A stretch of DNA of 64,000 bases from Escallonia rubra (lineage: Eukaryota > Streptophyta > Magnoliopsida > Escalloniales > Escalloniaceae): contig JAVXUO010000884.1 of the NCBI GenBank assembly GCA_033065855.1, positions 248,001-312,000 on the forward strand. Direction: 5' to 3'. The position numbers were made by a program, and so were the translations under genes. The notes beneath the pieces are model-generated. The model was not told the origin of the DNA. It made no database searches and was given only the letters and a program-made list of their open reading frames with translations. Positions 1 to 64,000 of the stretch are shown one piece after another. Every line of letters starts with the position of its first letter. Within the stretch, counting starts at the first letter, position 1.

Positions 1-1069
1 TCTTAAGATCTTTTCCACTAAAGGTTTGTAATCATTCATTAGGTTACAAATACACTCCACTGGATTTGGGAGATCTTCCGCACCCCGAATGTCACGACTT
101 CTCTCTCTTGCATTTGTCTTTAAAAACTCCATTTGATCATAAGTAATGGTTAAGCATTCTCCATGCCTTTCTTTTCTAACAAGGGATTCTAATACGAGGC
201 AACTCATTCTTGGTTAGTTTACGGCTATGCCTTTTAACATAATACACCATCAAAACTTCAGGTATTCACGGAAGCTATCTAACCAATGCTCAATAGAACA
301 AGATATTTAGGGAAATGATTTAAAGCACAGTCGCGTGCCTTTTATGAAGACCCAGCATATCAGATTTGGAGATAAAGCAACTTACAAAAGTCGGGAAACA
401 ATAAACAATCAACTGAAGATGGAGAAGACCTATATGCCAATAGCGTTGAATGGCCACGAAAGGCAAAGGTATCACAATTTTCTGGTGGGCAAATTCAACA
501 CCGGTGGCGAGCTAGTTAACTCAGAGAACTCTACTTTTAAGGACAATAGTGTCAAGCACTAGCAGGACCAATCATAATTTGGCTAGAGATTGCAAAGGAA
601 AGGTGAAAGTGGAAAATGGATACTCTACATATGGAAAATAGAGAAGAAGAAGGTGATGATCAAATGGAGATAATGCTTATTTCATAACTGAATCCATCTC
701 ACTAGTGCTTCTTCTCCTTATAACGAGGTTACAACCACCAAGGATTTTCGAAAAAGAAAACTGAAACATAATAATGAAAATTACCATTTATTGGGTAATT
801 AAGTTCAGAAAATTCAGACAATGATTTCCTATTAATCCAGCTTCTCTCAAGTTAATGCACCAGCATCAACTACGCCACGTGAGCAAATCAATCTGGTAAT
901 TGGTGATAACGTGCACTTCATGAGCCTTGGTAATTATGCTCATGTATGACTCCACGCGCCCCTGGATTTGTTGAATTTCTCTATGTGTGATCCACATCCA
1001 CTTGGTTATTCTTTCTTTTAGCTGCAGCATTATCCCTCTCGATTTTATCAGCTACACCAACTACTGCCC
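1..1069. other. Unassigned repeat-like DNA
   Basis: No complete gene is visible. A plus-strand open frame at 335-562 (75 codons) is followed by an out-of-frame stretch near 575-620 reading NLARDCKGKV, which resembles the end of a retroelement CCHC knuckle. This may be part of a decayed gag or LINE ORF1, but the match is short. The block adjoins the 3' end of the minus-strand gypsy pol and could hold its 3' non-coding region; no LTR boundary could be placed. Confidence 0.3.
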
Positions 1070-3350
1070 TCATATTAATCTTGATTCTGCGTAAGGGTCA
1101 GGATTGATGATCCATGACATTCCGTCCCTTGAAATCTGCCTCCACCCCTGCAATATAAGTTGGAAATTTGGTCTTTAATACACCCCAGTCTTCCCATGTA
1201 GCCTCTGCTTCAGATAAATTGGACAACCCCACCAGAACTTGTAGGCAAAAGATGATCCCCTCTTGATCATCATGCGATCTAAGATATGAGTGGGTTCAAG
1301 CATAACTTTGCCTTCTGTGTTGATGGGTGGTAATTTGGTAGATGCCAACACTTTTTTTTCCCACAACAGCTTTGAATAATGAAACATGAAAAACATCGTG
1401 ATTCAGAGAGTATGGAGGTAAATCTAGCTAACTAGCCACACTACCCACCTTGGCTGCTATAGTAAAAGGTCCATAATACCTTGGGGCTTACTTCGGAGCT
1501 CCTTTTAAGTGCTAGACTATTTCGTCTGTAGAGCTGCAATTTCAGAAAAACTTGGTCTCCAACTTAGAAAGTTCTTTCAGTCATATGGTTGCCAGCATAA
1601 TGTTTCATCCTGCTCAGAGCTAGAACCAGATTATTCTTTAGCAAGGTGAATATCTTAGCTCTACAAACCATATAGGAGTCCATAGAAACAGTGTGGGTGG
1701 TTTCCAAACTTCCAAAGTTTAAGGGCCTTAGGGACTAACCATAAAGGACTTGGAAAGGAGTCATTTGTAGAGAGTTCTAGTAGTTAGTGTCATACCAATA
1801 CTTAGTAGCTAAGTTAAGCCATATACTCGAAGCCTTGCGCCTGTCCCTACAAGAACATCTCGGCTAGGTCTCAAGGCATTGATTTACTTCTTTAGTCTGA
1901 CCATCACTCTAGGGATGGTATGATGTGCTCGTGTTCATCTTTGTTCCCTGCAATGAAAATAACTTTTGCCAAAAATGGTTGATGAATACACTTCCTCTGT
2001 CACTTGCAATGTTGTTAGGGTTAACATGCAATCTACAGATTTGGTAGAGCTAGGACTAAGGCACTGACTATAGCTGTCTTGAGGTTATCAAAGGCCTTAA
2101 TTGCCTCCGGCACCCAATTGAAGTTGTTCTTTTGTACAAGCTTGGTGAAGGGCTTACTATGAATTCCATAATTCTTGATAAATTTTCTATACTAACCTGT
2201 CAACCCCAGAAAACCCCTGAGTTGCTTGAGTGTTTTGGGGAAGGGGTAATTAACAATAGCCTCTATCTTCCTTGGATCAGCAGCCACCCTTGCTCCAGAT
2301 ATAAGATGCCCTAACTATTCCACTTCTTGGACAGCAAATATGCACTTAGATTTCTTGACATACAGCTGGTGCTTTCTCAAGGTTTGAAGTACTACAGTAA
2401 GGTGTTAACCTTATGAGATAAGGCTAGAAGATATTGTTCATCACGGAGTAAAAAGTTTCTGATGCATTAGTTAGTCCAAAGGGCATCGCTTTGAATTCAT
2501 AGTGCCCAAAGTGTATGGTGAAGACTGTCTTATGTATGTCTGTGGGGTTAACCCTCACTTAATGGTAACCACTCCTTAAATCCAGCATAGTGAAAATTTG
2601 AGCTCTATTAATTCATCTAAAAGGTCATCCACATCTGCTATAGGACATTTGTTGTTAATTGTGAGCTTATTGAGACCTCTGTAGTCTACACACATCCTCC
2701 AAGAACCATCTTTTTTCTTAACCAAAAGTATTAGGGAGCTGAAAGGTGATGAGCTAAGTTGTATGATTCTGGAGTCCAACATTTCATGGACAATTTTTTC
2801 AACTTTTGTTTTTGCATGAGGAATCCTAAAGGGCCTGATACTGATGGGTTAGGCATTAGGAATTAGTGGATGTGGTGGTCTTTTAGCCTAGCAGGGGGTA
2901 ACCCTTTTGGTATAGCAAAGACATCAGCAAAGTTTTGGAATAGGGCAATGAGTTGGGGTTCCTTATTAGTATCTGAAGGTAGTGCAGTGAGTGTATTCAC
3001 TTAACTATATAATGCATTAGGGTTCTCAATGAGGTACTTAAACATACCTTGAGCCGACATCAGTTTGATTTCAGTATTTCCATACCCTTTACGGAAAGTT
3101 ATATGTTGACCCTGTCTGATAATGATCATGGTCATGCCTTCAAAGTCAAACTGGACTTGTCCTAATGTTTTCAACCACTGTAGTCTAGTACACAACACCC
3201 CCCCACCCCAGTTAATAGCATCATATTGGAGTCAAATTCATTATCGTGCATGGTCCAACAGAAATTTTGCACATTGAGTCACTAGTGAATTTATTCCCAT
3301 CAGCTACCATTGTTGTAACTAGTGAGGGTCTGCATTGATGATCCATGACA
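1070..3350 (-). pseudogene. Ty3/gypsy chromovirus-like pol, decayed
   Basis: Read on the minus strand, the domains follow gypsy order. A retropepsin tail (TMVADGNK near 3300, WLKTLGQVQFDFEGMTM near 3170) is followed by reverse transcriptase ([19 protein letters not shown] at ~2730-2675, MPFGLTNA near 2485). Next come RT/RNase H linker motifs (LRGFLGL near 2220) and an integrase tail with SDGQT near 1905, preceded by a stop. The end is chromodomain-like (VFHVSLFK near 1390, LSEAEATWED near 1195). Many stops and frameshifts break every domain, so no protein can be made. The chromodomain-like end suggests a chromovirus; the clade is inferred. The 26 bp at each edge are near-identical (see findings). 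Confidence 0.8.
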
Positions 3351-5526
3351 AATAGACGTTGTGGCAAAACGCCAGCGTGTCATCGGTGACTAGCGGTGGC
3401 CAAAAAAGTTTACTATGGGCTAATCACAAATTAGAACTTAGTGGGAGGTGAGGTGGCTGATCACATAACAAACATGGTCGGCGCCAAGGTAGCCGGTCAC
3501 ACATCGGGATTGAGTAACTAAATGGTCAGTCGCGAGTCAGTCGTGGCGGTCACTAATCTATGGGATATTGAGGAAAAAGGCTCACTGAAAATCATATGAG
3601 ATACAAGTGAGGGGGTTACCAGTGACAGTGGCGGCACCGAACGCAATAAGGTTTAGGGCAGAGCGGAAAGCGATTTAGGGCCAGCACATATTTGTCTTTC
3701 ACACAACGACAATGGGGGTTGCCGTCGACTGTGGTAGTTCTTGAAGCAATAAGGTCTAGGGCCGGTGGTCTTCGACTCGCGATTTAAGGCCACTGCGAGA
3801 ACAATGATGTATAAGAAATTAAAAACACATCATATAGCCTCCGATCTAAAGTCAAAAAGGAAATGTAGCTCATCTTTGGGTAGAGCATTGGAGGTTTTGA
3901 TTTGAATAGCTTCATATGCTTTATTATCTTTCATGTTCTCCCTCGCCCTCAAGCCCCTTGAGTCCACATTGAGTTTGGATCGTGACATGCATTGTCTTTT
4001 ATTTTTTCTAACTCCTTCAACTTTGTGAAACCATTAAGTTCCATATCTATGTTTTTTAGAAGCATCATTTAATTGAGGAATTTTATAACTTTGATCCTCT
4101 ATATTCAAATTGTCTTGAACAAACGATGAAATTTCGATTTGATTTAAAAAGCATGACTAGACATTCTCAATCCATATAAGAAAAAATTAGATTACTCACT
4201 CTGTATTGGTTATCTCCGCGAAAATTGTTGAGGGAAGGAGGAGCACGGTTTCTAAAAGCTACATTGTACTTTCAAGTTAGAGAGTTAAATAAGAAATGGA
4301 GAATGACACTAGAGTGGGATTTAGGATGTCCCAATTTAAATTTTTTCTGAATGGTGAAGTGTCATGCTCCATCGGCGAAGCCATATCGACAAAACATGCA
4401 CGTTAGATGTATGTGTTGTGCACTTGTTTTATCCGTTTATTTTCATCATTTCGTTGGCACTTTACTGAACTACTTCACAATAGCATTTACGAGTTCGGTA
4501 CCTCCTATTTATGTCTCACAATAGAACAAACTTTTACTACTACCTGGATTGTATGAATCTTCCTCTAACTCTGTATATGATGATAATAAATAGTCGTTAC
4601 ATGTTTCTAGTGACTTTTCTACTAACACTTTTAGCGACAACTCTTAGCAGCCTTTTTTTAGCGTTACTAAATAAAAATCACTAAAAATATTTGACAACTA
4701 TTAATTATCGCTATATGCCGAATATGAGGAAGATTTTTTCAACTCGGATAGCAGCCAAAAAAAATTTCCAGACAATATGCCTAGTTTTGCAAGATAGTAG
4801 TTGCCCTATAAATTATTAGCTTATTCCACCTTCGAGAGCAACTCATAGTTTAAATTGTACTCAGAGTTGAGAATTTTCAAAACTCATAAAATCACGACAT
4901 TTAGTTTACGCGTAAACTATTCTTTTCATCTAAGGGGATATCATAGTGTATGAAATATCATAACTCTGTGAATTGATTCAACATAGCATACTCTCTTCAC
5001 CTATATTAACAATCAAGGCCAAATCGTCACTTTGGGCCGTTAAATTGCCAAATCGAAGAACAAAAGGTCAATTCTATGGCATCAATTAAACAAATGGTCC
5101 TTCTACTTTTCAGGTAGTGTCTAAAAGGTCTTCACTTACATACTTTGAAGTCCAAATCGTCACTATATAATAATGACGAACGGCGTGGAATTAGTTTCTT
5201 CCTATAATTATGAAGACAAGTGAGAAAACCTACATCGATCGATAAAGAACATGTATACAAGTACAAAAACCTCATATTTATTTGATTGAATACATATAAG
5301 TATATGTGCAAGTTCCATTACACCCTCGACAAAATTGGTGGAGCGAAAACCCTAGCCGACGATCCAAGTCTCCTCTAAACACCACCTACGGTAGTAACGG
5401 AACTGCGTCATGCACATTCCGATCGACAAATGAATTATCGACTAGATTTTATAGGTTACATAATATTATTAAAATTACATAAACTATTAATGCTACTAGT
5501 AAATAAAGTTTTCATCCACACTTTCC
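3351..5526. other. Intergenic, no gene seen
   Basis: No coding region or complete repeat was recognised. 3360-3800 is GC-richer with repeated ggtggc/gtcgc words. 4590-4730 contains dispersed TAGCGA/TCGCTA words resembling the subterminal regions of plant MITEs; similar words recur at 45110-45250. The stretch lies downstream of the PLATZ stop codon and probably holds its 3'UTR near 5430-5526. Confidence 0.4.
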
Positions 5527-6449
5527 TCAAGAAAGTGGAGACCTTTGAGGTGCACCCTTTCTCCTGCTGCCAAGGGAGAATACAAGTCCGGGGAAGAAAC
5601 TACCACTTCCTTTCTTCTTGTGTTTTCTCACCACCTCAGGCTCCTGTGAAATTCCAGAACCGCCCAGGCCGGTGTTTGAGCACGACGAGAAGTGCAAGGG
5701 GTAGTTCTGGTTAATGTGGCTGTCATCCATCTCCGAGCCATCCATTCGAAGTCCATCCAACTGTGAGAAGGTGAAATCGGATTCACTGAACTGACACAGA
5801 ATGCTCGATAAGTCGTCGCCTTGATAAACCATGTGATCAACCTGCATTGTTATCTTCTTAGTTATATGGATCACAGTTTGGTCGTACGATGAGCACTAGC
5901 ACCACATTTGGTTGCAATTGTCCCAAAAATATTTAGGAAAGAGATAATAAGTGTAAAGAATCACTAATATGCAGTACAAAAAGCTCAAAAATGGGAGGGG
6001 GAAAAAGCATCTGGACCTTTACACGCAGATTTTGGTTATAGAATATATTTTATTTCAGACTGGAGGACCAATTAGCAATAGTGGGTAATGTTCAATATTT
6101 ATTCTCAATTCTCATTGTGTTTGTGTGAGAGATATGTTATATGCGCGCACGCGTGAGAGAGAGCTAATTCCTTGCCTGCTTCGACAATTTAAGCTAAGTT
6201 GTCGACGATTTGACCATCCATTTATCGCGGATGGATAGACTAGATTTTTCTTTTTTTTTAAATTTGTCATCCGTCCGCCCCATTATGAGACGGATGTCCG
6301 CACGAACGGTAAATCATCGTCCACCTCATAATGGGAGGAACGACGAAGTTCACTTCAAAAAAAAATATGGGAGCTGGGCCGCCCACGTCAACAATGTGAA
6401 CGGCCAGATCACCGTTGGCAATAAGTTGTCAGCTTTATCATTTTATGAG

Positions 6450-6482
<33 letters not shown>

Positions 6483-8548
6483 AGAGAGAGAGAGAGAGAG
6501 AGAGATTGTAGTTTCAGTGTAGTGAAAATAAATATATTCAAGATAGATGGGGGAAAGTGAACTGGACCTTGCATGAAATAGAACAGAAGTGGAAGGGCTC
6601 CTGAAGAATTCTGTCACAGGTGAAGCAAGCATTGGCAGGGCCCTTACAAGACCTAGACTGTGCCCTCTGGTTCAAGAATATCACTTTGGCACTGTTTATG
6701 GTGTAGGGCTGCCAAGTAAAGAATTACAAGAGCCATTATTTGGTGCATTAAATAAATATAACCAAACACACACACACCCTATTCAATAATATTCCCTGCA
6801 CTGCCACCCACACCCACCATTTCATTTACCTGAATATAGGAACAGTCAATGAGCTTCTCGAGGTCGTCCAATCTAACAACATCCTGGTAAACATACCTTC
6901 TCACCTGTCACATGTGATCATCACACCAAAATTTCAACATTCTTCCCTAATATGCTATGCACAATCTTCGCTATTTTTGCATCGCGCTCGTTCACAGCAA
7001 ATTAAAGTTTAGAAGTAAACAGTCTCTTGAAGAAAGGCATGAATGCATACTACAAGTTGACCTGTCACTAGAGTGACAAGCTTAAGGTCAGCCTCTATTT
7101 ACTCATGAAATACAGTTGTCTGTCATAAGGAGGAGAGGGAGAGTTCCAATTTCCACAGGGAAGGAGGATCCTCTTCAAACCAATTTCACCCCGATTGTTG
7201 CTAATACTTTCAGTCGACCAGCTTACCAATTTGGCGACTAATGAGAAATCTGTTGCTACAAGATTAACTTTCTAAAACAGGAAAATTTAATGAATGGAGG
7301 AGATGCACCCCATAATTAGTAGGGTATCCTATGGGGCCGGAAGACCTCTGATTAGGGGAAAAGGGAAAAAGAAAGCATATCAGAGGGATACCATTCTATG
7401 TTGCAATTTAGCAGTGAACTGAGCCGCTCAGTTGCTGCAATCTAGCAGCGGAAATTCTAGAATTCAATTACTCGCAGCTACCTGGAAAGTCTAGATGAAA
7501 AGGCCAGGAAACCAAGTTTCCATCAAGGAAAAATAAATGAGCCGTATAGGCAGAGTAAATTCTGAAAATGAGTACTCTTGGTATGTAAAAAACAAAAAAG
7601 GCCGTGAATGAGTATTCTGGTCAAAGTTTCACTTTCATGAAAGCAACAGCTAAGGAACCTTTGCATAGAAATAAATGGATAAAAAAGAAATCTTCTAAAA
7701 GGGGGAATGAAAACAAATCTCAAAAGTGGAAACCAAAAGGTCCAAGCACACCCCTTTTTGGATGCATAAAGAATGAGATACCAACAAGTAGCAAAAGAGC
7801 AACAGTCAAGGGCATGAGGGTCGGATTTGAATCTCACAAGAATTACACTAGAGAAAAAAGCAATTGAATTTGATTTGAGAAAATTGAACTCTGAATTATG
7901 AAAACATTCAAGAACTTGCAAAGATAAATAAAGAGAATCAGAGAAAAGAAATTCGAATGGGATGAACTGAAAGGAAACTCAATTACACGACCCATAAGAC
8001 AATTCCATAGCCCATCAGGAAATGAACAGTGAAAAAGAATAAAGAAAACTAGAGGCTTTTCTCTGGGTTGCTGCTGAGAACTGAGAAAATTGAGCTCAGA
8101 ATAGTGAAAATCCTCAAGAACTAGCAAAGATAAGCAATAAAAATTCAGATAAAAGAATTTTGAATGGGATGAACTGAAAGGAAATTCTTCAATCACACGA
8201 CCCAAGAGAGAATTTCATAGCCCATCAAAATTTTCTCTGCCTCAACAAGAGAATTGGGGTGGTAGTAAGTAACTCCACAGGCACACACATACAGTGCCAC
8301 ACACACACAGAGAGTCATATGTTCATTAATATATAGTGTACCTGAAGGAGGGGGTGAGAGCGGTGAGAAGGCAGGCAGTGAGGGCAAAAGCTTCGGCAGC
8401 AGTCGAGGCAGAAGATGTTCTTCTCGTTCTTGCGACGGTCCTCGTGGGCACCACAGGTAGCGAAGAATGTCTCGGCCATCAGCCCTTGTAGCCATGCAGG
8501 CTTCATCCCCATCTCATCACCACCGCTACCACATTCTCTCCCCATCAT
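5527..8548 (-). CDS. PLATZ family zinc-finger DNA-binding protein, four exons
   Basis: Exons on the minus strand: 8342-8548, 6830-6904, 6568-6708 and 5527-5841. All junctions are GT-AG and phase 0, giving 738 nt and 245 aa. The PLATZ signature is clear: KPAWLQGLMAETFF, then the first zinc cluster CGAH...CLDCC...CPHCLPSHRSH in exon 1. Exon 2 encodes VRRYVYQDVVRLDDLEKLIDC. Exon 3 has the second cluster CFTCDRILQEPFHFCSISC. Exon 4 ends in the family tail GSRRKGAPQRSPLS. PLATZ proteins are plant-specific nuclear factors that bind A/T-rich DNA and usually repress transcription; the target here is unknown. Two adjacent ATGs (8548, 8545) could start translation; the first is used. No lesion is seen. 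A hAT element lies ~0.9 kb upstream and decayed gypsy pol ~2.2 kb downstream. Confidence 0.93.
7874..8233. repeat. ~206-bp tandem duplication in PLATZ intron 1
   Basis: Two direct copies lie head to tail in the 1.4 kb first intron, one from ~7874 and one from ~8080. Shared words include gagaaaattga, agaacttgcaaagata/agaactagcaaagata, gaatgggatgaactgaaagg and tccatagcccatca/ttcatagcccatca. The copies differ by scattered substitutions, so the duplication is not recent. No coding meaning is evident. Confidence 0.75.
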
Positions 8549-8679
8549 AACACACACGCGCGCGCACGCACACACACACTCACTCTCTTCTTAATCTCTC
8601 TCCCTCTCTGCTCTCTCTCCCTCTCTCTCCCTGCTCTCTCTCTCTCTCAATTTTCGTGGATATATATATGGTCTCTTGC

Positions 8680-8715
<36 letters not shown>

Positions 8716-9200
8716 GTGTCTGAAAAGGAAGGGCTTAAGATGGTCTAGCAGGGAACCCTACCTCGAAAGACCCTTCTCCATTTATACTGCAGGTGCCACA
8801 AATGAGGTCTCTTTCGCAAATTATACCCATTATTACTATTATTACTATTGTTATTATTGTTATACTACTATATATACTAATAATAATAATTTACCCACGT
8901 AGAAAACTATATGTATATGTGTATACATGTCATGTACATATATATATATGGATATACTTGTACGTGTAGAGAGAGAGAGAGAGAGAGTAGAGGACGAATG
9001 GGTGGGGAGGAGTGCAGGGCAGCGGTGCTGAGTGGTGATAATGGCGGGAAGGGACAGACAGCCCACCAATGTGTACTTTTCTTTTGGCCTGCAACACTCC
9101 AAATGCCCTTTTGGACACTCATACATATACTGGCGACCCTGCCTGCCTGCCTCTAGGCCTTCTAGGTAGATAAAGCACTCCCCCCCTCTCTGCTTTGACA
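8549..9200 (-). promoter_or_regulatory. Upstream region/5'UTR of PLATZ with microsatellites
   Basis: Immediately upstream of the start codon the coding strand carries a (GT)n block (~8555-8582) and a long (GA)n-rich block (~8583-8649), then (TA)n (~8681-8712). A second (TA)n/(GA)n cluster lies at ~8938-8986. GA-rich 5' leaders are common in plant genes and can bind BPC/GAGA-type factors; that role is inference. The transcription start cannot be fixed by eye. Confidence 0.5.
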
Positions 9201-9424
9201 AACTTACCCCTGTTCTCCTGATTTATTTTGGTTTTCCCTTTGTTTTTTTTTTTTTTTTTGCCCTCTTGCTTTTCTGACAAATATCGTCTCTGTCTATCTC
9301 TACGTGAATCTTTGCCATCAAAGAATTTAACAACTAATCTTACAAAATATATTTAGCGTGAGTAAAACATGATGCGTTTGACTGTACGCTTATCTCGTTA
9401 TTTCTCCCAACTAGTACTCTCAAC

Positions 9425-10460
9425 TAGACCTGACAAATTTCTATCTGTACCCGGTCAAAAATCAAGGGTACGGGTACATATGTGCTACCCGCTAAAATTA
9501 GACCCTTACCCAAATTGAACCGTAATTTTTGGGTCGGTCCGGTTCGGGTTACGGGTTACTTGCGATTTACCCGTTTTTCAAACTATATATAGAACCATTT
9601 GTGCCCTAAGCCTCTCACTTTCATTTTTCTTCACCCTTCTTCTCACTCCTCATATCGCCGCCGCCGTCTGTTCTTCCATGTCTCCCCCCGTCGCCCCTCT
9701 CACTCGAGATCTACCACCACTACCCTTTACTCCATCTTCGCCCTCAATCTCTGCCGTCGTCAATCTTTCACCGCAGCCACGGATCGAGAAAGTCACCGAC
9801 TGTCGCCCTTCGTCTCTCTGTCGTCGATGGTCATTTCATCCTCCGTCGTCGATCGTCACTTCGTCGTCAATCTTCTCTCCGTCAACACTAGATCTACTGT
9901 TGACCGTCGCCAGTCGCCACCAGATCTACTGATCTTGTATTTTTTATTTATTTATTCAAGAAACCTGATCTTGTAGTTTTTTTTTTTTCTTCAAGAATCT
10001 TGATCTTGATTTTATGGAGATTGTGTAATAGATGTTAATGGAGATCGATTATTGTGATTGGCAGTATTGATCTACAGTTGATAGATCTACTGATCTTGAA
10101 CTTTTTTGGGTTCTATTTTGTATATTCAAGTGTCCTAATTTACGGTTGATATATCTGCTGTGTAATAGATCTTAATGGAGATTGATTATTATTGTAGTAA
10201 CTGGTAATGTTGAAGATCTGATTGTGTTTTGTGTAATAAAAGAAGAAAGAAAGGGGAAAAATCATTTAAGAAGGAAGGAATATTTGATTAAAAAAATTAA
10301 TGTTTTACCCGCGGGTAATACCCTACCCGCCTGGGTAGGGTACGGATCTAGGAAAAGTCAATTCAAAAAAAATCGGGTAAAATTTACCCGATCCATTTTT
10401 ATACGGACTCGATCGAATTTTACCCATACCGGGGGCAGGTATACTCGTTTGCCAGGTCTA
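9425..10460. mobile_element. Non-autonomous hAT element, copy 1 (1036 bp)
   Basis: Ends are TAGACCTGACAAA and the complement of TTTGCCAGGTCTA. The sequence ctctcaac precedes the element at 9417-9424 and recurs at 10463-10470, two bases from the right end because the CT run is one unit longer. The 8-bp duplication and TIR form fit hAT. Subterminal DNA is packed with acccg/cgggt words. The centre (9640-9940) is CT-rich with proline/serine-rich open frames, but no transposase. It shares its ends and acccgcgggtaataccc block with the copy at 49618-50699. Confidence 0.85.
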
Positions 10461-10470
10461 CTCTCTCAAC

Positions 10471-11079
10471 TAAGAGCACTCTTTGTGTAACCAATTGTGC
10501 ACCACGTACAATGATACATAATTGCCCAAGCATGAGTATATGTAGCCACTGCACAACATTTATCATATGTTTGATAGCTTATTGAGGTACAAAAAAAATT
10601 GTAAGTTTCGAGTTGTTTCTATTGGGCCCTACTATATAACTGTATAAACTACAACTCTATTGGGAAAGAATCAAAAGATCAAGGCATCTTTGTATAAGGC
10701 TATGTAAACTACCATGTATACCCTTCCTTTACAAACTCTTTCGTTTTACTTTTTGCTTTATATATGTGCTTTTTTTGGCACAAGAATATATGGATCGGGT
10801 GTAAACAGTAAAAATGGTGTGTAAATAGCCTTGTCATTCTATTCTTGTTGTTCATAATTTTCCTAAAAATTATAGGTTTCTTTACTATTTTCAAATTACG
10901 TTTCTCCATATCACAACTCGTGTGAAGAGAGATTAAATGTTGTGTTCAATTATGACCAAATGTGGAAAAAACCCCTTATCTGGCAGGGTCTAGGCCCTAT
11001 TTTTTTTCTGCTAATGAGACTTTTATCTCTTACTAATAGCCTTCCATGTAGGTCCTTCTTATTATTGTGGTGCAGGATT
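10471..11079. other. Intergenic, no gene seen
   Basis: A/T-rich DNA between the hAT element and the first recognisable part of the old LINE. No open frame with family resemblance and no repeat boundary was found. Part of it may be the decayed 5' end of the LINE. Confidence 0.35.
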
Positions 11080-12145
11080 GCAAGGGTTTTGTCGGTTAAA
11101 CTGCTTGAAGATCGAATTCGCTCCCTTTGGAGCCTTGGAGAACAGGTTAGAATTGTCATTAGAGCACTTAACAGTAACCTGCTGGCTTCTGACAGGAAGG
11201 AAGAATGAGACTTCATAAAACTCCGTTCGGTAATACTTATTTTTCCAGTTTTTTTCTAATTTTTTAAACTGGAAAAAAATAAACGTGTTTTACGCACAAT
11301 TTTTTATTTTTTTTCAGTTTTGAAAACCAGTTTTTAAAAATGAGGCTATTTTTGAAAACTTCAAAACGGAGTTTTCAGTTTTGATTTTTATTTTGAGACC
11401 ACCACCACCACCCTCCCACCGCAGACAGCCACCGCCCATCGCCACTACCCACCATCGGTGACTGCCAGCGGCCGGCAGCCACCAGCTACCACCGGTGTTG
11501 TCTGCCGCCGGCCACCGACAGCTACCGACGGCGACTGCCGGCAGCCACCATCAAGCCCCACCATCACCACCGCAAACCACCAACAAAGAAAAAACTCAAA
11601 ATAAAAATTGGGTAATCAAACACCCATTTATTTTTGTAAAAAAAAACAAATTAAATTGATTTTTGTTTTTATTTTTTGTTCTTTGAAAACAGAAAATCAA
11701 AACTGAAAGTGTTACCGAACGTTACCTTCATTGTAGAGCGTTGCTTTGTTTGTTTCTGGAAAAATGAGAGTTGTTTAGAAGACCTTGTTTTACATGAATC
11801 CCCATGTTGGATCCACATTTATGGAAGCTCTAAAGACCATGTTGAACAAAAACTAGTCATGGATATTGCTAGCTTAGCAGGAAAATTATAGCTTTTGATT
11901 GGGCTCCCCGAGATGAGAGTATGCGACTATTTTTTCGTGCTAGTGTCCTAGTTAAATCCCCGACTCCTGATCACTGCAAGGGTTTTCTTGAAGCTAAGAA
12001 GCAGTGAATGGGCGAAAATTGATAAAGTTCACCAATGAGTGAGTGGCAAAGTTGTGCCATTAATGAAACAACTAGGGCACGTCAAGAGAAACTGCCCTCT
12101 AGAAGCAAACTTTCCAAACTCCTGGTACGCGAGACAATCATGTCA
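11080..12145 (+). pseudogene. Old L1 LINE ORF1 (DUF4283 + CCHC knuckle), decayed
   Basis: Two coding pieces flank a MITE. 11083-11208 reads KLLEDRIRSLWSLGEQVRI, a typical start of a plant LINE ORF1 DUF4283 domain. 11727-12145 continues in shifting frames with SPCWIHIYG, DIASLAG, FDWAPRDESM-like residues, FLEAKKQ-like residues, and a knuckle remnant QLGHVKRNCPLEANFPNSWY. In the family this protein binds RNA and accompanies ORF2 for retrotransposition. Several frameshifts and stops make it dead. The matching ORF2 starts at 14422, after an LTR insertion. Confidence 0.7.
11217..11725. mobile_element. MITE inserted in old LINE ORF1, copy A
   Basis: The ends are inverted (left with ccgttcggtaa, right with ttaccgaacg). 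The direct repeat cttcat flanks it at 11211-11216 and 11726-11731. It has A/T-rich arms with cagttttgattttt words and a GC-rich centre of ccaccgcc repeats (11400-11580). It interrupts LINE coding DNA, which fixes the insertion limits. The same family occurs in reverse orientation at 42587-43051. The superfamily is uncertain. Confidence 0.7.
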
Positions 12146-12660
12146 AAAATACCAATTGTGGCATACAGCCTCAAAAAAATTCCTAAAAGGATTTTATGGA
12201 GTCGCCATCTTATTTAATTTGAGAAAAATGAGAAAACCTTAAAAAATAACTCGAAAGTATCCAAGATGGACGACTAATCTTATCGAAACCAGGAGAGGAG
12301 TTTAGGGACTAAGTTACGCAACAGGAAGGTGTTAAGACATGTCGCGCCCTTTCGGTCTCTACTTCGTTTCTAATGATTTTTGGCCTAAAAAACACGTAGC
12401 ATGCAAAATACAGTAAGACTCACCCAATTTAGTTTTTGAATTTTTGACTTGAACTCGACAATATGGGTCGAATTGCCTACGTATCCGGTCTGACAAACCA
12501 GAATCAAATCTACCGTAGTTCGACAATAGTTTTATAGGAAATAGTCTACATTTCGGGACTTAAACCAAGAAATGTAAAGGTATCTTTTTATGTTTTTGAA
12601 TTCAAATGCAACTACGGGATTGGGCGACAATATATATGATTTCTGAGCTAGAAGAATGGT
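12146..12660. other. LTR-retrotransposon-like fragment
   Basis: Contains ttatggagtcgccatctt, caagatggacgactaatctt and a 'gtgttaagacatgtcgcgcc' segment. I associate this pattern with the LTR/leader of plant gypsy elements, from memory of such repeats rather than from a domain. No coding frame or LTR end is visible. It lies between the old LINE ORF1 remnant and a Copia 3' end. Confidence 0.35.
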
Positions 12661-14320
12661 TCTTAATCCACATATTCCTTACAACCCTCTGATGCCGCGC
12701 TCTCCTCGTGTAGTGGAAGTTGTTGAGGTTCCCACCACCGCTCCTTCGCCTACAGATCCTTCCTCCTCTGGTCAGGGTGCCCGTCGTAGGCCGTAGATTT
12801 TTTATTTTATTTTTTTATCCCTCTTTTTTATTTGACAAAGGGGGAGAACAAAACTCACTATAACTTTTTGAACTGTACATTTTTTTGCTACTATTAAAGC
12901 AATTCATTTATTAATTGTTTGCTTATGAATGTTATCTAATCCAGGGGGAGTATGATTATATTATGTTTGATTAATGTTGTCATCATAAAAAAGGGAGAGA
13001 TTTTTTACTTGACTAATTTTGATGATTCCAAGATTATTACTCCTAACATTAATCTAACACTGTTATTAAGATAATATTTCAGGGTCAATCTTAATCAAAC
13101 AAAAACAAAGAACATGTCATGGACAAAGCTTGGACTTGGAATTGGAATTGAACATGGACGTGGACTGGGATGAAGATTCAGAGCTGGAAGTATACTTTAT
13201 CTTTATTGAAAATTTATCCTTGTTACTAAGTCTTTCTTAAAGATCTTCCAGAAATTCAAGTAAACAACTAAACCAAAAGTTTTTCATTCGAAGGCAAAAT
13301 ATTTTCATTCGATTTGATCCTTCAGTGTCTTTCTTATTGTCTTCCAAAAAAAGTTTGCATTCGAATTAATCCTTCAGTCTCTTCTTGACAAAGTTTCAAA
13401 AATATTTTCGATCGAAGCCAAAGTTTTCGGTAGAAGCCAGAGTGTTCGGTTGAGGCCAATAACTTTCGGTCGAAACCAAAGTTTTTGGTCGAAGCCAAGA
13501 ACTTTCGGTCGAAGCCAAAGTTTTCGGTCGAAGCAAAAGTTTTCAGTTGAAGCAATGTTTTCAGTCGAATGAAAAGTAGTTTCCATTCGACTCAATCCTT
13601 CAATGACTTCAACATCTCTCAGCTTTATCTTTTCATTCGAATGAATCTCATATTCATTCGACCGAATTCTTCAGATATGTTTTTCATTCGAATCAACTTC
13701 ATCTTTCATTCGAATCAAACTTTGAGTATTCCTTTTTTAACGGTTCTTTTCTCTTTAAGTATAAAAAGGGACCTTGAGAGCATTTATTGCTAATTTGGTT
13801 AATCTTTGAAAAATCTTTCTCTCGCTTCTAAAAACACTCTCCCATCTTGTTTCACACTTCCATCTATTCTTCATTGAGTGAGTTCATTTTTTAGAAAGTT
13901 AGAAGCAAGTTTCTTGGTTTGGTTCTTGAAAAATTATAAATCTTCCCACCTAAGAAAGCTTAGTCTTGTTGTGTTCATTGTAATATCTACTCAAGAAGGA
14001 GTTTGTTGTTGTATCTCAATTGTAAATCATTTTTCATTTGTAATAGTTGGAAAACCTTGGAAGGGTTTTCGAATCTGTACTGCGGTTTGAACTAGCACCC
14101 TAAGCTAACTGATTAGTGAAAGGCTCGAGTAGGTCTCCCTTGTGTTGAGTGCTCGGGGACTAGACGTAGGCTGGTGGGGCTGAACCAGTATAAATCTATG
14201 TGTTCATTTATATTTGTTATTCCTGTCATTTACCTTTTAAATTTAGTTTTTAAATTTCTGCTCAAAGTTGTAAACACATATTCACCCCCCCCCCCCCCCA
14301 GGTGTATTAAGGGACCTACA
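12661..14320 (+). mobile_element. Copia 3' end with 3' LTR (truncated)
   Basis: 12661-12797 ends a frame (SGQGARRRP then stop). It is followed by the gacaaagggggag and gtcatcataaaaaagggagag words typical of the end of SIRE/Maximus-type Copia internal regions. The LTR follows at ~13001-14320. It has a TATAAAAA box at 13760-13767, a C-run after tattcacc near 14285, and an end in cctaca. 13280-13710 is an array of short TTCGGTCGAAGCC and CATTCGAA-type repeats. The 5' part of the element is missing. It is inserted ~100 bp before the old LINE's ORF2 start. A related LTR with a different internal repeat cassette is at 35978-37264. Confidence 0.6.
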
Positions 14321-14421
14321 AAAATGCTCTATTTTATCTTCTAGTTTTGTCTCCTCTTTCTTTTTATTATGCTTTCCTTTTTTATTAAGCTTAGGTCCTT
14401 ATCCTTTCTGCTTTTGCACAA

Positions 14422-14960
14422 ATGATCTTGTTTAGTTGGAAACTTAGAGGATTATGGAAGACCTTTACTATTAGGTTCTTGGCCGTTCTAAGGAAATAGC
14501 ATAATCCTAATATACTTTTTTTCTATCAGGAAAAAAAAAAGCACTACGGGTAATGGGTTACTTGGAAGCTATGTTTTCTAGGGCCTGGTAATACGTTATG
14601 TGTTAACCTGGGACTTAGCAAATGGATTTGATGGCCTACAAAAATCATTTGAACTTTGATCTCATCAAATCGTCCCCAAATTTCATTCATAGAAAAATAG
14701 AAAAATCACATGCATATTGCAAACGAAACACTTGCTCTCATAGAAAAATCAAATATTGCAAAAGTCTATGGCCCCCCTGAGATTGAAAGCAAAAAATCTT
14801 TATGGCAAAAACTAGCTAAACTAAAGCCTCAGGATAGTATATCATGGCTTCCCCTTCAGGACTTTAATCAAGTCCTATCTCTAGAAGAAAAATTCTTAAG
14901 AAACAAGGGTCATATTGCAGGGGCAGGGTAGATGGTGAATTGGATTGAGCAGTGTGAAGT
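14422..14960 (+). pseudogene. Old L1 LINE ORF2, endonuclease part
   Basis: Starts MILFSWKLRG, the usual opening of plant L1 ORF2. Near 14864 is LPLQDFNQVLSLEEK, the counterpart of the APE-type endonuclease GDFNEIL motif, with the catalytic region altered. It ends at ~14960 with NWIEQCEV, where another element cuts in. Stops and frameshifts are frequent. The frame resumes at ~16035 with PKYT and RLDRAF. Confidence 0.75.
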
Positions 14961-14964
14961 AAGT

Positions 14965-16034
14965 TTTTCTTTATATATATATATATATAAGTAAAAGACA
15001 ATTATCGGATGACATCCCATCCAAGTGATCAACTAAAAGAAAACTAAGATAAAAATAAATTAGACAAACTAACCAGCTAAAATAACAAATAACTACAAGA
15101 TAATACTAACTAAGCCTAAAACAAGATAAATACTAAGAAAACAACCAATCATAAAATTCCAACACACAGCAGTCGCACTCCCAACTCCAGGCACGTGTTT
15201 CTCCGCTACAACCGGTCCTTGATCCTCGTGCACTACTCCGGTGATGGAAACAACCTTTTCTGGCCATCCCTTGTTTGCCGAAAGCTCCCTCAAATTCAAC
15301 TGAATCCCCGAAATGAAAATCCGGAAGAAGCTTCTCAAAACCCCCGACCAACCACCAGGACCCAATAGAAAAAACCCCACCATCTGCTACAATCGGAAGA
15401 ATCTTACATGCAGCAACCTAGCCCTTCACCATCAACTGCAATCGGAAGAAGACATCCTTCAGTTGCACCCACTTAAGCCCCACCGAGACCCGTCAGCAAC
15501 GCAACCAACAACCACCTACAAACTCAACCACCAACCTTTTATTGATCAAAGGGGAAGAGGGAGTATTTAAGGGGAAAGGGAAAATAAGCCCTAGATGAAA
15601 AACCTTGACCTAAACTCACCACACCTTCTCCCGCACAACACCCACAAGGCCCCCGACAACGGCGACACACGAACCCACGAGCAACAAAACCTACCCCCTA
15701 ATCTCACCAAGAACCAATCAAAGAGCTCCCAAGGAGTCCAACAAAGTAATTCCACAGCAAACCCCAACCCACGGTCGTACCAAAAAAAATGAAGAGAATA
15801 ATCAGATCGAGTGCAATCCTGTAACAACACCGTCTAGCTCATCTTCACCATCACGATCCCCCACAAACTTAAACAAAACATCAACTAGAGTACCTCATCA
15901 CCACTCATCGAAAAATCGGCGGTGGTGACGGAGACGGAGAAGAATCAAGTTGTAACACAGGCGATAGGTGATCGCTATTTTCGCTCTCTCTCATAGAGAG
16001 CTTTATCTCGGTCTGAATTAATCTGTTCTCCCTC
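14965..16034 (-). mobile_element. ~1.07 kb insert in the old LINE endonuclease
   Basis: It separates NWIEQCEV (14960) from the expected next endonuclease residues at ~16035, so it is an insertion. Its left edge is a (TA)n tract (14976-14990) followed by aagtaaaagac. Read on the minus strand it would start with a CTCTCTATGAGAGAG-rich leader and finish in a (TA)n tail, as LINE-derived non-autonomous elements often do. No protein domain was recognised and no target duplication could be defined. Orientation and class are inferred. Confidence 0.45.
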
Positions 16035-16155
16035 TAAACGACCAAAGTACACTTGAACTAATGACAAGGAGGATAAGGCCAGAACGTACAAAAGACTGGA
16101 TAGAGCTTTTGTAATCATTCGTGGAGATTGATATAAGAATGATCAACCTCATTCC
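16035..16155 (+). pseudogene. Old L1 LINE ORF2, endonuclease tail
   Basis: Reads PKYT, stop, then TNDKEDKARTYKRLDRAF, which matches the GPKYTWTN...RLDRA segment of the L1 endonuclease. It is followed at once by the 14-bp target duplication of the younger LINE. Before that insertion the old copy had already lost most of its RT domain, because the sequence on the far side (22617 on) is late RT. Confidence 0.7.
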
Positions 16156-16182
16156 ATCTTCCAATAGGTATCGTGCCAAAAC

Positions 16183-18430
16183 ATGAGCTCTGGAGAGAAA
16201 AACGATTTGGGTTCCTGCGACTTTGCTTCCATCCTAGCCGAGAGAAACAACCCTGACCATCCCCCATATCTCATGTACCTAATCCCCACAGTGGTCGGCG
16301 ATGGTTCTCTCCAGGCTTCTCTGTCGGAAGGCTCGCACCTTCACCCTCCCCCTCGCCCTGATCCCCCACCAGCTCCATGTTTAACAGGTAAATTTTGGGA
16401 TAACCCAGGCAGTGAAGACAACCTTTTTGAGGAGACCCCAGAAACCATCTCTGTAACTCGTCCTGCGGATGGCTCTAAATACAGGGTAACAACCGCCCAT
16501 AACATTGATGGCTCGCCCATTAATGGAGGCGAGAAAATCTCCAAGAAAAATAAGAAGGTCCACCTACTGAGTGGGATGGTAGGTACTCTGGCAATTACTG
16601 ATCCAGTCACTAGAGAAGAAATCATGGTGGATTCTGCTACTACATAAACAGGACAGCTGGAAACAAAACAACAAGACAAGGCCCTAGAACAGGATACAGA
16701 TATGTTTCCCCCTCTCGAAACAAACACAGCACACTGCAAGACTTCAGAATCTTCCATCCCCAAATCCTACCGTGATGTTGTCTTCAAGAACCAAGACGAA
16801 AATGCGGTATACTTTATAGAAAATGATGAAGATGTCCTTGAAGATATGGTTCCTGAAGAATCAATAGTTAATACCAATTTGAGCATACCAGAAGTCAAGC
16901 TTCCTGAAGCCATGATCCAACAAATTCGTGCTCAGTGGAAAGACAGCCTTATAGTCAAATTACTGGGTAAAAGTATCGGATTCAGAGCTCTATCTACACG
17001 GCTTAAAGCTCTTTGGGATCTAAATGGTGATTTTGATATGATCGATCTAGATGATGGATTCTTTCTTATTAAGTTTGATTCTAGAACTGATGCGGAGCAT
17101 GCACTTAACGGAGGGCCGTGGATTATTCTTAGCCACTATCTAACTGTTAGAAGATGGGAACCCAACTTCAAGCCATCAGAAGCCATTAAAACCACTACGG
17201 CAGTTTGGGTCCGGCTACAAAACTCCCAATTGAATATTACAGTGAAAATGTTCTATGTAGAATCGCGATCAAGCTTGGCCGACCGATTAAAGTTGATTTT
17301 AGCACAGCCACTTCGATCAGGGGAAAATACGCGAGAATTTGTATCGAAATCGATCTTTCCAAACCCCTAATACCAGCTTACATTCTGGCAGGGAAAGAAT
17401 ACAAGGTTGAATATGAGTTCTTGCCGGCAATTTGCTTTGATTGTGGCAAAGTGGGTCACCGGAAAGACAACTGTACTCAACGATCGGAAACCAGCGCACC
17501 GGTGCATCACAACGTCGCCCAAGATAGAACACTAACAAAGGATAACGGTAACCTGCAAGAACCAAACGGAAACACCAACGTCCAAATCCCAGGAAATATG
17601 GCTCAGTCACTGCTGAAACCAATTATGGTGAATGGATAGTGGTGAAGAGGAGGTCTATACGGTCCATGCAAAAGAAATACACAGATAACCCCTCTACGGG
17701 CCTAAGAAAAAACCAAGATAGCCAGGCCCTTTTGGCTAAACCAGCTTCAGCCCGTAACAATCGCTTTCAGGCGCGTGACTCCCTGGTCCAGTCGCCACAG
17801 TCATCCCTGGCCCAACAGGAACCTCTTGTTCGAGCCCAAACCAGAAACTCCAAGAATCAAACAGAAAAAACCAAATCGTTGGTAGCCCAACCAAATTCTC
17901 ACTCGACCCACATAGGCATCAGCATAGCAGCTCCAACCCTCCCCATGACGGTTGACGCAATTCCTTCTAAAATTTCTGGGGCAATCTCAACCACCAAACC
18001 AAACCACACCTCCAAAACCAACCTGAACCTTCCATCTCCTTTAGAGCCGCCGCCCCAGCTTAAACCTACTAGCTACAGCCCCTCTAACCCGAGTATTACC
18101 GCACCTCCGATAAAGACCAACCTTGTTAATGAGCCCCTAAGCCTTCATCCACCTACCCCAGAAAAACCCCCTGATCCCTTTCTCATTTCCCTAAGGCCAA
18201 ATGACTCATATCCAAGTCAAGAAGCTAGAATTTTGCGGAGTGGAATTGAAGGGAACAATAAGGGAAGATCTACTCCTATTCACGGAAACGGAGGCCTTTA
18301 TCGAGCAATTTCGGATGATTCTTATGCCAGATCGGTGGACAGAAGTAGAAGCCCCACTCGAGGTACGATTATCAGCGTTAACACATCCGGTTCTAGGGAG
18401 GAAGAGAGTAGAAGGTTTCTTCAAAGGTAA
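16183..18430 (+). pseudogene. L1 ORF1: DUF4283 and CCHC zinc knuckle protein
   Basis: The reading starts at ATG 16183, meets an in-frame stop at 16645-16647, and continues in the same frame through a DUF4283 domain (LLGKSIGFRALSTRLKALW, NGGPWII). It shifts frame near 17205-17216 and reads KLPIEYYSENVLCRIAIKLG and the knuckle CFDCGKVGHRKDNC. It shifts again just before 17640 and ends with a Ser/Pro-rich tail at the TAA at 18428. Family ORF1 proteins bind the element RNA. One stop and two frameshifts are the visible lesions. ORF2's natural start lies 41 nt after this stop. Confidence 0.85.
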
Positions 18431-18470
18431 AGCCCCTCTTCCTCTGGATATTTTTCTCCACAAGCACTCA

Positions 18471-21400
18471 ATGGCTACCCTTATATGGAACACTAGAGGT
18501 ACGGGCAACAAAAAATTTAGGCGCCATTTCCACCAGCTTGCTCAACAATTCAAATTTCAGATGGTGGCCTTGATGGAAACTAAAGTTTGCTTCGGTTCTA
18601 TGGGAGATTTCTTTGAACAATTTGGTCTCACATCCACGGCTGTTGTCGATCCGAATGGCAGAGCAGGTGGTATTTGGGTCCTATGGAACCCCGAGCAAAT
18701 CTCTGTGACCCCTCTTCAACTTCACAATCAAGTGGTTCACTTGGAAATCAGGAAAACTAACTTCGAAAATTGGGTGTTTTCGACAGTGTACGGAAACCCC
18801 CAAATCAACAAGAGAGCTGAACTGTGGGAAAATCTTTCTGATTTTGCCGAAGCAGTTCCTACCCCCTGGTTTCTCGCAGGAGATTTTAACGATTACATGG
18901 GACCTAACGAACGGCAAAGCTACACTCCCTTCAATGATTTCCAGAGATGTCAACATTTTTGCGACAATATCAATAGCTGTGGGTTGATGGACATTGGCTG
19001 TCGAGGGCCTAAACTCATTTGGGATAATGGTCGTCACGGGCTTGCCAACACAAAGGAGAGGCTGGATCGTGCTTTGGCAAATTCTGATTGGCGTCTTCAA
19101 TTCCCGGAGGCCACCATCACCAATATTCCTCGTATGTACTCTGACCACTGCCCTATGATTTTGCATGTTAATGGTATTGATAATTTTAGAAATAGAATTA
19201 AACCTTTCCGCATGGAAGCTATGTGGATCGAACACCAGGATTTTAGAAATATTGTTGTTAAAGCCTGGGGTAATAATGCCTCTCTCAACACTGCAAAAAA
19301 TAACTTCAGACCTTTAGCTTTTGAATGGAATAAAAATACTTTTGGAAATCTCTTCAGGAGAAAGAGATGTATTATCGCTAGACTTAATGGTATTCAATCC
19401 GCGTTATCTAATCACTTTAGTTTCAACCTTGATAAGCTGGATAGAGATCTTAAAAGGGAACTTGATTCTATTCTTGATCAAGAAGAAATTTTCTGGAAAC
19501 AAAAGTCTAGGGATGATAATCTCAGACTTAGGGAAAAGAACACTAAATACTTCCATATAACTACGCTTAAAAGAAGGAAAAGAAATAGAATTGAAAGGCT
19601 CAAAAAGGAGAACGGTTCTTGGACTGATGACCCTGCTGAGATTAAGGATATTATAACTTCCCATTTTCAGAATATCTTCCTTAATAGGAGCCCTACTTCT
19701 ACCTATAGTAACTGGCAAAGCTCTGCCTTTTTCACCCAGGATCAGAAAGAGGCCCTTACTGCTTCTATTGAGGACTTTGAGATCAAAAGTGTTGTTGAAA
19801 ATATTAAAGCTAATAAAGCTCCGGGCCCTGACGGGATACCTTCCCTTCTCTACCATAAATTCTGGGATATCATGGGTTCTTCCACCTGTAGCTATGTTAA
19901 AAGTTGTTTTCAAAATAAAAAGCTTCCCCCTGCTGATAAAGATGTCCTTATCTCGCTTATACCCAAAGTTGATTTCCCGAAAAAAATAAACCAATTCCAT
20001 CCCATTAGCTTGTTTAATGTGAACTATAAGGTCATCACTAAAATCATAGTCAACAGACTTCGTCCCTTCCTTGAAGACATCATCAGCCCCTTTCAGAGTA
20101 GCTTCCTTCCTGATAGACACACCATTGACAATATATTTATTACACAGGAAATAATCCACTCGTTATCTCTTAAAAAAGGTAAACAAGGAGGTATGATCTG
20201 GAAAATAGACCTCGAAAAAGCCTATGACAAAATTAAATGGTGCTTCATTTGAAAAACCTTACATGAATTTCAATTCCCTCAAAATCTTATTGATCTTATA
20301 ATGGACTGTATTGTGGGTAATAATTTAAATTTCATTTGGAATGGGGAGATCACTGAGAGTATCACCCCCGAGAGAGGTATTAGACAAGGAGACCCCCTGT
20401 TGCCCTATATTTTTGTTTTGTGCATGGAGAGACTTGGTAATCTTATAATTCCTAAAACCAGGGCCAATCTTTGGAATGGTCTTAAGGCTTCCCCTCATGG
20501 TCCTGCCATCTCGTACCTTTTTTACGCCGATGATCTTATGCTTTTTGCTAAAGCGGACAAGAAGAACTGTACTCACATGATAGAAACGATCACCAAGTTC
20601 TGTGATGAATCTGGGCTTAATATAAATTCGGGCAAATCTAAGATTTTTGTGTCGACTAATATTCCTAGACATGTTGCGTTAGAGATTAATATCCCGCTCA
20701 CTCAGAATCTGGGAAATTACCTTGGAATGCCCCTTATCCATGATAAAATGTCTAAAAATCATTTCTCTCACGTTATAGAAAGAGTGCAAAAAAGACTTGC
20801 CAGCTGGAAGTCTAAGCTGCTCTCCCTCAATGGTAGAGTCACCCTTATTAAAGCGGTCATTTCTGCCCTGCCGACCTATGCTATGCAAACCATGTCCTTC
20901 CCCATAGCTACCTGTCAAATGTTGGACAAAATTAATAGGAATTTCTTAAGGGTTGACACTGAAAATACTAAGAAAATTCATCTAATCAATTGGGACACTG
21001 TTTGCAGACCCATTAGCCTGGGAGGATTAGGTATTCGGAAGACCAGGAACAACAACCTTGCTATGCTTTCCAAGCTTGGCTGGAATATCGTCAAAAATGC
21101 TCCTAAAACCTGGGTTGAAGTCCTAAAAAGTAAGTATAAAATCCCTAACAATCCCAGGCTTTGGAAAAAAGGGAAAAGAACTTCACATATTTGGAGGGGC
21201 GTCATTAGTACCAAAGATTGGTTAGTCAAAGGAACTAAATGGGTGATTGGTAATGGCAATACTACCTCGTTGTGGGATGATTGGTGGTGCGGACCTAGCC
21301 CCCTAAATGCTGAAAATAGAAGAGGTAATGAAGAAACTAGAGTGAGTAGCATTATCATACGGAACAATTGGCACCTGGACAGAATTCGAAGCTCCTTGGA

Positions 21401-22562
21401 TAATGAAGAAATTGAAGTCATATGTAATACCCCCATCCCCTGCTTTAGGTCCTTCCAGGACTCTCCTAGCTGGGGTTACTCCGGCAATGGAGCCTTCTCT
21501 ACCAAAGCTTTCTATAAGCTTATGACTGAGCTCCCTGATTCTAGCTCCCACATCCTTCCTGCCAAATAGAAAAGACTTTGGTGCCTTCATCTACCTCAAA
21601 AAATCATAGGTTTCTTGTGGCTTGCTCTCCATGACAGACTCTTGACCAATAATTTGAGGAAAATCAGATGTCTTACTACTGACAACACTTGTCCCAAATG
21701 CAATCGTTATGAGGAATCAACCATCCATGTGCTCTGGAACTGTGTCTTTGCTGGCAAAGTTTGGAAACATTTCCTAAGCATCCAACAGATTCAAGACCTC
21801 CAAAATTTAGATATTACTCAATGGTTTTGGAAGGGTTTTGATCTCGAGGCTAACTCTAACCAAGAAGGGAATTGGGGAACTATTTTTATATCTATATTGT
21901 GGACTAATTGGAAATGCAGGAATCGTAAAGTCTTTGATAACAAAGACTGCTCCACAGAGGAAGCTATCTTCATCAGCAAAAACCTAGCAAGGGAAGTCAC
22001 TAACGCCTTTCACAAAAACTCAAATGCCCCAAAACCAAAAATTTCCAGACTAATCAAATGGCATTTTCCAATGACAGGTTTTGTTAAAATCAACACCGAT
22101 GAAGCTTCAAGAGGTAATCATGGGCAAAGCGGGTACGGAGGAATTGCTAGAGATGATAGAGGCTACTGGATTGAAGGTTTCTTTGGAAGTATTGGCAAGA
22201 ACTCAAGTCTTAACGCGGAAGTTTGGGGCATCCATCGAGGCTTAATAACTATTCGTGACAGAAACTAGAGGCAGACAACCCTTGAATCAGACTCGACCGC
22301 TGCTCTCACCTTGATAAAGACACAAGAAATTCAAAATCACCCATTGCGTGCGCTTGTAGAAGACTGTCGGGAAATTATAGCCCACACGGAATGCGTGCTG
22401 ACACACACCATGAAGGAAGGCAACAAATGTGCCGATTACCTAGCAAACCTGGGAGCAAGCCAAGGAGAAGCTTACGTCCATCTTGCAGAGGCTCCCACTG
22501 ATCTGGGAAGCCTGCTTGTTGCGGATATGATTGGAGTGGCCTTCGAAAGGCTCCAAAACTAA
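18471..22562 (+). pseudogene. L1 ORF2: endonuclease, reverse transcriptase, zf-RVT, RNase H
   Basis: The start ATG 18471 (MATLIWNTRG) is the usual opening of plant L1 ORF2. Domains in order: APE endonuclease (GDFND ~residue 137, ERLDRAL, SDHCPMIL); reverse transcriptase (APGPDGIP, GIRQGDPL, FYADD ~residue 685); zf-RVT (LWLALHDRLLTN, CPKCNRYEESTIHVLWNC); and an Ac-like RNase H with NTDEAS, NAEVWG, ESDS and CADYLA, so its acidic residues are present. The whole 4.1 kb stays in one frame. Only three in-frame stops break it: TGA 20250-20252, TAG 21567-21569 and TAG 22266-22268. This suggests a fairly young copy inactivated by point mutation. Confidence 0.93.
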
Positions 22563-22602
22563 TTCTATGTACTTTCCTTTTTTTCCTCTGTACCAAAAAA
22601 AA

Positions 22603-22616
22603 ATCTTCCAATAGGT
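22603..22616. repeat. Right target-site duplication of younger LINE
   Basis: The sequence atcttccaataggt is identical to 16156-16169, placed directly after the A tail. Confidence 0.95.
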
Positions 22617-22825
22617 CGTTTCGACCAAAGGCTTATCAGCCTATAAACTGCCCTCCACATTATGCACAGAAATAAACAGTGTAATAAGGAACTTCTGGTG
22701 GGTCCAGGATTTATTTGAAAGGAAAATACATATAACTAGGTAGGATAATACTTGCAAACCAATAAGAGAAAGATGACTAAACGTAAGGAACTTCAAGGTT
22801 TTTAACCAAGCCTTATTGGCCCAGC
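22617..22825 (+). pseudogene. Old L1 LINE ORF2, late reverse-transcriptase part
   Basis: Reads INSVIRNFWWVQD, then a degraded stretch, then NVRNFKVFNQALLAQ. This corresponds to the NFWWG...GGLGFRNFKAFNQALLAKQ segment after the L1 RT catalytic core. Two stops are visible. It continues the old element beyond the younger LINE and ends at ~22825. Confidence 0.75.
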
Positions 22826-23586
22826 ACCCACTTGTACAGGGAAAAAAAAAGTTTGTTGTAAATAGTGTTTTATCGATGTGAAGTTATTTTCAACATTTGT
22901 AAAATTGCATTGTTTTTACAATTTTGAAAATAGTTCTAAAACAAGTTGATGCAGTATTTATTTCAACCTTTTTGAAACCACAAACAAGTGAAAACAAAAA
23001 TGGTGAAAGGGTTATAAAATCAAAACTTAAGGCATTCTCACTAGCCACAAATGTTGTTCATAAAGGTTGTGACGTAGGGGTGCGCACGGTTCAGTTGGTT
23101 CAATTTAGAGGCTGAATACCAAACAGAACCGACCAACATCGATTTGAAAAAAAAAAACCAAATCAAGTTCGAACGGTTTGGTTTGAACGGTTCAATCGGT
23201 CTGAGCTAGACTCCATTCTAGGCCTATAAAATTGAATTTTGTAACAAAAACTCAAAGAAGTAACCAAGCAAGCATAAGTTTAAAATTCTAATTAGATTTC
23301 ATAACATTCAAAAGGGAATTACTCATTACACATCATTTGGTAAAGTTCTAATCAATCTCAATAGTAGATCCCCGAAACTCAAAAAAGGAAAAATCAAATC
23401 ACTGTTACTCCAACGAAAACTGGAAACACACAGACACTATTATATGCTTCACTTACAATAAGTTGCCACATATTTAATGGTTCTCTAACAATAAATTAAC
23501 TACCAAGTTGAATGTCCAGCATCTTAAAAGCCAGATTTAGACTAAGTCACAATATTGTGCTTACATTAACAATCCAGAGCTGACTA

Positions 23587-25095
23587 CAGGGGCGGAACCA
23601 CGCTTGTACGAGGGGGTGCGTAGCCCCCCCCCCCCCCCCCTCAGATTTTGAAATATATATATATATAGTGTTTTTTTTTCATTTGCAAATTTCTGTTTCT
23701 CTCTCTTTCTCTCTCTCTTCCTCTCTCGGCCGGCTCTCACAGTCACCGGCTCACCGCGGCACGGCGGCACCTCTCCAACTCTCCTTCTCTCTTGGCTCTC
23801 TCAGTCACCGCGGCACCACACAAAGGCCACGGGCCACCGGTCATCGGCTCGGCAGCCTCAGTTCATCGTCGTAAGGTAACACACTTACGCCGGTCGGCGG
23901 TCGCCGTGGCGTCAGTGAAGCTCTCACGCCGTGACGCCAACATCTCTCCTCCTCTCTCGGCTCTCTCAGCCACCGCGGCTCGCCGCACCGCCCGCACGCC
24001 GGCACCACCCACCGACCCACGGCCACCGGTCGTCGGCTGGGCTCATTAGTTGGTCGCCGTCCCCCGATTCCAAAGCGCGAAGCAGGCGAAGGCCCTCCTC
24101 AATCCGGTAGTCCCCACCCCAACTCCGGCCAGTCCCCACCCAACTCTGGCCATATCAGATCTGGCAGATCTAGCTTAGATCTACCGTCTACGAGCCGACG
24201 GACGAACTGAGGAAGTTCCGCCACTGCCGTTCGGCGGTCACGGCGCTTGAAATAGTGAAATTGCAGATCTGACTTTGAGTTTCGGTCACCGACGACATTA
24301 CGACAACGACGCCGTTCTGATTTCTGAGGACTGAGGTCAGTGTGCATTTTGAACAATTTCTTTTGCTATTGAGAATTGATTATTTGATTAATAATTTTAG
24401 GTTGTTAGTTGTGTATTTGATGATTTAGATTTTTAATTGATGCTTTATGGATGTTAATCGTGCATTGAACACTTAGATTTGAGATTGTTGATGGAGGATG
24501 GGACCCAATTGAATTTTTATCCCATTTGAGCATTGATTATTTGATTGATAATTTTAGGTTGTGTTAATTGTGCAGTTAAAAATTAAAATTATTTTCATGC
24601 TGATTATATGTTGTTAGTTGTGCATTGAGCATTTGAGAATTGAGATGGTTGATGAAGGATGGAACCCAATTGGATTGAGATGTCGGATATGTGATTTAGT
24701 TGAATGGTGGGTTGAAATTAAGTTAATTAGGTTAACGCGATAATAAAACAATTCTTGAATGGATGAATGATAGCTTGGTTTGTTACATCGAGAAGAATGT
24801 CTTCAAAACTATTACAAATGAAGCAATTATCAAACGCTATCAATTTTCGGCACCTCATCGAGTAATTATTTAGTGCTTGCGTTTGTAAACACTGAAATGT
24901 GTTTTTTGTATTCTCTTCTTTTGTGTTGTAAAGAGTCCTTAGTGGCTCTCATGAAACTTAATAAGATCTTTTAGATGTTTTGTGTATTATCGAAAAGTGC
25001 ACTTTATTTTTGTGTGCTATTTTACTTATAAAAATATTTATCTCCTTCGATATATTTTTAGCCCCCCCTAGGATGAAATCTTGGTTCCGCCACTG
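23587..25095. mobile_element. Non-autonomous hAT element with perfect 8-bp TSD (1509 bp)
   Basis: Terminal repeats are CAGGGGCGGAACCA at the left and the complement of TGGTTCCGCCACTG at the right. The 8-bp duplication gctgacta is exact (23579-23586 and 25096-25103). There is a C-run near 23620, a short (TA)n at 23653-23666, a CT/GC-rich stretch with CGCCG words to ~24310, and an A/T-rich right half. No transposase domain is present. It is inserted in the 3' part of the older hAT transposon. Confidence 0.93.
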
Positions 25096-25739
25096 GCTGA
25101 CTATATTGGTCTAGCACATAGCCATAGCATAAGCACCAAAAAAAAAACATAGCCATAGCAACTTCTACATGTTTACTAATCCACTGACATTTGTACATGT
25201 GTATATCAAGTGTGCAATCCTTCTTAATGGATAACACAAGCCATCAAAATGCAAAGTCAGAAAAGGGATCCCCCCACATGGGCCAAGAACGGCAGCAGAA
25301 ACATCTATATAATAATTCTTCATACTTTACAAACTGTTATATAGAGCCAAATAAGTTGTCAAGTGTGCAGAGGTGTTTATTGCACACAGAATCTCAGCAA
25401 AATGATACAGTTTGCACTACAACCTACAAAAATGCATTAGAGATTTCTGATAACTAATGTTGATCTCAAGCATTTTGGCAAAACAAAATAGTCATTATAG
25501 AAGCAAACTCAATAGAAACCAGGTGAAATCAGTTGTAATTGAAAGGCATGATTGATATCTAACCGGAGAATACTTGGCATACTGTATTGATATGACAAAT
25601 TGTCATATAGAGGCATTTATCATTGGAAGTGTCGTAACTTGGAACAATTATTTACAAAAGATAAGTGGTAAGTTATTACGGCAAACATAAAAAGGAGTTC
25701 TTAAGAGCAAAAAAAAAAAAAAACAATTGTGCACTTAAA

Positions 25740-26830
25740 TTACCTTTGTGACTCGATCAATAACAATAGATGCACCACTTGAACTATTTGTATTTGATCC
25801 CATTGTTTTCTCTGAAATGAAAAAATAGGAAATCTAGCAAAGAAAATTGTTAAAAGCAATTTCACTAATACGAAAAAAGTACCTGAAAAGATGTCTTCAT
25901 ACTTTTGAACCTCGTCCATAGCTTGCCGAAGATCAATAAGAGCCGAAGGACATTTCAACCAGCTTTAAGTACAAACAAGAGTTTCTACCATCCTTAGATT
26001 CAAAGAACTCCTAAATGGATCAAGTATACAACCTCATGTGCTAAAAGCCGATTCAGAAGCAACGGTAGAAATCGAAACATCTAAATTATGCCTTGCTACC
26101 TGAGGGAGGACGGTATACTTGTTTCTATTCACTTTCCACCACCCTAATATGTCGAGGGATTTCCTAGGGTCTTCATAACTCTCTGCCAAGTACCTTTCTA
26201 CCTCAGATTTTCTCTCTTTACTCTCTTCTGCCTGTAGAAGCTTTTGATATTGTGCTGCCAAAGATTCTTCTCCCTCAACCTCGTTTTCTTTGAAAACTTG
26301 ACTTCTTCCACTATTTTCACTACCCCCCCCCCCCCCCGGTCAAAGTGCTCAAACAAGCGAACCAATTTTCCTTCACCTTTTCAACAATATCTTTAACCAC
26401 CCCACCATCATTCACTTGACGTAAGCAAAACTTAACATACTTTAATTTGTGATCGGGGTCCAACACAACAGCAATATAGACCAACTTATTCAGTTTATCC
26501 ACATTTCCCCAATATTTTTCAGCGTGTTAGCCATAGCATACAAGATACAATCAGCATTTTTACACAATTGTACTAATTTCAATCGCACGGCCATAATTTC
26601 GTTAAAATAGGCATTAGATGTAACATGTAAAGAACCAGAAAACCGTAATGTCACCTCATAGAAGATTTTTAGAAACTGAATAAACACCCTAGCATTTTCC
26701 CAATCTCCCAACAAATGAGACCCTATATATTTTGACCTTTTTCTCCTACCATCGTCCTCGTCCTCACTTAAAGACACTAAAAAGTACTTATGAAAGCCCG
26801 AATCATCTTCTTCTAATCTTTCAAAGGCCC
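25740..26830 (-). pseudogene. hAT transposase, C-terminal half with dimerisation domain
   Basis: Minus-strand pieces read AFERLEEDDSGFHKYF, DWENARVFIQFLKIFYEVTL and VTSNAYFNEI (~26830-26580). Next come YIAVVLDPDHKLKYVKF (~26480) and the hAT C-terminal dimerisation motif DILGWWKVNRNKYTVL...ARHNLDVSISTVASESAFS (~26145-26035). The end is LIDLRQAMDEVQKYEDIF (~25930). Frameshifts and stops separate the pieces, one near a C-run at 26323-26338. The block is cut at 26830 by an LTR; the N-terminal part resumes at 30257. Confidence 0.88.
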
Positions 26831-29800
26831 AGTAATATCCCATCTTAGGTTTGAATTTTTGGTAATTCCTAACAATTTTACTTAAATTTTTAGCGGCAAA
26901 TTTTACAAGAAGAATATTTGCATCTTTAGCAATGATTGGCATGAGCAATGTGATTGTCAATTAATGAAAGCGAGGGAAGTACCTTGGGAAATTGTTATTA
27001 AATTAGGATTTAGTATATAATTAATGTTATACAATATCTTTGTTTGGCTATTTCTTTTTAGATGGCAGAGAGATATCTTAGGAGGAAAAAGGTTGATAAT
27101 TTAAACTGAGAAAGAGAGTTTTTTGTGGAAGAAAGATAGAAAAATTGGAGAAAAGAAAATTTCAGCTTGTGTTAAATTGAAAGTGAGAAAAAGGGGGGGG
27201 GGGGGGTTGAATTTTTAAAAGGGAGAGAGAGAAAGAACAATGAAGAGATCAAGGGAGAGAGGCCGACCCTAATTCCTCCAACACCGGCGTGGCCTCCAAT
27301 CTATCCCATCCTCAATTTTTGGCTACACCTTCGGTTGCCGACGCCCAATCCCCGTAATGTGGCCTTCACCACCACTGCCCTGTTCTGTCAACTCCATTTC
27401 TGACACCTTCCCGCCTCCATTGAAGGCATGCTAAGCAATCGCTGTTGCCGACCACCCATTTGGCCTCCGATGGTCAATTTTGACTAACACCCCCACCTAA
27501 AGCACTGCCCAACGACGAAAAAAGGGTGGCTAGGCTATTCGATTAGGGGATGCAGGAAGAATTCACAATGGCCATAGGCAGTAATTCTGACAATGGGATG
27601 CCTGGTAGATGAAGATGGCGCCGGAGCACTGCCACAGAGATTCTACAGAATTTTATCGACCCAAAGAGGCCACGGTAACACGCAAATTTGGCGAGTTGGC
27701 GACTGAATATTTCGGTGGGGCACTATGTGATTTTGTGCAATGGGTTTTGGTAGTGTGCTTGTATTGCTGGTGACTATGCAGTGGTGGCTTAGCGACAATG
27801 CTTGTGGTGACTAAAATGGATTGAAGTGAATGGTGAATGTGTGACTTTTTGGAGTGTGTGCGTTATTTGGGTGCTGAACGGTTATGTGTGTATACTAGGT
27901 GTCGTGATTTGCATGTGTGTGATTTTTAACGGAGGTGCTTACTGTAACTGTAGTTGGTTTGTATGCGTGCGATGCTGGGCGTACAGTGTGTAAGTTTGGG
28001 CAGGTATAGGTGTGGTTGTTGTTGGACGTGTGTGTGCGTGATGAATGTGAGTGTGTAGTGTGTGGTGCAAATGCTATATGTGTTGGGTGATTGTGGGTGG
28101 ACGGGTGTGTGTAGTGTGGGTGTGCGTGCATGTTCGTATGCGCATGAAATTTACTATGTATAATGTGAGCATGCAGAGTGTGTCTATATGTATTATGCAA
28201 CAGGGTACAATATGATTGTGTGCGTAATGTAGAGTGCAGTGTGGTGTTGATTTTGGCTGTAGGGCAGTAACGATAGTGGTGGACTAGTTGTAGGGTATTT
28301 GAAGATAGCACCTGTAGTGGTAGGTTGGTTGTGGAAGTTAACGGTCGGTATGTTGGGCTTTGGTGGTATTAACTATGAAACGGGGGTTCAACGGTACGAG
28401 TTCAATATTGTTATAGTTAACAGTTATGGTTTAACGGTAGTGCTCAAGGTGACTGGACTGGGGCAACTGTGGTGGGATGTATATGGCGACGTTCGATAGA
28501 ACTTAGGACCTTGTTGATTGATAAGGGAACCTATTTGTTACAATGGTTGATGGGTGTGGCAATTATAGTAGCTGTGGGTGAGTATGTGCAGGTGGAGTGT
28601 ATATAGTTGTATAAACAATGTCCGTAAAGGAGGTGTAATAGTGGGTGTATGTGTATAATGGTAGCGTACACTGTGCATATGAGGGTATTGTACGTGTGTG
28701 ACAGTGTGCTTTGGGGATATAGGGGTGTGCATGTTTATATGTGTGTGTATGTGAAAATAGTGTGTTGTAAACGTGTATGTCTGTGTATACAGTGCGTGAG
28801 TGTAAACCGCGTGTGTTTGTGTGTGTGTGTGTGTAGTCACCAGGAATAAAGGTGTGCTATGGATCGATAAGGGAAAGGAAGGCAGAAACGTGAATAGATA
28901 CGGGTTATCAAAACAGGTGAGTTGCGGGTGTGTAAAGGTTGGACTATAAATGCGGCATTTGAATTGTTGAGGAGATTTTTAAAAGGAATATAGCGTTGAC
29001 CAATGACGCTTCCGGGTTAAAGCACGTATAGGGATATAAAGAGGAAAAGAATGGCATTGAAGGTTCTTTGAACCGAATGTAGCAGCATGATCGTCGCACC
29101 GGAGATTTTGATGTGGGGAATGCGTAGCGTCAAGTAAGTGATCATTTGATTCAACTAGTATTTTTATATATCATGTATATGTTTATCTACTGTTAAAAAG
29201 TGGTGTTTATCAGCTTTGACTATTTTAAATATGTTTAACTGCTCTAGCTTGTTTTTGTCGAAAATATTCTAGTAGTTTATTTCTCGTTAAAAATCGAACC
29301 AGCATGTGAATGATATTTTGTTTAGAAATTGTGATGAAGCTCATATTTGAAATGTTTAGTACAAGTGAGATGTTTTGGTATTTGACGTTATTGTGAATAT
29401 TGAACAACTTGAAAACTATCGAAAGGGGTGTGAGGATGGGTTGGCCATAAATTAATGAGTAGTTGTGTTTAAGATGAACCAAAAGGTGATTTTTGTTTAT
29501 TCGATTGCTGTGCCTTATATCCAACGGGAAGAAGTTGGATTTTGGGCCTTGGTCAACGGGGCTTGTACGTTGATGCACATTATTGTTGCTTGTGGTTCGC
29601 TCTTGCGTCCACAGAATACTTATCCCGGGTGTAGGAGGGATTTCGGGCCCTAGTCAGGGGGCTTGTACACTAACCGTAGCATATCGTTTAAGCTAATGTT
29701 GGGATGAAACTGTTTGCCATGACGTTTTGTGCTAAAGATTTTATGCCTTAGTTTTGTTCATTGTACTCTATTTCATTTACGGGATGATTACTTTATGATT

Positions 29801-30251
29801 TTAGATTTCAAAATGTTGCTATAATTTAAAGGTAGTTATTTCTGGCGTGCTATGGTCCACCTAGTTGAATCATTGGTTACTTACTGAACACGTGAAAGCT
29901 CATCCCTTACTTATCATTTTTTGTTTGAAAGTAAGATGATGGTGACGAACATAGGAAGAGACAATTTGGCACGAAGTTCCAGGACTGCATTGAATGAGTC
30001 GCTAAATATTTAGATTTTTATTTTAGTTTTAGTTGTTGACAAATCGGAGTTATAAAGAGTTTTAGCATAAGTGTTGTATTCAAATAAAAATATAAAAATG
30101 TAATTAAAGTTTGTAAAACTTTTAATTTCCGTTGCAGCTTATATTGGTTTTAGCAAGTAAGGCCTGGCAGAGCCCTTGGTTGGAGTCTATTGGGTCTGTG
30201 GCCGGTCATGGATCTAGCTCATGGGCGTACCCGTGGGTTCGGGTTGTGACA
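26831..30251 (+). mobile_element. Solo LTR of ~3.4 kb (Ty3/gypsy type)
   Basis: It splits the hAT transposase frame between LMLEAA.KFQR and AFERLEEDD, so its limits are fixed by host coding sequence. It begins AGTAATATCCC (a TG-to-AG change from the usual TGTAATATCCC) and ends GGGTTGTGACA. Flanks are ggccc (26826-26830) and gaccc (30252-30256), a 5-bp target duplication with one mismatch. 27700-28860 is unusually G/T-rich with many TGTGTG words on the plus strand. Total length is 3421 bp and no gag-pol is present, so it is a solo LTR. Long LTRs of this form are found in Tekay/Del-like chromoviruses; the clade is inferred. Confidence 0.78.
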
Positions 30252-30256
30252 GACCC

Positions 30257-31060
30257 TTTGAAATTTTTAGGCAGCTTCTAACATCAACTATGTAAAATTT
30301 CACCTAGTTGGAATATCTAGACAAACCAGACTCTTACTTTCAATTTTCTCCTTCTCTGCACACTTCTTGAAACTTAAAAACCTAGAACGAGAAGACCTCA
30401 CAAACCTTACCGAATCCCGAATCTTCAAGAAAAATTCGTGAACCTCTTTTGTATCGTCACTGACTATAAGGTTGGTAATGTGAGCGCCAAATCTCATGTG
30501 CATGAATTCGTTATCCATGATAGTACTTTTTCAGCCATTAGTTTTACTCTTCAGATAGTTAATAGTACCATTATTAGAACTAGCATTATCAACTGTTACA
30601 GTAAGAAGACTATCTATCTTCCAATTCAACAAGCAAGTCTCAATAACTTTACCAATTGTTTTACCCTTGTAATTTTCAACTTGACAAAATGCTATAATTA
30701 TCTGTTGTAAATTCCAGTCACAATCAATCCAATGGGCTGTAAGACACATGTGGTTGATATTTTGTAGTGAAGTCCAAGTGTCAGTAGTGAGACAAATCCT
30801 TTCACATTTTAAAAGCTTCTTTAACAGCTCTCCCTCTTTATGAAACAACTGAATATCTCTAGCAACAGTAAAACGAGATGGAACATTAAATTAATGGTTC
30901 CATGACTCCACAGAACTTTTTAAACCTCTACCCTTCCACGAGATTAAAAGGTAATTCATCTATTCTAATCATCTCAGTAAGTGCTAGTCTGCACTCCTCA
31001 ACACTAAACGAAGCCATCTTTAGCTTATTCACACCACTTTTTGTAGGAATATTTTAATAA
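30257..31060 (-). pseudogene. hAT transposase, central N-terminal part
   Basis: Minus-strand reading starts near 31050 with MASFSVEECRLALTEMIRID and ELPFNLVEG. It continues with LFHKEGELLKKLLKCERICLTTDTWTS, MCLTAHWID and VDNASSNN, and ends with MHMRFGAH (weak) and VCLDIPTR at ~30300. This is the order of an Ac/hAT transposase core: first catalytic region TTDTWTS, then the DNA.ASNN motif, then the PTRWNSTY region, here with two stops. The LTR boundary follows at 30251. No functional product is possible. Confidence 0.85.
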
Positions 31061-31489
31061 AATAGTTATTAAGAATTATTTTGGGTGTTACCAATTATTT
31101 ATTTCCCTCATTAACTAGCATTAAGAGGGTAATTATTCCCTCATAATTTAAATTAGCCGTTAGAAATTATGGGTCTCATAAACTAACGGTTAAGTCAAAG
31201 ACCAAAGATAATATTATAGGTCTCTAGCTCCCATCTGCATATATATAGACGTACACACGTCCAGGCCCACCACCAATTGCCAGAAGCTCTTCTCCTTTTC
31301 CCTGTCCTTTATATCTGGGTATATTTTCACATACAGAACCAACACATAAGATATAAACATTGGAGGATCTGTCTTAGGAAGCTTTCATCTATACCTTTTT
31401 TGAAAAGAGAAGAAAGGAAAAGGAAAAACTTTTGTGTTGCATATAGCTAGCTGTTCAATCTTCTTCTTGAAAAAAAAAATTTGAAATGG

Positions 31490-31695
31490 GTCGAAGTTGT
31501 GGCTGTTTCTGTCCTGGATGGCCTTTCCTTCACCCTTAACCGATGGCCATAGTGGCAATACATCACAGGGCCTTGAGAGACCTGGTCCAAAAGCATGGAT
31601 CCATCTTGCACTTTGGTTTCGACAAGATTCATTTCCTCCTAGAAGCAGCTAAGGAGGTGTTAAACAAGCACTAGCTTAGCTTTGCCAAGGGCCAA
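31490..31695 (+). pseudogene. Cytochrome P450 N-terminal fragment
   Basis: The plus strand reads HHRALRDLVQKHGSILHFG, then FLLEAAKEVLNKH, a stop at 31672-31674, and LSFAKG. This matches the CYP71-type N-terminal stretch 'HRALRDLAQKHGP...EAAKEVLKTHDLSFA'. Upstream is WPFLHP, stop, PMAIVAIHH, a decayed proline-rich hinge. No heme-binding or I-helix region follows. It lies antisense to the hAT transposase, between the BED-finger block and the central block, perhaps within an old intron or a later insertion. Confidence 0.55.
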
Positions 31696-32185
31696 ACCTT
31701 GCCTTAGTTGACACCTCCGGTTATGAACATTAAGTTTGCAATTTTTTGGGCAAAGAATGGTGTTGTGTGGAGCTTCTACTTCTCTAGTAGTGCAAGCTTA
31801 GAGAAGTTACAGCAAAATCGATCGGCTGTTGTATCCTGGAGGCGGCGTGATGTAACCTATTACATCGGAACATTCCGTAGGGGTGCAAACCGTCTTAAAG
31901 AGAGCGACCTAGTCCGCACCTCAACCCAATGTCAACGTGACTTGTTTCTAAGGTGTTCGAGACAAATTCTTTGAACCCTTAGTGCACCTCATTTGGTAAG
32001 AACAATGTTCTGTTGTTGAAGAGCATTGAGGTAAGTTGTATTTCATGCTCACAACTAATGGAGGTACGTGCTCGCATGTTTTTCTTATATTTTATTTCTT
32101 TTGTAAGCTTACTAAAATATTTCAATTGATTGTTCAATATTGCTTCCAACACTTTTTTGTCTTTAGGTTCAAACCTGATTTTTGT

Positions 32186-32437
32186 TTAATTCTTACTATT
32201 ATCAGCTTGTTCATAACTGTATTTCTTACATCTATACCTAATATGGCTCCATAAAGTACTTGTACCATTTGCCCCAGTGTAGCCATAGCGCTTAGAACAA
32301 TACTTACAAATCGCAATTTTCAGGATCAGGCTCAGTTGGTGTATTCCCTTTGATTTTCTGAAAGTGATCCAGACTTCATACGGCTCTCTAGTACATTGGA
32401 GGCCTAGGAGGAAGTGGATAGGAATTGCCGCTGCCAT
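32186..32437 (-). pseudogene. hAT transposase BED-type zinc finger
   Basis: Contains ICKYCSKRYGYTGANGTSTLWSHIRYRCKK, in pieces: CKYC, then NGTSTLWSH, then C. This gives the C-x2-C...H-x(4-5)-C pattern of zf-BED found at the N terminus of hAT transposases. The preceding region VWITFRKSK corresponds to the W..F start of the finger. It is separated from the next transposase block by ~1.1 kb, either an intron or an insertion. Confidence 0.75.
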
Positions 32438-32439
32438 CA

Positions 32440-33590
32440 GAACTTATTACACCCGCATCATCAACCATCAGATACCACACAACAATATCGCATCAGTCAT
32501 TAACTGAAATTCAAGTTAATGCTGCCTCAAGTATACTGGTTAATTTTTGTCAGATTAAATCTCCTTATTTTTCTAGCAAACCTTTTCTCATGAAAAAATA
32601 AATGTAACAATATTATTGGCAAAGAAGTCGTGCTACCTTCACGAGTATATGCACAAGATATAGGGGTAGTCAGTTACGATTTCAACACATTATTATGTAA
32701 AATAACATCTCAGGCTACAATACTGTAAAGTATATAGTCAAGACTATTGCAATAAAAACACAATTATTAGGTAAAAGTAGAGTCGGCAGAATGTCCGAGA
32801 AAATCCTAGCAACAGATTTGGAGAATTAACCTCTATGCCTCTGGTGGTGTGATTGGTTTCTGCTAGATATGAAACTAGTTATCTTGCGACCACTTTGAGT
32901 TAGGACATCTAGTTTTGTGGACGGTTCTCTTGTATTTGGTGAGATTTGGTGGTTTTATTATATTCTAGTATTCTTATTTGGTGAGATTATGTGGAGAAGA
33001 GAAGAAGCAAAAACCAAAAGAAAAGAGAAGAAACAGAAGAGGAAAGGAGAAAAAGAGACATAACTTCGTACTTGGAGTTGGAGACTCAAGGAGATTGGAG
33101 GCGCCGGCGGGGGAAAATACGTTAGAGATGGAGGCGCAGCCGTGGCAGGTGGAGACAGGTGCTAGAGGAGAGACGTGGCTGAGCGAGGCACTGCCGTGGT
33201 GGAATTAAAGGCGCTCCGCAATCGGCAGAATGCCAGATCTTGAGGCGTGGAGTGGAGCAATCAGCAGATCTGGTCTAGGCGACGAGTGAAAGAAAAGTAT
33301 GGATTAGGGTTAATGAATTTAAGGTTACTTGCCTTTTATATGAATGGTTTAAGTTTAACTAAGTTAGTTAGTAAAACTAATTGGGGTTAGGTTAAAAAAT
33401 TATATTATATATTACATACAGTCGGTCTGGTTTATACCGGTTTCAAAAAATCTGAACTGAACCAACCGAACCGAATATGCGGTTTGAAAAAAAAAATTAC
33501 GATCAATTTGGAATTAGTCAGATTGGTTGGTTCGGTTTTCATGGTTGGATCGGTTTTAATGGTTTAAATGTTCATATATAGTCGATATGT
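32440..33590. other. 5' leader/subterminal region of the hAT transposon
   Basis: No domain was seen. 32975-33190 is purine-rich with a short plus-strand open frame of low-complexity Arg/Lys/Glu. 33420-33570 holds ggttcggtt/ccggttt subterminal words. It ends at the (TA)n tract that precedes the MULE. Confidence 0.4.
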
Positions 33591-33611
33591 CATTTACGGA
33601 GATTAATACTG

Positions 33612-33659
<48 letters not shown>

Positions 33660-33661
<2 letters not shown>

Positions 33662-34216
33662 GAAAGCGAATATAAGGCTGCGTGAGGCTAGCGGGAAAAA
33701 CTACGTAGTTTCATTAAAAAAATGAGGTCAGAGGTCAGTCATTTTCTCTCTCTCTCTCTCTCTCCCTCTCCCCCCCCCCTCTTTTCTCATCCCCGTCTCT
33801 CTATCGCAGGCCCTAGCAACCACCGCCCCAACCTTCTTGCACCGGCCACCATCACGCCCACCGACAACCATCCTCCTGCCGCGACATTACAAGCAACCCA
33901 CCGCCCAACCTTCATGCGCCAGCTACGATCACCAATCCCGGCCACCATCACGCCCACCGACACTCATCTTGCTATCATGGCAGTACACCACCAACACCAC
34001 AGACAAACACCATCATAAGCCACCGCAACCTGCACCATCACACCCATCATCTCCAAAGCAGAAAACCGCCTTCCACCTTCCACGGTCACAAGCCACTGCA
34101 GCCACCATCGCTGGAACATGCTTCTTCTTCCCACGATCCTCACGCCCACCATCACAAGACATCGCCTCCTTATAGAAACCCAACACTGTCGCCGGCTGCT
34201 TCACAGAGCCAAGCAG
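33660..34216 (+). repeat. Left TIR of the 8-kb MULE
   Basis: Starts gggaaagcgaatataagg after (TA)n. Includes a CT/C-run at 33750-33780 and a run of imperfect 'ccaccatcacgcccaccgac' units. It pairs with 41672-41095 in inverted orientation, the last shared words being ttcacagagccaagca at ~34201-34216. Confidence 0.85.
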
Positions 34217-35704
34217 CACCTTATAGCTTGAAGGCTAGCCTCCGTCGCCGGGCAGTTCCATCGCGAGCAACCCTTGCAAAGAACTACGCAGACCTCCCAT
34301 CACCCACCACATAAAACCATCGCCAAATACTGAAATCAGGCGAGTTTTAATCTACCATGCCTCTCTATTTTACAATGGTTTTGTGAATGATTTCTTGCTT
34401 CTTCCATGTTAGAAACCTTTTGTTTAATTAGGGTACAAATGATGATTTCTTCACGGTTTCTCACACTTCTTATAGTTTCCAATTTGATCACCAACTGTTC
34501 TATGAAAGTCCTAGCATGTTTAATCCTTGATACAAAGACCATGGTCTGCACCAATTTTTAATCCTTGATACATAAATCAGCCATTGTCTGTAAATCACTA
34601 CAGAAATCATTTAAAATAGCATACGCAAACTATGTGAATATTTATGCATTGATAACTGTGCAAAACTTTGTATATGGCATACGGAAAAATTTAGCTATTT
34701 GTGCTGCCTTTGCGATTCTAAAGGAACACTTTATCTGTAACGTTTCTTTCCTAATATGTATGCCTTGCTGCTCTGTTTTCATGTTCTAACACTGTGCAAA
34801 CCAGCCATGTTTTTTATGAATAAAATTTGTTTGTGACCTTTTTCGGTTAATAGGTAAATGACATGGTAAATAACGATGGAAGAAACATAGCATTTTGATA
34901 GAACAACCTACAAGTTGCCAGTCCACGTTTTTAAATGTCATTGTTTCTGAATTCCTTTTGATACATTCCTGGATGTTTGATGTTTGGTTTTGTATACAAC
35001 ACTAGGTATCGACACTTGCGCAGTCAAGTTCTTTTCTAATTGTCGTTGTACATGTTCTGTGCAAATGCTTCTCTTATCATTTATGCAACGAGTTCCTTTT
35101 TTTACCATCTAGCATCCAGGCCCACGCAACCGCCCAGCTCACGCCCCCTCTCACCCCAAGTCACGTAATTCTTCTGCCAATGTTTACTGCGTCTTAAAAA
35201 GTTCTACCAATGTTTTTCTTCTTCTTTGCTTTCTTTTCTTTTTGTGAGGTGGTTAAAAATCCTTTTTCTTTATTTCCATTCTATGTGGAAAATTCATGAA
35301 CATTATTCAGAAAAGTTTCATGAAGGAAAAGAAGTTGAACTTATGAAGAAATGTGTGATATATATGTAATTGTTTAGCACTAAAAAATTTCCAATTTTAG
35401 ATGGAAATATTCATGAACCTATGTCAGCAAAAGGCTTCATGAACATAGAGAGTTCAAGTTATCTGGCTAATTGCTTTTAAAATCCGATTTTGATTTGCAT
35501 AGTTTAGTGTTGTTGGAAAGGCTTTATAATCTAAAAGGATGGTATTCTTAAAAGTAGGGAAGTTTCTGTAGTGCTTTTTCAAAATCTTGTATGCCAAAAA
35601 GTCAGACAAGATTAGGCAAAGGTGGTTTAATTAGTCTTTAATCACTCAGTTCAACAACATCATCATTAATATGCAACAAATTAAATTTGTTTTTTTGGCT
35701 GCAG
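34217..35704. other. MULE interior, no gene recognised
   Basis: A/T-rich DNA between the left TIR and the first captured exon. It may contain intron sequence carried with the captured gene. No coding match was accepted here; a weak helicase-like reading at 34336-34554 was rejected. Confidence 0.35.
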
Positions 35705-37489
35705 TATTTTGCACACAGGAGCTACTCAGTACCAGGGCATTCAACTTTTGGATACAAAGCCCTTTGGAAAGGTCCATGTTTTCCCTTTTTTTACTTGTTG
35801 TTCATAAGTAATTTAAGTTGTTTTAGCTTTATCTGTTTCAAGTTATGCTGACTTCCTTTGTTTTCTTACAACTGCGTACAGGCTTTAGTAATAGCTGGAA
35901 AGCTTCAAAGTGCAGAGATAGATGAGTTCATCTACCATGAATCTCTTGTATATCCAGCACTTCTTCATCATAACTGTTGTTAACCCTACGGTTATTTAAC
36001 CTAGGATTATATTTGGTTTTGATGATAACTAACATTGATGTTTATGTTGTCTAACATGCATTGAGTTGATGAAGCAATAGGAATAATCTCATACTCATGC
36101 AAATGGACTATTAGACGAGCAACACGGTCAAAGACTCTCAACGGAACGCATCAAAGAAGAAATCCGTCGATTGAATTTTACAACGTTTTATTTCCTTCTT
36201 TGTAAACTAGACGTAGAGAGATGATCGTTACAATGATTGTATACCTAGAAATTGCCCATAGGTTTCCTTTACATGCATAAAAGTTTTTCATTCTTTAAAA
36301 ACTAGGAATCTGCATTTTCTGGAATGCAGTCGACTGCATTGCATTGCAGTCGACTGTAAGTTGGGCAGTGAGGTATTACAGTCGACTGCATTGGAATGCA
36401 GTCGACTGCAATACTTCCAGTAGCCTATTACAGTCGACTACATTTGGATTATAGTCGACTGCAAATTGGAAATTTGAATTTCCAACGGCTACTTTGAAAA
36501 TACAGTCGACTGCAATGGGACATTGCAGTCGACTGCATTTACCGTTTTAGTGTATTTATTGCTCCACCTACCCCAAACGGTCATATTTATTCCCACCTCT
36601 ATAAATACTCATCTTGGGCTTAGTTTTGATTCATCAATTGCATTCAAAGCTCTCTTATCTTTCATATTCTTAAAGATCAAAGTAATTATTCAATCTCTCT
36701 TGGTTTTCATTGTTTTCTCATCCATTTCAAGAGAGCATTTATTGTGAGCTTACACTCGAGAGATATACACTTTCTTAAAGTCATCATACACTCATCTCTC
36801 TTTTTCTAGTGCTTAAACGTGTACTCATCTACTTATTGAGAGTGAAATCTTGTACACAATTCTTCATCTAAAGGTTCTTGTATCAAAGCTTGGGGTTGTC
36901 AAGCTTTGGAGCTTTAGGTTTGTCAAAGCTTGTTCTTGATGTGGGCATAGCATCAAGGGATTGTAAGAGGTTCGATCTTGACCCGTAAGGAAGATCATAC
37001 TAGTGGATTCTAGGGCCTTTCAAGGGACTTCCTTGAAGGGGTGGACGTAGGCTTGAGGGTATATCAAGCCGAACCATTTAAATCTCCTTGTCAAGTATCT
37101 CTAAACCCTTATCTCTTTACATTATCATTTTACATTTGTGTTAAGATTGGTTGTTTGCTTATTTAAGTTATTGAGATTGAGGTTTGTTGTTTGTTAATTT
37201 TTAAAGTAGTCTTAAAACCCTATTCACCCCCCCCCCCCCTCTCTAGGGTTATCTTTTTGGTTTTAACTGTAAATTTTCACTTTTTCTAGTGTTTGAGTTA
37301 ATTGAGAATTGAGAAGTTTTGCATGTTCATACTTTCAACTTATGTTAAATTTGGTAGATGCCTGATTAATGTTGCCCTTATTAGCTTTTGCATGTGCATT
37401 TTCAGTCCCAAGACCATATTTATTATGGGGGGTGGTGAGGGTTCCACTGCAAGAGAATTACTTAGGCACATGTGTGTGACATTAATAAG
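35705..37489 (+). pseudogene. Thermospermine synthase (ACL5-like) gene fragment
   Basis: Three exon-like blocks with splice borders. 35705-35771 follows a ctgcag acceptor, reads ILHTGATQYQGIQLLDTKPF and ends before gt. 35882-35973 follows acag and reads ALVIAGKLQSAEIDEFIYHE then SLVYPALLHH. 37406-37489 follows ttttcag and reads PKTIFIMGGGEGSTARELLR. These are consecutive segments of the spermidine/thermospermine synthase catalytic core; GGGEGS is the decarboxy-SAM-binding loop. The N-terminal exons and everything past LLRH are missing or diverged, and the second exon-intron border is split by an LTR. It lies inside a MULE, downstream of and in the orientation of the left TIR, which suggests capture. 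Confidence 0.82.
35978..37264 (+). mobile_element. Solo Copia LTR with AGTCGACT palindrome array
   Basis: Starts TGTTAACCCTACGG. The direct repeat aactgt flanks it (35972-35977 and 37265-37270). A TATAAATA box lies at 36600-36607, and a C-run precedes ctctagggttatc near the right end. 36326-36538 holds eight AGTCGACT cores in four pairs, mostly as GCAGTCGACTGC. No internal region is present. The right end lacks a clean CA, so a few terminal bases may be lost. It falls at the exon 2 donor of the captured synthase gene. Confidence 0.75.
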
Positions 37490-37586
37490 GTGAGAATTCA
37501 TTCTCTGTTTTCTTTTTCTTTCCCACCCCAAGTTTCTTTCTTCTTTTGTTCTTCTGTTTATACATATGATTATTTATTCTTTGCAG

Positions 37587-37698
37587 TAATTTGGGCCTTA
37601 AGAAGAAGCCCTTGGTAATTGGTGACGGGGATCGTGCAGCGGTCAACAACTTCATGAGGTCATCCATCAAGTCAATTAAGAAATCAACGAAGATGTAA
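37587..37698 (+). other. Possible terminal exon of unknown origin
   Basis: After a ttctttgcag acceptor-like site the frame reads NLGLKKKPLVIGDGDRAAV then NNFMRSSIKSIKKSTKM to a TAA at 37696-37698. It does not resemble the C terminus of thermospermine synthase. It may be another captured piece or chance coding; I do not recognise it. Confidence 0.25.
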
Positions 37699-38589
37699 CA
37701 TCAAATAAAATAAGTTTATGCAATTATGAAGATGTATAATATCTCTAGTTCTTAATATTAGTTAGAGAGCGTTAGTCATCATTCTTTTAGCTAAATAATC
37801 TCGTGAGACTTATTTGTAATTATGTCTTATCTGTTATGTATAAAATTTTGTTTTCTATTGCAATAACAGTTTGTTATTTGAAGTTTGAACCAGTGAGTTC
37901 TACTTGATAGTGAAATGAGCAGGGTTACAGATTGTACCAAATAAAACGCAACAGTATTCATAAAAAGATTAAAAAAAATAAAGGTTGATTTGAATCTTAT
38001 AACATAGACATAATTGATACGAATAGACCTTACAAATCCGAATTGAAATTGTATTGAACACATCTCCAAAATGTCAAAATTAGGACAGATTTTTCATAAA
38101 GATGTCGGCAACCATATTGAATAACATGACACCATGTAAATTTGTACGCTAAAAACACCTCAATCAAGTGTAGAGTTAATCCTTAACACTCTTAATTCAA
38201 CAAATCATCAACTCTTAATAAGCAACAAATATCCATAATCAAGAAAGTAAAAAATAATGAATAGTCCAAAACTAAGCTTGGTCTCTCAACATAAATCCCT
38301 AGCAATTGCCTTTACGCGTCTACAATGCCTATTCATTATGTAATCGAACTCCTTTCTTGCAGTGGTCCTACATACAAACAAGAATAATCAATTATGTCAA
38401 CAAAGAAGCAGGAGGAGTGGAAGAACAACGTCAGAAAATAATAACGTTAAATCAATTCTTACGCATATCTGCAGCTATTGAACAAAATTGCCCTCTCCGT
38501 CATCCCTCTGAGATCATTCACGTTTATAAGTTAGTATATATCTCTCAAATGATTCATGCAACATAATATTACATTGAAAAATAAAGTAG
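37699..38589. other. MULE interior, no gene seen
   Basis: A/T-rich DNA between the captured fragments and the 3' end of the MULE transposase. No domain or repeat boundary was found. Confidence 0.35.
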
Positions 38590-41298
38590 TATGTGAAGTT
38601 GACTTCAAAATATACATTTCGCTTAGCACAACCAGTTCGGTAATGGCCTCTCCCATGACAATAAGCACAAGTTCTTTGTTTCTTTTCTTCTTTCGCCAAT
38701 TCAATAGAAGATTTCAACCTAGTAGCAACCTTTGGGCGTTCTTTGGTCTTAACAAGGGCAGCAGGGTCACGTATAGAAATCTAATGCATACTTTCCATTT
38801 GAGAAACGCATGTACTTGAACAAACTTGACTAACCATTTTGTCGCCAACAAGTTTCTCCACGTTGTTTCTCGCAGCTTGTTTTTTCAAGAAGCTACTAAG
38901 CCATGCATCAATCTCACTTATTTCTAAAGGAAAATTTCTTCCATTATCTATTGCCTTTGAAAACTTTGCTCGAACAGACCATAACGTTAAAAGGCTTATT
39001 CCCTTTTCAGTTGAATGTCCCCCGATCTTGTGCATTCGATCGCTAACATCTTCTACCTTATACCGAGCATGAATTATCAACCTAGGCAAAATGCAGTACT
39101 CATGAAGATCAATTATTTTCTTTTTCTATAAAGGATATGCTTGCATAATATTCCTGCTGTCTCAAACTTAGCACATGAAGAAGTAGCCTTAACACTTTCT
39201 GATGAATAATATTGAACTGTTCACCATTTCTCTTTATCAACAGTTATCAGACCCACCTTGTACCTTGTGACGTCGGGTTCCTTACTCAATGTTATGTGTG
39301 AACAACTAATACTAGCATTCCATTCTTTCTTGAAGATCTCAAACAAACTACGAGTATAGCATTCCCCAACTCTTACTTTAATCGGATGATCAGATGATAA
39401 GACTGCTCTTGAATTCATGGTCTTAAAATCTTCATCTTCCTCAGCATACCTTCGATTATAAACTGCTTTGTCATATTTCACAACAAACTCATTCAACATG
39501 GTATTAGAATTCACATACCCGTCAAATAATGAATGTATGCTTTCACTTCGTCCACTCGTGGTCATGCCAGCAAAAAAAGTATATTTGAAAAAAGGCTTTG
39601 CCCAATGTGCACGTAGGTTGTACATATTTTGAATCCACCAATTTTCTTTTAACTTATACTTGTCATTCAAATCCACCCAACTGGCCTCAAAATCTTCAAC
39701 AGTCTGACTTTTTGTCCAGTTGCTATGGGCTTCATCAAAGTCATCGTAACGGGATCGCAATGGTTGTAGATGCTCCATGACGTGCTTCTTAATGTGCCAT
39801 GCACAAAAACGATGTCGCGTATTTGGAAACACTTTTGCAATTGCATTTCTCATTGCTTCATCTTGGTCAATGATGATTGCAGTCGGGGGCCTTTCAAACA
39901 TGCAATGCAAAAAATGATCAAACAACCACACAAATGTTGCCTTTGTCTCATCCTCCAGCAATGCCGCTCCAAACAATACAGATTGCCAGTGGTGGTTTAC
40001 TCCAACAAATGGAGCAAATGGCATCCTAAATTTGTTAGTCATGTAAGTCACATCAAATACAATAATATCACCAAACTGTGCATACGATGCCCTTGACCTT
40101 CTGTCAGCCCAAAAAACACTTCTGAGAGAACCATCCATAACTAAATCCACAGCAAAATAATAATTGTCATCCAATGTGGCTTTTTCTCAAAAATGTTTAA
40201 TAATCCCATAACATTCTTTCCCCACGTTATTTTTTCTTTCGATGCGTATAATGCTAGAACATTGTCTTGGGGTTACGTCAGCTTCTTCGTTGGGCTTGAT
40301 CACATTCACAACCCTAGTAATCTGATAAGCTTTCAGGCCCTCGTGGTTAAGGTCAGACACTAGAGACTTACATATGTTTGTACGATGATACTTACTATGA
40401 GAACGATGCTTGATTACCTTTGATGGAGTTGTAGTGAAAGGATGGTTATGAACATCTTGGAACTTGTCGACAACCCACACTCCAAGCTTCTTTGACAAAG
40501 TAACTTGCGTCATCGCTTCGCAACCAGTTCTCAACTCCCTACGCCTTTTTCATTCACATTCGGTCTCTTGTCATCCAATTTCGTAAAGCCCTCATTATTG
40601 CACACAAATTGCCTCCCCGTGGCCCTAATCTTATGCGCATTGTGTTTGCAAGTACCAAAACCATTTAAAAGAGCATACTGATTGTAGAACTCATATGTCG
40701 CTTCCAGTGTATCAAATATTTGTCCATCTATTTGTTGGCTATCAAAATTTTCATAGTCCTCGTTCTTTCTGGGCGTTCTAACTTCATTATCACATTGCGA
40801 AAGATCACAAACATCATCTACCCTAGGTTCATCACGAGCGTGAGTATCAGGAATAGCATAATCAATCAAACCTTTGGTCGCATCAATTTCCTCAATCGAC
40901 TGAAAACTTTGAGAAGCCATTGGTGTCCTTCCACTATGAGTCATGTAATTACACTGAGATCTGGTAGGGGAAGACAACACAAGAAGTGGTTGATTCATAT
41001 AATTACACTGAGGCATGTAATTGTTTGTGAGGGTAACTGGTAGTTGGGAATTGGGTGAGGTAGTGCTTGGTCTGGTTGCGTCAAAATCTAGCACCACTAG
41101 TGTTGCTTGGCTCTGTGAAGTGGCCAGCGGCAGTGCAGGGTTTCTATAAGGAGGCGATGGCTTGTGATGGTGGGCGTGGGGGTCGTGGGAAGAAGAAGCA
41201 TGTTCCAGCGATGGTGGCTGCGGTGGCTGTGGTGGCTTGTGACGGTGGAAGGTGGAAGGCGGGTTTCTGCTTTGGAGATGATGGGTGTGATGGTGCAA
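38590..41298 (-). pseudogene. FAR1/MURA-type MULE transposase, broken
   Basis: Minus strand, from inside the right TIR. A His/Pro-rich N terminus leads to a FAR1 DNA-binding domain (GQIFDTLEATYEFYNQYALL; VWVVDKFQDVHNHPF). The MULE catalytic domain has FDVTYMTNKFRMPFAPFVG, IIDQDEAM, CAWH and SGRSESIHSLFDGY. A SWIM remnant reads SSCAKFETAGILCKH, and a C-terminal knuckle reads CAYCHGRGHYRTGC (~38665). Catalytic D, D and E positions are present. Lesions: a frameshift near 40533, in-frame TGA codons at 40187-40189 and 39221-39223, and at least one frameshift between the SWIM region and 39089. The sequence differs clearly from the intact transposase at 55057, so it is another MULE lineage. Confidence 0.9.
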
Positions 41299-41672
41299 GT
41301 TGCGATGGCTTGTGACGGTGTTTGTCTGTGGTGTTGGCGATGTACTGTCGCGGCAACAGGATGAGTGTCGGTGGGCGTGATGGTGGTCGGGATTGGTGAT
41401 GGTAGCCGGCGCAGGAAGGTTGGGCGGTGGGTTGCTTGTAATGTCGCAGCAGGAGGATGGGTGTCGGTGGGCGTGATGGTGGCCGGTGTAGGAAGGTTGG
41501 GGTGGTGATTGGGGAAGGTTGGGCGGTGGTTGCTAAGGCCTGCGACAAAGAGACGGGGAGGGGAAAAGGGGGGGGAGAGTGAGATAAAAAAAATGACTGA
41601 CCTCCGACCTCATTTTTTAATGAAACTACGTAATTTTTGCCGCTAGCCTCACGCAAGTAGCCTTATATTCAC
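41095..41672 (-). repeat. Right TIR of the 8-kb MULE
   Basis: Inverted match to 33660-34216. It contains the 5' end and probable promoter of the minus-strand transposase, whose open frame starts inside it. It ends in a C-run followed by (CA)n at 41671-41711. Confidence 0.85.
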
Positions 41673-41674
41673 CC

Positions 41675-41705
<31 letters not shown>

Positions 41706-41711
41706 ACACAC

Positions 41712-42581
41712 ATCTCAATCAATGGGTTTTGCATAAATTAAATGCGTTGTCTGCATAAATTAAATCCATTGTCAGTCATTAATATGTAATATACTTTTTA
41801 TTTGTCACTAAAAGTCAAAAATTGTCAAGTAAATTATGTTTTTAACCATAAAAAAAGGTGAAAAGGTATGTACAAAGGAATGAAAAGAGCTCCCTGAGCT
41901 CCCGCAAGTTCTTTCAATATTTCGAGGGGGTTATTGGTCACCGTTAGGACCGAGGACAGTAGCTCCACATTGGTATAAAGGCTGAAGACATGACAAAATT
42001 GTCCTATAATCCTATTTATATTTTGGTGTCATTGAATAACTAAAATTACTAATATTATGTGTATTGAATGACTCGAAAACACCTAATTGTATTCTTGTCG
42101 TCAACAAGTTTTGGGACGTGTGCAACACACACAGAATAAGTGTTTGATCTTGACCTGGCATTAGGTCCTGCCCCTGCTGCAACTTGTTAGTAATGTTTGA
42201 GTAGAGTCCAAGTGAATACGAGCTACTTTGGAGTTGCTTTTCCTATTAAAAGCACTTTTTTTTTAAGTGAAAAACTGTAATTTGGATACTCAAACGTAAA
42301 CTACCACGTCGGTTAAACAATTACGTTTGAGGATGTAAAAGTGATTTCGAAGCACTCTAGTCACAACACACAAGTCAAATTGACTCTAGCTGTCGATCAA
42401 ATGAATTTATCATCGGTAATACTCAAACTCAACAAATTTGTGCTTGAAGTCGTTTGAAACTCAATAATTAGAAGTCGTTGCACTCCGTACTACCAATATT
42501 GGAAGCAAAGTGGGGAAGTAGCATTTTCTAAGTTATTATAAATATTATCCTTCCCTTGCATATTTAAAATGCACCCCAGTA
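41712..42581. other. Intergenic, no gene seen
   Basis: A/T-rich. A small direct repeat gcataaattaaat occurs at ~41731 and ~41753. Nothing else was recognised. Confidence 0.4.
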
Positions 42582-42586
42582 CTTAG

Positions 42587-43051
42587 GTAGCGTTTGAAAT
42601 CACTTCCAGTTTTGATTTTCTGTTTTCAAAAAAATAAAAATAAAAATTGGTTAAGTTTTTATTTTTTACAAAAACAAATGGGTGTTTGAACTCAGTTTTT
42701 ATTTTGAGTTTTTTCTTTGGTGGTGGTTTGCGGTGGCGGGGCGCGACGGTGGCCGGCCGGGGGCAGCCGGCGACGGTGGTGCCCAGCTGTGGCCCGCCGA
42801 CGACCGGTGGCCGGCAACAGGCAGTGGCCGACGGCGGTCGCCAGAGGTGGGCGGTGGCTGTGGCGGTGGGAGGGTGGTCTCAAAATAAAACTCAAAACTC
42901 CTAGATGAAAGTTTTCAAAAACAGCTCTATTTTAAAAACTGGTTTTCAAAACTGAAATTTAAAAAAAATATATATCAAAAACTGTGTGTCAAACATGTTT
43001 TTTTCTCCAGTTTATAAAATTAGAGAAAAAAGCTGAAAACGAGAATGTAAC
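42587..43051. mobile_element. MITE copy B, same family as 11217-11725
   Basis: Flanked by cttag at 42582-42586 and 43052-43056. It has the same layout as copy A but in reverse orientation. Arms carry ccagttttgattttctgttttc and aaaactggttttcaaaactg words. The GC-rich core (42717-42880) contains ggtggcggtgg words complementary in style to the ccaccgcc core of copy A. No protein is encoded. Confidence 0.65.
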
Positions 43052-43056
43052 CTTAG

Positions 43057-43821
43057 TTATGATAATTTGTACTTTTTTCTTTCACTGTATATTGAGGTGG
43101 GTAGAAGTAATTAATAGTCTTGTGAAAATGAAGGGTCATAGTGAACCATGGAGCCCTTTGTTTGACCTAACAAGCGAGCAAATGTATACATTCATGATTC
43201 TATTCTATTCTACCATAGAAAAAGTCTTGTATTACAGTATAGATAAAGTCTTATATTGTGCTTGTCCTGTGCAAATTGCTTTCTTAACATCGACAAAATG
43301 GGGCCTCAATTGATACTCCTCATTTAGCACTTAATCATTCTATTACGACGATTTTAGCAGATTTTGAAGATCACGGCCTAAGCGTAGGATAGGGGAAGGA
43401 TTAGGAACCAGAAATGTGTAGACTGGAAGCGTCAAATTGTTAAAGCAATCGTGGGCCTCCAAACAATAGGGGGAAGAAGAGAACAAGTGGAGGCCTAGCA
43501 GAATTGTTTGTTGCAGTGGCAAATAGCAGCATATTTGGGCTTCAGAAGTACCAAGGCCCAGTTGTTGCAGTGGCAAGGCAACTGGCAAGTGTCCCCTAAT
43601 AATCTAAACAACTACTACCTTTTTGGGGGAAAAAAATTTAAACATTGTATCATCAACGCTGCCTAAAAAAATTACCTTCCAAATTGGAGTTACTCACATG
43701 AAGCCTGTTAGCACTATTTTGCCTTTAAACCAGAGAGTGATGGAAAAGAATTTGTGTTCCTCCCCTTGGACGATTATGGGCTCATCCCTGGTTCCTAAGA
43801 GGTGGGATCCAAACCAAGCAA
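43057..43821. other. Intergenic, no gene seen
   Basis: No domain was recognised in either strand. It ends with the left target duplication of the following element. Confidence 0.4.
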
Positions 43822-43830
43822 TTGAGTAGT

Positions 43831-44002
43831 GGATCCAGATCACCTGCTGTTACTAGGGTTATAACAGGCATGTTGTAGCCCCAGCAACAGCCGTCCGATC
43901 GAGTTGGGTGGGAGGGAAGGGCTCAGATCAAGCCACGTCACCAGATTTTTGTTCTCCTCATTTACTCTGTCGACAAACCTTTTCTCTCTAAACCAACGAC
44001 CG

Positions 44003-44037
<35 letters not shown>

Positions 44038-44942
44038 ATGCCTTCTGCCGACGGCAGAGCCTTCTCCACCTTCTGCCGACAACACGGCGACAACACATCC
44101 GGTGGTGAACCTTCCGGCGACGCATTTACCGACACTTCCTTTCTCTCCTCCGATGGCCTGAAATCGCACCGATGCCCCACCTTCCATCGGCTCCAATCTA
44201 CATTATCGGAACTAAAATTACAGGATGGCAAATGCAGAAGATAATTAACTCAAAAACGATGGATTATCCACCTAACAAGGGATTCTCATGGTAGAAAACA
44301 ATAAAGGAATTGCACTAATCTTAATGTAAATACAATATAGCTTACCCAAGCAACTAAATCGCGTGATCAAGGTGGAGGTGCTGCCGCCGAAAGTTGCCGT
44401 CAAGCTATGTCGTCGTCGGAAGGTTTGCTTTGGAGGATAGGGAGGGAATTGTCGTGGCCATCGACTGTAGATCGATTTCAGAACCCATGGATCGTCGTCG
44501 CCGGAAGGTGGAGGAGTCATCGCTGCCGACATATGGAATCGGGGAAAGAGAGATGGAGGTAGTGTCGATCGGCGTCGCCAGAAGGTGGGGGATGTCATCG
44601 CCGGAAGGTGGGGGAGGCACGAGGTGTCAGAAGGTGCGCCGTCCGGCTGTGTCGTCACCGGTGGATGAAGGTTCTTCCTAAACAGTGCTGCGATTTCAGG
44701 CCGCTTCGATTTTCAGAGGAGAGAGAGGGATGTAGATCGCGTCACCGGAAGGTAGGTGTGCCATCACCGGAAAGTGGAGGGCATTGAGGACTTGTCGACA
44801 GCAGATGGGTTTGGAGAGAGAGAGAGAGAGTCTGACGTGGCTTCATCTGAGCCGTTGTCTTCCACTTATCTTGATCTGACGACTGTAACTGGGGCTACAT
44901 CATGCCTGTTGTAACCCTAGTTACAGCAGGGGATCCGGATCC
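43831..44942. mobile_element. Non-autonomous MULE with perfect 9-bp TSD (1112 bp)
   Basis: Ends are GGATCCAGATCACCTGCTGT and, complemented from the right, GGATCCGGATCCCCTGCTGT. The inverted similarity extends ~80-100 bp (actagggttataacaggcatg against actagggttacaacaggcatg). The 9-bp duplication ttgagtagt is exact (43822-43830 and 44943-44951), the diagnostic length for Mutator elements. A (CT)n tract lies at 44009-44035. The core (44038-44800) is CGG/CCG-rich with open frames on both strands but no transposase; whether the core is captured host DNA is unknown. Confidence 0.92.
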
Positions 44943-44951
44943 TTGAGTAGT

Positions 44952-45687
44952 TGGTGTGACTACCGTAGGCATGTGGATTTGAATTTGTGTGCATCGGTGC
45001 ATACGCTTATCATTTTTGTTTTTTGTTTTTTATTTTTTGCAATGATGATAAAAAAAGATTTTTTGTGCTGTACTTTTACCATTTTCTGTAGTGTCAATTT
45101 GCATGAATAATATTTTATCGACAACCTTTAGCGATAAATTTTTAGGAACCATAAATTAAAATTTAATGATAGTTATCATAAGTGATATTAATTGGAGCCT
45201 TTAATAACGATTAGCATGAGTGACATTTTTTAAAATCTGTAGCGATAATTTTTAAGCAGAGTAAAATAGGCAATTTTGATAGTAAAAGGGATAGTTGAAA
45301 ATTTAAATTTAATTGGGGTTATAAGATATTTAGAAGAATACAAAAAATAACTGCTTTTTATGTTAGTGAAGTCTTTAATTTTGGAAGCAAAATTTGAGAG
45401 GGAACAAGGAGAAGAATCAGGAAAAAATGGGAGCCCATTTCCAAAACAAAAAAAAGGGGGAGCAGATTGGTTTATATCCCAATTTCGGTTACAAGTCAGG
45501 AAAAGAGAAAAAAGGGAGAGAAGCACAGAGAAGGAGACGAAGCCTAAAAGTGGGTTCGAAGGAGTAAATCTCAATCAAATTTTCAGCAACCGAACGGATC
45601 ATCCCGGTGAGTTTTGGCTTCCTTTCCTCTCTTTTTTTTTTTTTTTGGGTGCTTTAATGTGTTGTGCAACTGTGTGTGTGTGTGTGT

Positions 45688-45728
<41 letters not shown>

Positions 45729-46882
45729 GGGTGCCATGAGTGTGTGTTAATCGGTATATAGTGTGTGTATTATATGTGAGTGTGTGATGTACAATGAGAG
45801 GACGGGCTGCACATTAGCCATTTGGGGGGGGGGGGGGGGGATGCTAAGAGTTCAAACTTTGAACTTAAAAGTGTCGCTATTACAACAGTCTACTAAACTA
45901 TTTTCAAAGGTCATTTCATAATAGATTTAGGCAAAGTACAAAACTAAAACTCTCACTATTTTTGCAAAACTTCGACGTAGAATTTTTTGGAATTTTTCTA
46001 GGCATGCGAAGGGCCCGAAATGAATTTATTTGAAAATAGGTTTTTGAATTATCTGGCATAATAAACAAAATTATTTTTAACCGAAATTTATAGATATATG
46101 ATCTTACTGAGACGCTTGAACATCTGAAATTTCGTGGCATTCTAGTACCGTTTGATATACTTTTGAAATAAAATCTTTAACGCTTGATTTGAGGAGTGGT
46201 TTAGGATTTCGAACGGAAAAATTTCCAGACATGTCATTTTCTCTGGAAAAACCCACCTAGTCATTTAAAGGAGTGTTTTGAGTTATTTTTTGGGGGTGTA
46301 ATAGTATGTTAGGCATTGGGGGATTTTGGTAATTTGGCACAAGTCCGGGGGCATTTTGATAATTTGACTCACTTGAAGAAATTTAACACCCAGGCATGCT
46401 TGAGCAGCAATAAGTAACATCCGTATAAGTTATTGTTTAGGTTTTGATAGTCAAGAGCTAGGGCCGACTTTTGAACAAGTACCAGAATCAGTTGTCAAGT
46501 TAGGTAAGTACCCCTACCATGTCCCTCCGTACAAACCAATGTTTCAATAGGGTAAATTACACTCGGCACCCCTGAGGTTTGCCCTAATGAATTAACAGAA
46601 GTAAGAAAAGGACAGTCATATCCCTGATAAATAAGTTAATTTACCCCCCCCCCCCTCTCTCTCTCTCTCTCACGAAGCCAAGGGAAGTAAACGATGGGCT
46701 ATCATCGCCGCTACAATGGGCCTTCGACCCTTCACCGTTGGGTAATTACGGTTCACGGACACCTATAAATGTAATTACCGAACTTTTGTTTGATCAGTTT
46801 TTTTTTTTGGATTATCGTCAGATAGTTACATTTGATTTTCACTTTTAGATAAATAAGTGTTTAGACGTGAGAATTTGGAGTC
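44952..46882. other. Intergenic with microsatellites and a small MITE-like repeat
   Basis: Features: TAGCGATAA-type words at 45110-45250; T-run at 45631-45645; (GT)n then (GA)n at 45671-45722; G-run at 45824-45840. The 'cattttgataatttg' words near 46350 recall the TIR of the large MULE. A short element-like segment (~46552-46640) begins gggtaaattacactcggcacc and ends taatttaccc. No gene was recognised. Confidence 0.4.
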
Positions 46883-47262
46883 ATGCCTTTCCCGATGATG
46901 ATTCAACCGATTGATTTCAGCTCACCGGTAGAATCAAAGCGGTCTGAGCCGGTACCTCTAAAGTCGGCGGCAGAGTGGTGGTTCAAGAGGTTATTCGAGC
47001 GACAGTTCCCGAGCATTCTCAAAACATCGGCGTTTGAGAAGGGAACCGGCGGCAAGGGGTTGTAATTGCAGTGCGACATGGATGGCGGCTCGGATGAATT
47101 GAGCCGAGCTTGGTTTGCTTGGACAAAATGGTTGAGAACTTCATGGAGGAGAGCAACGACAAACCGTCGGCGATCGGGAGGTGCGATCGTGCACCGTTAC
47201 AACTGCTTCAATGACAACTACAACTGCAACAAAAGTTTCGACGAAGAAATGGACTCCTTCAG
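46883..47262 (+). pseudogene. DUF506 (PDDEXK_6-like) N-terminal pseudogene
   Basis: Begins MPFPMMIQPIDFSSP and continues WWFKRLFERQFPSILKTSAF, the usual N terminus of plant DUF506 proteins. It then stops at 47063. In shifted frames, 47129-47170 reads MVENFMEESNDKPS and 47198-47262 reads YNCFNDNYNCNKSFDEEMDS, the next conserved segments. The nuclease-like core (normally ~200 more residues) is absent. DUF506 proteins have no settled biochemical function. The copy is truncated and frameshifted. Confidence 0.65.
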
Positions 47263-47495
47263 TTGTTTTCGGGAGTCCAAACACTCATTTTCCGCTGACG
47301 GCGAAAGGACTTCCGCCAAGCACACGCGCCACCGCCTCCACCGCGACAGCCTACACCGTCACAACCACCAGAGGCGCGACATTCAGCCTCCTTGGAGAAG
47401 ACCTGATCAGATCTAATGACGCATCACCACGCGCTTCGTGTCTACTCATACGCCCAGCAATGCCAAATCTGGACTTTTTTTTTCTTTTTTTTCAG

Positions 47496-47747
47496 ATATG
47501 TTGTTCTAGAGATAAGCAGAGCATCATGGTGGGTTTTGATATGAGGGAAGGAGGCAGATATCAGTGTTCGCGTTCGACTAGAAATGCGCTTGGGATAACG
47601 GTTCGTGGTGTTTATGTTCGGGCTAAGTGGGCTGTTCGTGAAGAAGGTGTTACAGCTCCCGTTTTGGCAAGGTTGGCTGGGATTTGGGCACCGACAGGCC
47701 TGTTTACGGTGTTCGGCGTTTGTTCGGTGCTCTTTTCGGCGACTTAA
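47496..47747 (+). other. Open frame after a splice-acceptor-like tract, unrecognised
   Basis: A long pyrimidine tract ending ttttcag (47495) precedes a frame reading MVGFDMREGGRYQCSRSTRN, then ALGITVRGVYVRAKWAVREE, then PTGLFTVFGVCSVLFSAT to a stop at 47745. Composition looks protein-coding and exon-like, with a hydrophobic C-terminal segment, but I cannot assign a family. An LTR starts 8 bases later, so a gene may have been cut there. Confidence 0.35.
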
Positions 47748-47754
47748 CTGTTGT

Positions 47755-50700
47755 TGTAACATCCCCGAAAATCCGGAGCTCCGCCGCCCCGAACTCCCGG
47801 GTTGTTAACCTACCGGATCACATCAAATCTGTCAGATTTACTCACTAACACATACTCCAAAATATTTAATCTGATATCATCTCAAGTTCTTCAAATACAA
47901 GCTTACAAGACTGCCTCAAACTCAAACTATTAAAACTTTAAGTTCTTTACAAACTTGGGTCCTTATGAAACAAGCTGACAGTACTGACCCATGCAGAGGT
48001 CTCATTACACTGTAGTGGCGGGCTTATCGGAATCTCACATAGATGTTAACCCATTCTTAAACCTTCTACATCTTACCATCACCTGCAGAAGGGAGCCAAA
48101 CGAAGGGTGAGCTTTTGAGAGCTCAGTAAGGTCATACAAGGACTACCAACATGATTACAAAATGATTCCAAAGAATCCAACTGACGAAGATTTTCAGAAC
48201 ACTTCAACGAACTGAACAACTCAATGACTTCCAAAAGGATCAAAATCCATCATAAATAAATACCAAAATAGACAAATACCATCACAATGGATAAAAAATC
48301 ATCTTTTAAGCCATCTTTCCCAAAATACGATACGGGTTTTCCAAAGGATTTCAACAGAAGCACAATCGTTTCAAATAATACCGCAGTGGTCACGGCAATA
48401 CACAGAACAGAGAAAATAAAAAATCAACGTTGATCTTGGGCAACAGCAATGCCATTCCGGCAAGCTAACAGAGTGTACACATGCATGATGTACCAAAATA
48501 CTAGTCCACTTGGGTACTAGCCTGCTTTTCCTGCAGGATTCAGACCAGCCTTATTACGCCCTCCCACAAAACGGAAACCCAATTCAACACAGAAAATCAA
48601 CAATATCAATGAGCTTTAATCTAAGCTTAATCACCGAAATCAATTCAGATTCCAATAACAATAATCATACTGACTTAAAATCAGCATTCGAAATTTTCAG
48701 AAGAAAGCAGAATTTTTAACAAAATCATGCATATTGGTTCTTGGGGTTCACAACCAAAGTTCTGTGACATTTCAGAAGAAACGAGAGACACAGAAAAACG
48801 ACACAGTTCTGACGAAGCAAAGTCAACCCAACGACCCGAAACAATCAGAATCAGAAGGAGTTATTGGTCATTAATAAGATTCGTAGCTTTCCTATGGCCA
48901 GTGGGTCAGATACTACCTCATCAAGTCCAAATAGATTCAAAAGGATAGATAAATATCTCGGAAAGGAATAAGACGAACCAGCATGAATGACATCTTCTCT
49001 GACGTCTCAGCGTAAGCTAACATTCAATTAAGTTGTCCTTGAATTCAATATGCAAAAGATTGAATCAGATGACAGAGCAAAATTCAAAATCCCTTCTTGA
49101 GCCCCTAAACCAAACCTTCAGTCTTAACGCCAGTCATCTTTCCAAAGCACTACTCTTACTCATCAATCAAATCATCAACTTAACTACTACGCATATCGTA
49201 TAACTTTCCAAATACGACTAGGGTTTCCCTAACAATACCGGATACGTGATTGGCAAATCACCAATTCATACCTAGTATGATGTCAAATCCTGAACAACAA
49301 ACAGAAAGAGGTCCATAGAAGGATCTCTATCACAAACAAAGATTGTATATTTACTAAGAACCACAAAACAGTCGAAAACTTTCCCAACGGAGTAACTAAC
49401 ACAATATCAGTTCTTAAAGGACAGATCTCCATCCTCAATCTCTATACCAAATTGACAGATGTAAAGAAATATGATGCTCCAAACTTAAATAGTAGACATG
49501 CATCTAATAGGTTAATATGTGGTGTACCTAGCACCACGTCACCGGATGTCACTATATCCTGAGCAGACATTAAATAAACTTTAACTGATATTCTGGGCCT
49601 CAGCCCCTACTGATCTTTAGACCTGGCAAAATGTTGCCCGGACCCGTTACCCGACCCGTACCCGGTCCAAAATCCCGGGTACGGGTAGCTATTTTTACTA
49701 CCCGCCGAAAATAGACCCGTACCCGAACCGACCCGTAATTTTCGGGTCGGTTCGGTTCGGATGCGGGTAATCCGAATTTACCCGGATTTTCCACTATATA
49801 AATGTATTTAGGGTTTCATTTCCTCCCAGTCGCCACTCTCTCTTTCTCTATCTCTCACTCTCTCTCACACTCTAGCGCCGGTAATACCATAGTGCACAAG
49901 ACCCGCGCCTCTGCCGCCGTATCTCCTCCGTCCGTCGTTGATCTGTGCCACCCATCACCTTAGTCCACAAGATCCGCTCCTCCGTCCGTCGCTGATCCGT
50001 GCCACCAATCACCCAAAGTCCACAAGATCCGCTCCTCCGCCGCCGTATCTCCTCCGTCCGTCGCTGATCCGTAGCTCCGCCGCCATCTCTTTCCACCATC
50101 CATCGCAGATCTGTGTTCCGTCGTCTTCTCTTTCCCCTTAGACCATAATCGCACATTCGCAGATCTACTATTGCCGTCAATGCACCTCCGCAGATCAGCC
50201 ACTTCCACCGCAGTGCAGATCTACCGCCGGCCAGTTCCACTGCAGATCTACTACCACCGACACGTCTTTCTATTTAACTCGTTTTGTGATTTGCATGAAT
50301 TTGTTAAGTATTTTGTTCAGTAGATAGATGTATGAATGGTTGACTAGTTGGGTAGAGTTGCATATTTTTAGTTATTTATTTATTTTTTGGTGCAAGATTT
50401 ACATATTATTCTGTAATGAATTTTGATGGAGAAGAAGAAATGAAGAATCATAAACATGGAAGAATGATTTGGCCATAAAATATGGCAAAATAATGTAATT
50501 AGAATTTGTTTTATTAAAAGAAAAATTAATTAAAAATTGGCATTTTACCCGCGGGTAATACCCTACCCGCAAGGGTAGGGTACGGATTCTGAAAAAGCCT
50601 ACCCGGGAAAAATCGGGTAAAATATACCCGACCCGTTTTTATCCGGACCCGATCGGATTTTACCCGTACCCGTGCGGGTCTACCCGTTTGCCAGGTCTAC

Positions 50701-51763
50701 TGATCTTGTCCTCTTCCTGTCGAGGAACACAGCTTACTGTTACACTAGCAGCAGGTACACAACTTATTATTTCTCAGAAACAGATAGTTTCAAACTTAAT
50801 GCTTCACACTGCCATGCCTAACACATCATCCGGTCACTTTATTGCATAACTCACCACTCTGATTTCTATTTGCACTTACCGTATAGGGTGGCTGAAAAAC
50901 TTACCCGCCACCCTGACCAGTATTCTTGGTAGGTCAAACTTCGGAACTCCACGATGGTTCAACTCTAGTACTTTGAACTAATCGAGCGCCTATACCTGCG
51001 CTCCTTTAAATCCCATATCATGTTTCGATTGAATTTCAGAACTCTATCCAGATCACAATATCACCGAACCGGTGTGGGCGTGAATTCTTGATTCTGCCCC
51101 AACCTTTAACCTTGGGCATCATATTGTGTCGGCTATAAAAACTTTTGCTGACGACCGTCAGCTCTTACAATTCGTTCAGGAAAAATTCTTACTTATCTCT
51201 TTTCTATCCGCTGTGCGTTGACTCAGATCTTTCTCCATTGTCAAACTTAAACTGTTCCAAACACATAACCAATGAAAAAAATTCCACATAGCTCACCAAT
51301 CGAGTGAGATCACCGCATCTCTTATTCCAGGACTAAGCCCCCCATCAGACTTCTGACAGCTATCTGCCTCCATCAATAACATCCTTATGGCAAATCTAGC
51401 GAAACAAGAAATTTCATCCCAACCTTGTCTATGGACTCTTAATCCACTGGTGTCACATTAACAAACTCCCTTCATATTGGTTCATGAAATCTCGCAAAAT
51501 ACCGGTAAAAAATAATTCTCTAAAAGGTTCTCAAATGACATAAATCAATTTCTGATAAGTCAGATTCTTCAATACTCTTTCCATCCCTGATCGACCTTAT
51601 CTCTCAGTTTATATCCAACAAATTCAATCTTTCATCACTTCACTCACAATTGCTTAAAATTTATACGATCAGTTGCTCAAAAATTTCTCCATTTTGCTAA
51701 TCCAATTCATTGTCTCTATAGGGTTCAATTGCTCCATGTAGCTAGTCATTTCATCTATTAAGC

Positions 51764-51764
<1 letters not shown>
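47755..51764. mobile_element. LTR-retrotransposon-derived DNA, limits uncertain
   Basis: Starts TGTAACATCCCCGAAAATCC, a common start of gypsy LTRs and similar in form to the LTR start at 26831. No gag, RT or integrase domain could be read up to the (TA)n tract. A non-autonomous hAT (49618-50699) is nested in it. The right boundary is not identified, so the full extent is a guess. Confidence 0.35.
49618..50699. mobile_element. Non-autonomous hAT element, copy 2 (1082 bp)
   Basis: Ends TAGACCTGGCAAA and the complement of TTTGCCAGGTCTA are perfect inverted repeats of 13 bp. The 8-bp duplication ctgatctt is exact (49610-49617 and 50700-50707). Dense acccg/cgggt subterminal words and an acccgcgggtaataccc block are shared with copy 1 at 9425. 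The centre (49880-50240) has repeated cgccgtatctcctccgtccg words. No transposase is present. It is better preserved than copy 1. Confidence 0.93.
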
Positions 51765-51829
<65 letters not shown>

Positions 51830-52085
51830 GTCGTGATCCATTGCTAGCGCTAGCACGTTGCTAGCGCTGTTTTGCCGTCCGCTATATAATGTAGCGGACG
51901 ATAATTCACCGTCCGCTACATTATATAGCGGACGGTGCTAGCGCTGCTAGCGCTAGCAACGGATCAGCTCCCTATATATATATATATATACACCTGTATA
52001 TATAATGTATATATATATATATATACACCTGTATATATAATGTATATATATATATACATATATACATATATGTATATATATAATG

Positions 52086-52129
<44 letters not shown>

Positions 52130-52399
52130 TATATATATACCTATATGTATATATAGATACATTATATATATACACCTATATACATATATATATACCTATA
52201 TACATATATGTATATATATATATATATATGTATACATATATGTATATATATATATATGTGTGTGTGTGTATATATATATACACCTATATACATATATATA
52301 TATACCTATATATATGTGTATATATATGTATGTATATAGGTATAAATATGTATATGTACCTATATAGGTATAAATATGTATATGTACCTATATATATAT
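51765..52399. repeat. (TA)n microsatellite tract
   Basis: Long alternating TA with interspersed cacctgtata, tatacctata and cacaca units, broken by a 145-bp palindromic element at 51828-51972 and ending exactly at the large MULE. Open frames here are Tyr/Ile low-complexity artefacts. Confidence 0.9.
51828..51972. mobile_element. 145-bp palindromic MITE inside (TA)n
   Basis: The whole element folds back on itself. The left end is GGGTCGTGATCC and the right end, complemented, is GGGAGCTGATCC. Inside are TTGCTAGCGCTAGCA arms and two copies of CCGTCCGCTA...TAGCGGACG, each itself a palindrome, around a short ataattca centre. (TA)n continues on both sides, so the target was the microsatellite and no distinct duplication can be seen. 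The layout resembles microsatellite-targeting MITEs such as rice Micron; family identity is not claimed. Confidence 0.8.
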
Positions 52400-54690
52400 G
52401 GGGGCCGATCCCCATCGACCGGTGGGAAAAATCTTATTTTCCCACCGAATTGCTGCTCTAAGCAGCGATTGTATAAAATTGCAAAAAGTCAATCTCAACA
52501 AAGAGTTGTGATTGGAATTATTGGAGAAAAAATCCCAATCGCAACTCTTTCATGCGATTGGGTTTTTCCCTTTTTTCCTCCCACGTGCACGGCTGGTCAA
52601 CAATCACGGCCGTGGCCCCCACCCCTCATCCCCCCAATCGCAAGTCTTTCTTGCGATTTTACTTTTTGTCCTTTTTTTCCAATCACGGCTTCCCCCTCGT
52701 GGCCCCCACCCCTCCTCCCCCCCACCCTTCCTTCCCCTCCCCCCCCCCCCCGTGGCCCCCACCCCTCATTTCCCCCGTCCTTTTTTTTTGTGTGCATTCG
52801 GGCACATAATTTTCCTGAAAGAGAAAGAGAAAAGGCCCCACCCCATTGTCCTTCCCCTCCCCCCCCCCCCCCCGTGATGCCCCCTTCCCCCCACGCGTCA
52901 TTTCCCCCCCTCCCCCCACCCCCACGTGTCATTTCCCCCTCCCCCCACCCTACTGCTCACTCACGGGAAACTTTGAGAAACTGTGTCTTCTTTCTTCTTT
53001 TTCTCTCTATAAAATCCCTTCTCCCCGAACCATTTCTTCCAATCTCCTCATTCTCCATATCTCACCTACATAATCTCCACAACAATACAGACAAAAAAAA
53101 TTTACGCTAGAAGAACGGTGGATAACCGCTAGAAGATTGGTGGATTTTTCGTCATTTTTTTCAAGTCAAAACAAGTAAGTATTTTGAATTTTCTTATAAT
53201 TCAATGTTAATTTCAAATTGTTCTTACCAATTGATTGTTTAAATTATGTTACGCTTAAATTGTTCTTACCATAGTCTAAAATTCGTGTTTAGGGCGTCAA
53301 AATTACGTTTTTACAAATCGGGGTATTACATTCGAAAGATTCGAAAATAGCGATTTTTTAGGGCGTCAAAATTAGGATTTTTCACGAATTATAAAAAATA
53401 GCTAGAGCTAGATTTTGCCAAAGTGCAAAAAAGAGACCTTAGTTATTTTTAAAAGATCTGTATCAGGTAAAAATTTCAGATTTTTCCAAAGACTGGTGGA
53501 AACGGGTAAACTGATACGCGCAACCTTGTAACTTTGTAGTGTAATTTAAAATATCAAGCTAGCGCGATTTTGCGCGAAACTTTTTGGAGAACCCTAGGAT
53601 GTTGGGAAGTTCCATTTCCTAGGAATTCGGACCATTCCGAAGCCGGTAGCAATTTTTTTGCCGAACGGGCTTTTAAGCGCTCGATCCGGACACCGGTTCG
53701 TGATTTTTGGACGAAAAATCCGTAAAATACTTTTTAGATTAAGAATGAACTCAGGAAGCTTAAAATAGCATTTTAAAGCACTTTTAAGATTTTTCCTGAT
53801 GCCAGGGGCATTTTGGTAATTTGTCGCCCCGAGAGGGGTATTTTGGTAATTTTACGGTGTCAAGTTTTTCAAATGACTTTTCAGTCCAGAAATGTAAGCA
53901 AAGCACCTAAAATGCTGATTTGAAGCCGATTCGCAGGGAATAAATGTCGCTAAAGGTGAAAACTTAATTAGACAATTTTTCACGAATTTATAAAAAATAG
54001 CTAGAGCTAGATTTTGCCAAAGTGCAAAACAAGACCCTGGTTATTTCTAAAAGATACGTATCAGGTAAAAATTTCAGATTTTTCCAAAGACTGGAAAGGG
54101 GTTAACTGATACGCGCAACCTTGCAACTTCGCAGTGTAATTTAAAATATCAAGCTAGCGCGATTTCGCCCGAAACTTTTTTGAGAACCCTAGAATGTTGG
54201 GAAGTTCCATTCCAAATGAATTCGGGCCATTCTGAAGCTGTTAGCAATTTTTTTGCTGAACGGGCTTTTTACGCGCTCGATCCGGACACTGGTTCGGGAT
54301 TTTTGGGTGAAACTTCTGTAAAATACTTTTTACATCACGAATCAGTTCAGGAACCTTAAAATAGCATCTTAAAGCACTTTTGAGATTTTTCTTAATGCCA
54401 GGGGGCATTTTGGTAATTCGCCGCCCCGAGAGGGGTATTTTGGTAATTTTACGGTGTCAAGTTTTTCAAACGACTTTTCAGTCCGTAAATGTAAGCACAG
54501 CACCTGAAATGCTGATTTGAAGCTGATTCGCGGGGCGTTGGGGTCATAATGAACCCCGGGCCATTTCGGTAATTTGTCGCTCATCGGGGGCTATTTTCCT
54601 AATTTTACATTACACAACTTTCCCGAATGACTTTTAGTTCAGGAAAGGGTGTGAGACACCCGAAAAGTTATTTTAAACTTGTGATTTCAG
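52400..54690 (+). repeat. Left TIR (~2.3 kb) of the large MULE
   Basis: Outer part: hairpin ggtgggaaaa/ttttcccacc at ~52421-52446, then C-rich DNA with repeated gtggcccccacccctc and cacgcgtcatttcccc words. The middle part is a promoter and leader. The inner part contains two tandem units of ~599 bp (gctagagctagattttgcc at 53401 and 54000), plus a partial third starting near 54731 outside the arm. The shared units include gccaggggcattttggtaatt and gagaggggtattttggtaat. Confidence 0.88.
53008..53174 (+). promoter_or_regulatory. TIR promoter and 5' leader exon of the transposase
   Basis: TATAAAA at 53008-53014 is followed ~25-35 bp later by the presumed start of a C/A-rich leader. The leader ends at 53174 before the consensus donor gtaagt (53175-53180). 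A pyrimidine-A-rich acceptor (gatttcag, AG at 55048-55049) precedes the transposase ATG at 55057, giving a 5'UTR intron of ~1.87 kb. Splicing is inferred from sequence. Confidence 0.65.
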
Positions 54691-55056
54691 GAAGCTTAAA
54701 AGTCGTTTGAAAAAACTATTCAGCTTTTCTGATGCCAGGGGCATTTTGGTAATTCGCATTCCCGAGAGGGGTATTTTCGTTATTTTGCCCCTTTTAGTTT
54801 TTCAAATGACTGCTTAGTCCAGAAATGTAAGCAAAGCACCTGAAAGGTTGTTTTGAAGTTGATTTGGGGCGTTAGGGTGATAATGAACCCCCGGGGGCAT
54901 TTCGGTAATTTGCCGCTCATCGGGGGCTATTTTGGTAATTTTATATTATACAAATTTTCCAACAATTACGTTTAAATAATTTTTATTCTTCTTTTATTTA
55001 ATTCTATGACTTGTTGAGAATGATATAATTTTTATTTTATAGATTTCAGTATAAAT

Positions 55057-57363
55057 ATGGATGCAACTGGAGGAAGCAATTTTTGTGAAGGTTCTGATCC
55101 ACCTTACTTGGGTCAAGTTTTTCAAACACTGGACGAAGTTGAAGCATACTACAGAGCATATTCAAAAATGATGGGTGTCGGTATTAGAACTAAGACGACT
55201 AGAAAATGGGTGAATACAGATCAAATTTGTGCAAGACTATTTGAGTGTCATAGAGGAGCACCGCATGTACCCCCGATCGTTCAGATCAGTGACGAAGGGA
55301 CAACAAGACAAAGAAAACGCGACACATTTCCGGGTACTGGCTGCAAGGCCCATGTGTATGCAGTACACCGAAAAAATGAAAACCATTGGGTTGTGACGGG
55401 AGTGGAGTTAAGTCATAATCATCAGTTAATGACCCCTAGTAAGATTGGTCAAATTCATCAACACCGAGAAATTAGCGCAGCACACAGACAACTGATTTTT
55501 ACAATGGCCGGGGCTAAAATTCCACCTTCTAAGATGATGGGGGTTTTCTCAAGCCAGGCTGGGGGGATTGACAAGTTGAGTTTCAACAAAGTAGACATTC
55601 GAAATGAACTTCGTGCTCAGAAGAGAGAGTCTTTCGGTAGGAGTGATTCTCAAGCTACACTTGATCTCTTCAGGTGCCTTCAGAGTGAGAATTCTGGATT
55701 TTTCTACAGTCTCCAACTGGATGATGAGAACCGCATTAATACTATATTTTGGGCGGACCCCCGTTCTAGAGCTGCTTACCAAAATTTTGGGGATGTTGTG
55801 ACGTTTGACACCACATACCGCACCAATAAGTACTTTATGCCTTTTGCTCCGTTCACCGGGGTGAACCACCACTATCAGTCAATCTCGTTTGGCTTTGCCC
55901 TGCTTAGGGATGAGACGAAGGAGTCATTTACGTGGTTATTTGAAACATGGCTTCAAGCAATGTATCATATTCCTCCAAAGACCATCATCACCGACCAAGA
56001 TCTGGCAATGAAAAATGCAATCGCTAAGGTCCTTCCAGATACTCACCATGGCCTGTGCACGTGGCACATAAGCAACAAATATCCCGAACGGCTTCACAAT
56101 GTATATGCAAACCATCCGGAATTCAAGACTGGCTTTAATACATGTGTGAAGAAATCGTTGACGGTAGACGTGTTCGAGGAGAGGTGGGCCACGTTAATGG
56201 ATGACTACTATTTGCATAATCATGACTGGTTACAATCGTTGTATGCTATCAAGACACAGTGGGTCGGTGCCTACACCAAGAAGTTTTTTGCAGCCGGAAT
56301 GACTAGGACCTCGAGAAGCGAAGCTATGAATTCATTCTTTGATGGGTACGTAAGCCAGTCTTCAAGTATAGTGGAGTTCGTACTAGAGATGCAGAAAGCC
56401 GTTGATAGGCAATTGTACCGTGAGAGAGAAGTCGACGCGGCTACAGTTTACAGAGAAAGAGCCATACTACTCTTTTCACCTTTGGAGGCTCATGCGGCTC
56501 AAGTCTATACCAAGGAAATGTTTATACAGTTTCAAGATAAACTACTAAAGTCGAATCAATATGGCATAACAAAGTTGCACGAGTATTCCACCAGAGATCT
56601 CAAGGTTTATGCTTTGACAAACGTGACGAATTTCGCCAATCCGTGCTCTTCGTCGACTCCGAGGAACAGAAGACATTTTACCGTGGCTAAATGTATGGAC
56701 ACCGGGTTGGTAAATTGCAACTGTCAATTGTTTGAGCATAAATGCATACTTTGTCGACACGCGTTGAGGATTTTGAGCTCCAAGAATGCTCGTGAAATCC
56801 CTCCACAGTATATCTTGGAACGGTGGATGAAGGAAGCCAATAGAGTCCACGGTCACATTCCTTACGTGCCCAATGTTTCAGTTGATTTCGAGCAATCTGA
56901 GCCGCTGCGATATAATCACATTTGTAACATCATGCACGGTTTATCATTGGATGCAGCATCAACATTTGATGGGTACAGGTATCAAGTTGAAGCAGCCGCA
57001 CGGGATAAGGCTAAGCATGCACAGTTTAGGATGGCTGATCCAGAAAGACGGGACACTCCGACTACTCGGATGACTCCAGCCGGTAGATTCAATCGAGCCA
57101 AACAGCCAGTCATTGACGGCACTAGCATGCAAGGTGAGGTGGACGACATTTTTGATCCAATTATTTCTCAAACAAAAGGGCGAAAACGAGAAATATGCAT
57201 AAAGAATCCGATTGAAAAAGCAACGGGTCAAAAAAAATTACGAAAGTGTGCGTTGTGTAATAAGATGACTGATCATGACAAGAGAAACCATTATAAAGTG
57301 TTAGGTCTCGCACCTGACAGTATGGTCGAGGATGACGATGATGATGATGATGATGAGTGTTAG
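55057..57363 (+). CDS. FAR1/MURA-type MULE transposase, intact (768 aa)
   Basis: One uninterrupted frame, MDATGGSNF to EDDDDDDDDEC. FAR1-type DNA-binding region at ~20-125, with zinc ligands C58, C64, C96 and H120/H122. MULE catalytic domain at ~225-430: D251 in FDTTYRTNKY, D313 in ITDQDLAM, CTWH at 334-337 and E422 in RSEAMNSFFDGY, the expected D-D-E set. SWIM finger at 554-568 (CNC...CRH). A short C-x2-C...H...H cluster near 740 and an Asp-rich tail close the protein. The enzyme would cut and rejoin MULE ends in the nucleus. All key residues are present, so it could be active. It reads from the left TIR promoter and converges on PMD-Ulp1. Confidence 0.95.
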   Translation: MDATGGSNFCEGSDPPYLGQVFQTLDEVEAYYRAYSKMMGVGIRTKTTRKWVNTDQICARLFECHRGAPHVPPIVQISDEGTTRQRKRDTFPGTGCKAHVYAVHRKNENHWVVTGVELSHNHQLMTPSKIGQIHQHREISAAHRQLIFTMAGAKIPPSKMMGVFSSQAGGIDKLSFNKVDIRNELRAQKRESFGRSDSQATLDLFRCLQSENSGFFYSLQLDDENRINTIFWADPRSRAAYQNFGDVVTFDTTYRTNKYFMPFAPFTGVNHHYQSISFGFALLRDETKESFTWLFETWLQAMYHIPPKTIITDQDLAMKNAIAKVLPDTHHGLCTWHISNKYPERLHNVYANHPEFKTGFNTCVKKSLTVDVFEERWATLMDDYYLHNHDWLQSLYAIKTQWVGAYTKKFFAAGMTRTSRSEAMNSFFDGYVSQSSSIVEFVLEMQKAVDRQLYREREVDAATVYRERAILLFSPLEAHAAQVYTKEMFIQFQDKLLKSNQYGITKLHEYSTRDLKVYALTNVTNFANPCSSSTPRNRRHFTVAKCMDTGLVNCNCQLFEHKCILCRHALRILSSKNAREIPPQYILERWMKEANRVHGHIPYVPNVSVDFEQSEPLRYNHICNIMHGLSLDAASTFDGYRYQVEAAARDKAKHAQFRMADPERRDTPTTRMTPAGRFNRAKQPVIDGTSMQGEVDDIFDPIISQTKGRKREICIKNPIEKATGQKKLRKCALCNKMTDHDKRNHYKVLGLAPDSMVEDDDDDDDDEC

Positions 57364-57472
57364 GGTTAATGTTTCAGTTGTATAACGAATAACTTTTATA
57401 ATGTTTAAATTTGTGATTTGGTTTGTTGAATATTTAATTTTTGATTTGGTTTGTGGATTATTGATATTTTTT

Positions 57473-58890
57473 GAAGGGCCTATTCGCGCACATTTTAGCG
57501 CCCAATTCATAGCTTCCGAAAAATCTTGTAAATTTTTTGGTTCATTGCACCTCAGGCACGCTAGTTAGCCCATTCGTAAGAATTTCGGCGAAAAACGAGA
57601 CACGTTATTTTTTGGGTTTTCCTATGAAGGGCCTATTCGGGCACACTTTAGGGCCCAATTCATATCTTCCGAAAAATATTGTAATTTTTACGGAACTTTT
57701 TTTTCGCTCATTGCACCTCAGGCACGCTAGTTAGCCCATTCGTAAGAATTTAGGCGAAAAACGAGACACATTATTTTTTGGGTTTTCCTATGAAGGGCCT
57801 ATTCGGGCACACTTTAGGGCCCAATTCATAGCTTCCGAAAAATGTTGTAATTTTTTTTTGTCACTTTTTTTTAGCTCATTGCACCTCAGGCACGCTAGTT
57901 AGCCCATTCGTAAGAATTTCGGCGAAAAAAGAGACACGTTATTATTTGGGTTTTCCTATGAAGGGCCTATTTGGGCACACTTTAGGGCCCAATTCATAGC
58001 TTCCGAAAAATCTTGTAATTTTTTTTGTCACTTTTTTTTCGCTCATTGCACCTCAGGCATGCTAGTTAGCCCATTTGTAAGAATTTTGGCAAAAAACGAG
58101 ACACGTTATTATTTGGGTTTTCCTATGAAGGGCCTATTCGGACACACTTTAGGGCCCAATTCATAGCTTCCGAAAAATCTTGTAATTTTTTTTTGTCACT
58201 TTTTTTTCGCTCATTGCACCTCAGGCACGCTAGTTAGCCCATTCGTAAGAATTTTGGCGAAAAACGAGACACGTTATTTTTTGGGTTTTCCTATGAAGGG
58301 CCTATTCGGGAACACTTTAGGGCCCAATTCATAACTTCCGAAAAATGTTGTAATTTTTTTGTCACTTTTTTTTTTCACTCATTGCACCTCAGGCACGCTA
58401 GTTAGACCATTCGTAAGAATTTTGGCAACAAACGAGACACGTTATTTTTTGGGTTTTCCTATGAAGGGCCTATTCGGGCACACTTTAGGGCCCAATTCAT
58501 AGCTTCCGAAAAATCTTGTAATTTTTTTTGTCACTTTTTTTTCCCTCATTGCACCTCAGGCACGCTAGTTAGCCCATTCGTAAGAATTTCGGCGAAAAAC
58601 GAGACACTTTATTTTTTGGGTTTCCAATGAAAGGCCTATTCGCGCACACTTTATCGCCCAATTCATAGCTTCCGAAAAATCTTGTAATTTTTTTTGTCAT
58701 TTATTTTTTGCTCATTGCCCCTTAGGCACGCTAATAGGCCATTTCTATGAATTTCAGCGAAAATCGAGACAAATAATATATTTAGTTTTCCTATAAAAGG
58801 CATATTCGCGCACACTTTATCGCCAAATTCATAGCTTGCGAAAATACATGTACATTTTTTTAAGGGGTTCTTTGCTCATTGCACCTTAGT
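57473..58890. repeat. ~167-bp tandem array between the two MULE genes
   Basis: Nine units recur at gggcctattcg (about 57478, 57631, 57797, 57965, 58132, 58300, 58468, 58634 and, as ggcatattcg, 58800), with spacings 153 then 166-168. Each unit has cccaattcatagcttccg, ttgcacctcaggcacgctag and aacgagacacgttatt words. Inner units are most alike; outer ones are diverged. The last unit's cacgctagtt word overlaps the stop codon of PMD-Ulp1. Confidence 0.92.
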
Positions 58891-58894
58891 CACG

Positions 58895-61765
58895 CTAGTT
58901 AGGATAATGGTAATGAAGGCATCTAGCTTCATTCTTTTTCAGCTCCCAGGCTATCCTATACCTAAACGTCAAGGCAGCCTTCCTAGTCCATGACGTATAT
59001 CTGAGCACCTCCGAGCGAGCAATGTAGTCCATGTACTTGAGGACGTAAATCCCGCAATCGTGACTGTTATATTGCTTTGGTCGGTCCTGTATCATCACGA
59101 CCATCCAAGGCTCTACCGTCGAATTCCTGGTGATGGAATCCCCCGAATAATCTCGGCACACTAGCGAGAAGATAGTAGTCTGCATCCAACAATTAAAAAT
59201 GTCATCAAGCCTATGTTACGATAAGAATATACTATGAGCCAAGGTCAACCGATAAAAACTAACCACTGCAGTGATGTACTCGCTATACATCTGTGCCAGC
59301 GACCGCCCAGGAGAGTCCTCCCTTAGGCTATCGTATATGTTGACCTGTCTGTTCGCTGGATGGAGAACTAATAGGAACCAGTGGTTTTCATGATGGCAAG
59401 GTATCATGACAAGGTTCGCATGAGCAGCGTGACATTGATAGTCTGCGTTCAACAGGCCTAATACGTTTCCACCTGGTTTCCACTTACCCTTGCCTGCCCC
59501 TCGCCTCCTCCATTCTGTTAACTCCCTCATGCTGGTCACCATTAATGTGACAAAGTAAGTGGGATACATGTTAAGCTTCAAATCTTCGCACTGGTTATAA
59601 CGGAGCTCTATAATCCGGAGCAGATCTATATAAGCATTCATGATAAAATTTGAAATATCTGTCTCCGATGCCAACATTCTCACATCCGCGTGACCTAGCA
59701 ATGTTCCAAGAGGATAGTCTGTTGAATCGACAGGCTCAGGCCCGAAGTAGTGCCGGTCGATCCAATCCCACTTCCACTGCCTCAATGGCTTTGTCGCTTG
59801 TCTTTTATCTGACCGGATGCTTGGGCGCGAGGCCTGGATTCCTACTTGGGTCACCTGACTCTGGCGCTGAGAGTCGTACGTGTCAGGAGGCAAGCGAATA
59901 GACGGCTCCCAGAATTCCTTCTGGGGCAAAGACGCGTCAGGAGGCAAGCGACTAGACAACTCCCACACCACACTCTGGGGCACAGAGTCGTACGCGTCAG
60001 GAGGCAAGCGACTAGACGGCTCCCCCAGGCCCTGACTCTGGGGCTGAGAGCCGTACGCGTCAGGAGGCAAGCGACTAGACGGCTCCCCTTGGTAACCCCG
60101 GTACGCAACACTAAAGTTGTGAAGATCAGTCTTGTACCTCTCAATGGAGCTCTTGAGACTGTCAGGCGCATGCGCGACATACCAGTCAAACCGCTCGAGC
60201 TGCTTGAACACCTCAGTGCCCTGGTCAACCTAAAAAACATGCATAGAAAAATCACCGTCATCATTTCAGGCATGGTCGAGAAGGTGCGCAAATAAATATT
60301 GAAACAACACTAGGTTGACTTACAATGTTCAATGCCCAGAACTGGTCATAGACCTCACGTGGCGCATACGATTTGGTCCTCACTTAGGAAGGGCGATTCA
60401 CCCTCATGCGCGTCACCTTGAGAAACCATTGCAGGTACTCCTCAGTACTGGTGCCGTCGTCCTTGGGCGATACAAGGCTACCATACGTTTCTTGCCAAGT
60501 ATTCCACTGTTGCACCTCGTCGCTCAGCAAATTCAAGGCATCAGGTACCTCAAAATTCGGACCTCGACCGCTCCTGTATGGCCACATGTCTACAGCGGGT
60601 TTTGGTATCCCTTGTAGACAGCCAGCTTGTTTCATAGCTCGATCGGGCATCTGAAACTCACATACTTCGAAGTGAATAAGTGGCACCCGAACCAAACCTG
60701 CCAACACGTACGACACCGGAAGTTGCCAACACAACTCATCCAACCGATGCATCACCTTCCCATATGGCTGCCACGTCACCTGGGATGTATCCATCATATC
60801 TAGTTCCCCCCGATAGAACATTAGATGGTGGTGAGGGTCTACCCGTCTCCTCCGTTTGGTCGTAGGCCCCCAGGCCCACACCCTAGGCCACGTCTCATCG
60901 AAATCAGCTACGGGCTGTGGACGACCCGTGGGTAGCCTCTCGTAAGACCAAACCTGTGAATGCAAACATTATATGGAATTAGTAATTAATCACGAATATA
61001 TTGACACGTCAACCAAGAATATAAATGCTCAAACCTGTAACAGAGTGATGCAGGCGGCAATGGACTTCGCACCCTTTCTCGTAGCTTTGTGCAATGCTCG
61101 ATATAGGTGCGCAAGGACAGCTGAACCCCACGAATACGAGTATACCTCCTCAAGATCCTCCAAGAACACCATATACTTCGGATGCACCGTGTTTTTTTTT
61201 GCGTCGGAAGTAATATAGATCCAGTAATATACAAAAGGAATGCCTTCGTATACGTCTCCAAATCATGAGGAGTGTATTCATCCGGTAGCTCGCCGTACTG
61301 CTCTCTTAGCCATTTAAGTTTTATGCCGTTGGTTGTAAGAGCGTCCCTCGGAATTCTCAGAAAATACTGCCTAGCCATCTTCGCTATGGATGCAGACGTT
61401 TTACTCGAAGTAATGGGTCTGTCGTGACATGGGATTCCAAGTATAAATCTGACGTCCTCTAATGTAATAGTCATTTCACCAAACCGGAAGTGAAATGAGT
61501 TCGTCTCGCCCCTCCATCGTTCAACTAGAGCGGATATAAGGCAATCGTCGTGCCGAGACCAAATCCCGCAATCGGTGAACACCATCAAATTTTGACGGTG
61601 TAATAGTTGTATTTGTTCCTCGTTCAGTACCCACTCGTCGAGGTGACTTGTGCTTTGAATTGTTTCCAAAACACCCCTATCGACACCGTCAAATACGTGC
61701 CTCGCGACGTGGTCATCGTCATCGTATAGGATTGATGTATCATGAGGTCCAGGGTTGAAATCCAT
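58895..61765 (-). CDS. Plant mobile domain-Ulp1 (C48) protease fusion, four exons, two lesions
   Basis: Exons: 61035-61765, 60324-60953, 59264-60229, 58895-59179. All borders are GT-AG and junctions phase 0. Exons 1-2 encode a plant mobile domain (LISALVERWRGETNSFHF, GEMTITLEDVRFILGIP, YSWGSAVLAHLYRAL, LLQ|VWSYERLPTGRP). Exon 3 has a Pro/Ser-rich repeat linker, then the Ulp1 fold with the His of HHENHWFLLVLHP and Asp of NIYDSL. Exon 4 has the Cys of HDCGIYVLKYMD. The His-Asp-Cys triad is complete, so SUMO/ubiquitin-like cleavage is the family expectation. Lesions: a frameshift in an A9 run (plus-strand T-run 61192-61200) and a TAA at 60384-60386 followed by 20 more coherent codons to the donor. 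The length is one base short of a full frame. The substrate is unknown. Confidence 0.85.
59884..60087 (-). repeat. Four short repeats in the PMD-Ulp1 linker
   Basis: Units starting at caggaggcaagcga (59884, 59938, 59998, 60061) are 54-63 nt apart and in frame. They encode EPSSRLPPDAY-type units of 18-21 residues separated by Gln/Ser-rich spacers. All spacings are multiples of three, so copy-number change would not break the frame. Confidence 0.88.
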
Positions 61766-61767
61766 AT

Positions 61768-63674
61768 CTGTAAGAATAAAATATAATCGTAAACCAACTT
61801 AGCGTCCATAATATTTACATTCCAAAACTGTAACTGAATCGTTAACCTAGCTTACCAACGCATTAGCAATAGTCATTAAATCATTATTTTAATGTATTAA
61901 AATCATTCCTCACTTCCCACCACTACGAACGCTTAATAACGCTAGTTCCCTAAAATTTAGCGCCAACGTGATTATTTAGCAATATACCCCTTTCGATGGC
62001 CGCTACACCCCCAACACTTCAAAACCGCTTTAAAACCACTTTTTAAATGTATTACATCAATTATATACCAAATATTTCCTCAGAATATTTTAAGGGGGAA
62101 AGTTACCAAAACACTCCCAACTTATGCAAAATACCCTGTGGCAGTCATCGCCCCAACAAACATCTCATTCATAAGTTTAAAATAACTTTTCGGGTGTCTC
62201 ACACCCTTTCCTAAACTAAAAGTCATTCGAGAAAGTTGTGTAATGTAAAATTAGGAAAATAGCCCCCGATGAGCGGCAAATTATCGAAATGGCCCGGGGT
62301 TCATTATGACCCCAACGCCCCGCGAATCGGCTTCAAATCAGCATTTCAGGTGTTGTGCTTACATTTACGGACTGAAAAGTCGTTTGAAAAACTTGACACC
62401 GTAAAATTACCAAAATACCCCTCTCGGGGCAGCGAATTACCAAAATGCCCCCTGGCATCAAGAAAAATCTCAAAAGTGCTTTAAGATGCTATTTTAAGGT
62501 TCCTGAACTGATTCGTGATGTAAAAAGTATTTTACGGAAGTTTCGCCCAAAAATCTCGAAACGGTGTCCGGATCGAGCGCGTAAAAGCTCGTTCGGCAAA
62601 AAAATTGCTAACGGCTTCGGAATGGCCCAAATTCCTGGGGAATGGAACTTCCCAACATCCTAGGGTTCTCAAAAAAGTTTCGCGCGAAATCGCGCTAGCT
62701 TGATATTTTAAATTACACTGCGAAGTTACAAGGTTGCGTGTATCAGTTAACCCCTTTCCAGTCTTTGGAAAAATCTGAAATTTTTACCTGATACGTATCT
62801 TTTAGAAATAACCAGGGTCTCTTTTTTACACTTTGGCAAAATCTACCTCTAGCTATTTTTTATAAATTCGTGAAAAACTATCTAATTAAGTTTTCACCTT
62901 TAGCGACATTTATTCCCCACGAATTGGCTTCAAATCAGCATTTCAGGTGCTTTGCTTACATTTCTGGACAGAAAAGTCGTTTGAAAACTTGACACCGTAA
63001 AATTACCAAAATACCCCTCTCGGGGCGGCAAATTACCAAAATGCCCCTGGCATCAGGAAAAATCTTAAAAGTGCTTTAAAATGCTATTTTAAGCTTCCTG
63101 AGTTCATTCTTCATCTAAAAAGTATTTTACGGATTTTTCGTCCAAAAATCCCGAACCGGTGTCTGGATCGAGCGCTTAAAAGCCCGTTCGGCAAAACAAT
63201 TGCTACCGGCTTTGGAATGGCCCGAATTCCTGAGAAATGGAACTTCCCAACATCCTAGGGCTCTCAAAAAAGTTTCGCGCGAAATCGCGCTAGCTTGATA
63301 TTTTAAATTACACTGCAAAATTACAAGGTTGCGCGTATCAGTTTACCCGTTTCCAGTCTTTGGAAAAATCTGAAATTGTTACCTGATACAGATCTTTTAA
63401 AAATAACTAGGGTCTCTTTTTTGCACTTTGGCAAAATCTAGCTCTAGCTATTTTTTATAATTCGTGAAAAATCCTAATTTTGACGCCCTAAAAAATCGCT
63501 ATTTTCGAATATTTCGAATGTAATACCCCGATTTGTAAAAACGTAATTTTGACGCCCTAAACACGAATTTTAGACTATGGTAAGAACAATTTAAGCGTAA
63601 CACAATTTAAACAATCAATTGGTAAGAACAATTTGAAATTAACATTGAATTATAAGAAAATTCAAAATACTTAC
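61768..63674 (-). other. Probable 5'UTR intron of PMD-Ulp1
   Basis: Minus-strand donor gtaagt (63669-63674) mirrors that of the transposase gene. The acceptor ttattcttacag (AG at 61768-61769) lies just before AT-ATG at 61765. It covers the unique stretch 61766-62172 and the inner part of the right TIR. No other gene was seen here. Confidence 0.55.
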
Positions 63675-64000
63675 TTGTTTTGACTTGAAAAAAATGACGA
63701 AAAATCCACCGATCTTCTAGCGGTTATCCACCGTTCTTCTAGCATAAAATTGTTTTGTTTGTATTGTTGTGGAGATTATGTAGGTGAGATATGGAGAATG
63801 AGGAGATTGGAAGAAATGGTTCGGGGAGAAGGGATTTTATAGAGAGAAAAAGAAGAAAGAAGACACAGTTTCTCAAAGTTTCCCGTGAGTGAGCAGTAGG
63901 GTGGGGGGAGGGGGAAATGACACGTGGGGGTGGGGGGTGGGGGGAGGGGGGGATGACGCGTGAGGGGAAGGGGGGCATCACGGGGGGAAGGACAATGGGG
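62173..64000 (-). repeat. Right TIR of the large MULE (cut by window end)
   Basis: Inverted match to 54690-52841 of the left arm, including both ~600-bp tandem units, the leader exon and the C-rich outer part (here G-rich). Differences are scattered substitutions and homopolymer length changes. The outer ~440 bp and the flank are outside the window. Confidence 0.9.
63675..63841 (-). promoter_or_regulatory. TIR promoter and 5' leader exon of PMD-Ulp1
   Basis: Minus-strand TATAAAA (63835-63841), the same C/A-rich leader and the same donor site as at 53008-53180. The two MULE genes therefore share a duplicated promoter facing inward from each arm, as in maize MuDR. Confidence 0.65.

What the first reader, a model, noticed from the sequence alone, without database searches (positions are those of the whole stretch)
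52400..64000. Near-intact MULE that couples a FAR1 transposase with a plant mobile domain-Ulp1 protease gene
One element carries an uninterrupted 768-aa transposase with D251, D313, E422 and a SWIM finger. It also carries a spliced gene joining a plant mobile domain to a Ulp1/C48 domain with His, Asp and Cys in place. Ulp1-bearing MULEs are established (Kaonashi, CUMULE). The PMD fusion, the long arms and the good state of preservation make this copy a candidate for a recently active system in which a de-SUMOylating enzyme may help the element against silencing. That role is inference.
Basis: partly seen in the sequence, partly recalled or inferred. Interest (0 to 1): 0.88.

Follow-up and report, generated by a model that had tools for sequence, protein, structure and literature searches.

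The report
Jumping gene with SUMO-protease passenger gene
This is a 12-kb plant DNA transposon with its own transposase plus a second gene that fuses a gene-silencing-related plant domain to a SUMO-protease-like enzyme; the second gene is broken in this copy but whole in some sister copies, so it is a real and possibly useful part of the element.

Summary
The element runs 52400-64420 (12,021 bp; right end 420 bp past the window), with ~2.28-kb inverted arms, 96.6% identical, in a (TA)n tract. The 768-aa FAR1/MULE/SWIM transposase is open. The opposite-strand gene has four phase-0 exons coding plant mobile domain (PMD) then Ulp1/C48; here it carries a one-base frameshift and an in-frame TAA, so "near-intact" fails for it. 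Of 35 near-full-length gene copies listed in the genome I read 30: all keep three GT-AG introns, 9 encode an uninterrupted 865-870 aa fusion. Diverged subfamilies (26-40% protein identity) keep PMD before C48 and His/Asp/Gln/Cys. PMD dN/dS is below 1 between subfamilies, C48 not clearly; measured against introns the evidence is mixed. Of 20 copies with a found right end, 19 abut (TA)n, as in MuTAnT/SaTar MULEs. PMD in MULEs, Ulp1 in Jittery-like MULEs and TA-targeting MULEs are each published; my searches found no paper on a fused PMD-Ulp1 gene in such an element. An anti-silencing role is inference.

The parts
52386..52399 (.). left flank, (TA)n tract; its last 9 bases TATATATAT equal the first 9 bases right of the element (TSD-like, but inside a TA repeat)
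52400..54684 (+). left inverted arm, starts GGGGGCCGATCCCC
   Evidence: 2167 matches, 77 mismatches, 49 gap columns against the right arm
53005..53018 (+). CTCTATAAAATCCC, TATA-like site in the left arm, pointing to the transposase (promoter role inferred)
   Evidence: one copy in each arm
55057..57363 (+). transposase, 768 aa, FAR1 + MULE (DDE) + SWIM, open in this copy
57533..58902 (.). 168-bp tandem repeat, about 8 copies, between the 3' ends of the two convergent genes
61035..61765 (-). exon 1 of the PMD-C48 gene (731 nt; a frameshift at the A-run 61192-61200)
60324..60953 (-). exon 2 (rest of PMD); in-frame TAA at 60382-60384 in this copy
59264..60229 (-). exon 3 (repeat-bearing linker and first part of the C48 domain, His and Asp)
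58895..59179 (-). exon 4 (rest of the C48 domain, Gln and Cys)
62169..64000 (-). right inverted arm, cut by the window end; continues to 64420 (L009), ends GGGGATCGGCCCCC and abuts (TA)n
63831..63844 (-). TATA-like site in the right arm, pointing to the PMD-C48 gene (promoter role inferred)

Best explanation
A member of a fairly recently amplified family of FAR1-type (Jittery-like by domain make-up) Mutator-like elements that inserts into (TA)n microsatellites. Shown: inverted arms, an open FAR1/MULE/SWIM transposase, and tail-to-tail with it a four-exon gene for a PMD-C48 (Ulp1) fusion protein that is uninterrupted in 9 of 30 copies read and broken here. Inferred: the transposase cuts and pastes the element, binding the arms through its FAR1 domain; in this copy each arm carries a promoter for one gene; the PMD-C48 protein helps the family in trans, most likely by weakening host silencing of its copies, the PMD steering to or competing with the host MAIN/MAIL pathway and the C48 domain removing SUMO. 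This copy could still supply transposase but not the fusion protein.
For: Anatomy and right end. 35 near-full-length gene matches, the window's included, the other 34 at 95-98% identity (40 of 1166 candidates were scored). 30 of 30 read copies keep GT-AG at all three introns and 9 of 30 are uninterrupted. Spliced product of one whole copy: PMD 234.7 bits, C48 73.0 bits; its C48 part matches human SENP2 at E 3e-8 with His, Asp and Cys aligned. H737, D754, Q812 in 30 of 30 and C818 in 29 of 30 copies. Of the eight C48 loci fetched first (L001-L008, the best-scoring), seven have a PMD segment upstream on the same strand; in L003 only the C48 part was matched. L001, L004 and L006, at 35-40% (PMD) and 26-29% (C48) identity, show the catalytic residues at the aligned places (alignments). 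Transposase and gene lie tail-to-tail, 0.55-1.95 kb apart, in the 16 loci where both were listed within 2 kb. Transposase without stops in 49 of 58 scored copies. dN/dS of the PMD-side part (codons 188-455) 0.29-0.60 in five bootstrapped subfamily pairs, 0 to 2.1% of replicates at 1 or more. (TA)n next to 19 of 20 right ends found, a rule that 0.55% of window positions meet.
Against: C48 dN/dS is 0.59-0.87 in the same five pairs and every bootstrap interval reaches 1. Introns diverge less than synonymous sites in several pairs (for L011-L002 0.054 against 0.169), and against introns dN is not low there: 0.081 for PMD and 0.089 for C48; in other pairs (L011-L008, L007-L008) PMD dN is under half the intron divergence. 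Introns are also less variable than coding sequence among the close copies (0.0090 against 0.0152), where the nonsynonymous/synonymous ratio is neutral or nearly so (0.99 for shared, 0.83 for single variants). 21 of 30 copies are interrupted; one of 30 has lost the Cys, and so has L005. The TATA-like site pointing to the gene was found in only 3 of 27 right-side pieces, of which at least L040 and L044 are too short to show it. A search with the C48 half alone found no relative at E 0.001. No expression, protease or silencing data.
Confidence: 0.55

Rival explanations
1. Passive cargo: a PMD-C48 gene was captured once (transduplication) and rides along without helping the element.
For: Neutral N/S among close copies; weak constraint on C48; dN not below intron divergence in some subfamily pairs; 21 of 30 copies interrupted. 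Ulp1 capture by MULEs is held to be frequent and independent (PMC2528002, section 10).
Against: Order, introns and catalytic residues persist across subfamilies with 26-40% protein identity; PMD dN/dS below 1; 9 uninterrupted copies.
Confidence: 0.3
2. Transposition helper: the fusion protein acts on the transposase or on strand transfer (for example by cutting SUMO from the transposase) and not on silencing, a counterpart of mudrB.
For: Two convergent genes flanked by arms, as MuDR is built (recalled; no call); the pair recurs.
Against: Jittery-type elements are listed with one ORF (PMC6446971 table), so the transposase may work alone; nothing here shows contact between the proteins.
Confidence: 0.25
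3. Nested chance: two unrelated elements or a host gene happen to lie between the arms in this locus.
For: TA-targeted elements often stack end to end (PMC5907723, passages).
Against: The same tail-to-tail pair recurs in 16 loci, this one included; the arms bracket both genes; the 20 right ends found have 19 different sequences after the TA tract.
Confidence: 0.01

Closest known systems
MuTAnT / AutoMuTAnT of Medicago truncatula (PMC4486113, passages seen)
   Same: MULE with a Jittery-like transposase, GGGG/CCCC ends, insertion in (TA)n, 9-nt TSD
   Different: AutoMuTAnT is 4,873 bp with a single ORF; here 12 kb, ~2.28-kb arms and a PMD-C48 gene
SaTar and autonomous AgS/ArS-MULEs of guayule and rice (PMC5907723, passages seen)
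   Same: microsatellite-targeted MULEs that stack end to end; neighbouring element ends in the same TA tract are seen here too
   Different: no PMD or Ulp1 gene in the passages seen
Ulp1-bearing MULEs: Kaonashi of Arabidopsis, CUMULE of melon, grapevine Jittery-like families (PMC2528002 section 10; PMC13317346 and PMC9768921 passages)
   Same: Ulp1/C48 gene next to a MULE transposase, also in Jittery-like elements and also in reverse orientation
   Different: Kaonashi is a non-TIR, mudrA/VANDAL-type MULE; no PMD is mentioned in the parts seen. The first descriptions of Kaonashi and CUMULE were not seen
PMD-bearing MULEs (PMC5418596 section 11; PMC6446971 table 1)
   Same: PMD inside MULEs, often antisense to the transposase (listed for the MUDR, MUDRAVI2, MDR and Solanaceae_1 groups, among others)
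   Different: not listed for the Jittery/FAR1 group; the PMC5418596 cases are PMDs fused with the transposase
PMD-C48 protein of Heracleum sosnowskyi (P0004, 909 aa)
   Same: PMD followed by C48 in one predicted protein; 41% identity over 32% of the query
   Different: known only as a database gene model; genomic setting not seen; the only one of the 120 listed hits (of 521) shown with both domains

Membership tests
Mutator-like element (MULE) | MULE transposase domain with catalytic residues | tested here: met
Mutator-like element (MULE) | long terminal inverted repeats | tested here: met
Mutator-like element (MULE) | 8-11 bp target-site duplication | tested here: inconclusive
   TATATATAT on both sides, but inside a TA repeat
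Jittery-type MULE (group 36 of PMC6446971) | FAR1 domain at the N-terminus and SWIM towards the C-terminus | tested here: met
   SWIM 0.2 bits under cut-off; C/C/C/H invariant in 9 of 9
Jittery-type MULE (group 36 of PMC6446971) | one ORF, arms of 39-292 bp as listed there | tested here: not met
   two genes and ~2.28-kb arms
Jittery-type MULE (group 36 of PMC6446971) | transposase groups with Jittery in a tree | not tested
   no tree with Jittery itself was made
TA-microsatellite-targeted MULE (MuTAnT/SaTar kind) | copies flanked by (TA)n | tested here: met
   19 of 20 right ends found, in 27 pieces fetched; left ends only in the window copy
Kaonashi MULE | no TIRs; VANDAL/mudrA-type transposase | tested here: not met
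   long arms; FAR1-type transposase
Ulp1/SENP protease (C48) | His-Asp-Gln-Cys active site in the C48 domain | tested here: met
   (sequence only; no activity, no structure)
Plant mobile domain protein | Pfam PF10536 over cut-off | tested here: met
Anti-silencing TE protein (VANC-like) | loss of methylation at sister copies when expressed | not testable with these tools
   no expression or methylation data

The most novel reading that the evidence does not exclude
A lineage of TA-targeting FAR1 MULEs has carried, through deep divergence, one fused protein that joins a decoy of the host MAIN/MAIL silencing pathway (PMD) to a SUMO protease, and this fusion is its anti-silencing weapon, independent of VANC.
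Probability: 0.25. Interest if true: 0.8.

Novelty: new variant of a known kind. Interest (0 to 1): 0.5.

Why it matters
PMD proteins take part in transposon silencing in Arabidopsis, and it has been suggested that MULEs turn captured PMDs against silencing (PMC5418596); Ulp1 domains recur in MULEs with unknown function (PMC13317346). A family that fuses the two in one protein, with uninterrupted copies in one genome, gives an object for testing both suggestions at once.

Tried and rejected
The protein search limited to the C48 half (residues 440-870) gave nothing at E 0.001, although 5446 candidates shared words with it. Rfam gave nothing in the window at gathering thresholds. The transposase has no sequence relative in the PDB at 0.001. 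Selection among the 30 close copies looks neutral, so I turned to diverged subfamilies, where the intron comparison partly disagrees with dN/dS. I first took residue 807 for the catalytic Gln; it varies between subfamilies, and the Gln six residues before the Cys (812) is the conserved one. Fractions of broken copies of the two genes are not comparable: one search scored the 58 best of 4651 candidates, another the 40 best of 1166. A count of all PMD hits and of all element ends in the genome was asked for several times and never answered. I did not use structure prediction: the spliced product is not a letter-for-letter translation.
Full report
What is there. Its arms begin at 52400 and, with the continuation L009, end at 64420; length 12,021 bp. 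The arms match over ~2.28 kb with 2167 matches, 77 mismatches and 49 gap columns, and hold an internal repeat of about 560-570 bp. Both flanks are (TA)n; the nine bases on either side are the same, which inside a TA repeat proves little.

The transposase. One open frame of 768 aa (55057-57363) with FAR1, MULE and ZSWIM RNaseH-like domains over cut-off and SWIM 0.2 bits under it. In an alignment of nine sequences, the window's included, D251 and the SWIM ligands are invariant, D313 is kept in 8 of 9, and residue 422 is Glu in six and Asp in three. The best named database relatives are proteins called FAR1-RELATED SEQUENCE 5-like in Daucus and Apium; the best of all is an unnamed 775-aa protein, P0121, at 45%. 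In the own genome 58 copies were scored of 4651 candidates; 49 of 58 have no stop.

The second gene. On the minus strand four phase-0 exons (61765-61035, 60953-60324, 60229-59264, 59179-58895) code PMD, a linker with repeats, and C48. In this copy exon 1 is shifted by one base at an A-run and exon 2 has an in-frame TAA. The run-length difference is shared by four other copies among the 25 of 30 rows that one search printed, so slippage or sequencing error is possible there; the TAA is a separate lesion. The genome search gave 41 matches of the gene (40 of 1166 candidates scored); 35, the window's included, cover it nearly whole, the other 34 at 95-98%. Of the 35 I read 30, the window copy included: all 30 have GT-AG at the three introns, 9 are uninterrupted (L011, L015, L018, L021, L028, L029, L032, L034, L037), 21 are not (the rows of L036 and L038 are cut short at the 3' end by the alignment). 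The product of L011 matches PMD over 72-421 (234.7 bits) and C48 over 650-853 (73.0 bits), and over the PMD part also DUF7745 (32.8 bits, cut-off 26) and DUF1985 (25.3, cut-off 35.1). One Arabidopsis Ulp1 protein is named with DUF1985 in PMC5821449 (passage), so the N-terminal part of such proteins may be of the same stock as PMD; this is a lead only. C48 aligns with SENP2 with His, Asp and Cys in place.

How old and how kept. Median pairwise difference of the 30 gene copies is 1.3%, the least 0.1%. The closest pairs (0.1-0.4%) include L015, L018 and L022, which lie near contig starts, and their flanks were not compared, so duplicated contigs are possible. Among 16 copies with a found right end and their own flank the least difference is 0.49% and the median 1.1%. 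Close copies evolve nearly as neutral sequence. dN/dS of the seven copies outside the main cluster, the window's among them, against three main-cluster copies is 0.50-0.72.

The eight C48 loci fetched first (best-scoring) turned out to be relatives: seven have PMD upstream in the same order, L003 only the C48 part. In pairs among L011 and three of the nearer ones (L002, L007, L008), codons 188-455 (most of PMD and a little beyond; the loci do not reach further upstream) give dN/dS 0.29-0.60 with bootstrap shares at or above 1 of 0 to 2.1%; C48 (codons 640-866) gives 0.59-0.87 with all intervals reaching 1 (further pairs span 0.26-0.60 and 0.44-0.93). Against this stands the intron comparison: intron divergence is 0.054 for L011-L002 and 0.062 for L011-L007, well below PMD dS there, so with introns as standard PMD dN is not low in the first pair (0.081) and about two thirds in the second (0.040); for L011-L008 (0.167) and L007-L008 (0.198) PMD dN is under half of it (0.076, 0.083) while C48 dN is about equal (0.171, 0.190). 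Exons and introns differ in base make-up (by eye), so neither standard is clean. L001, L004 and L006 have stops, yet show the His, the Asp, the Gln and the Cys at the aligned places. One of the 30 close copies has lost the Cys, and L005 has Tyr there. My reading: the fusion is old and its active site kept; constraint on PMD is likely, on the rest of C48 weak or absent.

Pairing. Where a listed transposase and a listed C48 or whole-gene match lie within 2 kb, they are tail-to-tail in 16 of 16 loci, this one included. I picked by eye the contigs that occur in both kinds of list and entered 21; four pairs are far apart and one (C1121) is 5.2 kb apart and diverging, so not one element. C2282, also in both lists, was not entered; its matches lie hundreds of kb apart. 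The lists are capped, so this is a sample. In the seven pairs with the whole gene the gap is 550, 700, 701, 1196, 1201, 1207 and 1531, partly in steps near the 168-bp repeat.

Target. Of 27 right-side pieces fetched, 20 hold the end within five errors; 19 of the 20 abut TA-rich 14-mers (rule: 70% TA/AT steps), which 0.55% of window positions and under 0.01% of positions in L001-L008 satisfy. The one failing piece, L048, has another element's end a few bases on. There are 19 different sequences after the TA tract among the 20. Several copies have a further element end in or beside the same TA tract (L042, L043, L048, L053, L061, by eye), as described for SaTars.

Arms differ. In 19 of the 20 pieces with an end the right arm is short, about 1.5 kb from the gene's start to the end, against 2.66 kb here; L066 is longer. 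The TATA-like site pointing to the gene was found in 3 of 27 pieces, L040 and L044 at least being too short to show it. This speaks against a simple one-promoter-per-arm picture for most copies read.

What is known. Seen in passages or sections: PMDs captured by MULEs and the suggestion of anti-silencing use (PMC5418596, section 11 and passages); PMD fused to protease in plants (PMC7156037, passage); Ulp1 in MuDR-like and Jittery-like MULEs of grapevine and melon (PMC2528002, section 10 and passages); Kaonashi and hypomethylation (PMC13317346, passages); PMD listed in many plant MULE groups, often antisense, but not for the FAR1-bearing Jittery group (PMC6446971, part 1 of section 6 and passages; 'plant mobile' does not occur in its held text, so the abbreviation is taken at face value); TA-targeting Jittery-like MULEs (PMC4486113, passages) and SaTars (PMC5907723, passages); also passages of PMC8616336, PMC9768921 and PMC5240378. 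Searches for plant mobile domain with Ulp1 gave no paper on the fusion in a MULE. The first descriptions of Kaonashi and CUMULE were not seen, PMC1702500 (cited for the PMD) is not held, and most subscription papers are missing, so the claim of novelty is limited to this library.

Reading. A known kind of element in a combination that I did not find described. The mechanism that I think likeliest for the fusion, help against silencing, is inference (about 0.4 by itself); a transposition helper or mere cargo are the alternatives.

Noticed in passing
L009 from about 2421 (window 64421 on): After a (TA)n tract another MULE-like end (GGGAGCTGATCCC...) begins; a similar end lies beside the copy of L061, so TA tracts here seem to collect several element families.
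   Followed up: partly
window 39221-40174, minus: A second MULE transposase fragment (Pfam MULE 106.7 bits), with FAR1-like frames beside it at 40531-41298 (by eye).
   Followed up: partly
window 18201-21566, plus: Non-LTR retrotransposon-like frames: endonuclease and reverse transcriptase domains.
   Followed up: partly
window 57533-58902: 168-bp tandem repeat between the two genes; the gap between the genes differs between copies, partly in steps near that length.
   Followed up: partly
P0003 and P0121: A PMD protein and the nearest transposase relative are both listed from an 'ena' contig of 7311 bases, possibly one related element in another organism.
   Followed up: no
L001, L004, L006: Deeply diverged PMD-C48 genes whose PMD resembles the Escallonia rubra proteins P0001/P0002 (by eye); the host may be a campanulid.
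   Followed up: no
introns of the PMD-C48 gene, 61034-60954, 60323-60230, 59263-59180: The introns vary less than the exons among close copies and less than synonymous sites in several subfamily pairs; unexplained.
   Followed up: no
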